A stretch of DNA of 64,000 bases from Porphyromonas gingivalis ATCC 33277 (GTDB taxonomy: Bacteria > Bacteroidota > Bacteroidia > Bacteroidales > Porphyromonadaceae). Location: contig NC_010729.1 of NCBI RefSeq assembly GCF_000010505.1, positions 1,805,501 to 1,869,500 on the forward strand. The letters are read 5' to 3'. Made by a program: the position numbers and the translations under genes. The notes beneath the pieces were generated by a model. The model was not told the origin of the DNA. It saw nothing but the letters and a program-made list of their open reading frames with translations, and made no database searches. Of the stretch, positions 1-64,000 are shown one piece after another; position 1 is the first letter of the stretch, and the number at the start of each line of letters is the position of its first letter.

Positions 1-347
1 AAAACGATATATCGCCGTCCTTCCTGCAGTTTGTCGCGTATGTACTTGATACCCTTGAACCAAACCAGCTCTATGCTTCCCGTACCGTCCGAGAAAGTAG
101 CCGTCAGCCGCTTGCGCCGTCCTTCGCCCACCTCGGAGAAGTTGCGAAGGACACCGCGCAGTTGGATATAGGGCATATCGGAGCGTATCTCCCGTATGGC
201 ATAAAATCGACTCCTATCGACATAGCGAAAGGGGAAATAATGGAGAAGATCCAGATAGGTACGTACTTCTATTTCCTCCTTCAGTACTTCCGCCCGCTTC
301 GGCCCTACGCCGGTCAGGTAAGTGATTTTGGTCGATAGGATATCCAT
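1..347 (-). CDS. recG: ATP-dependent DNA helicase RecG, N-terminal part
   Basis: RecG is the branch-migrating helicase that reverses stalled forks and processes Holliday junctions. Reading the minus strand from the ATG at 347-345 gives about 115 residues containing LTGVGPKRAEVLKEEI and LLHYFPFRYVDRS, the hallmark start of the RecG wedge domain, followed by an OB-fold-like stretch (IQLRGVLRNFSEVGEG). An in-frame TAA lies a few codons upstream, so this ATG is the only sensible start. The helicase domains lie beyond the left edge of the window. It begins 42 bp after the galE stop on the same strand, so it may be cotranscribed with galE and engB. Confidence 0.85.
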   Translation of the reverse strand, partial: MDILSTKITYLTGVGPKRAEVLKEEIEVRTYLDLLHYFPFRYVDRSRFYAIREIRSDMPYIQLRGVLRNFSEVGEGRRKRLTATFSDGTGSIELVWFKGIKYIRDKLQEGRRYIV

Positions 348-389
348 CTGCCAGAAGATAGGGTATCGGGTGCGTTAATGGGCTGCGGA

Positions 390-1418
390 TTACTTCTCCG
401 ACAAGCGTTGCTGCCAACGCCATGCACTCAGCAGTGTGTCTTCCAACGACTCCAAAGCCTTCCAACCCAACACCTCATTGGCTTTCTTCGGCTCGGCCCA
501 TACCTGTTCGATATCGCCTTCGCGCCTTCCTACTATCCTATGAGGAACGGCAACGCCTGTCACCCGTTCGAAGGTACGGATAAGCTCCAGCACGCTCACG
601 CCCCTACCCGTACCTATATTAAAGACTTCGAGCGAATCGCTCGCTTTCTCTTCATTCAGCATCCGTTCGATGGCAGCCACATGCGCTTTGGCCAAATCCA
701 CCACATAGATATAGTCCCGGATACAAGAGCCGTCGGGCGTGTCGTAGTCATCGCCGAAGACGCTCAGTTCGGCTCTGATGCCTGCCGCCGTTTGAGTCAA
801 ATAAGGGATCAGATTCTGTGGCACTCCGTTAGGAAGCTCTCCGATATGCGCCGTGGGATGTGCCCCGATCGGATTGAAGTAGCGCAGAAGTATAGCCTTG
901 TACTCTGCTCCGGCATGGATAGCATCGCGGATAATCTCCTCGTTGATTTGCTTCGTATTGCCATAGGGAGAGAGAGCTTCCTGTATCGGAGCCTCTTCCG
1001 TTACGGGCAATACCTCCGGCTGTCCGTACACCGTACAGGATGAGGAAAATACGATCCCACGAGTGCCGAATCGCTCCATCAGTTCGAGGATATTCAGTAG
1101 TGAGAGGATATTGTTCCTGTAGTACAAAAGCGGCTTCTGCACCGATTCGCCTACGGCCTTGCTTGCAGCAAAATGAATGACGCCTGCTATATCGGGATGC
1201 GCCGTAAAGACGCGCTCCATCGCCTCCATATCATTACAGTCGGCCTCATAAAAATCGGGGCGAACCCCTGTAATCCGGGCTATACCGTCGAGCACAGCAA
1301 CATTGGAGTTGGAGAAGTTGTCCACACTCACGACCCGATAGCCTGCCTGCTGTAGCTCCACAGTCGTATGGGATCCTATATATCCTGTCCCGCCGGTAAC
1401 GAGAATCTTTCGTTTCAT
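390..1418 (-). CDS. galE: UDP-glucose 4-epimerase GalE
   Basis: GalE interconverts UDP-glucose and UDP-galactose with bound NAD and supplies galactosyl donors for surface glycans. The 342-residue protein is the usual length. It opens with the Rossmann motif GGTGYIGSH (residues 9-17) and has the short-chain dehydrogenase catalytic set: SSSCTVYG around residues 125-132 and the YxxxK pair Y152/K156. It lies 9 bp downstream of engB and 42 bp upstream of recG, all on the minus strand, which suggests one transcript. A UDP-glucuronate epimerase is a less likely alternative because the match to short bacterial GalE is continuous. Confidence 0.93.
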   Translation of the reverse strand: MKRKILVTGGTGYIGSHTTVELQQAGYRVVSVDNFSNSNVAVLDGIARITGVRPDFYEADCNDMEAMERVFTAHPDIAGVIHFAASKAVGESVQKPLLYYRNNILSLLNILELMERFGTRGIVFSSSCTVYGQPEVLPVTEEAPIQEALSPYGNTKQINEEIIRDAIHAGAEYKAILLRYFNPIGAHPTAHIGELPNGVPQNLIPYLTQTAAGIRAELSVFGDDYDTPDGSCIRDYIYVVDLAKAHVAAIERMLNEEKASDSLEVFNIGTGRGVSVLELIRTFERVTGVAVPHRIVGRREGDIEQVWAEPKKANEVLGWKALESLEDTLLSAWRWQQRLSEK

Positions 1419-1427
1419 TTCGGTTTC

Positions 1428-2033
1428 TTATTTCGTAGCTAATTCTTGATTGATCGAGTCGATATAATCCAGCAATTCTTCCTTGCCCGTTTTCTTTTCG
1501 GAAGAGGTAATAAATACCGGAGGAAGTTCCTCCCATGTCTCCAGCAGTTTTTGCTTGTAAGCCTCCGTATTCTCTTTCAATCGGCTGAATGAGAGCTTGT
1601 CCGCCTTGGTGAATACGATGCTGAACGGAATCCCGTTCTCACCCAGCCATTGGAGAAACTCCAAGTCGATCTTCTGCGGTTCATGCCTGCAATCGATCAG
1701 GACAAAGAGACTGGAAAGCTGCTCGCGACAGAGGATGTACGTCTCGATGATCCTGCGCAAGGATTCCCTGTTGGACGCACCCAAACGGGCATATCCGTAT
1801 CCGGGCAAATCGACCAGATACCACGAATCGTCGATGATAAAATGGTTGATCAGCTGCGTTTTACCCGGCTTTTGGGAGGTCATGGCCAGTCCCTTTTGGC
1901 CGGTAAGCATATTGATCAGAGAGGATTTGCCCACATTCGAACGGCCGATGAAAGCATATTCGGGGAGCCTCGTATCAGGACATTTGCGCACATCGGTATT
2001 ACTGATTACAAATGCCGCCTTTTTTATTTCCAT
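1428..2033 (-). CDS. engB: Ribosome biogenesis GTPase EngB (YsxC/YihA)
   Basis: EngB is a small TrmE-Era-EngA-type GTPase needed for 50S ribosomal subunit assembly. All G motifs are visible in 201 residues: G1 GRSNVGKS at 30-37, the switch region after residue 50, G3 DLPGYG at 75-80 and G4 TKAD at 142-145. Length and motif spacing match the family. It heads the leftward cluster engB-galE-recG. A TATCTTTG element on the minus strand at 2093-2100, about 60 bp upstream, is the probable promoter and is shared back-to-back with the rightward gene at 2134. Confidence 0.95.
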
Positions 2034-2077
2034 TCGGTTCTGTCGTTATTTATATACGGATAGCCGTACAATAATTA

Positions 2078-2100
2078 TATCTTTGTGACATACAAAGATA
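2078..2100. promoter_or_regulatory. Divergent promoter pair in a palindrome
   Basis: A TATCTTTG box on the plus strand (2078-2085) and an identical box on the minus strand (2093-2100) face away from each other as one near-perfect palindrome (TATCTTTGT, five bases, ACAAAGATA). The box fits the Bacteroidota -7 consensus TAnnTTTG. The plus copy lies about 50 bp before the gene at 2134, the minus copy about 60 bp before engB. The sequence is seen directly; promoter function is inferred. Confidence 0.6.
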
Positions 2101-2133
2101 GCTTTCTTTTACCGGTTAAGCCTCAATTAGAAT

Positions 2134-2727
2134 ATGAACAAATCGCTTATAATTCTTATCTATACCCTCGTTTGGGTTTTGCTCATCGTCTTGCAAAGTC
2201 TGGCATTGGAGAGCGCCAACCCCGGCACCCCCTCCTTTTGGAATACGCCCTCCGCTTATTATTCCGTATGGATCGTCGATGCCTATATCATAGCCCTGTA
2301 CTATATCAATTATTTTCTGATAGCCCCATTCATGATCAAGAGGCACCTCTTTCGTCCCTATATCGTGCTATCGCTGGCCTTGGGCGGAATAGGCATGTTG
2401 CTTCCCGTCGTCTTCCACCACGCTTGGCAATGGACTATACCGGGCACGTCCGAAGGACAGATGCCTCTTTACGGGGAAGGCTTCATCGCCTCCATAGCGG
2501 CCATAGCCGTAGGGCTGTCCGTCCGCGGAGTCCGCGAGTGGGTGCGTCTGGCTCGTCGGAATACCAATCTGGAGATAGCACTCAAGAACAAGTCCATCGC
2601 ATACGATCGTGCCGAAGCGCGGCTGCGTTCTTTGGAACAGCCGGTTTCTTTCCATAACCCCGGCACGGGAGCGAAAGCGGAAAACGCACCTTCCTCTACT
2701 CCTGTCAGTCCACAAACAAACGAATAG
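2134..2727 (+). CDS. Membrane protein resembling a LytS-type sensor membrane domain without kinase
   Basis: This 197-residue protein has about four hydrophobic helices: residues 3-23, a YYINYFLIAPF segment near 55-70, a segment near 78-95, and one near 110-130. A charged, coiled-coil-like linker (about 137-170) and a Pro/Ser-rich tail follow. The YINYFLIAP segment followed by a coiled coil resembles the membrane portion of Bacteroidota LytS/YehU-type histidine kinases, but there is no His-containing phosphoacceptor or ATPase domain, so it is either a truncated descendant or a separate family. The next gene starts 2 bp after the stop, implying translational coupling to the phosphoesterase. Function unknown. 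Confidence 0.6.
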   Translation: MNKSLIILIYTLVWVLLIVLQSLALESANPGTPSFWNTPSAYYSVWIVDAYIIALYYINYFLIAPFMIKRHLFRPYIVLSLALGGIGMLLPVVFHHAWQWTIPGTSEGQMPLYGEGFIASIAAIAVGLSVRGVREWVRLARRNTNLEIALKNKSIAYDRAEARLRSLEQPVSFHNPGTGAKAENAPSSTPVSPQTNE

Positions 2728-2729
2728 TC

Positions 2730-4199
2730 ATGCGAAAGAAACGCTCCAATCCCTACTACAAAGTCAGCAGGCGGAAGTTCAGCAAACGAAATTCCGGACG
2801 CAGATATTCGAGAAAGAGGAGAAGAAACGGACGGCGATGGGGACTGATGATCAGTCTGCTCCTCCTTGTCGCCCTCGGTATCTGGATAGCCAAGCGATAC
2901 AGGGCTTGGTTCGTTTCTCCGGCCGAAGTCGCCTACACCGTACCGCATACGATAGACAGGCTCACCCTGACACCGGGTGAGGATTTCCTTACCCAAAGGA
3001 CGGTCAGCTGGCGGTGCGACACCCTGCCGCAAGACTCTTGGCTGGACTATCGCTCTCCGGACGGAGCGGATGCAGATACCCTGCTAATCTCACTGCCGGC
3101 CGAGGGAAAAGAAGTCCTCACCCGGGCCGGACGCAACTACTATTACCACGCTAAGATAAACGGACTCAAGCCCGGCCGCACCTATACCTACAGGGTCAAG
3201 ACGGGAGAGCAGACATCGCCCTGGTACCGATTCTCCATTCCCGACAGTTCGGCTGCTACCGACTTCATCTATATCGGGGACGTTCAGGATCCGGGCAACG
3301 GAGGCAGTCAGGCTCTGCTCCAACGGCTGCGCACCCTGCATCCCACCCCCGATTTTCTGGCTTTGGGTGGCGATCAGATCGAAGGTCCCACGGATTTCTA
3401 TTGGGAAGTATGGCATCGTGTCATAGGCGACTGGACGGCATCGACACCCGTCATCGCCGCTACCGGCAACCACGAGTATATCAAAGGACTGAAAAGACAG
3501 CTCGATCCCCGTTGGGTACCTCAGTACAACTATCCGGCCAATGGTCCCAAAGGCTTCGAGCGGCGTTCGTACTACATAGACTTCCCCCATATGCGGCTCA
3601 TCGTCATGGACACCAACGACATCCAATGGCCGGCATCCGTATTCAACCACCGCACGTGGTTGAAAAACGCACTCGAAACCACCGTACAGCCGTGGAAGGT
3701 GGTCATGTTCCACCACGGAGTGTATTCGGTGCGGCAGGGACGCATGAACCCGATCATCCGCTACGGCTTCCGCTCCATTCTGGAGGAAGGCGGTGCCGAC
3801 CTCGTCCTGCAAGGACACGATCATGCCTACTCCCGCATCACTACCAAGACGGAGTCCGGCACGAAGACGACACCCGTATATATCATCAGCAGCGCATCGC
3901 CCAAGCACTACCGCAACGGATTCTCCGAGCAGCACGACAGGATCGGCTCCGGCCTCTACCTCTATCAGACCATCCACGTCACGCAGGGAGAGATCCGCTA
4001 CCGCTCCACCACCTTCGACAATCGCCCTTACGACGATCTGCACCTGAAGAAGCAGGGAGGCCGAACCACAGTCAAGGACAATGCCGAGGACTGGAAAGAG
4101 ATCTTCGCTTTCGACAACTTTGCCGACAGCAAAAAAGGCCGTAAAAAGCGTGCCGACTATCGGCAGGCAGCCCAAGAACGAGCAGCCGGCCATCGGTAA
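2730..4199 (+). CDS. Membrane-anchored metallophosphoesterase, purple acid phosphatase-like
   Basis: A probable dinuclear-metal phosphatase acting outside the inner membrane. The N-terminus is extremely basic (about 20 Lys/Arg in the first 37 residues) and leads into one membrane helix (about 39-54). A fibronectin-like stretch (about 65-170, ending in a YTYRVKTG-type strand) precedes the catalytic domain, an arrangement known from purple acid phosphatases. Metal-ligand motifs appear in order: GDVQD (183-187), GGDQ (213-216), GNHEY (246-250), HHG and GHDHAYSR. The start ATG lies 2 bp after the preceding stop. The substrate cannot be read from sequence. Confidence 0.82.
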   Translation: MRKKRSNPYYKVSRRKFSKRNSGRRYSRKRRRNGRRWGLMISLLLLVALGIWIAKRYRAWFVSPAEVAYTVPHTIDRLTLTPGEDFLTQRTVSWRCDTLPQDSWLDYRSPDGADADTLLISLPAEGKEVLTRAGRNYYYHAKINGLKPGRTYTYRVKTGEQTSPWYRFSIPDSSAATDFIYIGDVQDPGNGGSQALLQRLRTLHPTPDFLALGGDQIEGPTDFYWEVWHRVIGDWTASTPVIAATGNHEYIKGLKRQLDPRWVPQYNYPANGPKGFERRSYYIDFPHMRLIVMDTNDIQWPASVFNHRTWLKNALETTVQPWKVVMFHHGVYSVRQGRMNPIIRYGFRSILEEGGADLVLQGHDHAYSRITTKTESGTKTTPVYIISSASPKHYRNGFSEQHDRIGSGLYLYQTIHVTQGEIRYRSTTFDNRPYDDLHLKKQGGRTTVKDNAEDWKEIFAFDNFADSKKGRKKRADYRQAAQERAAGHR

Positions 4200-4361
4200 G
4201 CGGACGATCGGTGGCGCGTAAAATCGGATCGAAAACGAACGAACAGCCACACTGCCAACAACTTTTCACTACCTTCGTTGCCGTAACGACAAAATAGAAA
4301 TATAGACGATCCTCGGTCGAAAGGTCGCGCGGTCGTCGATTCTTCGATTAACTAACAAAAA

Positions 4362-5561
4362 ATGAAAAAAGAAGACCTTATGCGTAGTGGCTTTGCCACA
4401 CGTGCCATCCATGGAGGCGCTATCGAGAACGCCTTCGGCTGCTTAGCCACTCCCATCTACCAAACATCGACTTTCGTTTTTGACACTGCCGAACAGGGAG
4501 GCCGCCGCTTTGCCGGAGAGGAAGACGGATACATCTATACCCGTCTGGGCAACCCCAACTGCACCCAAGTGGAAGAGAAACTGGCCATGCTCGAGGGCGG
4601 AGAAGCCGCCGCATCGGCCTCATCCGGTATCGGAGCCATCAGCTCTGCCATCTGGGTATGCGTGAAGGCCGGCGACCATATCGTAGCCGGCAAGACGCTC
4701 TACGGCTGCACCTTCGCCTTCCTCACCCACGGACTGAGCCGCTACGGTGTGGAAGTCACCCTCGTGGATACCCGCCATCCGGAAGAGGTGGAGGCTGCCA
4801 TTCGCCCGAATACGAAGCTCGTCTATCTGGAGACTCCGGCCAACCCCAATATGTACCTGACCGACATCAAGGCAGTCTGCGACATCGCTCATAAGCACGA
4901 AGGCGTACGCGTCATGGTGGACAATACCTACTGCACGCCCTATATCTGCCGTCCGCTGGAGCTGGGTGCCGACATCGTGGTACACAGCGCGACCAAGTAC
5001 CTGAACGGACATGGCGACGTCATCGCCGGATTCGTCGTTGGTAAAGAGGACTACATCAAGGAGGTGAAGCTCGTCGGCGTCAAGGACCTCACGGGGGCCA
5101 ATATGAGTCCGTTCGATGCTTATCTGATCAGCCGCGGCATGAAGACGCTGCAGATACGTATGGAGCAGCACTGCCGCAATGCTCAGACCGTAGCCGAATT
5201 CCTCGAAAAGCATCCGGCCGTAGAAGCAGTTTATTTCCCCGGACTTCCGAGCTTCCCCCAATACGAATTGGCCAAGAAGCAGATGGCACTGCCCGGAGCC
5301 ATGATCGCCTTCGAAGTGAAGGGCGGTTGCGAAGCCGGTAAGAAGCTGATGAACAACCTGCACCTCTGCTCCCTCGCCGTGAGCTTGGGCGATACGGAAA
5401 CCCTCATCCAGCATCCGGCCAGCATGACCCACTCGCCCTACACACCCGAAGAGCGTGCTGCCAGCGACATATCCGAAGGACTGGTACGCCTGTCCGTGGG
5501 TCTGGAGAACGTGGAGGACATCATCGCCGACCTCAAACACGGTCTGGACAGCCTGATCTAA
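4362..5561 (+). CDS. mgl: L-methionine gamma-lyase (methanethiol-producing)
   Basis: This PLP enzyme splits L-methionine into methanethiol, 2-oxobutyrate and ammonia, a major source of oral methyl mercaptan. The 399 residues cover the whole Cys/Met-metabolism PLP fold. Y114 and C116 in LYGCTFAF are diagnostic, since the cysteine separates methionine gamma-lyase from cystathionine gamma-lyases. The PLP lysine is K212 in SATKYLNGHGD and D187 would hold the pyridine nitrogen. The gene is monocistronic: 162 bp follow the phosphatase, and a strong palindromic terminator follows the stop. A second Met six codons in is a possible alternative start. Confidence 0.93.
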   Translation: MKKEDLMRSGFATRAIHGGAIENAFGCLATPIYQTSTFVFDTAEQGGRRFAGEEDGYIYTRLGNPNCTQVEEKLAMLEGGEAAASASSGIGAISSAIWVCVKAGDHIVAGKTLYGCTFAFLTHGLSRYGVEVTLVDTRHPEEVEAAIRPNTKLVYLETPANPNMYLTDIKAVCDIAHKHEGVRVMVDNTYCTPYICRPLELGADIVVHSATKYLNGHGDVIAGFVVGKEDYIKEVKLVGVKDLTGANMSPFDAYLISRGMKTLQIRMEQHCRNAQTVAEFLEKHPAVEAVYFPGLPSFPQYELAKKQMALPGAMIAFEVKGGCEAGKKLMNNLHLCSLAVSLGDTETLIQHPASMTHSPYTPEERAASDISEGLVRLSVGLENVEDIIADLKHGLDSLI

Positions 5562-5602
5562 ACACCCCAAAGGCTGCATAAAGGCCTGACAAAAGACAAT
5601 AT

Positions 5603-5644
5603 GAACCCCGAAAGTCCGTCGACGGACTTTCGGGGTTCGCTTTT
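5603..5644 (+). terminator. Intrinsic terminator of mgl
   Basis: A perfect 36-bp palindrome (5603-5638; arms starting GAACCCCGAAAGTCCG around a TCGA centre) is followed by GCTTTT. It starts about 40 bp after the mgl stop. The arms are fully complementary, so it could also act from the other strand, although nothing on the minus strand ends here. Confidence 0.85.
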
Positions 5645-5753
5645 ATATACCCGATCGGCGGCGGCTGTCTTTTGCCGGGTCGTTCTCGGAACTGAAAACA
5701 AGTGCGAAAAAAGTTTTCAACAACGAAGACGAGTTTGGAATCATTCCAAATAA

Positions 5754-7092
5754 GAGACCTTTGAAAAATAAGGAGATGGAGGGAAGAGGAGTTCTTGGCA
5801 TAAAAGGAGCGAGTGAAAGGGGTGGCAGTAAGGAGTGAAAGTAGTTGTAAATCCCCCCTTTGAGGAGCTACTTGTACGAGCTCCTCAAGGGTGGTTATGC
5901 CTTATCCTACGGATGAGGACATAATTATCCCCGGGGTTCTGTATAAATTAAAGGCGATGCTTTCAAGAATGTTTTGAGTATGGGTCTTGGCAAGTCCCCG
6001 GTATCGACATCGTCCGCCATGAAACCACCGGCGAATACTGCCAAAGGTGCGTTCGATGGTGCTCCGTATCGGACCGATTGCTTTGTTTCGTTGCTTCTCT
6101 TCCTCGGTCAATGCCCTGTTGCATTGTGCCTTGTGCATGATGCCGTCTTGAAGGTGATGGGCTTGCAGGTAGGAACGATTTTCCCCGCAAGCATATCCTT
6201 TGTCCGCCAAGACGGCTGTGCCTTGAGGTATGTTTGCACCCTGCAATAGCGCAATAAACTCCTTCGTGTCACTGCGGTTCGCTGCTGTCGTTATCACCTT
6301 TTGAACAATGCCTTGAACATTGGCCGGACAATGCTTTTTGTATCCGTAGTGATAACGCTTTTGTTTGTACACCCAACGGGCTTCTTCATCCGTCCCTTTA
6401 CGCCGGCGGACAACCTGTTTTTGATAATCCTCCTCTGCCTCTTTTTCCGCCTCGCTCCGATTGTCTTCTCTGTCGTCTGCGACTTCAATCGTAATGCTTC
6501 CGTTGGGTTTATGCGGCGTCTCCACAAGGCTTGCATCCACAAGCACCCCTTCCCTTACCGAAATGTGATGGCGGGAAAGTTGTTTGTTAAACTGCGCCAA
6601 TAGTTTGTCCATGAGACCCAACTCTGTCAGTGCCGAACGAAATCGACTGATGGTGCTGTGGTCGGGAGATACCTCTTCCATCTTCAGCCCCAAGAATCGG
6701 GAAAAGGTGATTGAATCATTGATGCGCTCCTCCAAAGCACAATCACTGAGGTTGTACCATGTCTCCAAAAGCAACATCTTGAATAAGAGAATCACGTCAT
6801 AAGCCGGGGCGCCGATGGCATTTTGTCGCTTCGTGTATTTCTTGTTGATCAGCGTCCTGATCGGACGCCAATCGATAAGCGTGTCAACCTGATTGAGGAA
6901 GTCGTTTTGTGCTTTGCGATAACGCTTTGAAAGGAGTGCGTCTGCAAATGTTACATGCTCATCGGTATTCTTGGATTGGTATGCCATGGGAGGAATATTA
7001 TGCTGTTTTTAATGCTCAAATATACAAAATAACTCCCTATTATACAATGAATTAATAAACAAAATACACACCAATCGCCGTGCAAAGGTCTC
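5754..7092 (-). mobile_element. IS copy A, IS5-type, IS1126/ISPg1-like
   Basis: The element is about 1.34 kb. Its inverted ends are GAGACCTTTGCA-like: the right end is intact (TGCAAAGGTCTC) and the left has one change (GAGACCTTTGAA). AATAA flanks both sides (5749-5753 and 7093-7097) as the target duplication; the outermost G/C may belong to target or element, so bounds are +/-1. It carries one transposase gene and an internal GAGGAGCT/AGCTCCTC hairpin just beyond the transposase stop. It lies right of a TTTGGAA-TCA-TTCCAAA palindrome (5734-5750). Its transposase differs from copies B and C at several residues, so it diverged earlier. Confidence 0.9.
5902..6987 (-). CDS. IS5-family transposase (copy A)
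   Basis: This is an intact 361-residue DDE transposase. The N-terminal half carries the DUF772-type DNA-binding region (LLFKMLLLETWYNLSD, followed by PDHSTISRFR). Catalytic candidates are the D in VLVDASLV, the D in LADKGYACGENR and the E in STIERTFGSIRRW, the usual IS5 Y-(2)-R-(3)-E pattern region. Compared with copies B and C it has CPANV instead of CLTNV, RRRKG instead of RQRKG and IALLQ instead of IPLLQ. No frameshift is seen, so it may still be active. It ends shortly before the internal hairpin of the element. Confidence 0.92.
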   Translation of the reverse strand: MAYQSKNTDEHVTFADALLSKRYRKAQNDFLNQVDTLIDWRPIRTLINKKYTKRQNAIGAPAYDVILLFKMLLLETWYNLSDCALEERINDSITFSRFLGLKMEEVSPDHSTISRFRSALTELGLMDKLLAQFNKQLSRHHISVREGVLVDASLVETPHKPNGSITIEVADDREDNRSEAEKEAEEDYQKQVVRRRKGTDEEARWVYKQKRYHYGYKKHCPANVQGIVQKVITTAANRSDTKEFIALLQGANIPQGTAVLADKGYACGENRSYLQAHHLQDGIMHKAQCNRALTEEEKQRNKAIGPIRSTIERTFGSIRRWFHGGRCRYRGLAKTHTQNILESIAFNLYRTPGIIMSSSVG

Positions 7093-7185
7093 AATAAGCA
7101 CCTGTGAGAGAGCGGATACTGAAGCAGAGGAGATCGGAAAGCCGGGTCTTTCAGGTCTGGATTCGTTTTTCCAAAGGTCGAATCA

Positions 7186-7316
7186 CGATTTATATATAAA
7201 GCTTTTTCGATTTGTATATATATCGTTTTCATTTTGTATATAAATCATTTTTAATTTATATATAAATCGATTGGGATAAATATATAGATTGTAAGCCCGA
7301 TTTGATATAAATCGGG
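7186..7316. repeat. AT-rich tandem repeat, ~22-bp period
   Basis: About six degenerate units centred on TATATATAAA- or TTTGTATATA-type cores, with neighbouring cores 21-24 bp apart (near 7192, 7214, 7235, 7258, 7280 and 7304), often bracketed by CGATT or AATCG. The block has no coding potential. A shorter similar stretch (CGATTTGTATATAA) occurs at 51657-51670. Confidence 0.6.
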
Positions 7317-7349
7317 CAGCTCAAAAGGCCTTTAGGGGAGGTAAATAAA

Positions 7350-7391
7350 GAGGCACCCACCGAGTTCCTGCAGGAACTCGGTGGGTGCCTC
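7350..7391. repeat. Perfect 42-bp palindrome (hairpin)
   Basis: Two fully complementary 21-base arms (starting GAGGCACCCACCGAG, with CTGCAG at the centre) and no loop bases. No T-run follows on the plus strand. It lies between IS copy A and the CRISPR array with no gene adjacent, so a terminator role is possible but nothing obvious needs terminating except leftward CRISPR transcription. Confidence 0.75.
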
Positions 7392-7718
7392 ATCTATTTC
7401 GAAGGGGTACGAAACGGCTCTCAAGCTCTACCGCTCATACAGCAGGCTTGTATCAGCCATACGCGCCGGCATATAACCACACAGGCCGAACGAAACCGGC
7501 CGAATAAGAATGCAGGGAAGAGAGGGATCGGAGCACATATCTATCATTCATTTAGTCGTTTACAAAGTCATTCCATAGAAAGGGAAAGCACTCCCCGGTA
7601 CAAATTCACCGAAGAGGGGAGCAGCTTGTCCACCTGCAAATGTAGCGAAAAAGCCCAACGAGGAAGAATCCCCACACTACTGCACATTCCAACGTCCAAG
7701 CCACCAATCAAGAATCAT
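7392..7718. other. Non-coding flank of the CRISPR array
   Basis: No gene is supportable here. Short open frames have no recognisable content. Two short blocks, TCATTCCATAGAAAGGGA (7568-7585) and one starting CCACCTGCAAATGTAGCG (7630-7652), resemble blocks on the other side of the array (8055-8072 and 8093-8113). This is the distal, trailer end of the array relative to transcription. Confidence 0.5.
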
Positions 7719-8018
7719 GTTGTGTGTACCCTTCGAATAGAGGGTAGATCCAACCGTTACTTCGATGAAGACTACAACGAAACAGTTGTGTGTACCCTTC
7801 GAATAGAGGGTAGATCCAACTAATAAGGTAAAATATAGTAATCCTTTGCCGTTGTGTGTACCCTTCGAATAGAGGGTAGATCCAACGTAAAGAAGAAAAA
7901 AGATTAATTCCACTTGGTTGTGTGTACCCTTCGAATAGAGGGTAGATCCAACCTACTCGTGCTACACGAGTTAGTAAATGGAGTTGTGTGTACCCTTCGA
8001 ATAGAGGGTAGATCCAAC
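7719..8018 (-). CRISPR. Type VI-B CRISPR array, 5 repeats, 4 spacers
   Basis: Five identical 36-bp repeats at 7719-7754, 7785-7820, 7851-7886, 7917-7952 and 7983-8018 are separated by four spacers of exactly 30 bp. On the minus strand the repeat begins GTTGGATCTACC and ends GGTACACACAAC, the form of direct repeat known for Porphyromonas Cas13b, whose crRNAs carry the repeat at the 3' end. The array lies downstream of cas13b-csx28 and on the same strand. No degenerate terminal repeat is seen. Each spacer read on the plus strand (the RNA sense that a crRNA would pair with) has an open frame; the first encodes RYFDEDYNET. Confidence 0.97.
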
Positions 8019-8227
8019 CTACCCCCATCGAATTTGAAACCGATTGAGAAGTCATCATTCCACAGAAAGTGAGTGACGGTAAGGCTTTGGAGCCACTGCA
8101 AGCCGGCGAAAAACAGTCTGTCATCATCATTTTAGTGGGATATTAGGATTGAAAAAATGACTCTCTACGGTCGGGTTTATGCTATTTTCTCTCAAAAAAT
8201 CATTCCTATGCTCCTGGCGGTTCGCAC
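8019..8227 (-). promoter_or_regulatory. Presumed CRISPR leader
   Basis: These 209 bp between the csx28 stop and the first-transcribed repeat should hold the pre-crRNA promoter, unless the array is cotranscribed with cas13b-csx28. The first bases (8019-8032, CTACCCCCATCGAA) are imperfectly complementary to the adjacent repeat and could fold onto it. No clear TAnnTTTG box was found on the minus strand. The leader assignment rests on position only. Confidence 0.45.
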
Positions 8228-8773
8228 TCAAAAGTTCAACGTTCGCTTCTTCAGTGCGATGGCTTCTCTAACGGTTTGGGTAAGCTCCTGATGAATGCTG
8301 ATCATCCGTTCGGCCGTTTCGGGCTTGTTTATCACAACCCTCTCATCCGAGTTCTGCCTCTCCGAAAGCAAAAGGCCGTAAACGATACTTCTATACTCAA
8401 AGATACGGGAAATAATCTCTTTAGACAAGAAAATACCGTTCCCATTCTTATAAAATTCGTCCGTCAGTTCGGACAGGAATCCACGGATGCAGGCCGGCCT
8501 GAAATAATAGGTTTTCGCTCCGCCCCCTTTGGCCTTCTGCCATACCAATATGCTATCGGCATTCTCCGTATCGGTGGTGAAGCGCAGCAGCTTGTAGAAA
8601 CTCCGGTGCGCCTCCAGCACGGCTTGGTATTTGCAGCGTTCGATATTCTCTATGCTCTCTTTGGAGAGCTTGCGCACGGCATAGCGATACGCCAGATATG
8701 CGGCAATGAAGATACCCGATAGCTTGATCAGCTGTACGCATATCGGTGTCCAACAAATAGTCATCGTCATCAT
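8228..8773 (-). CDS. csx28: Csx28-like accessory protein of type VI-B2 CRISPR
   Basis: The protein has 181 residues. One hydrophobic helix lies near the N-terminus (about 12-27, LIKLSGIFIAAYLAYRYAV), followed by a mostly helical cytoplasmic part. Near the C-terminus RMISIH gives an RX4H motif, matching the divergent HEPN signature reported for Csx28. Csx28 is known to enhance Cas13b interference and to form a membrane pore. The start ATG lies 4 bp after the cas13b stop (TAAGAAAATG), so the pair is surely one operon. Two or three Met codons cluster at the start; the first is used here. The Csx28 name rests on position, size, membrane helix and RX4H, not on an alignment. Confidence 0.78.
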   Translation of the reverse strand: MMTMTICWTPICVQLIKLSGIFIAAYLAYRYAVRKLSKESIENIERCKYQAVLEAHRSFYKLLRFTTDTENADSILVWQKAKGGGAKTYYFRPACIRGFLSELTDEFYKNGNGIFLSKEIISRIFEYRSIVYGLLLSERQNSDERVVINKPETAERMISIHQELTQTVREAIALKKRTLNF

Positions 8774-8777
8774 TTTC

Positions 8778-11700
8778 TTATGCTTGTATGATTCGTTCTG
8801 CCATTTCTTTTGCCTGCTTCACTTCCTCGCTCAACCGGTGCGCGATGTTCAGCCCCATCCTTTCCTCTATGGCATCGGGGGAAGAGGGGTCGTACTTCCG
8901 AATAGACGAAAAGACGGCCTCGTCGTACATGGGATACTGATTGTGCGAGAAGGCATTGCGCACAGCGATCAGAAGCCGGACATTCCCGTGCAGATCCGGC
9001 CACTTGTCCAAGAGAGGATCCGACCAGCTTTCGAGCATCTTTCTGAAGTTCTTATCCGGCAAGTGAGGATATCGGGTCAGCAGGCTCTCTTCCAGCTCCA
9101 GCGTCTGCTCGAAGGCACAGACCCTTGCCGTCTGATACTTGGCCAGCTCGTACTCCACCCTGAGCTTGCTGATCGGGTACTGCTCCATCGCGAGTGCGCC
9201 GGTATCGACGAAAGAGAAAAGGCCGTTGAGCCGGCGATCCTTGACGAAGGATTTGAAATTGCCCTGCTTCAGCAGCTTGGTGTCCCTTTCTTCGATATAG
9301 ACCGTCGCCAGAGGAGCCTGCTCCTTGTGTACATGGCCTCGGCTGTCGGCTCTGTACACGACCACGGGCAAGCGCATCGGCTTCACGCGGTTCAGTACAT
9401 TGAGGTTTCCCTGCTCTTGGACGTCGGTCCGAATATCTTTCAGGTAGAGAGTACCGGTATCCAATCCCTCCACCTTGTTCTCTTCCATGAGATCCCTGCA
9501 TATCATCCAAGTGATAATATCCTGATTCTTGACAAGGCGCAGTTCGCGCTCGAACTTCTGCCACGACTTGAAGTCGAGATAGGGGTGTTCTTTGGCTTCG
9601 AGTATTTCCTTTTTCAGTTTGGCGAGTCGGAACCGCTCCTTACCGCTCTCCCACTCTTCGGCACGCTTTTCTTTGCTCAGGAAGCGTCCTTTCTTGGGCT
9701 TGAGGCTGTTGCCTACATTGAAGGGGTAGTCATAGAAAGGCTGTACCCGATCTTTACAAGCCCGCTCGAAATACAGCGGAACGGCTTTGGCCATGAATCC
9801 GACTTCCTTGTATGACCCGACTTCATCGAGCCCCATCTCTATCAGGCAGTCTCTGACCGCTTCGGTAAAAATCCCGCGTGGCAGATGAAATTCGCCCTTC
9901 CAGCCTGCCACTAATGTCTGCCGATCGGTTTTGGGTTCCTTGAGCAGGAGGAAGCGGTGGTTCTCCACCCGATCGCTTCGTCCTATGCTTTGGAGAAAAG
10001 CCTTTCTTGCTTTCAGATAGCTGCGATAGAAGGACAGGATATTGGTATGGCTCTCCCACCGGGTCTCGTGCAGGAAAGGATGGGGATTGTTCCCTCCCGT
10101 CAGATTCATCTGGCGGAAATACGGTGTCAGACGCTCTTTCTCTCCACCGAAAAGGGCGAGGGCGCGCTGTAGCATCCGGTATTCGGTGCTGTTGGCCTTG
10201 CTATTGTTCAGAGGCTTGCCGCTCGTGTCTTTCGCCACGGGCTGAAAGCGCATCATATCCCGTACCAGCCAGTCGGCTATGACGCCCGACTTGGGCAGGC
10301 CGGCATTCTTTCTGCCGATCCTGATCTTTCGGTCGGTCTGCCGATCCAGCATATCCAGACGGTGATCCGTATCCACTATCATTTCCTGAAGTTTCTTGCG
10401 GACTTTCTCCTCCATATCCTTATGCTCTTGGGACAATATGCCGATCATTTGCCTGGGGAGATGTCCTCGCCGAATACCCTTGTCCGCCAAACAGGCATCC
10501 AACTCGTCGCGCGTATTGATTTCGCCTCGGGCGAAAGCATCGTAGACAGCGTACACATCCTCTATCACCCTCTTGATTCTTCCTTGCACCCTCTCGGCAC
10601 TTGCCTCATCGGAATACTTTTCTCTCAGCAGGAAGTAGTAGAACATCATGGGCATCAGCTCATGTACGCTCAGGAAGGCTTCTGCCGTGAGCCGTTTGTC
10701 TTGGGCGTATTTGCTTCGCCCCGTTCGGGTTGCTCCTACCTCCGGCGACGGCCAAAGATGCTGTCCTTCCGGCACGAACCTCAGCCCGATCTTTCCTTTC
10801 TCGATATGATAGTGCGGAGTGGTTTGGGTGATATAGGGCTTGTCGCCGGTCTCGAAGTAGTCCAAATCCCGCACCAAACGCTTCCATTCTTCGGGTCTAT
10901 GCTCCTCGGCGAAATCCTGTATTCGGCCGAAGCCGTACAGGTTGCGCGTCAGATGGCGGTCTTCCGGCTGCTCGCCGATGTTCTTCTTGTATATGGCGAA
11001 GTGGTAGGTGCCCAAATCTATATGGAAGCGGAGGGAAGTGAAGACTTTCTTCAGATCGAAGTATCGCAAGGCGAAGTAGGGGAAGCGATCCTGATGCCTG
11101 ACCAGCGTGTTTTTGAAGGGGTCTTCTTCCGTACCGTCCGTATCGTCCTCATCGGACAGAATATCGACGGGTACTCGGAAACGCGCTCTATCCTCTTCGC
11201 GAAGACGATCGTACAACGACTTGGGACAGCGAACCAGTTCGTTCAGCATATCGAGCAGCATCCAGTCGTCCGTGCGCAGGCTCTCCAGTTTGAGCTTCGG
11301 CAAGGAGATCCGGCTCCGGCAGAAGACCTCGTTGGTCATCTGCTGGTAGGTTTCGGTGCCGCCCTTGAAGCCTCGGATCTTCTTTTGCATCCAGATGGCA
11401 TCCCTTTTCTCAAGAAAGAGGGAGACGAAAAACAGCAGTCCGGCTTCCGTGACTTTCTCCTCTCTATCGACAAAATGGTGCTTGAAGAAGGGATTGTCGT
11501 TATTGCCGTACCTATCCTTCTTGCCTTTCCTGACAAGGTGGTTGAAGTGGCGGTGGGGATCGACCTTGTCGTTGTGCTCGTGATCTCTTTTCACCCGTTG
11601 CACACTCACATCGAAGACGTTGTACAGTCTCTGAAGCATGTTTCCATCAAACAAGGGCAATTCCGAAGATTCGGGATGTCGATAGTGGGAGTAGTAATTC

Positions 11701-12137
11701 CTGAAATCCTTGAGCTTTTGCAGAAAGTCGAACAGGATGCTCTTCAGATTGTCCAAGGAGAGTGCATTGGCTTGCAGTTCCTCCTTTTCTTTTTTCGTGA
11801 GTTCTTTCTTCTTGGAGGATTTGTTTCCGGAAGATTGGCTTTCGAAGAGTTTCTTTCCGTATGCGGCTCCTTCCAAAAAGGAGAAATGCTTCAGGATCAA
11901 ACTTCTCAGCCGAGCTTTCCTCTCCAGATCGTTGTCGAGGTTTTTCCATTGGCCCTTGAAGAAGAGTATATCCTCATCGTTGGTTATATCGGCCTTGCTG
12001 TAGGCGAGCTGCCTGTCGATGTGGGCGAGGGTAATATAGGCGTTGTGACGTGCCAGATTGAAGAAAGCTGCCCAGAAATGTTTGTCCTCCAGCGTGTAGT
12101 AGGTACCGTTGTACGGTCTCTCGTTTTGTTCTGTCAT
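8778..12137 (-). CDS. cas13b: CRISPR-associated RNA-guided RNase Cas13b
   Basis: Cas13b processes its own pre-crRNA and, on binding matching RNA, cleaves target and bystander RNA with two HEPN domains. The protein has 1119 residues, the expected size. Both catalytic motifs are intact at the protein ends, as usual for Cas13b: RNYYSH (R146, H151) and RNAFSH (R1060, H1065). A Lys-rich stretch (about 105-120) lies in HEPN1. The order cas13b-csx28-array with no cas1/cas2 fits subtype VI-B2. The start ATG is supported by the MTEQNERPYNGTYYTLEDKHF start typical of the family. A weak promoter-like TAACTTTA lies on the minus strand at 12223-12230. No frameshift is visible, so the system looks functional. 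Confidence 0.97.
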   Translation of the reverse strand: MTEQNERPYNGTYYTLEDKHFWAAFFNLARHNAYITLAHIDRQLAYSKADITNDEDILFFKGQWKNLDNDLERKARLRSLILKHFSFLEGAAYGKKLFESQSSGNKSSKKKELTKKEKEELQANALSLDNLKSILFDFLQKLKDFRNYYSHYRHPESSELPLFDGNMLQRLYNVFDVSVQRVKRDHEHNDKVDPHRHFNHLVRKGKKDRYGNNDNPFFKHHFVDREEKVTEAGLLFFVSLFLEKRDAIWMQKKIRGFKGGTETYQQMTNEVFCRSRISLPKLKLESLRTDDWMLLDMLNELVRCPKSLYDRLREEDRARFRVPVDILSDEDDTDGTEEDPFKNTLVRHQDRFPYFALRYFDLKKVFTSLRFHIDLGTYHFAIYKKNIGEQPEDRHLTRNLYGFGRIQDFAEEHRPEEWKRLVRDLDYFETGDKPYITQTTPHYHIEKGKIGLRFVPEGQHLWPSPEVGATRTGRSKYAQDKRLTAEAFLSVHELMPMMFYYFLLREKYSDEASAERVQGRIKRVIEDVYAVYDAFARGEINTRDELDACLADKGIRRGHLPRQMIGILSQEHKDMEEKVRKKLQEMIVDTDHRLDMLDRQTDRKIRIGRKNAGLPKSGVIADWLVRDMMRFQPVAKDTSGKPLNNSKANSTEYRMLQRALALFGGEKERLTPYFRQMNLTGGNNPHPFLHETRWESHTNILSFYRSYLKARKAFLQSIGRSDRVENHRFLLLKEPKTDRQTLVAGWKGEFHLPRGIFTEAVRDCLIEMGLDEVGSYKEVGFMAKAVPLYFERACKDRVQPFYDYPFNVGNSLKPKKGRFLSKEKRAEEWESGKERFRLAKLKKEILEAKEHPYLDFKSWQKFERELRLVKNQDIITWMICRDLMEENKVEGLDTGTLYLKDIRTDVQEQGNLNVLNRVKPMRLPVVVYRADSRGHVHKEQAPLATVYIEERDTKLLKQGNFKSFVKDRRLNGLFSFVDTGALAMEQYPISKLRVEYELAKYQTARVCAFEQTLELEESLLTRYPHLPDKNFRKMLESWSDPLLDKWPDLHGNVRLLIAVRNAFSHNQYPMYDEAVFSSIRKYDPSSPDAIEERMGLNIAHRLSEEVKQAKEMAERIIQA

Positions 12138-12385
12138 ATTCTAAAATAAGTGGTGTGGATCGATAAGCAGGCCTATCGGGTTTCGTCATGCGCCGAATGC
12201 CTGCCGTTTTATTTCATGGCTATAAAGTTACAACCATATTGACGAATATTCACATACCCAAACCCGGCTCTCTTTCAGCTCGCAAAGGAGCCGCAAAGCC
12301 TTCTTTCCAAAAGGGAAAAAGAGAAGGAAGTATGCTTTGATACCGTGGAAAGAGGGGGCGACAGAGGTCGCCTGTGTTTTTTTCC

Positions 12386-12393
12386 TACTTTTG
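12386..12393 (+). promoter_or_regulatory. Candidate -7 promoter element
   Basis: TACTTTTG fits the TAnnTTTG consensus and ends 31 bp before the ATG at 12425, with a T-rich tract just upstream. This 287-bp gap (12138-12424) also holds the cas13b promoter region on the other strand. Confidence 0.5.
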
Positions 12394-12424
12394 GATTGCA
12401 TAATCGATAAGCACAAACTACAAT

Positions 12425-12994
12425 ATGGTATTCAACTTTCTGATAGTTTCCGATGAGGTGGAAGATTTCCGCCGAGAGATAGCGATTGACTCCGAAGCTA
12501 CCTTCCTCGACCTCCAAAATGCGATTCTGGACTCGGTGGGCTATTCGCACAGCGAGCTAACGTCTTTTTTCCTCTGCGATGAGGACTGGCACAAGGGGCA
12601 GGAGATTACGCTGATGGAGATGGACACGGCCTCGGATGAGGACTCATATGTGATGGAGAATACACGCTTGGAAGAGTTCATCGAGGACGAACACCAACGT
12701 CTCGTCTTCGAATTCGACTTGATGACGGAGCGTTACTTCTTTATCGAAGTGATGGACATAGTACCGGGCAAATCGCTCTCGGAGCCTAAGCTCCTCACGT
12801 CGGAAGGATTGCCTCCGCAACAAAGCTCTCTGGACGATCTGATGGATCCGACTGCCATTCCAACCAAGCAAGCCCGGGGATTGGATCTGGAAGAAGACTT
12901 CTTCGGCGACAGCGAGTACAATGAGGACGAGATAGACCGCGAGGGATTCGAGGGCTTCGATGAGATAACACCCGACCTGTCCGATAACTATTGA
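12425..12994 (+). CDS. pRiA4b ORF3-like protein
   Basis: An acidic 189-residue protein whose first half fits the plasmid pRiA4b ORF-3-like fold: [21 protein letters not shown], then a [12 protein letters not shown] segment and LVFEFDL. The second half is Asp/Glu-rich ([21 protein letters not shown]) and probably disordered. The family's function is unknown; members occur in mobile elements and in Bacteroidota chromosomes. It lies 19 bp before miaA on the same strand, so the two are probably cotranscribed. It has no link to the CRISPR operon, which runs the other way. Confidence 0.75.
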
Positions 12995-13013
12995 CCCCGA
13001 TACGTCCGGCGCA

Positions 13014-13916
13014 TTGGAGACTCAGGATCATACGCTATATGTCCTCCTTGGTCCCACCGGTGTGGGCAAGACGGATCTGAGCCTCGACATCGCCGAACGT
13101 TTGGGCAGCCCGATCATCTCGGCCGACTCTCGACAGATATTTCGCGAACTGCCCATAGGAACAGCGGCACCCACTCCCGAACAGCGGGCGAGGGTGCCGC
13201 ATCTTTTTGTCGGTACGCATAGCGTCAGGGACTATTATAGCGCGGGGATGTACGAGGTGGAAGTGCTCGAAGCTCTGAAAGAACTGTTCCGAAAGTATAG
13301 AGGGGTGCTCCTTACCGGCGGTTCGATGATGTATATCGATGCGGTTTGTCGGGGGATAGACGATATTCCCGACCCCTTTCCGGAGGTGAGGGAAGAGCTT
13401 TACGCCCGATACGCAGCGGAAGGATTGGATGGGATACTGGCACAGCTCCGGCTACTGGATCCCGATTACTACGCCAAGGTGGACAGACGGAACTATAAGC
13501 GAGTGATCCACGGTTTGGAGATATGCCTTTCGACCGGACGGCCGTTCTCCTCGTTCCACCGACATGAGGCCAAGGAGCGTCCGTTCCGAATCGTCAAGAT
13601 CGGGCTTTACAGAGAACGCGAGGAACTTTGCAAACGGATAGACGCCCGTGTATTGGAAATGATGGAGCAAGGTCTGGAGGAAGAGGCTCGCGCCGTCTAT
13701 CCCTTGCGCCATCTCAATGCACTCAATACGGTCGGCTACAAAGAAATGTTCGAATACTTCGACGGCTCGATCGATCGGGCAGAGGCCGTAAGGCGGATCC
13801 AACGCAACAGTCGCGTATATGCCCGCAAGCAAATGACATGGTTCAGACGCGACAGTACGATCCGCTGGTTCCATCCCGAAGCGGACAAAGGAACGGTCCT
13901 AACCCTTGTCACCTAA
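13014..13916 (+). CDS. miaA: tRNA dimethylallyltransferase MiaA
   Basis: MiaA adds a dimethylallyl group to N6 of adenosine 37 in tRNAs reading UNN codons. The 300-residue protein has the P-loop GPTGVGKT (13-20), the [17 protein letters not shown] substrate motif and YYSAGMYE. The C-terminal [11 protein letters not shown] and [16 protein letters not shown] motifs are also diagnostic. The start is a TTG at 13014: it gives the normal N-terminus with the P-loop at the right distance and no in-frame ATG lies nearby. It follows the pRiA4b-ORF3-like gene by 19 bp. Confidence 0.94.
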
Positions 13917-13975
13917 GCACTTTGTCATCGTCTATTATCTATTAAAAATGATTGTGCTTTGCCGATTTTTATCCT

Positions 13976-13983
13976 TAATTTTG
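13976..13983 (+). promoter_or_regulatory. Candidate -7 promoter element
   Basis: TAATTTTG (TAnnTTTG form) lies 72 bp before the ATG of the glycosyltransferase at 14056 in an AT-rich intergenic stretch. A TTTG at 13958-13961 is closer than the usual -33 spacing. Confidence 0.45.
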
Positions 13984-14055
13984 CTCTAAACGTTTTCAAC
14001 CCGAGTTGCCTGTAGAGAAACTTTCCAATAAACTTCAACTTAGTTCGCAGTATTT

Positions 14056-15570
14056 ATGAAGTTATCATTTCAGAAAAAAAAGGCCTTTTCTCAAACGATA
14101 ACAAGCCTTATTATCCTTGTCGTATTGTTTTTGTCTTGTATTCCCTACTTCTGTAAGTTAGACAGCTTGCCGATCCAATTGTGGGATGAGTCGCGTGTAA
14201 GCATGAATGCTCTTTGCATGTATTATAATGGAGACTGGGGCATGACATACTACTTAGATGAACCTGATATGTGGAATACCAAACCTCCTCTCTTGGTATG
14301 GCTTCAGGTGATTTTCATGAAACTATTAGGCCCCGGCGAACTGGCTATACGTCTGCCTTCTGCACTCGCAGCCGTTGCTACGGGTATCCTCTTGTTTTGG
14401 ACGGCAAGAAAGGTCTACGGCAATAATTTGTCCGGTGTCATAGCGGCTTTCATTCTCTCGACCACGCCTCTGTTTGTGAACGCACATGGTATGCGTACGG
14501 GCGATTACGACTCTTTACTGTTATTCTGGGTTAGTGCTTTTATCTTTTGCTCGTTTTTCTGCAGTCAGGCATATCGACATGAACGGATCAAAGAAGCTCA
14601 TCGCTACCTCTATATTGCAAGTCTGGCTCTTTCTTTGGCCGTTCTTACCAAGGGAGTACAGGCATTGATTGTGGTGCCCGCGGTGTTGGCTTTTGTGATC
14701 TTTTATGGAGGGCCCCGGCGTATTTTGAAGGACAAGCATCTCTATTTCGCCTTTTTGCTTTTCGTCCTGATTGCGGGTGCATGGTATCTGGGGCGCGAAA
14801 TAAAAAGTGCAGGCTATTTGCAAGCTATATGGGAGAACGAGTTGGGAGGACGATACTTTGATTCCGATTCTCTTCTAAATCGCAAATCGGGATATTTTTA
14901 TCCGACTTACCTCTGGGAAGAATACCGTTGGGGTACAGCCATTTTCGGAGGATGTTTGCTATATGCCGTCCTCTACGGACGCAAAAGGAGCAGGGTGTTT
15001 GCCTTGTATTTGGCTCTCTGCATCGTATTCTACCTGTCGATACTTTCTATGTCGGTCACTAAAATCTGGTGGTATATGCTTCCTATCATTCCTCCTATGA
15101 CACTGATAATTGCCGGGATAGGCGTACCGGTCATGTACCGACTCAAAAAACTATACCGACCTGCCGTTATAGCTCCAGTCTCCTTGCTTCTGGTCGTATT
15201 TTTCTTCGCAATCCCCTTTGCCGGTATTATGAAAAAAATTCAGACCCATGAATCACAGGACGATTTAAGTAACTACCTCAGGCGATTGACCGAAATAGAG
15301 GATGAAAAAGAGATCCGGACTAATCCTTTGATCCTTGTTTACGGTGAAGAATATTATCAGCGTGCACCCCTCGCTTTCTATGTTCTCCAACTACAGAAAA
15401 GAGGGATCGAGGTGGAATACAAAAAGAGAGAAGAGCTGGAATCCGGCGATTTCGTTTGTGTAGCAGAGCAATGGGCACAAGAATATGTAGATGCGCGCTA
15501 TCGATATGAAGAAGTCGGGAGAGAAGGGAAGGATATTAAGTTCCTCCGCATACTTGGACATCGCGAATGA
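14056..15570 (+). CDS. ArnT/PMT-like membrane glycosyltransferase (GT83-type)
   Basis: An integral membrane transferase of 504 residues with about eleven hydrophobic helices and a soluble C-terminal part (about 400-504). The first periplasmic loop contains WDESRVSMNAL, the acidic catalytic-loop motif of the protein-mannosyl/aminoarabinose transferase clan; the GDYDSLLLFW segment also fits. Such enzymes move a sugar from an undecaprenyl-phosphate donor to lipid A or another surface acceptor. The GT2 27 bp downstream would make that donor, so the two probably form one pathway. Donor and acceptor cannot be assigned. Confidence 0.82.
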   Translation: MKLSFQKKKAFSQTITSLIILVVLFLSCIPYFCKLDSLPIQLWDESRVSMNALCMYYNGDWGMTYYLDEPDMWNTKPPLLVWLQVIFMKLLGPGELAIRLPSALAAVATGILLFWTARKVYGNNLSGVIAAFILSTTPLFVNAHGMRTGDYDSLLLFWVSAFIFCSFFCSQAYRHERIKEAHRYLYIASLALSLAVLTKGVQALIVVPAVLAFVIFYGGPRRILKDKHLYFAFLLFVLIAGAWYLGREIKSAGYLQAIWENELGGRYFDSDSLLNRKSGYFYPTYLWEEYRWGTAIFGGCLLYAVLYGRKRSRVFALYLALCIVFYLSILSMSVTKIWWYMLPIIPPMTLIIAGIGVPVMYRLKKLYRPAVIAPVSLLLVVFFFAIPFAGIMKKIQTHESQDDLSNYLRRLTEIEDEKEIRTNPLILVYGEEYYQRAPLAFYVLQLQKRGIEVEYKKREELESGDFVCVAEQWAQEYVDARYRYEEVGREGKDIKFLRILGHRE

Positions 15571-15597
15571 AATACAAACAACCAAATACAATACATT

Positions 15598-16557
15598 ATG
15601 AGCATCAATACCTCTTATACAAAAGATCTTTCCATCGTCGTGCCGATCTATAACGAAGAGAAAGGCATTCCCGAGCTGGTGCGGCGGTTGAGTGCGGCGG
15701 CGGCTTCGATAACGGAGGACTACGAACTGATCTTTGTCAATGACGGCAGCCGCGATGGTTCGATGGAGCTATTGCGCAGCCTGTGCAAGGGTGATGACCG
15801 TTTCTTCTACATCAACCTGAGTCGCAACTTCGGTCATCAGATAGCCGTGTCGGCAGGATTAGACCATGTGAGGGGAAAGGCTACGGTGATCATCGACGGC
15901 GACTTGCAGGATCCGCCGGAATTGATACCGGAACTGTATGCGAAATACCGTGAGGGTTACGAAGTGGTCTATGCACAGCGGAAGCATCGCGAAGGCGAAA
16001 CGTGGTTCAAGAAAGCGACGGCCAAAGGTTTCTACCGGACGATGCGCAAGATCACATCTATCGATATGCCGCTGGATACGGGCGACTTCCGGCTGATCGA
16101 CCGGAAGATCGTGCAGTGCCTGCGAGAGATGCCCGAGCAGAACAAGTTCCTGAGGGGACAAATCGCCTGGATGGGATTCCGCCAGACAGGGGTGCTGTTC
16201 GACAGAGACGAAAGGAAATACGGCCAAACGAACTATCCGCTCAGGAAGATGCTTGCCTTGGCCATCGACGGCATCACGGGATTTTCCAGCAGACCGCTCG
16301 AATGGGTGGCCCAATTAGGTGCCTGGGTTTCTTTGCTCTCGTTATTCGTGATCGTCTATGCCCTCATCTCGCACTTCCTGCTGGATAAGACGGTGAGCGG
16401 ATGGACTTCCGTCATCGTAAGCTCCATGTTCTTGGGAGGAGTGCAGCTGATATGCCTTGGAGTGATCGGTACCTATATATCCAAGATCAACAAAAATATA
16501 GTCGCAAGGCCCCTGTACTTGGTGGCCGAAAGCAATATCGCAGCAGACGAACGGTAG
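15598..16557 (+). CDS. GT2 polyprenyl-phosphate glycosyltransferase (GtrB/ArnC-like)
   Basis: A 319-residue enzyme: an N-terminal GT-A domain (SIVVPIYNEEKGIPELV at 10-26, VNDGSRDGS, and the metal-binding DGDLQDPPELIPEL) plus two C-terminal membrane helices (about 233-255 and 268-290). This is the layout of DPM1/GtrB/ArnC-type synthases that put a sugar on undecaprenyl phosphate at the cytosolic face. It is 27 bp downstream of the ArnT-like gene, its likely consumer. It is convergent with the EamA gene, which ends 10 bp away. Confidence 0.87.
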   Translation: MSINTSYTKDLSIVVPIYNEEKGIPELVRRLSAAAASITEDYELIFVNDGSRDGSMELLRSLCKGDDRFFYINLSRNFGHQIAVSAGLDHVRGKATVIIDGDLQDPPELIPELYAKYREGYEVVYAQRKHREGETWFKKATAKGFYRTMRKITSIDMPLDTGDFRLIDRKIVQCLREMPEQNKFLRGQIAWMGFRQTGVLFDRDERKYGQTNYPLRKMLALAIDGITGFSSRPLEWVAQLGAWVSLLSLFVIVYALISHFLLDKTVSGWTSVIVSSMFLGGVQLICLGVIGTYISKINKNIVARPLYLVAESNIAADER

Positions 16558-16567
16558 CGAACGGCAG

Positions 16568-17476
16568 CTATCGTCTCCTCCTGCGGAGCATCAGTTCGAG
16601 CGGTTCGGAGAAGACGATAAGCCCGACGGCTATGAGGATACAGCCCATACCGACTATAGCGGAGGCCCCCAACACCTCGTCGAAGACCCACACACCTACC
16701 AATACGGACGTAAGCGGCTCCATAGCTCCCAGTGCAGAGGTGAGCGTGGAGCCGATGTTGCGTACAGCCACTACCAAAGCCAGATTGGAAATTACCGTCG
16801 GCACCAAAGCCAAGAGCAGGATATTGCCCCATGAAGCCGCGTCGGGAAGAGGAGCCACTTCGCCCTGTCTGACCAGGACGTTGATCAGGCAAAAACCTGC
16901 GGCTGCGACGAAGACGTAAAACGTCAGCCGTCGTCCCGGCATGATTCGGACCCGGCTCCGATTGACAAAGACGATATAGAGGGCATAGCAAAGCGCCGAG
17001 ATGGCGACTATCACAAAGCCGGTAAGCCCTACCCGATCGCCCCCTCCCGTAAGGCCCATCAGCAGGCCCACGCCTATCAGGGCGATGAAAATGGCCGTCA
17101 ATGGCACGGGCGAAAGTCTTTCCCCGAAGAAAAGAAGCATCAGAGCCGTGACGAACAGCGGATAGAGGAAGTGGATGGTGGTGGCTACACCGCTGGCCAT
17201 ATAGCCATAGCCGTGAAAGAGGAAAAGTGCCGTGCCGGCATACAAGAAGCCCAGCAATACCAGCGGCCCGATATCCGCACGGCTGACTTTGAAGCTGCCG
17301 CCCGAGAGGCGATGCAGTATACCGATGGCGATGGCTGCGAAGAAAAAGCGATAGAAGAGAATAAGCTCGAACGAAGCACCCTTAGCCGAAACCGGCAGCG
17401 TGAACAGGGGGATGAGCCCGAATGTGGCGGACGACAGTATACCGACCGCAAGACCGTAGAGGCGTGAAGATGTCAT
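16568..17476 (-). CDS. EamA/DMT-family transporter
   Basis: About ten membrane helices in two homologous EamA halves over 302 residues, the usual size for drug/metabolite exporters (RhaT/YdcZ-type). The start MTSSRLYGLAVGILSS at 17476 is chosen over an upstream in-frame extension to 17641, because the longer form would add a charged non-conserved leader before the first helix. The second repeat contains MEPLTSVLVGVWVFDE, a typical EamA feature. The substrate is unknown. It converges on the GT2 gene with a 10-bp gap. Confidence 0.8.
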   Translation of the reverse strand: MTSSRLYGLAVGILSSATFGLIPLFTLPVSAKGASFELILFYRFFFAAIAIGILHRLSGGSFKVSRADIGPLVLLGFLYAGTALFLFHGYGYMASGVATTIHFLYPLFVTALMLLFFGERLSPVPLTAIFIALIGVGLLMGLTGGGDRVGLTGFVIVAISALCYALYIVFVNRSRVRIMPGRRLTFYVFVAAAGFCLINVLVRQGEVAPLPDAASWGNILLLALVPTVISNLALVVAVRNIGSTLTSALGAMEPLTSVLVGVWVFDEVLGASAIVGMGCILIAVGLIVFSEPLELMLRRRRR

Positions 17477-17656
17477 GAATGCTGCCGTAACGAATATTGA
17501 GGATTGATACTTATAATAATAAGGTATAGCAGGACGAAACCGTAAGCCGCACGGAGGAGACCGAAAGACGATATGCCCGGCTCTTCGACTTCCCTCCCCC
17601 TCGTCTGCCGGTCTGCATCCGGATAGAGGGCGGCTCGTCACTCAGAGTCTTGTCCG

Positions 17657-17695
17657 CTGCCGCCTCCTCTCTTGTCGGAGAGGAGGCGGCGGCAG
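17657..17695 (-). terminator. Hairpin downstream of rho
   Basis: A GC-rich inverted repeat (arm CTGCCGCCTCCTCTC against its complement with one GCC bulge) begins 8 bp after the rho stop. No T-run follows on the minus strand, so it may protect the mRNA 3' end rather than terminate. The gap 17477-17703 holds nothing else clear. Confidence 0.55.
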
Positions 17696-17703
17696 GGAAC
17701 TGA

Positions 17704-19680
17704 TCAGTTGCTCATCGAGGCGAGGAACTCCATATTGGTATGCGTATTCTCCAGCTGCTTACGCACAAACTCCATGGCTTCGACAGGATTCATGTCGGAG
17801 AGGTACTTGCGCAGGATCCACATACGGTTCAGCGTGGTCTCGTCCTGCAGCAAGTCGTCGCGACGGGTACTGCTGGACATGATGTCCACGGCGGGGAATA
17901 TGCGTTTGTTGGACAGGCGGCGATCGAGCTGCAGCTCCATATTGCCCGTACCCTTGAACTCTTCGAATATCACCTCGTCCATCTTAGAACCCGTGTCGGT
18001 CAGCGCCGTGGCCAGAATGGTGAGACTACCGCCGTTTTCGATGTTGCGAGCGGCACCGAAGAAGCGTTTCGGCTTCTGCAGGGCATTGGCATCGACACCA
18101 CCGGAGAGCACCTTGCCCGATGCGGGCTGTACGGTATTGTATGCACGTGCCAGACGGGTGATGGAGTCGAGCAGGATGACTACGTCATGACCGCACTCCA
18201 CCATTCTTTTGGCTTTGTTCAGGACGATCTCGGCGATCTTCACGTGACGCTCTGCCGGCTCGTCGAAGGTGGAAGCGATGACCTCGGCGTTCACGCTTCG
18301 CGCCATGTCGGTGACCTCTTCGGGACGCTCGTCGATGAGCAGGACGATCATGTACACTTCGGGGTGATTGGCTGCGATGGCATTGGCAATGTCCTTGAGG
18401 AGCATCGTCTTACCCGTCTTGGGCTGCGATACGATCAGGCCGCGCTGTCCTTTGCCTATGGGGGCGAAGAGATCTACGACGCGGACGGATATTTTATCGT
18501 TTACGGCACGGATGCCCGGTGCTTCGAGGGTGAACTTCTCCTCGGGGAAGAGGGGTGTGAGATGATCGAAGGGCACGCGGTCGCGGATCTCTTCGGGGCT
18601 GCGACCGTTCACACTCCGCAGCTGCACGAAGGGGAAGTACTTCTCCCCCTCTCTGGGCGGACGGATAGTACCTGCCACGACGTCGCCGGTCTTGAGTCCG
18701 TTGTGCTTGATCTGCTGCTGGGACACGTACACATCGTCCGGAGAGGACAGATAGTTGTAGTCCGAGGAGCGGAGGAATCCGTAGCCGTCGGGCATGATCT
18801 CCAGTACGCCCATGCACTCGAGGATGCCGTCGAAGTTGTAGAGAGGTTGCTGAGGTTCGCGACGGGGAGTCGGCACGCCGGCCGCCTGTCGCTGCCTGAT
18901 CGGGCTGCTGCCGACCGGAGCACCGGCCGGTTTGGGCCTCTGCGGGGGCTGGGGAGAGCTGTACGGCAGCACCTGATCCAATACCGAGGAGCTGTTCTTG
19001 TGCCTGAATACGAGGCGGCGAGCACCGCCCTCATCGACGGCTCCGGCAGCAGGAGTCGTGGTGATGGACTCGATGGCGGGGGGAGGAGCGGGCGTCTCGG
19101 GCTTGGCATCGTCCTTGGCCGGCTCGCTCACGGGCGTCGTGGGAGGGGGAGACGGTGCCACGCGCGGGGTGGTCTCTGCCGGACGGGGAAGGGCTTTGGC
19201 AGGGGCTTTGGCAGGGGATGCTGTGGACGTTTTCGCCGCCGGCTTCCGCCCGGCACTCTCCTTCTCCGTTGCATTTGTCTCCTCTGCAGCAGCCAGAGCC
19301 ACGAGCTGCTGCACATCTTCCCGGGTCTCTTCCGCTATCTCTTCCGCCGCTTTGCGAGGGCGGCCACGCTTGCGTTTGGCCTGAGCTTCCTCGTCGTTCG
19401 GCTCGGCAGGAGCGGCTGCGACGTCTTTGCTTTCGGGAGCTTCCTCCTCGGCGTTTTTGCGCGGACGACCCGGCTTGCGCCTTTCGGTGTGCCGGTCTTC
19501 CGTCGTTTTTTGTTTTTCCTTCCGGACGCCGGCTACACTGATAGCCTGCTCGTCGAGTATTTTGTAAATAAGTTCTTGTTTGGGCATTGAGCCGGCATTG
19601 GCAATACCCAGCTCGCCGGCTATAGCAGCGAGTTCAGCTTCAGCCTTCTCGTTCAAATCGACGATCGTGTACTTCTGCAT
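17704..19680 (-). CDS. rho: Transcription termination factor Rho, with long N-terminal insert
   Basis: Rho is the hexameric RNA helicase that ends transcription. The C-terminal two thirds are typical: an RNA-binding cold-shock-like domain ([21 protein letters not shown]), Walker A in [29 protein letters not shown] and the Q/R-loop region [11 protein letters not shown]. The N-terminus starts with the helical Rho N-domain ([17 protein letters not shown]), then about 240 residues of Lys/Arg/Pro/Ala-rich, probably disordered sequence with two AT-hook-like GRPRK cores. Total length is 658 residues against about 420 in E. coli; long inserts are known in Bacteroidota Rho. ATG at 19680 is chosen because an extension to 19821 lacks family similarity. 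Confidence 0.94.
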
Positions 19681-19821
19681 AATAAATGATGATGAGCTTT
19701 TTAGAAATATGATAAGTGTTGATAGGGGGATACGGCATCTCGGAATGAGACTGTCAGGATACTCGATACCGCAGGACGAAAGGATAGAGAATAGGTGTCT
19801 ATTTCGTTTTCCGTCGTGCAA

Positions 19822-20177
19822 ATGTAAGAAATAAATCGAATGATGGTCTTACTCCCTCCGCCTTATTCGCCAGGGCCGGCTGCGCCTGCGTATGCTACGG
19901 CCCACGGGGGCGATGCGGAGAGTCGATCGCAAAGAGCGGGACGCCGCCCCCCCTTCGTCTCTATAAACGACACGGCAAGAGTATTTATTTTACTGTCTGC
20001 CGAATCGAACTATTTGGGTACCTTTGCCGCGGTTTGCAGACCGCCCCCGCAAGTCGTGGCCGCCCCCTCGGTCAGCCGCGTGCGGGAGGAGCCGACGCAC
20101 CTCACGGGAGGAAGGCGAAGAGCCACCCCCGGGAAACGCCGGGACGTGGCCGTGGCCGTCTGCAATATCCCCTCGAA
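19822..20177. other. GC-rich intergenic region between rho and the HU gene
   Basis: No convincing gene; the open frame across it is Pro/Arg-rich with no domain. A TACCTTTG box at 20019-20026 (plus strand) fits the -7 consensus and lies about 330 bp before the HU gene, which would make a long 5' leader including the palindrome array. Both rho (leftward) and the HU gene (rightward) must be driven from here. Confidence 0.5.
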
Positions 20178-20288
20178 AAAACGTCTAGACGTTTTGCCCG
20201 AAACGTCTAGACCTTTTGCTCGAAACGTCTAGACGTTTTATTCGGAACGTCTAGACGTTTTCCTCCGAACGTCCAGACGTTTTTTTTC
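20178..20288. repeat. Five phased palindromes, 22-bp period
   Basis: AACGTCTAGACGTT-type palindromes begin at 20180, 20202, 20224, 20246 and 20268, each exactly 22 bp after the last. Copies 1, 3 and 4 are perfect 14-bp palindromes. Copy 2 has GACC instead of GACG, and copy 5 has GTCCAG instead of GTCTAG. The intervening 8 bases vary. The array ends about 70 bp before the HU-family ATG. Confidence 0.92.
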
Positions 20289-20356
20289 GGAGGACTTGAG
20301 GGATGTATCGGGTATGAGTGGTCATCAAATAATAAGAAACTAATAATAAGTAAGTT

Positions 20357-20875
20357 ATGTCCCTAAAGTATGTGATCAAAAAGTCTGTCGCCAAGATCGG
20401 CCCCAAAGCCGGACAGACCATCTATTATGCCCAGCCGGCGGCACAAGACTCGGTAACCTTCCACAGCCTCTGCAAGCGAATAGCCGAGGAGTCGGCTCTG
20501 ACCTCCGCCGACGTCAAAGGCATCCTGGACCGCCTCGTCAATATCCTTAGCGAGGAGCTGCCCAACGGCAAGACGGTTCGCATCGGCGAGCTGGGCAGCT
20601 TCCGCCTCTCGTTCGGTTCCAAACAATTGGACGACCCCAAGAATTTCTCTGTAGATCAGATCCAGAAGCACAGGCTCGTCTTCATCCCCTCGGCAGAGCT
20701 CAAGAGCATCCCCGCACGCGGCAAACTCCGCCCGGGGTCTTCAGCCCTGGCCTTCGACTACGAGCGTGTGGAGCCGCAGCCTAAGAAGAAACCCGGCACA
20801 GGCGACAATCAGACGCCCTCTCCCTCCACACCCGGCGGTGGCGGCGGACAGGGAGGCACCGGCGGCGGACTGTAA
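20357..20875 (+). CDS. HU-family DNA-binding protein with Gly-rich tail
   Basis: This is a 172-residue histone-like protein of the Bacteroidota HU type. Residues about 1-125 cover the HU-like fold; VRIGELGSFRLSF is the helix-turn/beta-arm entry motif. The C-terminus is a low-complexity tail (PQPKKKPGTGDNQTP followed by a Gly-rich run) absent from classical 90-residue HU. It probably binds DNA non-specifically. It is preceded by the 22-bp palindrome array, which could be an operator or a binding platform, but nothing in the sequence proves it. The gene runs divergently from rho. Confidence 0.88.
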   Translation: MSLKYVIKKSVAKIGPKAGQTIYYAQPAAQDSVTFHSLCKRIAEESALTSADVKGILDRLVNILSEELPNGKTVRIGELGSFRLSFGSKQLDDPKNFSVDQIQKHRLVFIPSAELKSIPARGKLRPGSSALAFDYERVEPQPKKKPGTGDNQTPSPSTPGGGGGQGGTGGGL

Positions 20876-20901
20876 CGAATCATCACACGGCAAAATACAG
20901 T

Positions 20902-21903
20902 TTGGAAATGTTTCGGATAAGTAGACTTGGCATTGTATTGCTTGTTTCTCTGATTGCTTGTAATCTTTCGAAAGCACAGAATACGACTAAAGACTTGATC
21001 AACCTGTCTATAAAGTATTTAGAACAGAACGATAGTACTGCTTTCAGAAAGACTTATCAGGATATTTTCATGCAGTACGTTACTGAAGCTTTATGCGCTC
21101 CCTTTGACAAAGCCATTCAGGATCGGGATCAAACATATATCCAAGCCCGGTTGGATAGTTTGACATCCGATCCTGAAGAGGATGCCTTTACCTATCATCT
21201 TCTCTCAAAGCCCGAATATCAGGCCTTCTATTACACTTTGCCACGATGGGAAGTATACAAGAGTTGGATCGACTCGGTCGAAAGGAATCCGCACGCGGAT
21301 ATGCGTAATGAAATCTGGCAGATTCAGCGCGAAGATCAAGGCATCAGAATTCTATGGCTCCGACTCCCTAACGAAACCGGCGATAACATTCGAAAGAAGG
21401 TACGAGACGAAATACTCCTCGTCGATAGGCAAAATACGGAACGAGCCATACATATTATAGACACATTCGGCGAGTGGCCGGGAGCAAATAGATTAGGATG
21501 TTCTGCTGACCAAACGCTTTGGCTCTGCATCCAACATGCCGATCAAAGGCCGGAAGTAGCTACTCGCTATCTGCCTATGCTCCAAAAAGCTGTCGAAGAA
21601 AAAAGAACAGACCCCATGCATTATGCCTACCTTGTGGATCGTATTCGAATGCACGAATGCAAGGAACAGATCTATGGGACACAAACCTATCACGTTAAGG
21701 AGGAGAACGGTAATAAGTTCTTTTTCGTCATTCCCATTGAAGATATAGACCATGTGGACGAACGTCGTGCAGGTATCGGGATGGATCCTCTTTCCGATTA
21801 CGTCAATTCGATGGGATATGATTGGGATATAAGACAGTACAAGAAAGACTTGCCTAAAATATGGAAGTATTACAGGCATTCATGCAAAAAAAAGAAGAAT
21901 TAA
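20902..21903 (+). CDS. DUF6624-like secreted or lipoprotein
   Basis: A 333-residue protein with an N-terminal signal (RISRLGIVLLVSLIAC) ending in a possible lipobox LIAC. It then carries a helical region and a C-terminal block fitting DUF6624: FGEWPGANRLG, LWLCIQHADQ, AYLVDRIRMHECKEQIYGTQ and VDERRAGIGMDPLSDYV. The domain has no established function. Codon use looks more AT-rich than its GC-rich neighbours. It lies 26 bp after the HU gene and 40 bp before ftcD, so it may be transcribed with either. Confidence 0.72.
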   Translation: MEMFRISRLGIVLLVSLIACNLSKAQNTTKDLINLSIKYLEQNDSTAFRKTYQDIFMQYVTEALCAPFDKAIQDRDQTYIQARLDSLTSDPEEDAFTYHLLSKPEYQAFYYTLPRWEVYKSWIDSVERNPHADMRNEIWQIQREDQGIRILWLRLPNETGDNIRKKVRDEILLVDRQNTERAIHIIDTFGEWPGANRLGCSADQTLWLCIQHADQRPEVATRYLPMLQKAVEEKRTDPMHYAYLVDRIRMHECKEQIYGTQTYHVKEENGNKFFFVIPIEDIDHVDERRAGIGMDPLSDYVNSMGYDWDIRQYKKDLPKIWKYYRHSCKKKKN

Positions 21904-21943
21904 GTGGTAAGAACAACCAACCAACAAAAACAATAATACAGAC

Positions 21944-22846
21944 ATGGCATTATCAAGAATCATGGAGTGCGTGCCCAACTTCTCGGAAGGCCGCGACAAA
22001 GAGAAAATCGAAAAGATAGTAAACCCCTTCCGCACGCGCGAAGGCGTCAAGCTGCTGAACTATAGCAACGATGAGGATCACAACCGTCTCGTCGTGACCG
22101 TAGTGGGCGAACCCGAGCCCCTTCGGGAGGCAGTGCTCGAAGCCGTAGGCATAGCCGTAGAGCTGATCGACCTGACCAAACACACGGGTCAGCACCCCCG
22201 TATGGGCGCAGTGGACGTGATCCCCTTTATCCCCATCAAGAATGTGACTGCCGAAGACGCCGACGCCCTCGCCAAGGAGGTAGGCCGCACGATAGGCGAG
22301 AAGTACGGCGTGCCCGTATTCCTCTATGAGAAATCGGCTACCGCTCCCCACCGTGAGAACCTGGCCAAGATCCGCAAAGGCGAGTTCGAAGGCATGGCAG
22401 AGAAGATACACGAAGCCGACTGGCATCCCGACTTCGGCCCCGCCGATCGTCACCCGACAGCCGGCACCGTGGCAGTCGGTGCCCGTATGCCGCTCGTCGC
22501 TTACAACGTGAACCTCAATACGAACGACCTCTCCATCGCGGACGCCATCGCCAAGAAGGTACGTTTCCTCGGCGGCGGCCTGCGCTTCTGCAAGGCCATG
22601 GGCGTAGAGCTTACCGACCGCGGCATCGTGCAGGTGTCCATGAACCTGACGGACTTTACCAAGACGGCCGTCTATCGCGCTCACGAGATGGTACGCATGG
22701 AAGCCGCCCGATACGGCGTATCCGTCGTAGGCAGCGAAGTGATCGGACTCGTACCCATGCAGGCACTGATCGACTGTGCCGAATACTACCTCGGCATCGA
22801 AAACTTCTCCATGGATCAGATCCTCGAATCACGGATCATGGAGTAA
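21944..22846 (+). CDS. ftcD: Glutamate formimidoyltransferase
   Basis: It transfers the formimino group of N-formimino-L-glutamate to tetrahydrofolate, giving glutamate. The 300 residues match the free-standing transferase, with no fused cyclodeaminase. Diagnostic stretches are MECVPNFSEGRDKEKIEKIV, HTGQHPRMGAVDVIPFIPI and RGIVQVSMNLTDF. The cyclodeaminase partner is the separate gene at 26659. This is the first gene of the hut cluster; a GC-rich hairpin separates it from hutI. Confidence 0.94.
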   Translation: MALSRIMECVPNFSEGRDKEKIEKIVNPFRTREGVKLLNYSNDEDHNRLVVTVVGEPEPLREAVLEAVGIAVELIDLTKHTGQHPRMGAVDVIPFIPIKNVTAEDADALAKEVGRTIGEKYGVPVFLYEKSATAPHRENLAKIRKGEFEGMAEKIHEADWHPDFGPADRHPTAGTVAVGARMPLVAYNVNLNTNDLSIADAIAKKVRFLGGGLRFCKAMGVELTDRGIVQVSMNLTDFTKTAVYRAHEMVRMEAARYGVSVVGSEVIGLVPMQALIDCAEYYLGIENFSMDQILESRIME

Positions 22847-22874
22847 ACGTCAGCATGTTTTTTGTTTGAAGGAT

Positions 22875-22920
22875 AGAGATACCACCCGCCACCCTCTTCC
22901 GGGTGGCGCGGTGGGGCTCT
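22875..22920 (+). terminator. GC-rich hairpin between ftcD and hutI
   Basis: Arms CCACCCGCCACCC and GGGTGGCGCGGTGG pair with one mismatch around TCTTCC, extended by AGAG/CTCT. There is no T-run downstream, so it looks like an mRNA-stabilising or attenuating hairpin rather than a full stop. Confidence 0.5.
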
Positions 22921-22967
22921 ATCGGCAAGCTTCTTTACCGACACACATGCCTAACACCCCCCACACA

Positions 22968-24218
22968 ATGAACCTCTACATCAAGAATATCGCCCAGCTC
23001 GTCACCTGCCAAGGCACCGAAGCCAAACACGGCCGCGAAGCCATGGGGCAGATACACACCATCGAAGGCCCTGCCGCAGTAGTTATCCGCGACGGCATCA
23101 TCACCTTCGCCGGCCGCATGGCGGACGTAGCCCCGTCCATGACCGAAGGCTGCCGGGAGCTGGACGCCACGGGACGCTGCGTACTGCCGGGCTTTGTGGA
23201 CAGCCACACCCATCTCGTCTTCGGAGGCTACAGGGAAGATGAGTTCCAATGGCGGCTCGCCGGCGACAGCTACATGAGTATCATGGAGCGCGGCGGAGGG
23301 ATCGCCAGCACCATGCGCGCTACACGTGCCGAATCGGAAGACGAGCTGAAAGCATCGGCCCACCGGCACCTCTCCAATATGATGAAGATGGGCGTCACCA
23401 CCGTAGAGGCCAAGAGCGGATACGGGATGAACCTCGAGACGGAGCTGAAGCAGCTGCGCGTAGTGCGCGACCTGCAGGACGAGCAGCCCCTCGACCTCTA
23501 CTCCACCTTCATGGGAGCACATGACACTGCGCCCGAATACAAAGGACGTCCCACCGAATTCATCGAGTACCTCTGCCGCGAAGTACTGCCCGAAGTCGTA
23601 CGACAGAACTTGGCCGAGTGCTGCGACATCTTCACCGAGAAGGGCGTATTCGATCACGAACAGACCCGACGCATGCTCACGGCCGCCAAGGAAGCAGGGC
23701 TCTCCGTCAAGATGCATGCAGACGAGATCGTGCCATTCGGCGGAGCTGAGCTGGCTGCCGAACTGGGATGCCTCTCGGCAGATCATCTGCTTCGGATATC
23801 CGACGCGGGAATCAAGGCCCTGGCCGAAAGCAACACCGTGGCCACACTGCTACCGTGTACCGCCTTCAGCCTCCGTGCCGACTACGCTCCGGCCCGTAAG
23901 ATGATCGACGCCGGCTGTGCCGTTGCACTGGGAAGCGACCTCAATCCGGGCAGTTGCTTCTCGGCTTCCGTCCCCCTCATGTTTGCCCTTGCCACCCTCT
24001 ACATGGGCATGACCGTCGAAGAAGCCATCACGGCCCTCACGATCAACGGGGCTGCAGCCATAGGAAGAGCCGATACGATCGGCAGCATCGAGCCGGGCAA
24101 GAAGGGCGACCTCGTCGTACTCCAATACCCATCGTACAAATTCCTCTCCTATCACTTCGGTATGAACCTCGTGGAGCATACCGTCAAAGGAGGCAGGGTC
24201 GTCTACACCAACTCATAA
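22968..24218 (+). CDS. hutI: Imidazolonepropionase
   Basis: HutI hydrolyses 4-imidazolone-5-propionate to N-formimino-L-glutamate, the substrate of FtcD. The amidohydrolase pattern is clear: GFVDSHTHLVFGG near the N-terminus, GVTTVEAKSGYG, KMHADEIVPFGGAELA and ALGSDLNPGS. From the ATG at 22968 the protein has 416 residues, normal for the family. An in-frame ATG at 22947 would add seven residues and cannot be ruled out. It is followed by a hairpin terminator. Confidence 0.94.
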   Translation: MNLYIKNIAQLVTCQGTEAKHGREAMGQIHTIEGPAAVVIRDGIITFAGRMADVAPSMTEGCRELDATGRCVLPGFVDSHTHLVFGGYREDEFQWRLAGDSYMSIMERGGGIASTMRATRAESEDELKASAHRHLSNMMKMGVTTVEAKSGYGMNLETELKQLRVVRDLQDEQPLDLYSTFMGAHDTAPEYKGRPTEFIEYLCREVLPEVVRQNLAECCDIFTEKGVFDHEQTRRMLTAAKEAGLSVKMHADEIVPFGGAELAAELGCLSADHLLRISDAGIKALAESNTVATLLPCTAFSLRADYAPARKMIDAGCAVALGSDLNPGSCFSASVPLMFALATLYMGMTVEEAITALTINGAAAIGRADTIGSIEPGKKGDLVVLQYPSYKFLSYHFGMNLVEHTVKGGRVVYTNS

Positions 24219-24233
24219 TCCACACGGCAAAGA

Positions 24234-24275
24234 CCGGAGCGGAGCACCGAACGAAGCTCCGCTCCGGCCTTGTCT
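24234..24275 (+). terminator. Terminator after hutI
   Basis: CCGGAGCGGAGC pairs perfectly with GCTCCGCTCCGG (24234-24267) and is followed by CCTTGTCTTTT. It may lower expression of the downstream membrane-protein genes relative to ftcD and hutI. Confidence 0.75.
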
Positions 24276-24311
24276 TTTCCCCACCAAAAACCACCGCATA
24301 CATTATTATAA

Positions 24312-25466
24312 ATGGAGACAAGATCTCAACACAAGAAACTGACGTTCAGGCGTCATCTCTTCGAAGCCCTCGGCTTCATCATTCTCTTCTTCGCCATATT
24401 CGGCTATGTAGGGCATGTCATGGGTCTGCCCAATATGCTCAATACGATTATGCAGACCTCCTATCACCTCCTGCTCGAGACCGTATTCTATATTATGGGT
24501 ATCACGGTACTGAGCGGAGCCTTGGGCAGTCTGCTCGTGGAGTTCCATGTCGTGGATATGCTCGAGCGTATCCTCAGGCCCCTGATGAAGCCCCTTTACA
24601 ACCTGCCGGGCGTGTCAGCACTCGGAGGCATCCTCACCTTCCTTAGTGACAATCCCGCCATCATCTCTCTGGCACAGGATCGCAAGTTCTGCTCCTACTT
24701 CAAGAAATATCAGCTCGTCAGCCTCACCAACTTCGGTACGGCTTTCGGCATGGGTATGGTCGTTATCATCTTCATGGCAGGACAGGGCTACGGCAGCGGT
24801 GCCATCATCGGCCTCTTCGGAGCCATCATCGGCAGTATCGTCAGCACTCGTCTGATGCAGCGGAGCACGCTCCGCCGCTATCCGGAAATGGACAGTCCGG
24901 TCAATGTGGAGGAGATGCAGCACGAGGAAACGAAAGAGCATAAGGAGAACCTTTTCCTGCGTATGCTCAATGCCGTACTGGACGGCGGCAAGACGGGTGT
25001 AGACCTCGGTATCGCCATCATCCCCGGCGTACTCATCATCAGTACGGCCGTTATGATGCTCACCAACGGACCTGCCGGACCCGACGGCACCTTCGCCGGC
25101 AAGGCATACGAAGGCGTCGGCCTGCTGCCGGCCCTTGCCGACAAGGTGGACTTCCTCTTCCGCTGGCTCTTCGGCTTCACCGATTCCCGCCTCATCGCCT
25201 TCCCGATCACCGCGCTCGGTGCAGTCGGTGCAGCCCTCGGACTGGTACCCAACTTCTCGGCGCAAGGTATCCTGGACGGCAATGCAGTAGCCGTTTTCAC
25301 CGCCATGGGTATGTGCTGGAGCGGCTTCCTCAGTACGCACACGGCCATGCTCGACAGTCTCAAGTACCGCCGCCTCATCACACAGGCGATCGGAGCACAT
25401 GCGATCGGCGGACTAGTCGCCGGCATATTCGCCCATTGGCTCTTTGTCCTCATCTCGCTCATTTGA
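24312..25466 (+). CDS. Gate-domain inner-membrane protein of the hut cluster
   Basis: A 384-residue polytopic protein with about nine helices. It contains ILTFLSDNPAIISLAQDRKF and FGTAFGMGMVVIIFMAGQGYG, resembling nucleoside-recognition (Gate)/spore-maturation-like membrane proteins such as the CD0519/CD1768 group. Its position in a histidine-degradation cluster suggests transport of histidine, urocanate or a related compound, but that is inference only. A charged cytosolic segment (about 190-215) splits two helical halves. The porin gene follows after 19 bp. Confidence 0.65.
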   Translation: METRSQHKKLTFRRHLFEALGFIILFFAIFGYVGHVMGLPNMLNTIMQTSYHLLLETVFYIMGITVLSGALGSLLVEFHVVDMLERILRPLMKPLYNLPGVSALGGILTFLSDNPAIISLAQDRKFCSYFKKYQLVSLTNFGTAFGMGMVVIIFMAGQGYGSGAIIGLFGAIIGSIVSTRLMQRSTLRRYPEMDSPVNVEEMQHEETKEHKENLFLRMLNAVLDGGKTGVDLGIAIIPGVLIISTAVMMLTNGPAGPDGTFAGKAYEGVGLLPALADKVDFLFRWLFGFTDSRLIAFPITALGAVGAALGLVPNFSAQGILDGNAVAVFTAMGMCWSGFLSTHTAMLDSLKYRRLITQAIGAHAIGGLVAGIFAHWLFVLISLI

Positions 25467-25485
25467 TTCGATACCCGACCAACGT

Positions 25486-26634
25486 ATGAACAAATCGCTA
25501 TTATCATTGGCATGCCTCATCCTGTGCGGTATGCCGGCCATCGCCCAACAGACAGGACCGGCCGAACGCAGCGGCGAGCCTTCTCTGGCCGAACGTGTAT
25601 TCGGTCTGGAGCAGAAGCAGAAAAAGCTGAAGGTGTACTTAGGCCTACAGTCGTTCTACGACCAGCCGCTTGTCGATGACGAATCCCACATCGGACACTT
25701 CAAGGTACAGGAGCTGCGGATGTCTGCTCATGGCGAACTGAACCGCCACCTCAGCTTCGACTGGCGACAACGTCTCAACCGTGCCGCCGACGGCACTTCG
25801 TTTGCCGACAATCTCTCCAATGCCATCGACATCGCAGGTGTGGACTGGCACCCGAACGACAAGGTGTCTTTCTTCTTCGGACGTCAGTACGCGCGTTTCG
25901 GAGGGATAGAATACGACATGAACCCCGTAGAGATCTACCAGTACAGCGACCTTGTGGATTACATGACCTGCTATACTTCGGGCGTGAACTTCGCATGGAA
26001 CTTCCACCCCGAACAGCAGCTGCAGCTACAGGTACTCAATGCTTACAACAACCGCTTCGCCGACCGCTACCACGTGACACCCGATGTCGCTACCGCCACG
26101 AGCTACCCGCTCCTCTACTCGGCACAGTGGAACGGTACCCTCCTCGGAGGAGCACTGCACATGCGTTACGCCGTGTCGATGGCTCACCAGGCCCAAGAGC
26201 GTAATATGTGGTACTTCACTGCAGGCAACCTGTTCAATCCGGGCAAACGGATCAACGGATACCTCGACCTCACCTACTCGATCGAGGGATTGGACGACAA
26301 AGGCATTATGACTGCTCGCTACGGCAAGGGCAAGACCCTCACGGACGTCAAGTACTATGCTCTGGTATCGAAGTGGAACTTCCGCATTTTCGATCAGGTC
26401 AATCTCTTCCTCAAAGGCATGTACGAGAACGGCTACGCGCCTGCCCAATACGGCGAGAGCAGCCACACGCGCCACTCCTACGGCTATATGGGAGGGGTGG
26501 AATATTACCCCACGGAGACCAACTTCCGTCTGTTCGTCACCTACATAGGACGGCATTACCGGTACAGTGCGACCGAGACGGAAAGCACCAATGCTCTTCG
26601 CGCCGGTCTGATCTATCAGATACCTTTCTTATAA
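25486..26634 (+). CDS. Outer-membrane porin-like beta-barrel
   Basis: A 382-residue protein with a cleavable signal (MNKSLLSLACLILCGMPAIAQ), a short coiled region and alternating aromatic beta-strands (VYLGLQSFYDQ, LSFDWRQRLNRA, VSFFFGRQYARFGG). The C-terminus is YQIPFL, a strand ending in an aromatic residue and Leu. It fits phosphate-selective porin O/P-type barrels. Start 25486 is chosen for the signal peptide; an in-frame upstream Met overlaps the preceding gene. Within the hut cluster it may admit histidine-containing peptides or histidine, which is inferred only from location. Confidence 0.72.
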   Translation: MNKSLLSLACLILCGMPAIAQQTGPAERSGEPSLAERVFGLEQKQKKLKVYLGLQSFYDQPLVDDESHIGHFKVQELRMSAHGELNRHLSFDWRQRLNRAADGTSFADNLSNAIDIAGVDWHPNDKVSFFFGRQYARFGGIEYDMNPVEIYQYSDLVDYMTCYTSGVNFAWNFHPEQQLQLQVLNAYNNRFADRYHVTPDVATATSYPLLYSAQWNGTLLGGALHMRYAVSMAHQAQERNMWYFTAGNLFNPGKRINGYLDLTYSIEGLDDKGIMTARYGKGKTLTDVKYYALVSKWNFRIFDQVNLFLKGMYENGYAPAQYGESSHTRHSYGYMGGVEYYPTETNFRLFVTYIGRHYRYSATETESTNALRAGLIYQIPFL

Positions 26635-26658
26635 TAATCACCAAACATTCACGTAATA

Positions 26659-27288
26659 ATGATTCTAACAGATCTTACAGTAAAAGGCTTCCTCGCCGAG
26701 ACAGCAGGCCAGGAACCCGTACCCGGCGGAGGCAGTATCTCCGCTCTGAACGGCTCAATTGCAGCAGCATTGGCCGAGATGGTGGCTAACCTGACTATAG
26801 GCAAGAAGAAGTACGTCGAGGTGGAAGCAGAGATGCAGACTATCGCTACCGAAGCTGCCGCCATACAGAAAGAACTGGTATTGGATATCGACCGCGACAG
26901 CGATGCTTATAATAAGGTATTCGCCGCCTTCAAGCTCCCCAAGGAAACGGAGGAAGAGAAGGCCGTTCGCTCGGCTCAGATTCAGGAGATGACCAAATAT
27001 GCGGCGTCCGTACCTATGGAGGTGGCTCGGCGTGTACACAGTCTGTTGCCGCTGATCGAAGCAGTCGTAGCCAAAGGCAATCAGAATGCCATTACGGACG
27101 GATGTGTAGCCATGATGTGCGCTCGCACGGCTATCATCGGTGCCCTGCTGAATGTTCGTATCAACCTGACGTCTATCAAGGACGAGGATTTCGTCAAGAC
27201 GCATACGGAAGAAGCCAATGCGATCGAAGCCGATGCTATACGTCGCGAGGCCGAGATATTGGCTATCACCAAAAAAGCATGCGAATAA
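26659..27288 (+). CDS. fchA: Cyclodeaminase/cyclohydrolase family protein
   Basis: A 209-residue all-helical protein of the formiminotransferase-cyclodeaminase family. PVPGGGSISALNGSIAAALAEMVANLT (cited in part) is the conserved nucleotide/folate-binding start. It releases ammonia from 5-formimino-tetrahydrofolate formed by FtcD, or opens methenyl-THF; the family does both and sequence alone does not decide. The gene ends 2 bp before hutH, indicating coupled translation. Confidence 0.88.
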   Translation: MILTDLTVKGFLAETAGQEPVPGGGSISALNGSIAAALAEMVANLTIGKKKYVEVEAEMQTIATEAAAIQKELVLDIDRDSDAYNKVFAAFKLPKETEEEKAVRSAQIQEMTKYAASVPMEVARRVHSLLPLIEAVVAKGNQNAITDGCVAMMCARTAIIGALLNVRINLTSIKDEDFVKTHTEEANAIEADAIRREAEILAITKKACE

Positions 27289-27290
27289 CG

Positions 27291-28784
27291 ATGGCACGTA
27301 CCTCTTTTCAAGTTGGTTCCGAACCGCTCTCTCTGGATCTGCTTCGCGAATATCTGGATAGTCGCTTCAAGCTGGAACTCTCAGCCGATGCCGTAAGACG
27401 TATCGAGCACTGCCGCCATTATCTGGACGAGAAAGTGAAGCAGTCGGACAAACCCATATACGGCGTGACCACCGGCTTCGGCTCTCTCTGCAACAGGACA
27501 ATTACACCGGATCAGCTTACCGCCTTACAGGAGAACCTCGTCAAGAGTCATGCCTGTAGCTGCGGCACGCCCGTTCATGAGGACATCGTGCGCCTGATGC
27601 TTCTGCTCAAAGCTCATGCCCTCCAGTTGGGACACAGTGGCGTACAGCTATGCACCGTGCAGCGTATTCTGGACATGCTCAATAACGACGTGCTCCCCAT
27701 CGTTTACGATCGCGGTTCGCTCGGCGCATCGGGCGACCTCGCCCCTCTGGCCAATCTCTTCCTGCCGCTTATAGGTGAGGGAGAAGTCATGTACAAGGGA
27801 GAGAAGCGCAATGCCTGCAATGTGATGCAGGAGTTCGGCTGGGAGAAGATCATCCTCAAGAGCAAAGAAGGCTTGGCTCTGCTCAATGGTACGCAGTTCA
27901 TGAGCAGTCATGGCGTCTACGCCCTCCTCAAGGCACACCGTCTTGTAGAGGTAGCAGACTGTATCGGTGCACTCTCGCTCGAAGCTTTCGATGGCTTGGA
28001 TGCCCCCTTTACCGACAACCTCCACATCATACGTCCTCACCCCGGACAGTTGGCCGTAGCTCGTCACCTGAAGGAAGTTCTTAAAGGTAGCGAGCAGATA
28101 GCCCGCCCGAAGAAGCAGGTACAGGATCCGTACAGCTTCCGCTGTATGCCGCAGGTTCACGGAGCCAGCCGCGATGCCATTGCCTACGTTACAGAGGTAG
28201 TCATTCGAGAGATCAACTCCGTGACCGACAATCCCACGGTCTTCCCCGATGAAGATCTTGTCGTATCGGGTGGTAACTTCCACGGCCAACCTCTTGCCAT
28301 CGTATATGATTTTCTGGCTATAGCCTTGGCTGAACTGGGCAATATCAGCGAACGTCGCACGGCTCAGCTCATACTCGGTCTGCGCAATCTGCCTGAGTTC
28401 CTCGTAGCCAATCCCGGTCTGAACAGCGGATTCATGATACCGCAGTATGCAGCCGCAGCTATGGTGAGCAAGAACAAGATGTACTGTTTCTCCGCAGCCA
28501 GCGATAGTATCGTCAGTAGCAACGGGCAGGAAGACCACGTTTCTATGGGAGCCAACGCAGCAACGAAGCTGCTTCCGATCATAGAAAACCTGGAGATGAT
28601 CTTCGCCATCGAACTCCTCGATGCGGCCCAAGCCTTCGAATTCCGCCGTCCGACCAAGACGTCTCCGTACTTGGAGAAGATGCTCGGCGAGCTGCGCAAG
28701 GTAGCTCCCAAGGTGGAGGACGATGTAGTCATGTACAAACAGATACAGGCAGCCACGGAGTTCGTTCGCGAATATGCTTTCTAA
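27291..28784 (+). CDS. hutH: Histidine ammonia-lyase
   Basis: HutH removes ammonia from L-histidine to give urocanate, the first step of the pathway. The 497-residue protein has GVTTGFGSL, the autocatalytic MIO triad A146-S147-G148 in SLGASGDLAPLANL, SVTDNPT and SSNGQEDHVSMG. The start ATG at 27291, 2 bp after the fchA stop, is chosen over a long out-of-context extension inside fchA. It is the last gene of the cluster and is followed by a terminator. The urocanate hydratase gene needed for the next step is not in this window. Confidence 0.95.
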   Translation: MARTSFQVGSEPLSLDLLREYLDSRFKLELSADAVRRIEHCRHYLDEKVKQSDKPIYGVTTGFGSLCNRTITPDQLTALQENLVKSHACSCGTPVHEDIVRLMLLLKAHALQLGHSGVQLCTVQRILDMLNNDVLPIVYDRGSLGASGDLAPLANLFLPLIGEGEVMYKGEKRNACNVMQEFGWEKIILKSKEGLALLNGTQFMSSHGVYALLKAHRLVEVADCIGALSLEAFDGLDAPFTDNLHIIRPHPGQLAVARHLKEVLKGSEQIARPKKQVQDPYSFRCMPQVHGASRDAIAYVTEVVIREINSVTDNPTVFPDEDLVVSGGNFHGQPLAIVYDFLAIALAELGNISERRTAQLILGLRNLPEFLVANPGLNSGFMIPQYAAAAMVSKNKMYCFSAASDSIVSSNGQEDHVSMGANAATKLLPIIENLEMIFAIELLDAAQAFEFRRPTKTSPYLEKMLGELRKVAPKVEDDVVMYKQIQAATEFVREYAF

Positions 28785-28855
28785 CGAACCCCGCTTCTCC
28801 CGCTGATTCCTTACGCTGAGGGGAGGGAGATACAGGCTTTCCGAATGCAAGAAAG

Positions 28856-28897
28856 AGAAGGTGTGCCACGAAGTATTTTCGTTTGGCACACCCTCTT
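28856..28897 (+). terminator. Terminator of the hut cluster
   Basis: GGTGTGCCA and TGGCACACC pair, with CGAA/TTCG pairing inside, and AGAG/CTCT-like bases extend it outside. It lies about 75 bp after the hutH stop. There is no strong T-run. Confidence 0.6.
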
Positions 28898-28984
28898 CTC
28901 ATATAGGGTCGCTCCGACGCAATAAGGGTAATGCCATGCCCGTTTACAAGACATGAGATCAGACTAAACAATCGAAAACAAACA

Positions 28985-29314
28985 ATGACAAAAGAAACAT
29001 ACCCCAAAGCTACTGTCCTCGACATATCGGCATCAGTAGAGTATTCCGACGGCGGAATCATCAGCAAACAAGTACTTAAGAACGAAGTAGGCAACATTAC
29101 TCTCTTCTCCTTCGACCAAGGGCAGGGACTGAGCGAACACACAGCACCTTTCGATGCCTTCGTACAGATATTGGAAGGGGAAGCGGAAATAAGAATCGGA
29201 GGCCAACCTCTTCTCCTCAAAGCCGGCCGGTCCGTCATCATGCCGGCCAACGTCAGCCATGCACTCCATGCTACGAAACGCTTCAAGATGCTCCTCACCA
29301 TGATCCGCGGCTGA
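28985..29314 (+). CDS. Single-domain cupin protein
   Basis: A 109-residue cupin: motif 1 is LSEHTAPFDAFVQILEGEAEI and motif 2 is GRSVIMPANVSHALHAT, each keeping likely metal-binding His/Glu positions. Small cupins bind metals or small ligands and are often regulators or isomerases; no substrate can be named. The ATG at 28985 gives the compact domain, while an upstream ATG at 28931 would add 18 unconserved residues. It stands alone between two terminators. Confidence 0.82.
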   Translation: MTKETYPKATVLDISASVEYSDGGIISKQVLKNEVGNITLFSFDQGQGLSEHTAPFDAFVQILEGEAEIRIGGQPLLLKAGRSVIMPANVSHALHATKRFKMLLTMIRG

Positions 29315-29373
29315 AAACGGGCAGACATATACTGCGCCATCCTGTGGACGTAAAGCCTCCAACAAATAAACAA

Positions 29374-29422
29374 AGGAGAGGAGACCTATACATGCCGACA
29401 GTCTCCTCTCCTTTCTTTTTCT
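29374..29422. terminator. Bidirectional terminator
   Basis: AGGAGAGGAGAC (29374-29385) pairs perfectly with GTCTCCTCTCCT (29401-29412) and is followed by TTCTTTTTC on the plus strand; A-rich sequence precedes it, giving a weaker T-run on the minus strand. It lies between the cupin and the convergent symporter. Confidence 0.82.
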
Positions 29423-29436
29423 TCCTAACCTCTTGT

Positions 29437-30615
29437 CTACCTTGCGACTGCTTGCCTCTTGCGCATCATGAGTTTGTCCACGATCAGCGAGATAGCACCG
29501 TCGCCTGTGACATTACAAGCCGTACCGAAGTTGTCCATGGTTATATACAATGCTATCATGAGTGCCTGTAAGGACTCATCGAAACCGAGCATACTCTGCA
29601 AAACGCCCAAAGCTGCCATGATGGCTCCACCCGGTACTCCCGGAGCTGCCACCATCGTAATACCGAGCATAAAGATAAATCCGGTAAACAGACCTGCATC
29701 ATAAGGCATCCCCTGCATGATCATCAGTGCCAAAGCGCAACAAGTGATCTTGAGCGTGCTACCGCTCAAGTGAATCGTAGCACAGAGAGGGATCGTAAAG
29801 CCTGCTATCTCTTCCGATACACCGCACTTCACCGCACTCTTGAGCGTGACGGGAATAGTGGCTGCCGAAGACTGCGTACCGAGAGCGGTGAAATAAGCCG
29901 GCATCATTCGCCACAGCATCCTGAAAGGATTCTTCTTGGCAATGAATCCTGCCACAGAGTATTGGAAGATCAGCAGGATGATATGAAGACCGAAAATGAT
30001 ACCGATGATACTAAGGAAGACGGACAACACCTTTACCACTTCGCCCTGATGGGTCATATTCAGAAAGATCCCGAAGATATAGATGGGCAGCAATGGGATA
30101 ATAACCTTGGCGATCAACTTGGTGATAATCTCCTGAAAATCCTGCATCATTCCCTTCATGCCACGGCTTTCCATGCCGGCCAAACCCAGACCGAGTACGA
30201 AAGAGAGGACAAGAGCTGTCATCACGCTCATCATCGGCGGTATGGCGATAGAGAAGTAAGGCTGTACTCCTTGCGACTGAGTGACATCGCTCATACCCGT
30301 ACCGGGAGAAATCAAAGACGGGAAGAAAGCATTGCCGGCGAAGTAGGCGAATAGGCCTGACAACACCGTAGCCATATAGGCTATCAGCACGGTGATAAGA
30401 AGCATCCTGCCGGCACCTTTCCCGATGTCGGCAATAGCCACCGTCACCAATCCGAGGATAATCAGCGGAATGGAGAAGCCGAGCAGTTCGCTGAAGAGAG
30501 CATTGAACGTGACGAAGATCCGAATAAACGGGAAGCTGAAGAGGTTGCCGAAGCCGATACCGAGGACAATGGCCAATATGATCTTGGGCAAGAGGCCGAT
30601 CCGTAGTTTACGCAT
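29437..30615 (-). CDS. Dicarboxylate/amino acid:cation symporter
   Basis: A 392-residue SLC1-type secondary transporter. Visible features are the start RIGLLPKIILAIVLGIGFG, the serine-rich re-entrant loop near TQSSAATIPVTL, and the C-terminal helix 7-8 region (LSGSTLKITCCALALMIMQG and TMDNFGTACNVTGDGA). These hold the substrate- and Na+-binding positions. The likely substrate is an acidic or small neutral amino acid. The start at 30615 fits the family; a longer frame to 30711 does not. It is 28 bp downstream of meaB on the same strand. Confidence 0.88.
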   Translation of the reverse strand: MRKLRIGLLPKIILAIVLGIGFGNLFSFPFIRIFVTFNALFSELLGFSIPLIILGLVTVAIADIGKGAGRMLLITVLIAYMATVLSGLFAYFAGNAFFPSLISPGTGMSDVTQSQGVQPYFSIAIPPMMSVMTALVLSFVLGLGLAGMESRGMKGMMQDFQEIITKLIAKVIIPLLPIYIFGIFLNMTHQGEVVKVLSVFLSIIGIIFGLHIILLIFQYSVAGFIAKKNPFRMLWRMMPAYFTALGTQSSAATIPVTLKSAVKCGVSEEIAGFTIPLCATIHLSGSTLKITCCALALMIMQGMPYDAGLFTGFIFMLGITMVAAPGVPGGAIMAALGVLQSMLGFDESLQALMIALYITMDNFGTACNVTGDGAISLIVDKLMMRKRQAVAR

Positions 30616-30643
30616 ATGGTTGGGGGTTGCTTGATCAAGAAGA

Positions 30644-31750
30644 TTATTTGTTGGAAATATAGCGGAAGTAGGCATCCAGCAGACGACGGGCAGCGACGAA
30701 ACTCGTGGCACGATCTTCCAACACAGCCTCTTCGACCTCCGGTATGAGGCTCTGAACCTCTGTACTGTTGTAGAACGAATCGCGCAGTTCGTCGTTGATC
30801 GTCTCGTACATCCACCACTTGGCCTGACGCTGACGTTTCAGTCGGAAGAATCCGTTGTCCGTCGTAAAATGGCGGTACTCGTCGATCATATCCCAAATAT
30901 CCTTGATGCCGATGGCATAATAGCCTGAATAGGTGAGGACTCGCGGCTTCCATCCCGATTCGGCCTGTGGGAATAGCCGAAGAGCATTCCGATAATGCGA
31001 AGCCGCCAGATTGGCCTTATCGATATTGTCTCCGTCCGCTTTATTGACGATGATGCCATCGGCCATCTCCATAATCCCGCGCTTGATACCCTGAAGTTCA
31101 TCCCCCGTACCGGCCAGTTGGATCAGCAGGAAGAAGTCCACCATCGAATGAACAGCAGTTTCGCTCTGGCCCACTCCTACCGTCTCTACAAAGATCGTGT
31201 CGAATCCGGCCGCTTCACACAGCACGATGGTCTCACGCGTCTTGCGTGCCACGCCACCCAGCGAACCGGCAGCAGGACTGGGACGAATAAAGGCATTCTT
31301 CTCTCGAGAGAGCTGCTCCATACGGGTCTTATCGCCCAGAATACTCCCTTTGGATCTCTCGCTGCTGGGGTCTATGGCCAGCACGGCAAGCTTCCGTCCC
31401 TGCTTGATGAGATGCATACCGAAAGCATCGATCGAAGTACTCTTGCCCGCTCCGGGTACTCCGGTAATGCCGATACGCATGGAGCGGCCGGCATGAGGCA
31501 GGCACTGCTCTATGATCTGCTGTGCCGTATCCTGATGCATGGGCAGGAGACTTTCCACGAGCGTGACGGCACGGCTCAGGATGGTTATATCACCGGCCAA
31601 AATGCCGTCCACATAGTCCTTGACCGTCAGCTTCTTGCGTCTTGTCCTATTCAGGTAGGGATTGATGATGGGCATATTGGAAACGCCCTTGTTCACTTTC
31701 AGTCCCTTATAGCAACCATCATTTTCGGGATGATGAAGTAGTTCGTCCAT
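30644..31750 (-). CDS. meaB: Methylmalonyl-CoA mutase-associated GTPase MeaB
   Basis: MeaB is a G3E GTPase that protects and reactivates the B12-dependent methylmalonyl-CoA mutase. The 368-residue protein has the P-loop GITGVPGAGKST, LAVLAIDPSSERSKGSILGDKTRM and the VETVGVGQSE switch. NKADGDN is the base-specificity motif. The mutase genes are not in this window. It lies upstream of the symporter on the same strand. Confidence 0.92.
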   Translation of the reverse strand: MDELLHHPENDGCYKGLKVNKGVSNMPIINPYLNRTRRKKLTVKDYVDGILAGDITILSRAVTLVESLLPMHQDTAQQIIEQCLPHAGRSMRIGITGVPGAGKSTSIDAFGMHLIKQGRKLAVLAIDPSSERSKGSILGDKTRMEQLSREKNAFIRPSPAAGSLGGVARKTRETIVLCEAAGFDTIFVETVGVGQSETAVHSMVDFFLLIQLAGTGDELQGIKRGIMEMADGIIVNKADGDNIDKANLAASHYRNALRLFPQAESGWKPRVLTYSGYYAIGIKDIWDMIDEYRHFTTDNGFFRLKRQRQAKWWMYETINDELRDSFYNSTEVQSLIPEVEEAVLEDRATSFVAARRLLDAYFRYISNK

Positions 31751-31825
31751 AGTTATTGTTCTGTTTATCAGATCTGCGGCAATCTCGCTTGCAGTACCGC
31801 TTGGCAGCAGCTCTACGGGGAAAAG

Positions 31826-32914
31826 CTACAGTTCGGCTTTGACCTTGATACGACGTAGCGGAGCCTGCGGATCGTTGCAAATAATGGAAATATCGGCAGC
31901 TATACTCTGCCACCCCTCAGCCTTCATCACCTGCGGATCCACAGCGATGCGCAATAGTGTGCTTCCGCCGGGCTTTATCTCCGTCCGGTCGGGTACGGCA
32001 GTCAAAGCCGGATTGCGTGTGGTGACGCTATGCAATCGGAGAGGGCCGGCACCGACGTTGCGAATCTCTATCGCAGCCTTTGTCGTCTCTCCATCCAACT
32101 GTCCCATGTCCAAATAGGTGCTGAGTTCCATAACGCCTGTTTGGGCTGCAGTGAGGGCAAGGAAATTGTCCACCAGCGGCAAAGAGACCAAGACGGAATC
32201 AACGGCTTTTATTCCTGTTTCGGGAGAGGTTACCTCCAAAACGAGAGGCTCGTCCTTCATCCCCGGAGGCATATTGCGAAGTACGGCAAGCGAAAGATTC
32301 AGCTCTCTGGGCTCACGAGCTTGCAGCCGGAATGCCCGATCGTCCAGCGATACAAATGAAGGTAGCGATACGACAGCAACTTGCAGGTCGGACTCATCCG
32401 TATTGTTCACCACCAACCGTACCACCCCCTCATCTTCAGGCATGGAAATAGGGAAAAGCAGGCGAGCATTGCTCACCTGTAGCGGCCCTATCGCCAAGAC
32501 ATAGGCATGCGGTATGGCACCACCGAGGGTCGTAACCGTGCCGCTTATACTGAGCTCCAGCGGTGAAGATGGCGCGTTGGAGAAAACCCGAATCCGCTTG
32601 ACGAAAGCTCCTGACCGACCGACAGGATCGAAGAGGACGCGGATCTCCGCTTCCTCTCCGGGAGCGATGGCTTCCTCCGGCCACGTCGGAGTGGTACAGC
32701 CACAATCGGCCGTCACACGAGTGATGAGCAAAGGAGCGGTACCGCTGTTGCGAAACTTGAAGCTATGCCCTACCGATCCTTTTTCTTCCGGAATCAGGCC
32801 AAAGTTAAAGGACTGCTCCTCGACCTGTATTTCCGGACTCTCCTGAGCTGTCAGCAACAGAGGAGTCAATAGGAAAAGGAAGAAGAGCAGCCCTCGAAAT
32901 GTACTGACGATCAT
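31826..32914 (-). CDS. DUF1573-domain exported protein, long form
   Basis: The protein has 362 residues with a strong signal peptide (about 1-23, ending LLLTAQ). A DUF1573 Ig-like domain (about 30-130) shows FGLIPEEKGSVGHSFKFRN and the conserved CGCTTP. Two further Ig-like segments follow without the cysteines. DUF1573 proteins are common exported proteins of Bacteroidota without a known function. The shorter DUF1573 gene lies 31 bp upstream on the same strand, so the pair is probably one operon that arose by duplication. Confidence 0.8.
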   Translation of the reverse strand: MIVSTFRGLLFFLFLLTPLLLTAQESPEIQVEEQSFNFGLIPEEKGSVGHSFKFRNSGTAPLLITRVTADCGCTTPTWPEEAIAPGEEAEIRVLFDPVGRSGAFVKRIRVFSNAPSSPLELSISGTVTTLGGAIPHAYVLAIGPLQVSNARLLFPISMPEDEGVVRLVVNNTDESDLQVAVVSLPSFVSLDDRAFRLQAREPRELNLSLAVLRNMPPGMKDEPLVLEVTSPETGIKAVDSVLVSLPLVDNFLALTAAQTGVMELSTYLDMGQLDGETTKAAIEIRNVGAGPLRLHSVTTRNPALTAVPDRTEIKPGGSTLLRIAVDPQVMKAEGWQSIAADISIICNDPQAPLRRIKVKAEL

Positions 32915-32945
32915 ACGCCTTGTACTACTTGCAGAGCTATGCTAT

Positions 32946-33329
32946 TTATTCTACAACCCCTTTGATGCGTAGCGTAAAGGTACCATCCTTACCATTGCTG
33001 TACACGGCTATGGTCTTTACGAACTGACCCGGACGGCCGGCAGGATTATATGTGACGTCTATTTTGCTTGTCTGACCCGGAGCGATGGGCTCTTTGCTGA
33101 ACTGGGGTGTCGTGCAGCCGCAAGATGCCACTACGCGAGTGATCACCAAGGGAGCATCTCCCGTATTCTTGATAACGAAAGTGTGAGTCACACTGCCATC
33201 TGCTTCTTTGATCGTACCGAAGTCATGCTCCACATTGTCCGAAGAGATGACTGCTTTCTTTGCGTTTTGCGCCGTAGCTACTCCTATTCCGATAAGGAGT
33301 GCGATCATTACAAAAACGATTCGTTTCAT
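32946..33329 (-). CDS. DUF1573-domain exported protein, short form
   Basis: This 127-residue protein has a signal peptide (MKRIVFVMIALLIGIGVATAQ) and a single DUF1573 domain: HDFGTIKEADGSVTHTFVIKN, ASCGCTTPQFSKEPIAPGQ and YNPAGRPGQFVKTI. The start at 33329 is chosen because it places the signal peptide first; a longer frame upstream lacks one. It is the first gene of the DUF1573 pair. It is one of the shortest exported proteins here and probably periplasmic or surface-associated. Confidence 0.84.
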   Translation of the reverse strand: MKRIVFVMIALLIGIGVATAQNAKKAVISSDNVEHDFGTIKEADGSVTHTFVIKNTGDAPLVITRVVASCGCTTPQFSKEPIAPGQTSKIDVTYNPAGRPGQFVKTIAVYSNGKDGTFTLRIKGVVE

Positions 33330-33649
33330 AGTTCTATTCTTTTTGAAATAAGATTTTACACGCTGAAAATTCAAACCGGCATACACGGCATTTTGCCCGA
33401 ATTTTCGTATGCCTATCGCAACAAAGGTACATTTTTCTTTTATTGTAAAGGTCTATTTAGCATTTTTATGCAGGCACAGCAGCAGCCATTCGACCCATCG
33501 TTTACCGCTCCGGATCGGCGTCCAGGCAGAATACCGACATTCCGAAGAGCTGAGAGAGAACGGGGAGAAAATCGAGTTTACGCTCGAGAATTGTTCCACC
33601 CAACGCCCCTAAAAACGTGGCGCGAGATTTTTTTCGTTTTGGCGCGAGA

Positions 33650-34986
33650 GAGACCTTTGCAAAATAAGGAGATGGAGGGAAGAGGAGTTCTTGGCATAAA
33701 AGGAGCGAGTGAAAGGGGTGGCAGTAAGGAGTGAAAGTAGTTGTAAATCCCCCCTTGAGGAGCTACTTGCACGAGCTCCTCAAGGGGGGTTATGCCTTAT
33801 CCTACGGATGAGGACATAATTATCCCCGGGGTTCTGTATAAATTAAAGGCGATGCTTTCAAGAATGTTTTGAGTATGGGTCTTGGCAAGTCCCCGGTATC
33901 GACATCGTCCGCCATGAAACCACCGGCGAATACTGCCAAAGGTGCGTTCGATGGTGCTCCGTATCGGACCGATTGCTTTGTTTCGTTGCTTCTCTTCCTC
34001 GGTCAATGCCCTGTTGCGTTGTGCCTTGTGCATGATGCCGTCTTGAAGGTGATGGGTTTGCAGGTAGGAACGATTTTCCCCGCAAGCATATCCTTTGTCC
34101 GCCAAGACGGCTGTACCTTGAGGTATGTTTGCACCCTGCAATAGCGGAATAAACTCCTTCGTGTCACTGCGGTTCGCTGCTGTCGTTATCACCTTTTGAA
34201 CAATGCCTTGAACATTGGTCAGACAATGCTTTTTGTATCCGTAGTGATAACGCTTTTGTTTGTACACCCAACGGGCTTCTTCATCCGTCCCTTTACGCTG
34301 ACGGACAACCTGTTTTTGATAATCCTCCTCTGCCTCTTTTTCCGCCTCGCTCCGATTGTCTTGCCTGTCGTCTGCGACTTCAATCGTAATGCTTCCGTTG
34401 GGTTTATGCGGCGTCTCCACAAGGCTTGCATCCACAAGCACCCCTTCCCTGACCGAAATGTGATGGCGGGAAAGTTGTTTGTTAAACTGCGCCAATAGTT
34501 TGTCCATGAGACCCAACTCTGTCAGTGCCGAACGAAATCGACTGATGGTGCTGTGGTCGGGAGATACCTCTTCCATCTTCAGCCCCAAGAATCGGGAAAA
34601 GGTGATTGAATCATTGATGCGCTCCTCCAAAGCACAATCACTGAGGTTGTACCATGTCTCCAAAAGCAACATCTTGAATAAGAGAATCACGTCATAAGCC
34701 GGGGCGCCGATGGCATTTTGTCGCTTCGTGTATTTCTTGTTGATCAGCGTCCTGATCGGACGCCAATCGATAAGCGTGTCAACCTGATTGAGGAAGTCGT
34801 TTTGTGCTTTGCGATAACGCTTTGAAAGGAGTGCGTCTGCAAATGTTACATGCTCATCGGTATTCTTGGATTGGTATGCCATGGGAGGAATATTATGCTG
34901 TTTTTAACACTCAAATATACAAAATAACTCCCTATTACACAATGAATTAACAAACAAAATACACACCAATCGCCGTGCAAAGGTCT
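33650..34986 (-). mobile_element. IS copy B, IS5-type, IS1126/ISPg1-like
   Basis: The element is about 1.34 kb, with left end GAGACCTTTGCA and right end TGCAAAGGTCT(C), flanked by CGAGA on both sides. It is nearly identical to copy C and slightly diverged from copy A. A CCCCTTGAGGAGCT/AGCTCCTCAAGGGG hairpin lies beyond the transposase stop (33751-33787). It is inserted in the dispersed repeat, upstream of dpp3. Confidence 0.92.
33797..34882 (-). CDS. IS5-family transposase (copy B)
   Basis: An intact 361-residue transposase nearly identical to copy C. It differs by only a few residues, for example VDTL against VDRL, ETPHKP against KTPHKP and RQDNRSEAEKE against REDNRSEEEKE. The DDE candidates VLVDASLV, LADKGYACGENR and STIERTFGSIRRW are all present. 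The lack of decay and near-identity to copy C indicate recent transposition or gene conversion. Confidence 0.93.
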   Translation of the reverse strand: MAYQSKNTDEHVTFADALLSKRYRKAQNDFLNQVDTLIDWRPIRTLINKKYTKRQNAIGAPAYDVILLFKMLLLETWYNLSDCALEERINDSITFSRFLGLKMEEVSPDHSTISRFRSALTELGLMDKLLAQFNKQLSRHHISVREGVLVDASLVETPHKPNGSITIEVADDRQDNRSEAEKEAEEDYQKQVVRQRKGTDEEARWVYKQKRYHYGYKKHCLTNVQGIVQKVITTAANRSDTKEFIPLLQGANIPQGTAVLADKGYACGENRSYLQTHHLQDGIMHKAQRNRALTEEEKQRNKAIGPIRSTIERTFGSIRRWFHGGRCRYRGLAKTHTQNILESIAFNLYRTPGIIMSSSVG

Positions 34987-35208
34987 CGAGAAGGAAAAAA
35001 TTTACGCGCGAGAACGAAATAGTTTTGGTTCGTGTTTTCAGGAAAACACACGCCACAATCTGCTCATTTACGGTTCGTAAATCGCGAACGAAAATGTGCG
35101 AAGAAAAGGAAAGGATACTTCTCATGTATCGATTTTTCAGTCGGGTTTTGAGTATGCCGTATCGGATCGGTCTGTGGCTATGCTCCGCTTTATTCTTTGC
35201 CTTTGTCC

Positions 35209-35216
35209 TAAATTTG
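35209..35216 (+). promoter_or_regulatory. Candidate -7 element of dpp3
   Basis: TAAATTTG matches TAnnTTTG and lies 67 bp before the ATG at 35283. Its position inside an in-frame upstream extension supports the shorter start of the peptidase. Confidence 0.55.
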
Positions 35217-35282
35217 CACCACGTGGTTTTATACGGGAGAGAACTACTCCCCTCCCCTACTGACTCAAAGCCCCCAATCACA

Positions 35283-37943
35283 ATGACAAAAGAAACAACC
35301 CAACACCGATCGGGAGAGCGCGTAGCCCGATTTGCAGATATAGAAGTACTCAGCTATCGAGCCGATCTCTTCGGCACATTGACCCCTAAGCAGAGGATGC
35401 TTTGCTACCACCTATCGGAAGCAGCCCTGCGAGGACGGGATATTACAACCATACAGAACTGCCGCTACAACCTCTGGGTACGCAGTCTGATGGAGCGTAT
35501 TTACACCCATCTTAGCAAGTCAGAACGAACCGACGACTTTGCCCTGCTGGAAGAATACCTCTTCTGTATCTGGTTTGCCAACGGCATTCACCACCATTAC
35601 AGCGGAGCCAAATTCATTGCCCGTTTCAGTCCGGAGTTCTTGCGAGAAGCCCTGAGAGTGACGGGCGTGGAGCTGGAGCCGGAAGAGCAGGCACTCTTGG
35701 AGCGCGTACTGTACGATACCGATTTTCTACCCAAACAGACCGAGCAGAGCGGCGAAGAGGATATTATCAAGGCTTCTTCGGTCAATTTCTATGCACCGGG
35801 TATCACCCGAGCCGAAGCGGAAAGCCATTACAAAAACCTGATAGAAGCTCTTCCCGAAAACGAGAGAAGCTGTCCGCCGAGCTTCGGACTGAATACCCGT
35901 CTGATCCGTTCGACTTCGGGCGAATTGAAAGACGAGGTTTGCTGTATAGACGGATTGTACAGCCCGGCCATAGAAGCTGTAGTCGCTTCCTTGGAGGCTG
36001 CCATACCATACACTGAGAACGAGGAACAGGCCGCATGCATACGACTGCTGTGCGACTATTACCGCACAGGAGACGTCAGGCTGTACGACCGGTTCTGCAT
36101 TCGCTGGGTGGAAAACAATCGTACTCGGATCGATTTTATCAACGGATTCACCGAAGTATATGCCGATCCGATAGGCATACACGGCAGTTGGGAGGGACTG
36201 GTACACATGCAGGACGAAGAAGCCGGCAGACGTACGCGCATCATCAGCGAACATGCCGGTTGGTTCGAAGCACATTCGCCGATTGACGCACGTTTCCGCA
36301 AGAAGAATCCCCATGGTATATCGGCTACGGTGGTCAATGTACTGACCATAGCCGGCGACAGCTATCCTGCCACACCGATAGGAATCAACCTCCCGAATGC
36401 CGACTGGATTCGTGCCGAACACGGATCCAAGTCCGTCACTATCGACAATATCACGGATGCATACAACCATGCCGCGCGAGGGACAGGTCTGTACGAGGAG
36501 TTTATCCCCGACGAGGAAGTACGCAGACACGTAGAGCTGCATGCCGACCTAACGGACAGTCTCCACACCGACCTGCACGAATGCCTCGGACATGGCAGCG
36601 GACAGTTGCTCCCCGGTGTACCAGGCGATGCACTTGGAGAACACGCCTCCACGCTGGAGGAGACGCGCGCCGACCTCTTCGCCCTCTATTTTCTGGCCGA
36701 TCCCAAAATGATCGAATTAGGCCTTTTGACCGATCCCGATGCTTACAAAGCCAACTATTACAAATACATGCTCAACGGTCTGATGACCCAACTCGTGCGT
36801 ATCAAGCGAGGAGAGGAGATAGAGGAGGCGCATATGCGCAACCGTGCACTCATAGCTCGCTACGTCTTGGAGCATGCCGAGCGGCCGGGGGCTATGTCGC
36901 TGGTCTGCGAAGAGGGCAAGACGGCACTCGTGATCAAGGACTACGAAGCGGTGCGTGCGATCATTGCCGGTTTGCTGACCGAGGTGCAACGCATCAAGAG
37001 CGAGGGCGACTATACCGCCGGCAAGGCGTTGGTAGAGCGTTATGCCGTCCACGTGGATCCGCTCTTGCACGAGGAAGTACTGATGCGCTATGCCAAGCTG
37101 GATATTGCTCCGTATAAGGGATTTGTCAATCCTCGGTTGAGACCCGTATATAATTCGGAGGGCAGGCTTACGGATGCAACGATAGAATACACGGAAGGCT
37201 ATGCCGAACAAATGCTTCGCTACAGTGCAGAATATAGCTTCCTGCCTACAGACAGTCCGCTTTTGCAGGAGGCACGAAGATTGCGCTCGCACCTCCGACG
37301 GGCGATGGACGGTGTACTATCGGCCAGTATGCGTGAGAAAGGACTCCACTACGGCATCAACTTTGGAGTCACTCGCGAACATCTGCTCCGACTGGCTCGC
37401 ACGGCCGACGCTTCCGCTCCACTGGCCGACTATCTGTGGAGACGCGATGTAAGGGAGACGAAGATACTCGCCACGATGATTTTTCCGGCCGAAGAACTGA
37501 CTCATGAGCAGGCAACGAGATTCCTCCGAGAGGCCGACAACGTGGAACTTCGCGAGCAACTGACAGCCAATCTGCTGGAGCGAATGCCCGAAGCGATCCG
37601 GAGCATCGGCCGATGGATCGAGAGCAAAGAGACTACCCCTGACATGATGACGGGAGTATTGACGCTTGCAGCCAGATTGTTTACACGCGGCATCTTTCCG
37701 GAAAATGCGCCGGCAGAGAAACTCTTAGCATTGGCCATTCTCCATCTCTCCGATGAGGAGCAGAAAACGGAGCTTCGGCGCGCTTCCGCACTTCTGCTCA
37801 AGCGGTACGGGCGAGGCTCCGCAGAACGGACAAAAAAAGTACTGTGCCTATTGCCCGAATCGAGCCAAGACACAGCACCGGTTTTGTATGAATTATGCGA
37901 AGATATCCGCTTCGAACTCGACTTCTACCCAAAGGACGAGTAA
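35283..37943 (+). CDS. dpp3: Dipeptidyl peptidase III, M49 zinc peptidase
   Basis: It removes dipeptides from the N-terminus of oligopeptides, feeding an amino-acid-fermenting organism. The 886-residue protein has the family zinc motif HECLGH (H432, E433, H437) and the third ligand region EETRAD (E459-E460). Beyond about residue 690 is an extra helical-repeat region not found in human DPP III, consistent with the known C-terminal extension of Bacteroidota forms. The start at 35283 follows a -7 promoter box; an in-frame extension to 35025 would add a membrane-like helix but overlaps that promoter. No signal peptide is seen at the chosen start, so a cytosolic location is likely. Confidence 0.9.
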   Translation: MTKETTQHRSGERVARFADIEVLSYRADLFGTLTPKQRMLCYHLSEAALRGRDITTIQNCRYNLWVRSLMERIYTHLSKSERTDDFALLEEYLFCIWFANGIHHHYSGAKFIARFSPEFLREALRVTGVELEPEEQALLERVLYDTDFLPKQTEQSGEEDIIKASSVNFYAPGITRAEAESHYKNLIEALPENERSCPPSFGLNTRLIRSTSGELKDEVCCIDGLYSPAIEAVVASLEAAIPYTENEEQAACIRLLCDYYRTGDVRLYDRFCIRWVENNRTRIDFINGFTEVYADPIGIHGSWEGLVHMQDEEAGRRTRIISEHAGWFEAHSPIDARFRKKNPHGISATVVNVLTIAGDSYPATPIGINLPNADWIRAEHGSKSVTIDNITDAYNHAARGTGLYEEFIPDEEVRRHVELHADLTDSLHTDLHECLGHGSGQLLPGVPGDALGEHASTLEETRADLFALYFLADPKMIELGLLTDPDAYKANYYKYMLNGLMTQLVRIKRGEEIEEAHMRNRALIARYVLEHAERPGAMSLVCEEGKTALVIKDYEAVRAIIAGLLTEVQRIKSEGDYTAGKALVERYAVHVDPLLHEEVLMRYAKLDIAPYKGFVNPRLRPVYNSEGRLTDATIEYTEGYAEQMLRYSAEYSFLPTDSPLLQEARRLRSHLRRAMDGVLSASMREKGLHYGINFGVTREHLLRLARTADASAPLADYLWRRDVRETKILATMIFPAEELTHEQATRFLREADNVELREQLTANLLERMPEAIRSIGRWIESKETTPDMMTGVLTLAARLFTRGIFPENAPAEKLLALAILHLSDEEQKTELRRASALLLKRYGRGSAERTKKVLCLLPESSQDTAPVLYELCEDIRFELDFYPKDE

Positions 37944-37955
37944 GAGAAGCGACTA

Positions 37956-39227
37956 TCAATCGATCATCGAGAAGCCTGTATAAGGTACCAGACAGTCGGG
38001 GATGCGGATGCCATCGGCTGTCTGATTGTTTTCCAACAGAGCAGCCACGATACGCGGCAAGGCCAAGGCACTACCGTTGAGCGTGTGGCAAAGCTCCACT
38101 TTCTTATCCGCATTGCGATAACGGCACTTCAGACGATTGGCTTGGAAGCTCTCGAAATTGGACACCGAGCTAACCTCCAACCACCGCTCTTGGGCAGCCG
38201 AATAGACTTCGAAGTCGTAAGTCAATGCCGAAGTGAAGCTGATATCTCCGCCGCAGAGGCGAAGGATACGCCACGGAAGTCCCAACTTATCTACAAGGCC
38301 TTGGACATAGCCGACCATCTGATCGAGCTGTTCGTAGGAGTGTTCGGGCTTGTCGATGCAGACGATCTCCACCTTGTTGAACTGATGGAGGCGGTTCAGG
38401 CCGCGAACATCCTTGCCATACGAACCGGCTTCGCGTCGGAAGCAAGCCGAGTAAGCGGTCAGGAGAATGGGCAATTCGTCCTCGGAGAGAATGACATCGC
38501 GGAAGATATTGGTCACCGGCACCTCTGCCGTGGGGATCAGATACAGGTTGTCCGCCGTGACATGGTACATCTGCCCTTCCTTGTCGGGGAGCTGTCCCGT
38601 ACCATAGCCGGAATCTTCATTGACCACATAGGGCGGCTCTATCTCCGTGAAGCCGGCGTTGCGGGCTTCGTCCAAGAAGAAGTTGACCAAAGCTCGCTGC
38701 AGGCGTGCTCCTTTGCCCTTATAGACAGGGAAGCCTGCTCCGGTTATCTTGACGCCGAGTTCGAAGTCGATCAGATCGTATTTCTTGGCCAGATCCCAAT
38801 GTGGGAGCTTGTGCGTTCCAAGCTCCGGCACTGTGCCGCCTGTCTTCACACAGACATTCTCCTCTGCGGTCTTGCCTGCAGGGACAGACTCATGCGGCAG
38901 ATTCGGGATAAGCAGAAGCTGTTGGCGTATAGCATTCTCCAGATCAGCTTTCCGCTCTTCCAGATGGTGGCTCTCGGCTTTCATATCGGCTACTTTCGTA
39001 CGGATGGCCTCTGCCTCGCCTTTCTTGCCGGCTTTCATCAAAGCTCCGATCTCCTTGGCAATGGCGTTTTGCTCCGCCAAACGAGCATCCAGACTCTGTT
39101 GAGTTTCGCGTCGCTGTCTGTCGAGAGAGATGACTTCGTCGAGAATAGCAGCTGCATCGAAGTGCTTCACCGCCAAGCGACGGATCACTTCTTCCTTATT
39201 TTCTATGATTTGCTTGAGTGTCAGCAT
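37956..39227 (-). CDS. serS: Seryl-tRNA synthetase
   Basis: It charges tRNA-Ser and is a class II synthetase. The 423 residues include the N-terminal coiled-coil tRNA arm (about 30-105), motif 2 (FRREAGSYGKDVRGLNRLHQFNKVEI, residues cited in part) and motif 3 (ALALPRIVAALLENNQ). The stop is 12 bp from the convergent dpp3 stop. Upstream lie rpmA and rplU on the same strand with a 99-bp gap, so it may be read from their promoter. Confidence 0.96.
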   Translation of the reverse strand: MLTLKQIIENKEEVIRRLAVKHFDAAAILDEVISLDRQRRETQQSLDARLAEQNAIAKEIGALMKAGKKGEAEAIRTKVADMKAESHHLEERKADLENAIRQQLLLIPNLPHESVPAGKTAEENVCVKTGGTVPELGTHKLPHWDLAKKYDLIDFELGVKITGAGFPVYKGKGARLQRALVNFFLDEARNAGFTEIEPPYVVNEDSGYGTGQLPDKEGQMYHVTADNLYLIPTAEVPVTNIFRDVILSEDELPILLTAYSACFRREAGSYGKDVRGLNRLHQFNKVEIVCIDKPEHSYEQLDQMVGYVQGLVDKLGLPWRILRLCGGDISFTSALTYDFEVYSAAQERWLEVSSVSNFESFQANRLKCRYRNADKKVELCHTLNGSALALPRIVAALLENNQTADGIRIPDCLVPYTGFSMID

Positions 39228-39326
39228 AGTATATCGAAAAAAACAAAAGGCAAATCTCCAAGGCGGTTACAGCCTGTAGAGATTCGCCCCCTATTTACCT
39301 AACTGTTTATTAGCGTTCTGCTTTCT

Positions 39327-39584
39327 TTATGATTCGGTCTTGATCGAAACGTATGAACGGTCGTTTTTCTTGCGAGTAAATACTACCACGCCCGACTTCA
39401 GTGCATACAAAGTATGATCCTTACCGATACCTACGTTTTCACCCGGGTGGTGAACGGTGCCACGCTGACGAACCAATATGTTGCCGGCCTTAGCCATTTC
39501 TCCACCATAAACTTTCACGCCAAGACGTTTGCTTTCCGATTCACGACCGTTCTTGGAACTACCTACACCTTTTTTATGTGCCAT
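39327..39584 (-). CDS. rpmA: 50S ribosomal protein L27
   Basis: L27 lies near the peptidyl transferase centre. The 85 residues begin [24 protein letters not shown], with [24 protein letters not shown] as the conserved core. There is no N-terminal leader needing cleavage. It lies 27 bp downstream of rplU, the usual rplU-rpmA pair. Confidence 0.97.
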
Positions 39585-39611
39585 GATTGTGTTTCTGTTT
39601 TGTGGATTTGA

Positions 39612-39929
39612 TTATGCAACGACTTCTTTCACCAGAATTTCCGTAAACTGCTGGCGATGGCCATTCAGCTTGCGGTATCCTTTTCTTCTCTTCTTGTGGA
39701 AGATCAGCACCTTATCCCCTTTCACAAGAGGAGTCAATACTTCACATACCACCTTAGCGCCTTCCACCAAAGGAGAACCCACGGCGATAGCACCATTATT
39801 ATCGACGAGGAGAACCTTGTCGAATTCTACGCTTGCACCACTCTCTACATCTTTGATGTGATGCACGAACAGCCGACGGCCTTGTTCTACCTTCATCTGC
39901 TGTCCCTGAATGTCTACGATAACGTACAT
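39612..39929 (-). CDS. rplU: 50S ribosomal protein L21
   Basis: L21 binds 23S rRNA in the large subunit. The 105-residue protein begins [17 protein letters not shown] and contains [17 protein letters not shown], the C-terminal RNA-binding signature. The start at 39929 is chosen over a 15-residue upstream extension. The upstream region (39930-40292) holds the dispersed repeat in the same orientation, about 270 bp before the start. Confidence 0.96.
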
Positions 39930-40200
39930 TACTTTCTTTCTACTAAACTTGTTAGCCCCGTATGGTGGACACACATATTCGGGTCACTTTTATGACCATA
40001 CATAGGAATATCGACCGCAAAGATAGCATTTCTTATTGATATAGAATACAATGTAAAAGAACGAAAATCCAATAATCGAGACCGATAGAATCCAAAGCAA
40101 GGAGTAAAGATCTTCCTCTCGTCCTCGAAACCGTCCGAAAGAGAGAAGAATAGAAGAAACAAAATTACGAACCATTTTTCGGAAAAAACTCAAACCGCTT

Positions 40201-40292
40201 TTCGGGAAAAACGGAACCAAAAAAATTTCGTTGCGGCGCGTAAATTTTTCCGTTCCCACGCCAAAACGAAAAAGTTTACGCGCCACGTTTTT
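40201..40292 (-). repeat. Dispersed ~95-bp repeat, copy 2
   Basis: On the minus strand it begins AAAAACGTGGCGCGTAAAC and contains TTTTTCGTTTTGG and AAATTTACGCGCCGCAACG, aligning base by base for most of its length with the copies at 33611 and 59885. It points toward rplU. The stretch 39930-40200 between it and rplU has no recognised feature. Confidence 0.75.
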
Positions 40293-40361
40293 GGACACTG
40301 CAAATACAAAAATTTCGGTGTGTAAACTAACCGGATCAAGAAACGAGCAAGCTTCTCTTCA

Positions 40362-40405
40362 AAAAGCTCCTAATCTTTTGATGAAAAGCTCTTAAGCTTT
40401 TGATC
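40362..40405. repeat. Two 22-bp direct repeats
   Basis: AAAAGCTCCTAATCTTTTGATG (40362-40383; given in full it would be 22 bases) is followed directly by a copy starting AAAAGCTCTTAAGCTTTTG (40384-40405). The second unit contains the palindrome AAAAGCTTAAGAGCTTTT-like core (AAAAGCTCTTAAGCTTTT). The rest of 40406-40615 shows nothing clear. Confidence 0.65.
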
Positions 40406-40615
40406 GAGAAGTAAAAACTACTACTGATTATTCTCCTATATAGTATCCTCTTTTTATTCGATGAAGTCGATTTTTATCTTTGGTAAAGGGGAGGAAGCTT
40501 TTCGTATGGTTTCGATCCAAACGGAGTCGGTCGAATCGGTTTTGAGCTTACTTCAGCGGAAGCACCTGTGTATGTGGTCGTCGGAAGGGGGGGCAGATGA
40601 GTCGGACTAATGTTG

Positions 40616-40623
40616 TATTTTTG
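40616..40623 (+). promoter_or_regulatory. Candidate -7 promoter element
   Basis: TATTTTTG fits TAnnTTTG and ends 32 bp before the ATG at 40656. It would drive the four-gene overlapping operon ending with apbE. Confidence 0.6.
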
Positions 40624-40655
40624 GCGCATGGAAAGCCGTTTTAATATAATAGTAT

Positions 40656-41195
40656 ATGGAAGATAGAAGCAATCTTTTTCGCCTCAGTGCTTTGATGGGT
40701 TTGATCTTTGGTGCATTCTGGTGTCTGAAGTACATCTGCGTGATGCTGGCATTCCGGATTCCTTTCTTGCTGCTGCTGTATATTCCGCTCACTTGTTTCG
40801 TCCCTTTTCTGGCTTATATCCTGACAAAGCGTTATCGGAACGTGCTACCGCAAGAGATGCGTTTCAGCTTTATGCATGGATGGCAGTTTTCTACTTTGCT
40901 CTATCTCTTCGCGGCTATATTGGTTTCCATCCCTCACTACTATTTCTATGCCGAGATAATGCCGGCACACATGCCCGATATTATGGCACAGCTGGAGCAG
41001 TCCTCCGGACTTATGACCCAACTCTTCGGTACCGATGAGTGGCGCGAGGTGATGGAGCAGATGCTCAAGGTGCGTCCCATGTCGCGTGTGATCAATGATA
41101 TTTCATCCAACTTCTTCTGGGGAGCTTTGTTCTCCATTCCGGTAGGGCTGATCCTGAAAAGAAAGGCTGCGTCGGACAATATGCATTCGTTATGA
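40656..41195 (+). CDS. DUF4199-like membrane protein
   Basis: A 179-residue protein with about four hydrophobic segments (about 10-30, 35-55, 70-95, and one near 145-165). It matches the layout of the Bacteroidota DUF4199 family, which has no assigned role. The last codons overlap the GT2 start by 4 bp (ATGA), so the two are translationally coupled. DUF4199 genes commonly precede such GT2 genes in this phylum, suggesting a joint envelope role. Confidence 0.75.
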   Translation: MEDRSNLFRLSALMGLIFGAFWCLKYICVMLAFRIPFLLLLYIPLTCFVPFLAYILTKRYRNVLPQEMRFSFMHGWQFSTLLYLFAAILVSIPHYYFYAEIMPAHMPDIMAQLEQSSGLMTQLFGTDEWREVMEQMLKVRPMSRVINDISSNFFWGALFSIPVGLILKRKAASDNMHSL

Positions 41196-42145
41196 TAGAT
41201 ATTTCTGTAGTAATCCCTCTGCTGAACGAGGCCGAGTCGATCCCCGAACTTTTTGCCTGGATCAGGCGTGTAATGAATGAGCATGGCTATTCCTATGAGG
41301 TCATCTTCGTAGATGATGGGAGTACCGACGGCTCCTGGAGTGTGATCGAACGTTTGCGAGCAGAGCATCCCGAGGTCAAAGGGATCAAATTCCGCCGCAA
41401 CTACGGCAAGTCGGCCGGTCTCCAATGCGGTTTTGCCCGCACACAGGGGCAGGTAGTCATAACGATGGATGCCGATTTGCAGGATAGTCCGGATGAGATC
41501 CCGGAGCTGTACCGGATGGTGACAGAAGGGGGATATGACTTGGTAAGCGGTTGGAAGCGTAAGCGGTACGATCCTCTGTTCAGCAAGAATCTGCCCTCAA
41601 AGCTTTTCAATGCTACAGCCCGAAAGCTGTCCGGCATCAAGCTACACGATTTTAATTGTGGTTTGAAAGCATACCGACACGAGGTAGTGGAGAATATCGA
41701 GTTGTACAACGATATGCACCGTTACATTCCATATTTGGCCAAATCCGCCGGTTTCGGACGCATCGGGGAGAAGGTAGTACAGCATCAGGCGCGTAAATAC
41801 GGCTCGAGCAAGTTCGGTATCAGCCGTTTTTTCAATGGCTATCTCGATTTGCTTACGCTTTGGTTTATCAGCAAGTTCGGACGCAAGCCGATGCACTTCT
41901 TCGGGCTGCTCGGTTCAGGCATGTTCCTAATCGGCTTCATAGCTTTGGCCGTTGTCCTTGTCAATAAGTTGTCCGCTATAATCATGCATACGCAGGCACC
42001 TTTGGTGACGGATCGGCCTTATTTCTTCATCGCGCTGACGGCGATGATTATCGGCACGCAACTGTTCCTAACCGGATTTGTCGGTGAGATGATCAGCCGC
42101 CAGGCTTCGGACAGAAACAACTATAAAATAGAGAAAGAGATATAA
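41192..42145 (+). CDS. GT2 polyprenyl-phosphate glycosyltransferase, DPM1/GtrB-like
   Basis: A 317-residue protein: a GT-A domain with VVIPLLNEAESIPELF, VDDGSTDGSW, the metal-binding DADLQDSPDEIPELY and FNCGLKAYRHE, then two membrane helices (about 233-258 and 270-295). It probably charges undecaprenyl phosphate with a sugar in the inner membrane. It overlaps the DUF4199 gene by 4 bp and the nitroreductase by 1 bp. It is a separate paralogue of the GT2 at 15598. Confidence 0.86.
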   Translation: MIDISVVIPLLNEAESIPELFAWIRRVMNEHGYSYEVIFVDDGSTDGSWSVIERLRAEHPEVKGIKFRRNYGKSAGLQCGFARTQGQVVITMDADLQDSPDEIPELYRMVTEGGYDLVSGWKRKRYDPLFSKNLPSKLFNATARKLSGIKLHDFNCGLKAYRHEVVENIELYNDMHRYIPYLAKSAGFGRIGEKVVQHQARKYGSSKFGISRFFNGYLDLLTLWFISKFGRKPMHFFGLLGSGMFLIGFIALAVVLVNKLSAIIMHTQAPLVTDRPYFFIALTAMIIGTQLFLTGFVGEMISRQASDRNNYKIEKEI

Positions 42146-42684
42146 TGAAACAGATTCCTCAAGATTTTCGTTTGATAGAAGATTTCTTCCGCACGCGCAG
42201 ATCTGTACGCAAGTTTATCGATCGTCCTGTGGAGGAAGAGAAGTTGATGGCCATCCTCGAAGCCGGACGCATAGCTCCTTCGGCACATAATTACCAGCCG
42301 TGGCATTTCCTCGTGGTCAGAGAAGAAGAGGGCCGCAAACGCTTGGCTCCCTGTTCCCAACAACCTTGGTTCCCGGGTGCCCCCATCTATATCATTACGC
42401 TTGGCGATCATCAAAGGGCATGGAAGCGAGGAGCGGGCGATTCGGTAGACATCGATACCTCTATCGCCATGACTTATATGATGCTGGAAGCACATAGTCT
42501 GGGACTTGGATGTACGTGGGTCTGTGCTTTCGATCAAGCTCTTTGTTCGGAGATCTTCGACATCCCTTCGCACATGACACCTGTTTCCATATTGGCTCTC
42601 GGCTATGGCGATCCGACCGTACCTCCGCGTGAGGCTTTCAATCGCAAATCCATTGAAGAGGTAGTCAGCTTCGAGAAATTATGA
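42145..42684 (+). CDS. Nitroreductase-family flavoprotein
   Basis: A 179-residue FMN-binding oxidoreductase. TRRSVRKFIDRPVEEEKL and APSAHNYQPWHFLVV form the N-terminal FMN contact; GLGCTWVCAF and ILALGYGDP fit the C-terminal half. The natural substrate is unknown. Its start overlaps the GT2 stop by 1 bp and its end overlaps apbE by 4 bp. Confidence 0.86.
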   Translation: MKQIPQDFRLIEDFFRTRRSVRKFIDRPVEEEKLMAILEAGRIAPSAHNYQPWHFLVVREEEGRKRLAPCSQQPWFPGAPIYIITLGDHQRAWKRGAGDSVDIDTSIAMTYMMLEAHSLGLGCTWVCAFDQALCSEIFDIPSHMTPVSILALGYGDPTVPPREAFNRKSIEEVVSFEKL

Positions 42685-43694
42685 AACGTTGGTCAGGTTT
42701 AGCGGCCGTTCCGGGGATGATCGTTCTCGGTGCGGCCTTTTTTTCTTGCCGGAAAGCACCTGCCTATACGGTATTGCAGGGGGAGATATTCCATACCTAT
42801 TATCATATCAAATATAAGGGAGAGGCAGATCATTCACAGCGAGTGGATAGCGTATTCAGAGCTTTCAATCATTCCCTTAATCCGTTCGACAGTACCAGTA
42901 TCATAGCCGGAGTGAATCGGAATCTTCCGGTCAGGACTGACAGTATGTTTCGCCGGGTATTTCGTCGGGCGCAGGAGATTGCAGCCGTTTCCGGCGGTTC
43001 TTACGATATTACTTGCTCTCCACTGATCAATGCTTGGGGATTCGGCTTCGAACATAAAGAAGACGTGACTGCACAGTTGATTGATAGCATCAAGGCGTTT
43101 GTCGGTTACCGGAGGGTACGATTGGACGGCGAGACGGTTGTTAAGGATGATCCGCGCACTACGCTGAACACCTCTTCCATCGCCAAAGGATATGCTTCGG
43201 ATCTGGTGGGCGAAGCCTTGGCCGCTCATGGGATCGGGGATTATATGGTGGAGATCGGAGGAGAGGTTGCTTTCAATGGCCTCAATCCTCAAGGCAAGCC
43301 TTGGCGCATAGGAGTAAGTAAACCGCAGGATGACAGTCTGGGCTTGGCGATGCAGGAGTTCGAACTCGTCGTAGAGCTTAGTGGAAAAGGAGGCTTGGCG
43401 ACATCGGGCAACTATCGGAATTTCTATGTCCGGGATGGAAAGAAGTATGCACATACGATCAATCCGCTTAGCGGCTATCCTGTGCAGACGGATGTGCTGA
43501 GTGCCACAGTCATTGCTCCCGATTGTATGACGGCTGATGCCTTGGCTACTACTTTTATGGTGGTCGGTTCGGAGCGTGTTCCTGCTATTGCAGCCAAGTT
43601 CTCCGGTGTGGACTATATGCTTATCTTGTCCGATGGAGACGGTTCTTATAAGACTGTGATGAACCAAGGCTTCCGGAAACGAGTAGCCAAGTAA
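42681..43694 (+). CDS. apbE: FAD:protein FMN transferase ApbE
   Basis: ApbE cuts FAD and attaches FMN to Thr or Ser of target flavoproteins such as RnfG and RnfD. The 337-residue protein has a lipoprotein-like N-terminus (MIVLGAAFFSCRKAP, lipobox-like FSC), the SIAKGYASDLV motif and the AHTINPLSGYPV and DCMTADALATTFMVVG segments with metal-binding Asp/Thr. The gene is last in its operon and converges on rnfA-rnfB. Both proposed targets in this window carry flavinylation sites, so the proximity looks functional. Confidence 0.92.
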   Translation: MKRWSGLAAVPGMIVLGAAFFSCRKAPAYTVLQGEIFHTYYHIKYKGEADHSQRVDSVFRAFNHSLNPFDSTSIIAGVNRNLPVRTDSMFRRVFRRAQEIAAVSGGSYDITCSPLINAWGFGFEHKEDVTAQLIDSIKAFVGYRRVRLDGETVVKDDPRTTLNTSSIAKGYASDLVGEALAAHGIGDYMVEIGGEVAFNGLNPQGKPWRIGVSKPQDDSLGLAMQEFELVVELSGKGGLATSGNYRNFYVRDGKKYAHTINPLSGYPVQTDVLSATVIAPDCMTADALATTFMVVGSERVPAIAAKFSGVDYMLILSDGDGSYKTVMNQGFRKRVAK

Positions 43695-43849
43695 TCGAGC
43701 CTCGTCTGTAATCCTCCAAGCCTCTGTCTTTTTCTATTCGGATCGGTACAATCTTTTAGAACGGGATCGCATCTGTCGTAACTGAACGAAAAAGATTTGG
43801 CAGACAGTTCGGGGAGATTCTCCATACGGCTAAGTCACAATAAAAAACA

Positions 43850-43892
43850 AGAGAGGGGGTATGCACCGCGATGGGCATACCCTCTCTCTATT
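43850..43892. terminator. Bidirectional terminator between apbE and rnfA
   Basis: AGAGAGGGGGTATGC pairs with GCATACCCTCTCT (one bulge), with A-rich sequence on the left and TATTTATT on the right. It serves the convergent apbE and rnf operons. Confidence 0.75.
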
Positions 43893-43908
43893 TATTGTTC
43901 TTTACTCG

Positions 43909-44481
43909 TTAGGCGATACCGCTGAAGCCCATGAAAGCCATAGCCAATATACCGGCAGCCAAGAGTGCCGAAGGTATTCCCTTCATGGCTTTGGGGAGAT
44001 TGGTCATATCGAGTTGCTCTCGAATACCTGCGAAAGTAACCATTGCCAAGGTGAAACCGATAGCCGTGGATATTGCATAGACGAAGCTCTGGAGCAGGGT
44101 ATAATCCTTCTGGATAACCAAAATAGCCACACCGAGCACACAGCAGTTCGTCGTAATCAAGGGCAAGAATACACCCAGTGCCTGATAGAGGGGAGGAGAT
44201 ACTTTCTTGAGTATGATCTCCACCATCTGTACCAAGGCGGCAATGACCAAAATAAATGCAATGGTCTGCATAAAGCCCAATCCGAAACGATCCAAAACGA
44301 ACTTCTGAATCAGGAAGGTAACCAAGGTAGCCAGTGCCAATACGAATGTCACGGCTGCACCCATACCGATTGAGGTGTCTACCTTCTTCGATACGCCTAA
44401 GAATGGGCATATACCGAGGAACTGCGACAGCACGACGTTATTAACGAAAACCGCCGCTATGAATAACATGAAAAATTCCAT
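43909..44481 (-). CDS. rnfA: Rnf complex subunit A
   Basis: The protein has 190 residues and six membrane helices. It begins MEFFMLFIAAVFVNNVVLSQFLGICPFLGVS; the cysteine in LGICPFLG is part of the membrane-embedded iron site shared with RnfE. It is the last gene of the rnfB-C-D-G-E-A operon, with 24 bp to rnfE. It forms the ion-conducting membrane core with RnfE and RnfD. Confidence 0.95.
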   Translation of the reverse strand: MEFFMLFIAAVFVNNVVLSQFLGICPFLGVSKKVDTSIGMGAAVTFVLALATLVTFLIQKFVLDRFGLGFMQTIAFILVIAALVQMVEIILKKVSPPLYQALGVFLPLITTNCCVLGVAILVIQKDYTLLQSFVYAISTAIGFTLAMVTFAGIREQLDMTNLPKAMKGIPSALLAAGILAMAFMGFSGIA

Positions 44482-44505
44482 AATGATGCCAATTACTTAA
44501 GTGAT

Positions 44506-45096
44506 TTATGCTTTTTTCTTCATTTTGTTCACCAAGGCAATCAGGTAGCCCAAAGCGATGAAAGCTCCGGGTGCCAACACGAAAATCAATGCTCCATAGG
44601 ATTCATTGAAAACTGCAAAGTCGAAAAGCTTACCGCTACCCAAAAGCTCACGGACAATACCGAGAACAGTCAAACTGAGGGTAAAGCCCAATCCGATACC
44701 GATACCGTCGAACATGGAGTGTAGCAGACCTTTTTTCGATGCAACGGCTTCTGCACGACCGAGTACGATACAGTTCACCACGATCAACGGGATGAAGATA
44801 CCGAGACTCTTGTCCAAATCCGGCATATAAGCCTTGATAAGCATCTGCAATATCGTCACGAAACCTGCAATGATCACAATAAAAGCCGGGATACGAACCA
44901 TATCGGGGATGAGATTCTTGACCAAGGATACCACCATGTTGGAGCAGATCAATACAAACATGGTGGCCAGTCCCATACTCATACCGTTGATGGCCGACGT
45001 TGTCGTGGCCAACGTAGGACACATACCGAGGAGGAGGACGAATGTCGGGTTCTCCTTGATAATGCCGTTTATAATAACACTCAAATTCTTACTCAT
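44506..45096 (-). CDS. rnfE: Rnf complex subunit E
   Basis: The protein has 196 residues and six membrane helices, homologous to RnfA. The first segment includes ENPTFVLLLGMCPTLATTTS, where the cysteine corresponds to the iron-binding one in RnfA. Its start overlaps the rnfG stop by 4 bp. A short basic tail (NKMKKKA) ends it. Confidence 0.95.
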   Translation of the reverse strand: MSKNLSVIINGIIKENPTFVLLLGMCPTLATTTSAINGMSMGLATMFVLICSNMVVSLVKNLIPDMVRIPAFIVIIAGFVTILQMLIKAYMPDLDKSLGIFIPLIVVNCIVLGRAEAVASKKGLLHSMFDGIGIGLGFTLSLTVLGIVRELLGSGKLFDFAVFNESYGALIFVLAPGAFIALGYLIALVNKMKKKA

Positions 45097-45770
45097 TGCG
45101 CTTCGGTATTATCTGTGTTAGTATTTATCGTAGAATCAGCCTGAGTAGTATCGACAGTTGCCTCAGTCTGTCCGGCACTGCCTTGAGCGGCTTTGAAACC
45201 TCTGTAGGCACGATCCATAGCATCCAAAAAGGCTCGGCTACTGATCGTCGCGGCTGTGATAGCATCCACTTGACCGCCGTCTTTGGAAACAGTCAGAGGA
45301 GTATCACTCATCTGTACACCACGTACATCTTGGATCAGTCCTTCTTTTTTGGCCGGCGTTCGGAACCACTCTTGCATCTTGGCTCCCAGACCGGGCGTTT
45401 CGCTGTGGCTGAGTACGGAGAAGTCGTGGATTTTGCCATCCATATCGAATCCGTACATCACAGTGAACTTACCGCTAAAGCCCTTGTCGGTATAACTTTC
45501 TACTGCGTAACCCACTATTTCCTGACCTTTTTTGGCCGGGAATACGGTGAGCTTGGCTCCATCTACATCAACTTCGAATCTCTCTTCGTACGGATTGTTG
45601 TCGAAGGCATTGACTACCTGCTTGATAGCGGTGACTTTAGCATCCACTTCCGCCTTTGCAATAGGCTCTTTCGTTATTTCGTTCATCATGCCAAGAGCAG
45701 CAGAAACAACGATACAGAAGCCCGTCAAAGAGAGCAACATATTGGGGAGTGAAGATTTTAGCTTTTTCAT
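45093..45770 (-). CDS. rnfG: Rnf complex subunit G, covalent FMN carrier
   Basis: A 225-residue protein anchored by an N-terminal helix (about 10-27) with a periplasmic FMN domain. DAITAATISSRAF is the flavinylation motif; the Thr in AAT would carry FMN attached by ApbE. A C-terminal Thr/Ala/Gln-rich tail (TQADSTINTNTDNTEAQ) is unusual for the family and probably disordered. It overlaps rnfD by 4 bp and rnfE by 4 bp. Confidence 0.93.
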   Translation of the reverse strand: MKKLKSSLPNMLLSLTGFCIVVSAALGMMNEITKEPIAKAEVDAKVTAIKQVVNAFDNNPYEERFEVDVDGAKLTVFPAKKGQEIVGYAVESYTDKGFSGKFTVMYGFDMDGKIHDFSVLSHSETPGLGAKMQEWFRTPAKKEGLIQDVRGVQMSDTPLTVSKDGGQVDAITAATISSRAFLDAMDRAYRGFKAAQGSAGQTEATVDTTQADSTINTNTDNTEAQ

Positions 45771-46750
45771 TTGTTCTTTCCTCCAAAATGTTTAGGTTTC
45801 ATATAAGTGTTGATCAGAGGTGTCATACCGTTCATAATTAGGATGGCGAATGACATTCCCTCCGGATAAGCCCCGAATGTACGGATCACGACGGTCAGCA
45901 AACCGATCAGACAGCCGTAAAGGATCTGTCCGGACTTGGTCATCGGCGAAGTCACATAGTCCGTGGCCATGAAGATGGCTCCGAGCATCATACCGCCGGA
46001 GAACAGGTGGAACCACGGAGTGGCCGGGAAGGATGTGGGGCTGGCCAGGTGCAGAATACCTGCCAGTACGATCACAGATGCGAAGATAGACACGGGGATA
46101 TGCCACGTGATAATCTTCTTGTACAGCATATAGACCAATCCGAGAAGCAATGCGATAGCACTGACTTCACCCAAAGAACCTGCTTCACCGATAAACATGT
46201 GCAGGTCTGTGGGGATATTGGCCAAAGCCGAGGTGTCGCCGCTCATTGCTGCTTTCATCAGGCCGAGAGGCGTAGCACCGGTCTCGGCATCCAGATAGGA
46301 AGTCATCTGTCCTTCGGTAGGCCAGAGAGTCATCTGGGCAGGGAAAGAGATCAGGAGGAATACACGACCGACCAAAGCGGGGTTGAAGATGTTGTTCCCC
46401 AAGCCGCCGAAGGACATCTTGCCCAATGCGATAGCTACTACTGCACCGATGATAATGATCCAAACGGGCAGGTTGCTCGGCAGGTTGAAAGCCAGCAATA
46501 CGCCGGTCAAGATAGCTGAGCCGTCCATGATGGTAGGCTCCTTGCCCAACATATATTTGCTGATCAGGTATTCCACGATGCAACAAGTAAGAACGGATAC
46601 TGCCGTTACGATCACCGCACCGATTCCAAACTGATATACCGACATGGCCAAGGCAGGCAAGAGGGCAATCAGCACGCCATACATATTCTTTTTGATGCTG
46701 TCTCCGCTGTGGATGTGCGGTGAAGGAGAAATGATAATTTTATTTTCCAT
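45767..46750 (-). CDS. rnfD: Rnf complex subunit D, covalent FMN carrier
   Basis: The protein has 327 residues and about nine membrane helices of the NqrB/RnfD family. ETGATPLGLMKAAMSG is the flavinylation site (Thr in GAT). HIHSGDSIKKNMYGVLIAL at the start is typical. It is a candidate for the ion-translocating subunit. It lies 15 bp downstream of rnfC. Confidence 0.94.
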   Translation of the reverse strand: MENKIIISPSPHIHSGDSIKKNMYGVLIALLPALAMSVYQFGIGAVIVTAVSVLTCCIVEYLISKYMLGKEPTIMDGSAILTGVLLAFNLPSNLPVWIIIIGAVVAIALGKMSFGGLGNNIFNPALVGRVFLLISFPAQMTLWPTEGQMTSYLDAETGATPLGLMKAAMSGDTSALANIPTDLHMFIGEAGSLGEVSAIALLLGLVYMLYKKIITWHIPVSIFASVIVLAGILHLASPTSFPATPWFHLFSGGMMLGAIFMATDYVTSPMTKSGQILYGCLIGLLTVVIRTFGAYPEGMSFAILIMNGMTPLINTYMKPKHFGGKNK

Positions 46751-46765
46751 CGCTTATTTCCTTTC

Positions 46766-48097
46766 TTATTGCTTACGTGCTCTTTGGATACCCATCACAG
46801 TCTTCTTGGCTTGGCGGATATAATCCAGCAGAGGACGGTTGGCCGGACAGGTGAAGCTGCACGAACCGCATTCGATACAGTCAACCACGTTGCCTTTTTC
46901 CGCTGTTTCCCAGCTCTTATATAAGGTGTCGCGCATCAGGAAAGCCGGATTGAGTCCCATCGGACACACTCCGACGCACTTGGCGCATCGGATACAGTCG
47001 CGCATAGGCTTGCGGACTGCCTCTTCTCTGTCGAGAATCAATACTCCGGAGCTGCCTTTGGTCACAGGTACATCCGGTGACAGCAGAGCGCGTCCCATCA
47101 TCGGACCTCCGCCGATGATCTTGCCCGTATTCTCCGGCAAGCCACCTGCTGCTTCGATCAGAGCCGCAATAGGAGTACCTATACGAACGAGGAGGTTAGA
47201 CGGACGAGACAGTTTTTTTCCTGTAACCGTCACGATGCGCTCGACCAGAGGCTTGTTCTTCTGTACTGCTTCGTACACGGCGAATACCGTACCCACGTTT
47301 TGTACTACGGCACCTGTGCTGATAGGCAAGGCACCGCTTTTTACCTGCTTGCGGATCACTGCATCGATCAGCTGCTTCTCACCGCCTTGAGGATATTGCA
47401 CCTTCAACGGCATTACCTCTATGCCCGGATATGCAGTGGCCAGTTTGGTGAGGTGAACAATAGCATCTTTCTTATTATTCTCAACTCCGATGACGGCCTT
47501 GTTTACCTGAATGGCTTTCATCAGGATACTCACGCCGATCATGATCTCTTCGCCGTGCTCCAGCATAAGGACATGGTCGCTCGTCAGATAAGGCTCGCAC
47601 TCTACGGCGTTGATGATCAGGATCTCAGCTTTGTTGCCCGGAGGAGGGGACAGCTTCACATGGGTAGGGAAGGTAGCACCGCCAAGACCCACAATACCGG
47701 CTGCAGAAATTTTGGCTACGATTTCTTTTGCATCCAGATTGCATTCTTTGACGATGGCTGGTGAGCGATCGATGCCCTCTTCCCATTCGTCACCTTCTAC
47801 GCTAATGAAAACTGCGGGCTTGGGATAGCCGCTTGAGTCGTATACGTTATCGATCTTCAGCACCTTACCCGACACAGATGAGTGGATATTAGCTGATACG
47901 AATCCTCCGGCCTGAGCAATGATAGTCCCGACCTTAACTTCATCCCCTTTCTTGACCGTGGCAGTTGCCGGTGCACCGATGTGCTGACCAAGAGGGATGA
48001 CTACCTGTGAGGGGATAGGCAACACCTCTACGGGCTTGCCTGCCGACAACTTGTTTTCGGGGGGGTGAATACCACCGATTCGGAAAGTCCTCAACAT
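46766..48097 (-). CDS. rnfC: Rnf complex subunit C
   Basis: A 443-residue cytosolic subunit with an NADH/FMN-binding region (GIVGLGGATFPTHVKLSPP) and two 4Fe-4S motifs at the C-terminus, CIRCAKCVGVCP and CIECGSCSFTCP. It exchanges electrons with NAD(H). The length is close to that of minimal RnfC proteins without the long C-terminal extension of proteobacterial forms. Confidence 0.95.
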   Translation of the reverse strand: MLRTFRIGGIHPPENKLSAGKPVEVLPIPSQVVIPLGQHIGAPATATVKKGDEVKVGTIIAQAGGFVSANIHSSVSGKVLKIDNVYDSSGYPKPAVFISVEGDEWEEGIDRSPAIVKECNLDAKEIVAKISAAGIVGLGGATFPTHVKLSPPPGNKAEILIINAVECEPYLTSDHVLMLEHGEEIMIGVSILMKAIQVNKAVIGVENNKKDAIVHLTKLATAYPGIEVMPLKVQYPQGGEKQLIDAVIRKQVKSGALPISTGAVVQNVGTVFAVYEAVQKNKPLVERIVTVTGKKLSRPSNLLVRIGTPIAALIEAAGGLPENTGKIIGGGPMMGRALLSPDVPVTKGSSGVLILDREEAVRKPMRDCIRCAKCVGVCPMGLNPAFLMRDTLYKSWETAEKGNVVDCIECGSCSFTCPANRPLLDYIRQAKKTVMGIQRARKQ

Positions 48098-48132
48098 AAT
48101 AATTCTATGTGGTCTTTGTTGTTATTTATTCC

Positions 48133-49005
48133 TTAGACAGTCTCTTGTGCCGGTGCGGTAGCTTCTGTGGCGACAGCCGGCTCCACTTTCTTCTTCGGAG
48201 GGAAGTTCAGCTCGTGGATGGCATTCGTGGGACATACTTCCACACACTTGCGACACATGCGACACTTGGTGTGGTCTATGTACGAGAGGTTGTTCTCGAT
48301 GGTGATAGCCTCGAATTGGCATTGCTTCAAGCAGAGCGAGCAGCCGATACAAGCATTGCTACAAGCTTTCTTGGCGACACCGCCTTTGTCCTTGTTCACG
48401 CAGCTAACAAAGATACGGCGACTCTTAGGCCCTTTCTTCCGGAGTTCGATGATCGATTTGGGACAGGCCTTGACACAAGCACCACATGCCGTACAAGCAT
48501 CCTCCACCACTTCCGGCAGCAAGGTTGTCGGGTTGATGCGGATAGCATCGAATCCGCAGGCATCCACACAGTCGCCCAATCCCAGACAGCCGAAGCTACA
48601 GCCCGTGTCTCCGCTATATAGCGAAGCGGCTACTGCACAGCTGGAGGCTCCGTCGTACAGGTTCGTACGCGGACGGGCATCGCAATTGCCATTGCAACGA
48701 ACCACGGCAATCTTCGGATCCTGAGCAGCCGCGGCCATGCCGAGAATGTCGGCTATCTGCCCCATCACCGCTGCTCCCCCTACGGGACAGAGCAGTCCTT
48801 CGAGGCTTTCGGCTTTGACGCAGGCATTGGCAAAACCGGAGCATCCGGGGAAGCCACATCCCCCACAGTTGGCTTGAGGGAGTACCTCTGCAACCAGTCC
48901 GATGCGTGGGTCTTCCTTGACCTCGAACTTCTTTGCGGCCAAAAACAAAACCAGTGCACCGATGGCACCGATTGCGGCCAAAACAATCACAGTAGTAAGT
49001 ATCAT
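48133..49005 (-). CDS. rnfB: Rnf complex subunit B, ferredoxin-type
   Basis: A 290-residue protein with one N-terminal membrane helix (about 3-23), the Fe-S motif CGGCGFPGCSGFANAC with a distant Cys in LLCPVGG, and several ferredoxin-type motifs (CTACGACVKACP, CIGCSLCLKQC, CRMCRKCVEVCP). It is the entry point for ferredoxin electrons. It has a Pro/Ala-rich C-terminal tail. It lies 35 bp upstream of rnfC and 9 bp downstream of the RseC-like gene. Confidence 0.95.
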   Translation of the reverse strand: MILTTVIVLAAIGAIGALVLFLAAKKFEVKEDPRIGLVAEVLPQANCGGCGFPGCSGFANACVKAESLEGLLCPVGGAAVMGQIADILGMAAAAQDPKIAVVRCNGNCDARPRTNLYDGASSCAVAASLYSGDTGCSFGCLGLGDCVDACGFDAIRINPTTLLPEVVEDACTACGACVKACPKSIIELRKKGPKSRRIFVSCVNKDKGGVAKKACSNACIGCSLCLKQCQFEAITIENNLSYIDHTKCRMCRKCVEVCPTNAIHELNFPPKKKVEPAVATEATAPAQETV

Positions 49006-49014
49006 ATTTGTTTG

Positions 49015-49437
49015 TTACTGATTATTTTTTCGAATAGTAAATACCAAACGTCGGCTCAGTTTGCCGTTGAATAACCGGAGAATCAGGTAGTATACTCCCA
49101 AAGCTCCCAAAGAAATAAGCGTACTCATGCCCTCGTCTAACCTCAGAATACTGATGGTGAGGACAAGCATAAGCAGCAACAAAATCAAAGGAACAATGAA
49201 AGAGAGGACGACAGCAAGACGTCCCATGGCACTATGACCTTCCAGCAAAACCCGATCACCTTCGCGGATGTCAGGTGCGGGTCCCATTACGGTGATATAT
49301 CGATCTTTGCAGTCTGTAGAGGAGCAATAGCCGGCGGCATGACAACCGGCGCATGCACTTTTCTGCTGCACACATACCGTTATCTTGTCGGCTTCCACTC
49401 GGCTGACAACTCCGCTATGACTGATAATCTCGCCCAT
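49015..49437 (-). CDS. RseC/MucC-like membrane protein heading the rnf operon
   Basis: A 140-residue protein with an N-terminal Cys-rich domain (CVQQKSACAGCHAAGYC, a CxxxxxCxxC-type pattern) and two membrane helices (about 74-95 and 103-125), as in SoxR-reducing/RseC proteins. Members are often next to rnf genes and may help assemble or reduce SoxR-like targets; the role here is unknown. It is the first gene of the operon, 9 bp before rnfB. Confidence 0.85.
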   Translation of the reverse strand: MGEIISHSGVVSRVEADKITVCVQQKSACAGCHAAGYCSSTDCKDRYITVMGPAPDIREGDRVLLEGHSAMGRLAVVLSFIVPLILLLLMLVLTISILRLDEGMSTLISLGALGVYYLILRLFNGKLSRRLVFTIRKNNQ

Positions 49438-49793
49438 TTTAAATAGTTAGGCAAATGTGGTTGTCTTTTTGTTTGATTGTCTAAGGCGAACAACTCTAAT
49501 GATGCGGCAAAAATACACAAATCTTGCTAACCCGACTAACAAAGTAGCCCAAAAACACATTAATTCTCCCCAAAAATGGGGATTCTGCGCTTCCTTTTCG
49601 AGGAGTGTGAACGGGTCGTTGTCGGAAGTTGTCGGTGGAGAAGAAACGGCACGAAGATCTCAGTCGAAACTTCTAAGAATCAAAGCAGCCGTATGGGGAT
49701 GTAAAAATTTGGCAATGAGTACAAAACAATATGTTCGCCAATGATTGTCTCCATTTCGGATCGTTCCGGAGAATGAATGTATATACGTAATGT
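49438..49793. other. Intergenic region between the rnf operon and the TPR gene
   Basis: No supportable gene: a 95-codon frame on the plus strand has no recognisable content. CCCCAAAAATGGGG (49568-49581) is a small palindrome. This stretch should hold the promoter of the RseC-rnf operon, but no clear TAnnTTTG box was found. Confidence 0.4.
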
Positions 49794-51086
49794 CTACGGC
49801 GTTTCCTCGTCCTCCGAATCGTCGGCTTTCAGTAGGGATAGCCTGCTCCGCGCTTCGGCCAATCGGCGGAAGCCCTCTATGTCGTTTTTCGCCGTACTTG
49901 CTCTTTCCTTGTCGAGGACACGCCGGTACATGTGGATCGCACCGGTGCGGTTGCCTGTCTTTTCAAAGCATTGAGCAAGGAGCAGGCAGGCCTCGCTGTT
50001 GCCGCTATCGTATTCTATGGCATAGCGCAGATGGGATATGGCTGTTTCCGTTCGCCCTTGTTCATTGGCGCATTGAGCGAGCATCGTATGCACATCAGTG
50101 AGTCTGTCCGTTTTCGGTTCGATCAGATCGAGCAACTTCTGCAACCGCTTTTCCGCTTCTTCCCACAGCTTTTGGCGATAGGCACACATGCCCAAGTAGT
50201 ATTTGGTCAGGTAGTTTTGTTGGTAGGCAGATTCGTCGGCTCGTCTGAAGCATTCTTCGGCTACGGCCCACCTACCGGCTTTGTAGTACGCCAAACCGCA
50301 ATAGAAGAGATCCTTGAATGAGGTGGGGAAATGGCCTCGACCGATAATCCGCTCATAGTCATGCAGGGCACTGTCCGCTTCCTGTAGCATCATCATGGAT
50401 TCGGCATGGGCCAGAAGCACGGCCACGTTCAGCGAGTCGGTTTGCAGATAGCGTGCTGTCACCTGTTCCTGCCGGCGCGTTTCTTCTACCTGTCCGTACA
50501 GGGTAGCCAGATCAATCAGGGTAAGGAAATCGGTAGAATCCCGAAGCATCTGCTCTTCCAACAGTGCTATCGCTTGAGAAGGTTGTTGTCGTTTGTTGAG
50601 TGCTTTTGCCCTAAGGCGAATGACGGGAGGGAGCGAATCCTGCTGTAAGATCCTGTCTGTGATGACCAATGCCGTGGAATCCTGTCCGATGTGAACGAGC
50701 AGTTTGGCCAAGTCGTATCCTGTCGGAATATCGGATGTGCGCTCATAGCCTTGATGCAGCATTTCGGCTGCTGTGGCATAATCCTGCATATCCACCTGCA
50801 ACGCTGCCCCCAAACGATAAGCTACCGCATCGTGAGGATCCATCCGTATGATCCTTTGGTAGACGGCAAAGGCTTCGGGATGTCGTCCCAGTTCGCTGAG
50901 AGCTTTGGCTCGGAGGTGTAGAGCTTGCTCGTCTTGCAGGCTGCAACTGTCCGCCCAAGCCAAAGCCTCCGTATAGGCCATATGGTCGATGAGAGTCTGC
51001 ATTCGGCTCAATTCTTCTGTGGTCTGAGCCGTTGAGGATAGGATGGTCTGAGCAATAACAATGAGGTAGAGCAGGGGGCGTTTCAT
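49794..51086 (-). CDS. TPR-repeat exported protein
   Basis: A 430-residue protein with a signal peptide (MKRPLLYLIVIAQTILSSTAQ) followed by about ten tetratricopeptide-like helical pairs, for example ALHLRAKALSELGRHPEAFAVYQ, DAVAYRLGAALQVDMQDYA and SEACLLLAQCFEKTGNRTGAI. TPRs mediate protein-protein contact. The start at 51086 is chosen because it opens with the signal peptide; a frame to 51308 would hide it. No partner is evident nearby. It ends in an acidic tail (LLKADDSEDEETP). Confidence 0.8.
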   Translation of the reverse strand: MKRPLLYLIVIAQTILSSTAQTTEELSRMQTLIDHMAYTEALAWADSCSLQDEQALHLRAKALSELGRHPEAFAVYQRIIRMDPHDAVAYRLGAALQVDMQDYATAAEMLHQGYERTSDIPTGYDLAKLLVHIGQDSTALVITDRILQQDSLPPVIRLRAKALNKRQQPSQAIALLEEQMLRDSTDFLTLIDLATLYGQVEETRRQEQVTARYLQTDSLNVAVLLAHAESMMMLQEADSALHDYERIIGRGHFPTSFKDLFYCGLAYYKAGRWAVAEECFRRADESAYQQNYLTKYYLGMCAYRQKLWEEAEKRLQKLLDLIEPKTDRLTDVHTMLAQCANEQGRTETAISHLRYAIEYDSGNSEACLLLAQCFEKTGNRTGAIHMYRRVLDKERASTAKNDIEGFRRLAEARSRLSLLKADDSEDEETP

Positions 51087-51249
51087 AGGGTTTATGTATT
51101 TGAATACAAAAATATACGATATTTCCGTAGGAGTATGTTTTGAAAAAGTTTCTTTTGTAAGTTGAGTCCAACAACTGTTTCTTTTGTGCCGATGACGTGT
51201 ACTGAAAGAGAGTCGGCACTCGGAAAGGTCCGGTTTGTGACTAATTACA

Positions 51250-51588
51250 ATGTCTGTTCGACGTTGGAATAGAAAGGTTAAGATCTCAGACAGCAAGATC
51301 ATGACCATCCTGATCCTGTTTCATCTCTCAAAACACCAAAATTGGAAAGCTTTTTATCTTCAATACATCGCCTGCTCAGGTCGGCCCAAGTTTCCACATC
51401 TTGTCTCTTATAATCGCTTTGTGGAGCTACAAAACAGTATAGGCTTCAAGCAAATAGCATCTCTCAATAGGTGTTGTTTAGGTCAATGTACAGGTATCTC
51501 ATTGACCGATAAGGCTCCTCTTAGAGATTTATTTGAAAAGATGAATTTCAACGATGTAAAAGAACTCGATTACCCTCTTTTTGATTGA
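51250..51588 (+). pseudogene. IS982-type transposase remnant
   Basis: The 112-codon frame keeps parts of an IS982-family transposase: KISDSKIMTILILFHLS, FPHLVSYNRFVELQNS and CTGISLTDKAPLR, the last near the first catalytic Asp. The N-terminal helix region before the start and the catalytic core after it are missing. The final ~25 codons (LFEKMNFNDVKELDYPLFD) are not typical of the family and may come from adjoining DNA. It has been truncated on both sides. Confidence 0.7.
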
Positions 51589-51739
51589 GTGTTTGATTAG
51601 TTTTTACTACAATCCTATTTTAACGGGACAATAATAGTCTTATATAGATTGTTTTTCGATTTGTATATAATAGAAATATATAAACTTCCGTGGCAGAGTT
51701 CTTTGTCGCAGTTCGGAGATGATGATTTTATGCATAAAG

Positions 51740-52312
51740 ATTTCTTACTGCAGGCTTGCAATAAGAAATTTTGTTTGCGAGATTCTATGCTGCAGGCTTG
51801 CAGTAAGGAATTTTGCATACAAAATTCTTAGCCGCAGGCTTGCGGCGAGTAAGTTTGCCAACAAAATCGCTATTTTTCGCTTGCAACGAGTGATTTTTTA
51901 TGCAAAATCGCCATTTCACGCCTGCAAAAAGCAATTTTGTTTGCAAGATTGTACATTGCAGATAGGATTCTATGAATTTTGTTCGCGAGATTCTATGCTG
52001 CAGGCTTGCAGCAAGTGATTTTGCATACAAAATTCTTAGCCGCAGGCTTGCGGCGAGTAAGTTTGCCAACAAAATCGCTATTTTCCGCTTGCGACGAGTG
52101 ATTTTTTATGCAAAATCGCCATTTCACGCCTGCAAAAAGCAATTTTGTTCGCAAGATTGTACATTGCAGATAGGATTCTATGAATTTTGTTCGCGAGATT
52201 CTATGCTGCAGGCTTGCAGCAAGTGATTTTGCATACAAAATTCTTAGCCGCAGGCTTGCGGTAAGGAATTTCTCTCGCAAGATTGTCATTACACGCTTGC
52301 AGCGAGGAATCT
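51740..52312 (+). repeat. 41-42-bp tandem array of paired hairpins with 208-bp higher-order repeat
   Basis: CTTGC-type cores occur at 51755, 51797, 51839, 51880, 51921, (one degenerate), 52005, 52047, 52088, 52129, (one degenerate), 52213, 52255 and 52296, that is every 41-42 bp over about 14 units. Units repeat as a set of five every 208 bp. Many units can form two stems: CTGCA/TGCAG or CCGCA/TGCGG around GGCT, and an A/T-rich stem such as GAATTTTG-CATA-CAAAATTC. Neither strand has a sustained gene; 42 bp keeps frames open and so produces spurious repetitive peptides. Confidence 0.9.
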
Positions 52313-52555
52313 ACCGCGGAAAATTGCCCGTGGCCGAACGCAGGCCATAGCTGATCTCCATAAAGAACATGCAGCCTGCAAATTGGCTGAAGAGCTTGTG
52401 AAGCCTTTGCTACGCTGTCTGCTTGAAACTCTGCTGAAAGTTCCTCAACCGAAGCATGGGGGGTAACAGGCGGATGACTTGGGCGAAAAGACCTATATTT
52501 ATTTGTAAAGCTCCAGGTAAGCTTATTTACCCAAAGCAACTCCGATAAAACCGAA
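52313..52555. other. Region between hairpin array and terminator; possible gene remnant
   Basis: A start-less open frame on the plus strand (about 52250-52472) ends ...LHKEHAACKLAEELVKPLL... and then TAA, which looks protein-like but has no ATG. A 131-codon minus-strand frame (52596 to 52201) overlaps it. Neither can be supported as a gene. AGGTAAGCTTATTTACC (52515-52531) is a small hairpin. Confidence 0.35.
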
Positions 52556-52587
52556 GGAGAGGCACCGGAAAGAGCCTCTCCCTTTTT
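52556..52587 (+). terminator. Rho-independent terminator
   Basis: GGAGAGGC pairs with GCCTCTCC (52556-52581) around a 10-base loop and is followed directly by CTTTTT. It would end a rightward transcript crossing the hairpin array, since no rightward gene ends here. Confidence 0.75.
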
Positions 52588-52645
52588 CATAAACAACCTT
52601 AAAAACGTTTAGGACGCTATTGGGCACGACACTCCTTTTTTCGTT

Positions 52646-52653
52646 TATCTTTG
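52646..52653 (+). promoter_or_regulatory. Candidate -7 element of purL
   Basis: TATCTTTG, a match to TAnnTTTG, lies 47 bp before the purL ATG at 52701, with T-rich sequence just upstream. Confidence 0.6.
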
Positions 52654-52700
52654 TCCGTAAGAAAAAAATTCAGTCAAAAGCATTCTAAAGCATATCCATA

Positions 52701-55700
52701 ATGATTTTATTCTTTCACCATTCGTCCGGCTCTGTCTATGCCGTGGAGAGTGAAGTTCAGTTCAGCGAAGAAGAAATACATCGGCTGGTATGGCTGTTTG
52801 GCGGAGCCGAACCCTGTCAGTCCGATGTTGTAAACGGCTATCACGTAGGCCCTCGTCGGGAGATGGTAACACCTTGGAGTACCAACGCCGTCGAGATAAC
52901 GCAGAATATGAACGTTGCAGGCATACGCCGTATTGAAGAGTTCTTTCCGGTGAAAGGTGCCGATGCGGAGTTCGATCCCATGCTTCAAGCCCTTTATGAG
53001 CAGCTGGACCAAAAGATTTTCGATATAGATCGTAAGCCTGAGCCGATCATTTCCGTCAAGGACATTCGCACTTATAATGAAACTGAGGGATTGGCTCTGA
53101 GCGAAGATGAAATCAGTTATTTGGAAGGCGTGTCCGAACGCATTGGCAGGCCGCTCACGGACAGCGAGTTGTTCGGATTCTCACAGGTCAATTCCGAACA
53201 CTGCCGGCACAAGATATTCGGCGGCACGTTTATTATTGATGGAGAGGAGAAGGAAAGCTCTCTCTTCAACCTGATCAAACGTACCTCTGCTGTCAATCCC
53301 AATTTGCTTGTGTCCGCATACAAGGACAATGTGGCTTTTATCCAAGGCCCGAAGGTAGAGCAATTTGCCCCCCGCAGTGCAGACAAACCGGACTACTTCG
53401 AGACCAAAACGATAGATACCGTACTGAGTCTCAAAGCCGAGACACATAATTTCCCTACTACGGTGGAGCCTTTCAACGGCGCAGCCACAGGGACAGGGGG
53501 AGAGATTCGTGACCGAATGGCCGGTGGAAAGAGCAGCATTCCGTTGGCAGGTACCGCTGTCTATATGACTTCTTACGCCCGTACTGATGGAACACGACCA
53601 TTCGAAAAGAAACTATCCGAACGCCGTTGGCTCTATCAATCGCCCCGTCAGATCTTGACCAAGGCCTCTAACGGTGCCAGCGATTTCGGCAATAAATTCG
53701 GCCAGCCACTCATTACAGGATCCGTTCTGACCTTTGAACACCAAGAAACTCCCGATACTACCTGCTATGGCTATGACAAAGTCATCATGCTTGCCGGAGG
53801 TGTCGGCTATGCCAAACAGTCGGACGCTCTTAAAGGAGAGCCGTCTCCGGGAGAAAAAGTAGTAATCCTGGGTGGAGACAATTACCGCATAGGTATGGGG
53901 GGCGGAGCTGTCAGCTCTGTGAATACGGGACAATTGTCCGGCAGTATAGAACTGAATGCCATCCAGCGCTCTAATCCCGAGATGCAGAAGCGTGTACAGA
54001 ATGTGATCAGAGCTATAGCGGAAAATGACAATAACCCGATCGTCTCCATCCACGATCACGGAGCCGGAGGACATCTCAACTGCCTGTCCGAATTGGTGGA
54101 AGCGACCGGCGGACGAATCGACATGGATCGGCTTCCCGTCGGAGACCCTACCCTCTCTGCCAAAGAGATAATCGGCAACGAGAGTCAGGAACGTATGGGG
54201 ATGCTGATGCAGGAGAAAGATTTGGAATATGTACGCAAAATAGCCGAACGCGAACGCGCTCCCATGTATGTGGTCGGAGAGACCACTGACGATATGCGCT
54301 TCGTCTTCCGCAAGGACAATGGCGAGTGTCCTATCGACATGAAGCTGGACGACATGTTTGGCAAGCCTCCCCGTACCATCATGGAGGACAGAACCATAGA
54401 ACATCACTATCAGGCACTGCAATACGACCCTGCCCGTCTGGACGAATATCTGGAGCAAGTATTGCGTATGGAGTCAGTAGCTTGTAAGGATTGGCTTACC
54501 AATAAGGTGGACAGATCTGTGACAGGACGAGTGGCTCGCCAGCAGTGTCAGGGCGAATTGCAACTTCCGCTCAGCGACCTCGGTGCTATGGCTCTGGACT
54601 ATCGCGGCCATAGCGGAGTGGCTACTTCTATCGGCCATGCCCCTCAGGCCGCCTTGGCCGATCCGGCAGCCGGCTCGGTGCTGGCCATAGCCGAAGCTCT
54701 GACCAATATCGTCTTTGCTCCGCTTCGTAATGGTATCGAGGGTGTGAGCCTGTCGGCCAACTGGATGTGGCCCTGCCGTAACGAAGGCGAAGATGCCCGT
54801 CTGTACCGTGCCGTGGAAGCCTGTTCGGACTTTGCCGTCGATCTGGGCATCAACATCCCTACCGGCAAGGACTCCCTGTCCATGACACAGAAATATGAGG
54901 ACAAAAAAGTGCTGAGTCCCGGTACGGTGATTATCAGTGCCGCAGCCGAAGTGACAGACATTCGTCGCATCGTCAGCCCCGTCCTCAGCCATATAGCCGC
55001 TACCGCTCTCTACTATATCGATTTCAGCTTCTGCCCGTTCTCTTTGGGAGGATCGGCCTTTGCCCAGAGCTTGGGTACTATCGGTGATGAAGTCCCCACT
55101 GTACGTGATCCGGAATATTTCCGCGATGCGTTCAATACCGTACAGGAACTCATTGACAAGGGTCTGGTTCTGGCCGGACACGACATATCCGCAGGCGGTC
55201 TGATTACGGCTCTTCTGGAAATGTGCTTTGCCAATGTAGAAGGCGGTCTGGAGGTGGAATTGGATAACCTCGTGGAAGACGACCTGATCAAAGTCCTCTT
55301 TGCCGAAAACCCGGGTATCCTCATTCAGGTAAAGGACCGCAAAGCCGTTGATAAGATCCTGACCGATGCCGGCATCGGTTTCCTCCCGATAGCCAAGCCC
55401 ACCCAAGAGCGACACCTCTTGATACATAAAGACGGAGCCGAATACCTGTTCGGTATCGACCACATGCGCGACGTTTGGTATGAGTCGTCCTACCTGCTGG
55501 ACTGCTTCCAGAGTGGCAATACCTTGGCCGGCAACCGCTTCGAAAACTATAAGGAACAACCGGTCGTATATCACTTCCCCAAACAATTTACGGGTGATCT
55601 GAAAGCGATGGGTTTGGATCCCGATCGAAAGACGGCATCCGGCATCCGCGCCGCCATCATTCGCGACAAGGGAACGAATGGAGAGCGGGAAATGGCCTAT

Positions 55701-56405
55701 GCTCTCTATCTGGCCGGCTTCGACGTGAAGGACGTACACCTGACAGACCTGACCAGTGGAAGAGAGACACTGGAAGACATCCGGATGATTGTCTTCTGTG
55801 GTGGATTTTCCAATTCGGACGTACTCGGATCTGCCAAAGGATGGGCCGGCGGTATTCTCTTCAATGAGCAAGCCAAAGCCACGCTGGATCGTTTCTTCGC
55901 ACGCCCCGATACGCTCAGCCTCGGTATCTGCAACGGCTGCCAGCTGATGGCCGAGTTGGAACTTCTATACCCCGAACACGAACTCAAGCACAAGCTTGTC
56001 CACAACGAATCGCAGAAATTCGAAAGCACATTCGTCACTCTCGAAATCCCGCATAACGACTCCATCATGCTCGGCAATCTGGCCGGAAGCAAGATCGGTG
56101 TATGGTGTGCTCATGGCGAGGGTCGGTTCAGTCTCCCGTACGAGGAGAAAGCCTACCATGTGGTGGCCAAGTACGAATACGACGGCTATCCTGCCAATCC
56201 CAACGGATCGCCACACCGCATAGCCGGATTGTGCAGCGCGGATGGCCGCCATCTGACGATGATGCCACATCCGGAGCGGAGCATATTCCCCTGGCAGTGC
56301 GGTTATTATCCCGAATCACAACGACACGAACATCAGGTGACACCTTGGATGCAGGCTTTCCGCAACGCTTACGAGTGGATAGCCAAGCAGGTGAAAAATG
56401 GATGA
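52701..56405 (+). CDS. purL: Phosphoribosylformylglycinamidine synthase
   Basis: Large-type PurL makes FGAM from FGAR, glutamine and ATP in purine synthesis. The 1234 residues carry the linker and two AIRS-like halves (FSQVNSEHCRHKIFGG and ETHNFPTTVEPFNGAATGTGG, cited in part) and a C-terminal glutamine amidotransferase with the nucleophile Cys in GICNGCQLMAELE and the His in HPERSIFPWQ. No purine-gene neighbours are present; dprA overlaps its end by 8 bp. The length is slightly under the E. coli 1295. Confidence 0.96.
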   Translation: MILFFHHSSGSVYAVESEVQFSEEEIHRLVWLFGGAEPCQSDVVNGYHVGPRREMVTPWSTNAVEITQNMNVAGIRRIEEFFPVKGADAEFDPMLQALYEQLDQKIFDIDRKPEPIISVKDIRTYNETEGLALSEDEISYLEGVSERIGRPLTDSELFGFSQVNSEHCRHKIFGGTFIIDGEEKESSLFNLIKRTSAVNPNLLVSAYKDNVAFIQGPKVEQFAPRSADKPDYFETKTIDTVLSLKAETHNFPTTVEPFNGAATGTGGEIRDRMAGGKSSIPLAGTAVYMTSYARTDGTRPFEKKLSERRWLYQSPRQILTKASNGASDFGNKFGQPLITGSVLTFEHQETPDTTCYGYDKVIMLAGGVGYAKQSDALKGEPSPGEKVVILGGDNYRIGMGGGAVSSVNTGQLSGSIELNAIQRSNPEMQKRVQNVIRAIAENDNNPIVSIHDHGAGGHLNCLSELVEATGGRIDMDRLPVGDPTLSAKEIIGNESQERMGMLMQEKDLEYVRKIAERERAPMYVVGETTDDMRFVFRKDNGECPIDMKLDDMFGKPPRTIMEDRTIEHHYQALQYDPARLDEYLEQVLRMESVACKDWLTNKVDRSVTGRVARQQCQGELQLPLSDLGAMALDYRGHSGVATSIGHAPQAALADPAAGSVLAIAEALTNIVFAPLRNGIEGVSLSANWMWPCRNEGEDARLYRAVEACSDFAVDLGINIPTGKDSLSMTQKYEDKKVLSPGTVIISAAAEVTDIRRIVSPVLSHIAATALYYIDFSFCPFSLGGSAFAQSLGTIGDEVPTVRDPEYFRDAFNTVQELIDKGLVLAGHDISAGGLITALLEMCFANVEGGLEVELDNLVEDDLIKVLFAENPGILIQVKDRKAVDKILTDAGIGFLPIAKPTQERHLLIHKDGAEYLFGIDHMRDVWYESSYLLDCFQSGNTLAGNRFENYKEQPVVYHFPKQFTGDLKAMGLDPDRKTASGIRAAIIRDKGTNGEREMAYALYLAGFDVKDVHLTDLTSGRETLEDIRMIVFCGGFSNSDVLGSAKGWAGGILFNEQAKATLDRFFARPDTLSLGICNGCQLMAELELLYPEHELKHKLVHNESQKFESTFVTLEIPHNDSIMLGNLAGSKIGVWCAHGEGRFSLPYEEKAYHVVAKYEYDGYPANPNGSPHRIAGLCSADGRHLTMMPHPERSIFPWQCGYYPESQRHEHQVTPWMQAFRNAYEWIAKQVKNG

Positions 56406-57522
56406 TCGTCGCCCCCAACTGACAGAGGAGCAACTGCTTTTCCGCATCGCACTCACGCATGTAAAAGGCGTGGGTAGCGTGCTGGCAAGGCAGCTGCTCT
56501 CGGCTATGGGCAGTCCCGAAGCCATCTTTTCCGAGAAGAAGGAGCTGGTACAGAGGCTACCGAAAGCACCTCGCCGCCTGCTCGATGCCATCTTCTCTCC
56601 TTCGGTCATGGAGGAAGCACGCCGAAAGTTGGATCAAGCCCTCAAAGCCGGTCTGGATATGTATTTCGTCACCGATGATAACTATCCTTACCGCTTGAAA
56701 GAATGTGTCGATGCCCCCATCCTTCTTTATTCCAAAGGCAATGTCGATCTCTCGCCACGTAGGGTGCTGAGCATTGTAGGTACGCGCAATATCACGGCTT
56801 ACGGACGTACAGCCACGGAGCGAATCGTATCAGGATTAGCTGAAACCATCCCCGATTTGCTTATCGTCAGCGGACTGGCGTACGGCGTCGATGTCGCAGC
56901 TCATAAGGCCGCCTTGGATAATGGCTTGCCCACTGTAGCTGTATTGGCCCATGGATTGGACAGGATTTATCCGAGCAGTCATCGTTCCATTGCTATGGAG
57001 ATGCTCCGAAACGGAGGCTTGCTCACGGATTACCCTATGGGGACTGAACCGGAGCGATTCAATTTCGTCGGTCGCAATCGCATCGTAGCAGGTTTGTCGG
57101 ATGCCACACTTGTGATCGAATCGGCCGAAAAAGGAGGCTCCCTCATCACTGCCGGACTGGCATTCGGCTACAATCGGGAAGTACTGGCTCTACCCGGACG
57201 AGCCACGGATAGCCGTTCGGCCGGCTGCAATGCCTTGATAAGGGATCAAAAAGCCGCGCTTGTCAGCTCGGCTCAAGATGTGCTGACGCTGCTCGATTGG
57301 AGTTCTACCATAGACGCCAAACCTCAGACATTGAATTTCCGTCCCGATAGTTGGCCGGATACCCCCGTAGCCGAATGTCTTCTCAGAGCAGGCACAGCCT
57401 CGGTGGACGAGCTGACACGCGCTACCGGACTACCTATAAACGATGTTTCGTCTCAGCTTTTCGACCTCGAATTGGACGGACTGGTACAGTCTCAGCCCGG
57501 TGGCATATACTCCGTTATATAA
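56398..57522 (+). CDS. dprA: DNA-processing protein DprA
   Basis: DprA loads RecA on incoming single-stranded DNA during natural transformation, a process P. gingivalis is known to perform. The 374-residue protein has an N-terminal helix-hairpin-helix region (HVKGVGSVLARQLLSAMG), the Rossmann-like core VGTRNITAYGRTATE...VSGLAYGVDVAAHKAAL, and a C-terminal winged-helix-like domain (about 310-370). The start overlaps purL by 8 bp. Confidence 0.94.
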   Translation: MDDRRPQLTEEQLLFRIALTHVKGVGSVLARQLLSAMGSPEAIFSEKKELVQRLPKAPRRLLDAIFSPSVMEEARRKLDQALKAGLDMYFVTDDNYPYRLKECVDAPILLYSKGNVDLSPRRVLSIVGTRNITAYGRTATERIVSGLAETIPDLLIVSGLAYGVDVAAHKAALDNGLPTVAVLAHGLDRIYPSSHRSIAMEMLRNGGLLTDYPMGTEPERFNFVGRNRIVAGLSDATLVIESAEKGGSLITAGLAFGYNREVLALPGRATDSRSAGCNALIRDQKAALVSSAQDVLTLLDWSSTIDAKPQTLNFRPDSWPDTPVAECLLRAGTASVDELTRATGLPINDVSSQLFDLELDGLVQSQPGGIYSVI

Positions 57523-57536
57523 ATTGTACGACGAAG

Positions 57537-58433
57537 ATGTCTCCCACCTTGTCCATACTCATACCCGTTTATAAAAGGGATTGTCGCAGACTGCTGGAGG
57601 AACTGTATAAGCAGGCCGAAGAACTATCCGTCGGCTACGAAATCATTCTTGGAGACGACTGTTCCGGCGAACCTTACACCTCTCAATATATCGCTTACGA
57701 ACAGGAGGGACTGTGCCGACTCGTCAGTGCCGAAGAGAACATGGGAGCCGGCCGTCTGCGCAATCGCTTAGCAGAAGAAGCCCAAGGCGAGCAGCTCCTT
57801 ATCCTCGACTCCGATACCCTGCCGGCATCGCCCGACTTCATCGGGCGCTATCTGCGACATGCCTCCGGCACAACAGTCGTATGTGGAGGGTTCGTCTATC
57901 CGCCCAAATCCACCAATCCCCTCCGGCAACGATATGGCGCCGAAGTGGAAAGTCGATCGGCGGAAGAGCGAGCACGAAAACCCCACTCCGGATTCATCTC
58001 AATGGCTTTCATGATCCCAAGAAAACAGATGCTTGCCACCGGCTTCCCTCCCAATATGGGTATGGGGTATGAAGACATCCTGTTCGGCGAGCGTTTGCGA
58101 CAAGCCGGTATCCCCATCCTGCATATCGATAACCCTGTAGAACATTACCACTGCGATACTGCTGAGGGATTTTTGGCCACTACGCGTAGCTATCTGGACA
58201 ATCTCTATTGTCACCGCGAAGAATTGGCCGAATTGGTAAGCCTGCTCAGAGCATACAATTTGCTGAAACGGCTACACCTTATGCGAATGGTAGCTGCTTT
58301 GTGGCCACTGATCCGATCCTCATTGGAAAAGCAGCTCACGGGAGCTAAGCCCTCTCTCCTCCTCTTCAGCCTGTATAAGCTACTATACGTAGCCTCCCTC
58401 TCTTTGGCGTGTGCTGAAAAAGCTGATCCTTAG
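57537..58433 (+). CDS. GT2-family glycosyltransferase
   Basis: A 298-residue enzyme with SILIPVYKRDCRRLLEEL, ILGDDCSGEP, a metal-binding LDSDTLPA and a MGYEDILFGERLRQAGI acceptor loop (ED motif), fitting GT2 chondroitin/hyaluronan-type or capsule transferases. A C-terminal region with weakly hydrophobic helices follows (about 258-290). The start at 57537 lies 14 bp after dprA; a longer frame inside dprA is rejected. The last codons overlap an inverted repeat interrupted by IS copy C, so the C-terminus may have been altered by insertion. Confidence 0.85.
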   Translation: MSPTLSILIPVYKRDCRRLLEELYKQAEELSVGYEIILGDDCSGEPYTSQYIAYEQEGLCRLVSAEENMGAGRLRNRLAEEAQGEQLLILDSDTLPASPDFIGRYLRHASGTTVVCGGFVYPPKSTNPLRQRYGAEVESRSAEERARKPHSGFISMAFMIPRKQMLATGFPPNMGMGYEDILFGERLRQAGIPILHIDNPVEHYHCDTAEGFLATTRSYLDNLYCHREELAELVSLLRAYNLLKRLHLMRMVAALWPLIRSSLEKQLTGAKPSLLLFSLYKLLYVASLSLACAEKADP

Positions 58434-58482
58434 AAAGATCAGAAAAAGCAATAATTATATCGAAATGTTTGACCTCCTCTCA

Positions 58483-59821
58483 GAGACCTTTGCAAAATAA
58501 GGAGGTGGAGGGAAGAGGAGTTCTTCGCATAAAAGGAGCGAGTGAAAGGGGCGGCAGTAAGGAGTGAAAGTAGTTGTAAATCCCCCCTTTGAGGAGCTAC
58601 TTGCACGAGCTCCTCAAGGGTGGTTATGCCTTATCCTACGGATGAGGACATAATTATCCCCGGGGTTCTGTATAAATTAAAGGCGATGCTTTCAAGAATG
58701 TTTTGAGTATGGGTCTTGGCAAGTCCCCGGTATCGACATCGTCCGCCATGAAACCACCGGCGAATACTGCCAAAGGTGCGTTCGATGGTGCTCCGTATCG
58801 GACCGATTGCTTTGTTTCGTTGCTTCTCTTCCTCGGTCAATGCCCTGTTGCGTTGTGCCTTGTGCATGATGCCGTCTTGAAGGTGATGGGTTTGCAGGTA
58901 GGAACGATTTTCCCCGCAAGCATATCCTTTGTCCGCCAAGACGGCTGTACCTTGAGGTATGTTTGCACCCTGCAATAGGGGAATAAACTCCTTCGTGTCA
59001 CTGCGGTTCGCAGCTGTCGTTATCACCTTTTGAACAATGCCTTGAACATTGGTCAGACAATGCTTTTTGTATCCGTAGTGATAACGCTTTTGTTTGTACA
59101 CCCAACGGGCTTCTTCATCCGTCCCTTTACGCTGACGGACAACCTGTTTTTGATAATCCTCCTCTGCCTCTTTTTCCTCCTCGCTCCGATTGTCTTCTCT
59201 GTCGTCTGCGACTTCAATCGTAATGCTTCCGTTGGGTTTATGCGGCGTCTTCACAAGGCTTGCATCGACAAGCACCCCTTCCCTGACCGAAATGTGATGG
59301 CGGGAAAGTTGTTTGTTAAACTGCGCCAATAGTTTGTCCATGAGCCCCAACTCTGTCAGTGCCGAACGAAATCGACTGATGGTGCTGTGGTCGGGAGATA
59401 CCTCTTCCATCTTCAGCCCCAAGAATCGGGAAAAGGTGATTGAATCATTGATGCGCTCCTCCAAAGCACAATCACTGAGGTTGTACCATGTCTCCAAAAG
59501 CAACATCTTGAATAAGAGAATCACGTCATAAGCCGGGGCGCCGATGGCATTTTGTCGCTTCGTGTATTTCTTGTTGATCAGCGTCCTGATCGGACGCCAA
59601 TCGATAAGCCTGTCAACCTGATTGAGGAAGTCGTTTTGTGCTTTGCGATAACGCTTTGAAAGGAGTGCGTCTGCAAATGTTACATGCTCATCGGTATTCT
59701 TGGATTGGTATGCCATGGGAGGAATATTATGCTGTTTTTAATGCTCAAATATACAAAATAACTCCCTATTATACAATGAATTAATAAACAAAATACACAC
59801 CAATCGCCGTGCAAAGGTCTC
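58483..59821 (-). mobile_element. IS copy C, IS5-type, IS1126/ISPg1-like
   Basis: The element is about 1.34 kb with ends GAGACCTTTGCA and TGCAAAGGTCTC. The target duplication is blurred: CTCTCA-like bases occur on both sides because the target resembles the element ends, so bounds are +/-1. It is nearly identical to copy B. It sits inside a 16-of-18 inverted repeat (58412 and 59838-59850). The left part repeats the internal hairpin seen in copies A and B. Confidence 0.9.
58631..59716 (-). CDS. IS5-family transposase (copy C)
   Basis: An intact 361-residue transposase. It differs from copy B by a few residues (VDRL, KTPHKP and REDNRSEEEKE are the copy C forms). The DDE motif set is complete. 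Near-identity to B implies recent movement or conversion between the two copies. Confidence 0.93.
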   Translation of the reverse strand: MAYQSKNTDEHVTFADALLSKRYRKAQNDFLNQVDRLIDWRPIRTLINKKYTKRQNAIGAPAYDVILLFKMLLLETWYNLSDCALEERINDSITFSRFLGLKMEEVSPDHSTISRFRSALTELGLMDKLLAQFNKQLSRHHISVREGVLVDASLVKTPHKPNGSITIEVADDREDNRSEEEKEAEEDYQKQVVRQRKGTDEEARWVYKQKRYHYGYKKHCLTNVQGIVQKVITTAANRSDTKEFIPLLQGANIPQGTAVLADKGYACGENRSYLQTHHLQDGIMHKAQRNRALTEEEKQRNKAIGPIRSTIERTFGSIRRWFHGGRCRYRGLAKTHTQNILESIAFNLYRTPGIIMSSSVG

Positions 59822-59884
59822 CTCTCAGAGTGTCAACTTTTTTTCAGCACATATCTGTCGTAAAAATGGCGGTTTAGCGTTTGG

Positions 59885-59980
59885 AAAAACGTGGCTCGGG
59901 AATTTTTTCGTTTTGGTTCGGAAAGTAAAAATTTTACGCACCACAACGGAAAAATTCTCGCTCGCGAATTTCAGAAAATA
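59885..59980 (+). repeat. Dispersed ~95-bp repeat, copy 3
   Basis: It begins AAAAACGTGGCTCGGGAATT and contains TTTTTTCGTTTTGG and AAATTTTACGCACCACAACGG. It is the most diverged of the three copies, about 390 bp before the GH108 gene and in the same orientation. Between it and the promoter at 60181 no gene is supportable. Confidence 0.7.
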
Positions 59981-60180
59981 CGAACTGATGTCCGGTAAAA
60001 ATTGGGCAGTTAGGAAATTCGAGATAAAATCTTCCCTTCTTTGCCATTACTGTTCTATAAAGTGTCATTACGAAGGGGGAAAACAGCCTAACCACATATA
60101 AATGGCAGTAAAGCAGACTCCATTATTACAGTATGTTTTGAAGAATCTTCATTTTTTTACCGGACGGCAATAAAAATACT

Positions 60181-60188
60181 TATCTTTG
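60181..60188 (+). promoter_or_regulatory. Candidate -7 promoter element of the GH108 gene
   Basis: TATCTTTG matches TAnnTTTG. It lies 182 bp before the ATG at 60370, implying a long 5' leader that contains CTCTCTCTTTAAGAGAGA-type complementary bases (60201-60222) able to form a small hairpin. Confidence 0.5.
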
Positions 60189-60363
60189 TAGCATAGATAG
60201 TCTCTCTCTTTAAGAGAGAAATAGATCCTTATGGATAGGATAGGCTTAAAAACGAAGGTTCATGCAGTCGGAGGAATGACGGGAGGACTGTGGAACGAGC
60301 TTTTTGTAAGACGATGCCGAATGGCTTTTGGAAGTTGACTTATGTTGAACTCAAAGAAGTTGA

Positions 60364-60948
<585 letters not shown>

Positions 60949-61085
60949 AGATAAAAGCCTGCAGGTTCGTACCCTGTCAACGAATATCTCCATCTGTCGA
61001 TCTCGGTTGGGATAAAGCCCTTCTTGGAAATCCTAAGCCGGCCGAATGGGCTGTGTCATAATTCGATTTATGGCATAGCTCGTTT

Positions 61086-61679
61086 TCAGAAGCCGTATAT
61101 CAGCAGGCCGGCGAGACCGGCAAGCAGTATCGTGAGGATGGGATGGAGCCACTTCTTGACAGTGACAAGGAAGGAAAGCAGGAACAGGAGGATGCTCCAA
61201 AGGTCAGTGAAGTTCTCCCGTACGACTACCTGATTGAGGCTTGCCGAGCCGGTGGCGAACAAGGCTGAAATGAAGTCCGGCCGGAATGTGAGCAATAGTG
61301 CTGCAGCCGCGATCAGGCCAACAGAAGTAGGACGTACCATAGTAAAAGCGGCATCGACATAGGTGTTGCGTCTGAATCGTGCAAAAAAGGCCGAAATAAT
61401 CAATACCAAAACGAAAGATGGCAGGCTGACGGCTACCGTAGCCAAGACGGAGCCCCATATGTTGCCGGTCACGGTATAGCCTATGTATGTGGCACTATTG
61501 ATGCCTATGGGGCCGGGTGTCATCTGGCTGACGGCAACAATATCCGTGAACTCCTGCGCTGTGATCCAACCGTAGCAGTTCACCACTTCATCTTGAATCA
61601 GCGACAACATGGCGTAGCCTCCACCGAAACCGAACAGCCCGATCTTGATATATACCCAGAAAAGTTGCAAATAAATCAT
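61086..61679 (-). CDS. Chromate transporter half-protein (second gene)
   Basis: A 197-residue CHR-family half: one CHR domain with FGFGGGYAMLSLIQDEVV and MTPGPIGINSATYIGY plus about six membrane helices. Short CHR proteins work in pairs of opposite orientation. The partner lies 18 bp upstream on the same strand. Chromate efflux is the family label; the real substrate in an anaerobe without chromate exposure is unclear. Confidence 0.87.
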   Translation of the reverse strand: MIYLQLFWVYIKIGLFGFGGGYAMLSLIQDEVVNCYGWITAQEFTDIVAVSQMTPGPIGINSATYIGYTVTGNIWGSVLATVAVSLPSFVLVLIISAFFARFRRNTYVDAAFTMVRPTSVGLIAAAALLLTFRPDFISALFATGSASLNQVVVRENFTDLWSILLFLLSFLVTVKKWLHPILTILLAGLAGLLIYGF

Positions 61680-61697
61680 CGGATCGAAAGGGATTGA

Positions 61698-62288
61698 TCA
61701 GGAATGCATATTCCGAATACGAAAGCGGAGGTAACGACTATAGAGAATACCCAAAGCTGCGGCAACGAGGATAATCCACACGGGTGATATTCCGGCATAC
61801 CAAACAAGAATAGCAGCAAGGATCGGGATCCAGAGCGAAACGGCTTTCATCTTCATGGCTTTCCATGTAGAGATGGCCGGAGCTGCGATCATAGCAATAA
61901 CAGCAGGACGCAATCCTCGGAAAATGGCTGCAATGATTTTGTTGTCCCTCATCTGCGCAAAGAACATGGCTACAGCCAGAATGATCAGGAACGAGGGAAG
62001 AATAGTCCCCAAGGCACAAACGGCTGCTCCGGCATATCCTCTGAGACGATAGCCTACGAAGATGGATATATTGACGGCAAAGACTCCGGGCAGGGATTGC
62101 GCAACGGCAAAAAGATCCAGAAAATCCTCCTCCGATAGCCAGTGGTGCTTATCCACTATATCGGCCTTGATCAGTGGCAACATGGCATAACCTCCACCGA
62201 AGGTGAATCCGCCGATACGGAAAAAGGTGAGAAAGAGGGATAGATATGGATTCACGGCAAAAAAGAGACAGCTTGACAAAACGGACAA
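61698..62288 (-). CDS. Chromate transporter half-protein (first gene)
   Basis: A 196-residue partner with FTFGGGYAMLPLIKADIVDKH and SLPGVFAVNISIFVGY, the paralogous CHR motifs. Together with the next gene it makes a complete two-part transporter. The first hydrophobic segment begins within the first 20 residues. It is preceded by about 160 bp to the porN terminator. Confidence 0.87.
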   Translation of the reverse strand: MSVLSSCLFFAVNPYLSLFLTFFRIGGFTFGGGYAMLPLIKADIVDKHHWLSEEDFLDLFAVAQSLPGVFAVNISIFVGYRLRGYAGAAVCALGTILPSFLIILAVAMFFAQMRDNKIIAAIFRGLRPAVIAMIAAPAISTWKAMKMKAVSLWIPILAAILVWYAGISPVWIILVAAALGILYSRYLRFRIRNMHS

Positions 62289-62393
62289 TCCACGGCGTTA
62301 CGTTCGATTACGAGTATAGGCAAGCATATATAGGTGCAGTCCGAATACTCTCAGTCTAAGCCTTTAGCATGTTATCTACTTCTTCAAACTAAA

Positions 62394-62432
62394 AGGGGAT
62401 ATGCCAAAATGTTTTGTTTTGACACATCCCCG
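62394..62432 (-). terminator. Terminator of porN
   Basis: AGGGGATATGCCAAAA pairs with TTTTGACACATCCCC with two mismatches. On the minus strand it is followed by TTTTAGTTTG. It lies about 17 bp after the porN stop. The region 62289-62393 shows nothing else. Confidence 0.7.
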
Positions 62433-62448
62433 GATAATTGTTTTTGTA

Positions 62449-63528
62449 TTACTTGCGGCGACGAACCGAGCGAGTCGCAGCCTTGTTTTTAGAAGCTTTC
62501 TGCTTTTTGGGTTCGACGGCCTCAGTCTCAGCAGCCCCCTCGCCTTGTCCGCGTGTTCGGCTGGTGATATTTTTACCACGAGCCTTTTCCAGTTTCTTTC
62601 CCTTGCTTTTCTTTGTCTCCACCTGCTTCATCCATGTGGTATCCTGTGTCACAAAGAGCCCATCGCGGAAGCCTTGTAATTCCTTGTCGATACGTTTGCT
62701 CTCCATCTTCATGGAATCGGGCGTAGGACAGTATTCGGCCAAAGCTCGGTTGTGCAGATTTTCTGTCTTGACGATGTCGCCTTTGTATAGATTAAGACGG
62801 AAGAAATCGTCTATCGTAGAATTGCGAGTATTATTCAGACTGCTAAGCATTACTCGTTCACGAGCGATGTAGGGACGGATATTTTCGTAAGGAATCCAGA
62901 ACAAAGGCTGATTGCGTACTTCGCCGAATTCGTCTTGGCCGGTCATGATCGGACAAATGGCTTGGATCTTAATGTCCACATCGCTATTGGTCGGAGTGAA
63001 GTACCATTCCTCCTTTACGTAGTAGGCTTTGACTTCTGCCGAGGGAATGTCGCTGTCGGCCACCTTGAAGAGCTCCGCATTCTTGTTCGTACTCGGTTGG
63101 TAATAGATGCCAAACCTGTCCAGAAACTCTTGGAACTTGATCTTGTACTGGTCTGTGAAGGCTTCGAATCCATCCAGATATTCGTACACGTCGAGGCTGT
63201 TGGAATTGATGAGTCCGAATATCGTGCTGAAGAGATTCTTGCGATCACCAATCGGACGGGGTGGATAATAGAGTACCGCGTTGGACTCTTCCATCAGGTC
63301 TACGCGTCGGTACACGACTCGCCTCCAGGGGGCGTTGTCGGTCTTCTGTGTCAGACGTCTGTTGAATTCCTGAGCACGATTGGATAGAGTAGTCATTTGT
63401 TCCACCTCGGTATTGCGCGGTGCTCGACCCACTTGCGGAGAGCGGTTGTTCGTATTTTCCTGCGCAACGGACGGGATACTGACCGTCGCTGCAAGGATCG
63501 CTCCTATGACTGCTTTGAATACTTTCAT
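62449..63528 (-). CDS. porN: Type IX secretion ring protein PorN (GldN)
   Basis: PorN forms, with PorK, the periplasmic ring of the type IX secretion system that exports gingipains. The 359-residue protein starts with a signal peptide (MKVFKAVIGAILAATVSIPSVAQ) and carries the GldN domain (WRRVVYRRVDLMEESNAVLYYP and WFTP-type segments), ending in a Lys/Arg-rich tail (KNKAATRSVRRRK). ATG at 63528 is preferred over a GTG two codons upstream. It lies 8 bp downstream of porM, the usual order. Confidence 0.93.
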   Translation of the reverse strand: MKVFKAVIGAILAATVSIPSVAQENTNNRSPQVGRAPRNTEVEQMTTLSNRAQEFNRRLTQKTDNAPWRRVVYRRVDLMEESNAVLYYPPRPIGDRKNLFSTIFGLINSNSLDVYEYLDGFEAFTDQYKIKFQEFLDRFGIYYQPSTNKNAELFKVADSDIPSAEVKAYYVKEEWYFTPTNSDVDIKIQAICPIMTGQDEFGEVRNQPLFWIPYENIRPYIARERVMLSSLNNTRNSTIDDFFRLNLYKGDIVKTENLHNRALAEYCPTPDSMKMESKRIDKELQGFRDGLFVTQDTTWMKQVETKKSKGKKLEKARGKNITSRTRGQGEGAAETEAVEPKKQKASKNKAATRSVRRRK

Positions 63529-63536
63529 AAACACTT

Positions 63537-64000
<464 letters not shown>

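Follow-up and report, generated by a model that had tools for sequence, protein, structure and literature searches.

Upstream of a gene for an HU-like protein in Porphyromonas gingivalis ATCC 33277 lies a row of palindromes, which raises the question of what reads this row and what it does for the gene that follows. We studied the locus in a window of 64,000 nucleotides (bases 1805501–1869500 of the single-contig genome of 2,354,886 bp), where the array is situated between rho and the HU_rel/HU-HIG gene (Table 1). A preliminary description had reported five palindromes phased 22 bp apart upstream of an HU gene, and this was confirmed. The palindrome AACGTCTAGACGTT occurs five times at a step of exactly 22 bp, each unit consisting of the 14-bp palindrome and an 8-bp linker; copies 1, 3 and 4 are exact and copies 2 and 5 carry one mismatch each. 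With up to three mismatches allowed, AACGTCTAGACGTT has 8 matches in the window compared to a shuffle mean of 2.21, and 0 of 100 shuffles reached 8. Tandem Repeats Finder calls the same array (20179–20283, period 22, 4.8 copies). At up to one mismatch, the genome search for such arrays and their neighbours that had been suggested at the outset returned one other site, namely two exact copies 22 bp apart flanked by secG and an agmatine-deiminase-like gene. Two other identities were rejected for the window array: a CRISPR array, for which the 14-bp unit and the 8-bp linkers are too short, and a phage or plasmid origin, given no exact two-unit match in viral contigs and no blastn match in phages or plasmids.

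Table 1. Features of the rho/HU-HIG locus and of related array families (positions are those of the window; HU genes are named by their genome position)
Feature	Position	Strand	Basis or remark
rho, divergent neighbour	17704–19680	−	TIGR00767
TACATTTG, candidate −7 box of rho	19819–19826	−	match to consensus
TACCTTTG, candidate −7 box of the HU-HIG promoter	20019–20026	+	match to consensus; array downstream of box
Array of five 14-bp palindromes, period 22	20178–20288		proposed operator array
Palindromes of this array (AACGTCTAGACGTT)	20180–20193, 20202–20215, 20224–20237, 20246–20259, 20268–20281	+
HU_rel/HU-HIG gene, 172 aa	20357–20875	+	TIGR01201, PF18291, HU-core model; proposed both as binder and as the gene regulated
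22-bp array of ATTTATATATAAAT type	7188–7297		family shared with the array of HU 1566625; no HU gene closer than 3 kb
Non-HU array family GAGCTACGC..GTAG			matches array of HU 855384
Non-HU array family GAGAGGATACTATGGTCTCAT, 23-bp			matches array of HU 961562
Non-HU array family AAACTATATAGTTT			matches array of HU 1574611
Non-HU array family ATTTATATATAAAT			matches array of HU 1566625
Non-HU array family CTTTATAGTATAAAG			matches array of HU 356029

The conservation of the array was assessed with one genome per species, 26 genomes of the genus being compared. Among these, AACGTCTAGACGTT arrays occur only in this genome and in P. gulae DSM 15663 (G007), and two other genomes hold an isolated single match with one mismatch each. 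The absence upstream of the HU gene in close relatives, named at the outset as a possible objection, is not seen in P. gulae, where the rho/HU and the secG site hold five copies each. Between the two species, the rho/HU array is identical at 110 of 111 positions (palindromes 69/70, linkers 32/32), and identity amounts to 361/498 (72%) in the rho-side intergenic DNA, 62/68 in the interval from the array to the HU start and 481/519 in the HU gene. The linkers, first described as variable, do differ among units, but they are fixed between the species. In G008, a more distant species with an HU orthologue at 77% identity, four 22-bp repeats occupy the corresponding position. Their outer segments, CGAAAC and GTTTCG, have largely been retained, and their core is different and not clearly palindromic (p 0.28). 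The secG-side array has 2 units in P. gingivalis (L001 1501–1536) and 5 in P. gulae (L012 5748–5850), with linkers partly inverted in P. gulae, whereas the HU-linked array has 5 units in both species.

The adjacent protein belongs to TIGR01201 (HU_rel; 190.3 bits with a cut-off of 68.6, residues 1–172) and to PF18291 (HU-HIG; 97.2 bits with a cut-off of 26.2). Its structure was modelled (mean pLDDT 81.4, pTM 0.59) from an alignment of 66 of the 96 HU-type genes collected, and all 66 proteins match PF18291 (E 0.001). In the model, a beta hairpin at the N-terminus is joined to an HU core, in which most residues score above 90, and to a tail of low confidence (disordered). Foldseek returned 4fmr, a putative Bacteroides DNA-binding protein, as the top PDB match (E 6.4e-5), followed by HU and IHF chains; in the viral library, phage HU-domain proteins match the model as well, and a PDB search with the protein sequence gave three weak HU matches. 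As modelled, the protein has the fold of the HU/IHF superfamily. Canonical HU/IHF proteins are about 90 aa long and have a long beta-arm with an RNPxTG-type tip; this identity was rejected for a protein of 172 aa with an N-terminal hairpin and a disordered tail, and RNPxTG, read by eye, is absent from it and from the consensus of the 66 proteins. PADLOC gave no match for the three HU proteins tried, and hence no defence-system assignment. The HU-HIG clade of the superfamily, the same protein family (PF18291), was reportedly described by Burroughs and colleagues in 2017, who are said to predict recognition of mobile DNA from protein sequences and are not known to describe DNA target arrays. Because solved HU–DNA complexes contain about 20 bp per HU dimer, a 22-bp repeat would suit such a dimer, and the titles of the structure-search matches include entries with 19–20-bp DNA.

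To place the locus among its relatives, we collected 96 distinct HU-type genes with a custom profile: 74 long ones from the 26 genus genomes, 20 picked from five genomes of other Bacteroidales families and 2 canonical ones, the 74 and the 20 being part of a larger number of HU-HIG genes. An array was called when, within 600 bp upstream, the self-match over 44 bp reached at least 28/44 at 20–23 bp, a threshold chosen after viewing the data; simple ORF calling supplied the gene starts and the control genes, genomes were sampled in parts and related HU genes are not independent. Arrays were found upstream of 46/74 genus HU-HIG genes, 6/20 of those from other Bacteroidales and 0/2 canonical HU genes, compared to 63/924 other genes in the genus, 0/265 in seven other Bacteroidales samples and 1/79 in E. 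coli. Control genes with an upstream gap of at least 300 bp had arrays in 37/173, 0/30 and 0/8 cases, respectively, and the excess of HU-HIG genes over gap-matched controls was significant in the genus (p 1e-9, with a control set that includes HU-gene neighbours sharing the same array) and in the order (p 0.002). When proteins were clustered at 80% identity, 33/56 genus clusters and 6/16 others had an array. The 46 array-bearing genes are spread over 16 of the 26 genus genomes; in the other 10, with one gene examined in each, no array was found before the HU-HIG gene. The best spacing (score at least 28, spacings of 12–35 tried) was 22 in 39 of 53 HU-HIG regions and 23 in 10, and the remaining four gave 18, 20, 21 and 24, once each.

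This genome has 17 PF18291 matches, two of which are short canonical HU genes. Its distinct long HU genes number 14 with one identical duplicate left out, and an array within 600 bp is present at 10 of them. As for the others, HU 1131314 is without an array, HU 2223422 has only a weak 20-bp one, and at HU 502049 and HU 1324692 array and gene are separated by a transposase gene of IS982 or IS5 type. In P. gulae, 9 of 10 long HU-HIG genes have an array. At genome position ~1586900 (L136 1886–2341), an HU-HIG gene has an in-frame TAA after about 95 residues, with a 22-bp array still upstream.

The geometry of such arrays was then followed in 464 kb of this genome, comprising the window and 20 spread stretches of 20 kb. 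A strict scan took 14-mers in which 6 or more of the 7 dyad pairs matched and which recurred, with no fewer than 12 of 14 positions identical, at spacings of 15–59. It found sites at 22 (8), 23 (5), 44 (7), 46 (4), 42 (3) and 50 bp (1) and none elsewhere, i.e., at 22/23 bp and multiples save four sites; the three 42-bp sites all lie in one repeat region of the window. A looser scan over spacings of 12–59 gave 22 in 12 sites, 23 in 9, 44 in 12, 45 in 5 and 46 in 7, and otherwise 41 in 6, 42 in 4, 50 in 3 and one each of 24, 28, 39 and 53, compared to 1.2 sites altogether per block-shuffled control sequence. The 41–42 spacing class fits the 41-nt PgRS repeats named in the accessible part of PMC4596501. 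At 51748–52261 of the window, nested 41/42-bp and 208-bp repeats are probably a PgRS/MITE464-type element as described in that part of PMC4596501.

All six Porphyromonas genomes sampled contain arrays of this class. In the other five, 22-bp sites numbered 5 in 266 kb (P. gulae), 8 in 200 kb (G008), 2 in 140 kb (G011), 7 in 100 kb (G001) and 6 in 100 kb (G016), and the remaining single spacings had 0 to 2 sites, the multiple 44 excepted. An effect of base composition was rejected, as the 22/23 peak appears in six genomes spanning 43 to 61% G+C. Each array family of this genome has its own palindrome. The window array, initially seen as a single special case, is one member of a class in which period and layout are constant and the sequence is variable. 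Between sister species, the linkers are conserved along with the palindromes. In G001 (L095–L099), dense 22-bp arrays of CCACGTGG palindromes occur together with 21-bp repeats.

HU-linked arrays have a median of 4 units, and two thirds of them show dyad symmetry: 34 of 51 are palindromic at p 0.05 by column permutation and 17 are not. Of 21 period-22 arrays, 20 have their dyad centre between two bases; it coincides with a base in 4 of 7 period-23 arrays and in the one period-21 array, as if linker length were constant and the site were one base longer or shorter.

The motif TAnnTTTG is the −7 box of Bacteroidetes promoters. It was found between the array end and the start codon in 21 of 52 arrays, compared to 2.4 expected from shuffles of the same intervals, with boxes downstream of arrays at about −47 to −151. 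In other HU-HIG genes with a recognisable −7 box, the array lies mostly upstream of or against the box. Unlike most of these genes, the HU-HIG gene of the window has its candidate −7 box upstream of the array; P. gulae retains this box, and in G008 a box occurs at about the same distance (−318).

Across HU-linked arrays, motif similarity grows with protein identity (Mantel r 0.26, p 0.0003), also without P. gingivalis–P. gulae pairs and pairs of at least 90% identity (r 0.18, p 0.0007) and when additionally limited to pairs from different genomes (r 0.18, p 0.001). The effect is weak: a similarity above 4 was reached by 70% of 10 pairs at 90% identity or more, 20% of 20 pairs at 70–90%, 5% of 91 pairs at 50–70% and 1–2% below. 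Some distant orthologues keep the palindrome, as G010 and G016 with AACGTATACGTT (85% identity) and G000 compared to G011 (71%) and to G017 (79%). The paralogues 356029 and 502049 are identical at 130 of 143 aligned residues and have different arrays; the one at 502049, on the far side of the IS, is similar to the array found at the P. gulae orthologue.

Arrays also occur away from HU genes: a search for HU remnants within 3 kb of the 35 array rows in the 464 kb gave an HU match for 9 rows and none for 26. In this genome, 27 sampled arrays lie more than 700 bp from an HU gene, and for 22 of them the match to a same-genome HU-linked array exceeds that obtained in 95% or more of the equally large draws from other genomes, these 22 rows being not independent but few families with many members (Table 1). 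Four of the 22 are marginal, namely the arrays at genome 363846 and 1210658 and two ACTAGT arrays (1323142 and 1682683), which belong together by palindrome and one of which lies upstream of HU 1324692 beyond the IS. Five match no HU-linked array of this genome (240644, 493810, 611172, 841097 and 1909410). Elsewhere, same-genome matching was found in 5/6 arrays in P. gulae, 2/6 in G011, 1/10 in G016, 0/4 in G008 and 0/10 in G001, where no HU-linked array was found. Genome-wide, with both strands counted, a search allowing one mismatch found 219 clustered matches to the 23-bp unit (reversed control 5), and the AT palindrome has 97 (reversed control 0). The locus of the array at genome 249021 has no P. 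gulae counterpart by DNA search.

One dispersed repeat of this species has been published. BrickBuilt is a MITE of P. gingivalis with 19 elements containing 23-nt repeats (Klein et al. 2015, PMC4596501), the shortest of which, BrickBuilt_14 (84 nt), lies beside a PF00216 DNA-binding gene (Table 1 of PMC4596501); the same source mentions an earlier report of 22-nt tandem repeats in strain W83 that lacked exact locations, and short repeats of 3–31 bp were left unannotated in PMC5771137, as far as the accessible parts of both papers go. Directly upstream of the HU-HIG gene at 961562 there is a short 23-bp array, which belongs to the most repeated family and fits BrickBuilt by period, position and copy number. 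From position, period and length, we infer that the BrickBuilt repeats are the array family of HU 961562; the accessible text of PMC4596501 contains neither of two strings of the 23-bp unit nor a link between the repeat and an HU-type binder. The window array is likewise an intergenic tandem array of the same genome (period 22 versus 23 in the accessible description of BrickBuilt). It was rejected as a BrickBuilt element, having a 22-bp unit of different sequence, five units and one further genome site. The minisatellite alternative named early on applies in part to the class, as other array families, apparently including BrickBuilt, are dispersed; occurrence as a mobile repeat at many sites holds for these sister families and hardly for AACGTCTAGACGTT with its one other site.

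We consider it reasonably probable (about 0.6) that the window array is an operator row for the dimer of the adjacent HU-HIG (TIGR01201) protein, which would regulate its own gene through dimers bound side by side. A homodimer would occupy each 14–15-bp palindrome, and since 22 bp correspond to about two helical turns, neighbouring dimers would be stacked on one face of the DNA, contact each other and bind cooperatively. The array would set the expression of its own gene, most simply by autorepression, and would serve as a roadblock at the window gene, whose candidate promoter is upstream of it. Paralogues mostly have palindromes of their own, and the dispersed arrays of several of these families would be additional targets. 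This reading draws on the observed association with one gene family, the fixed period, the conservation between species, the position relative to promoters and the matching of array families, along with the dyad symmetry described above. A dimeric cooperative regulator with the HU product as candidate, as put forward in the preliminary description, is the reading favoured in the comparison of genomes by the array before the P. gulae orthologue and by other palindromes before many paralogues.

Autoregulated nucleoid-associated proteins and regulators with phased multi-site operators are known, such as Lrp-type octamers and BldC. Here too, a multi-site array lies near the gene's own promoter and is conserved between species, and putative sites for dimers or protomers are phased on one face upstream of the own gene. 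The protein fold differs, and the HU-HIG arrays have a fixed geometry in which the site sequence varies among paralogues. REP/BIME elements are extragenic palindromes as well, with one palindrome type per genome and a REP-associated transposase. HU-HIG arrays share with them the extragenic and partly dispersed palindromes, but form strict 22/23-bp direct arrays tied to a DNA-binding gene family, and membership in REP/BIME is disfavoured because several unrelated palindromes occur in one genome.

Several observations weaken the operator reading. One third of the HU-linked arrays are not clearly palindromic, and the motifs change fast even between similar proteins (20% similar at 70–90% identity). 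No array was detected before 28/74 genus and 14/20 other HU-HIG genes, and the array-rich G001 has none before its only long HU-HIG gene. It should also be noted that same-genome matching fails in G008 and G001 and mostly in G016 and G011, and that the candidate promoter of the window gene sits upstream of the array.

More tentatively, HU-HIG proteins may be diversified sequence-specific architectural proteins, each reading its own phased array. BrickBuilt-type MITEs would then carry the arrays of one paralogue, each paralogue would silence or cluster its own repeats and chromosomal sites, and specificity and array sequence would turn over together while the 22-bp geometry stays fixed. Paralogue-by-paralogue recognition of repeats by KRAB zinc fingers would be the counterpart. 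HU-family proteins have mainly been described as DNA benders of low specificity; if the idea is true, paralogues with arrays of fixed geometry and changing sequence would be a natural series on how the HU fold gains and changes specificity. It would also provide a candidate binder for the published BrickBuilt repeat and predicted targets for about a dozen uncharacterised HU-like proteins of a periodontal bacterium. For each pair the palindrome, the protein and the candidate targets are known, which makes the idea directly testable. In the titles and the beginnings of abstracts searched, with subscription papers mostly outside, nothing links HU-HIG/TIGR01201 or HU paralogues with repeat arrays, which is weak evidence.

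The arrays might instead be bound by one or more other dimeric factors, with HU-HIG genes as regulated targets and not as binders. We regard this as rather unlikely. It would explain why similar HU-HIG proteins can have different arrays and why G001 has arrays and none before its one long HU-HIG gene; on the other hand, each of many palindromes would need its own factor, and the HU-HIG gene is the sole constant neighbour found when neighbours were looked at unsystematically. Less probable still is a mobile or recombining unit in which HU-HIG gene and array travel together, the array being a recombination or transposition site and regulation secondary. The dispersal of the array families, the two cases in which an IS5 or IS982 transposase gene separates array and gene, and the behaviour of BrickBuilt as a MITE (in the accessible part of PMC4596501) would suit such a unit. 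The rho/HU locus, by contrast, has the same place, the same number of copies and the same linkers in P. gingivalis as in P. gulae, and an unsystematic look beside it noticed neither terminal repeats nor a recombinase.

We give very little credence to tandem hairpins in the leader RNA of the HU gene that would act post-transcriptionally. The window array, downstream of its candidate −7 box, would indeed be transcribed, and hairpin-like terminator matches occur on both strands. However, in the 29 arrays with at least 70% paired positions, G-T does not exceed A-C among the non-Watson–Crick cells of the sense strand (34 versus 41); such a lack of strand bias is what a dyad read as DNA rather than RNA would show. 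The strict period also speaks against hairpins, as do the 21 of 52 arrays with a −7 box downstream, which would not be transcribed from that box, and the search of Rfam, where no family matched at its curated score and the sole match up to E 0.1 was a microRNA model well short of that score (26.7 versus 81). Neutral minisatellites, already disfavoured, are about as improbable: tandem repeats form easily by slippage and the unit number varies at the secG site, but the palindromic period peaks at 22–23 in six genomes from 43 to 61% G+C, one gene family is favoured and the HU-linked array is nearly identical between species (110/111).

Other repeats were seen in the window. A two-unit 22-bp array (40362–40404) lies near rplU (L21), without an HU gene beside it, and resembles, by eye, those found upstream of HU-HIG genes in P. 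gulae (L146) and G008 (L149). A type VI-B Cas13b gene (8778–12137; NF038190, 885.5 bits versus 150) adjoins a CRISPR-like repeat array (7719–8021).
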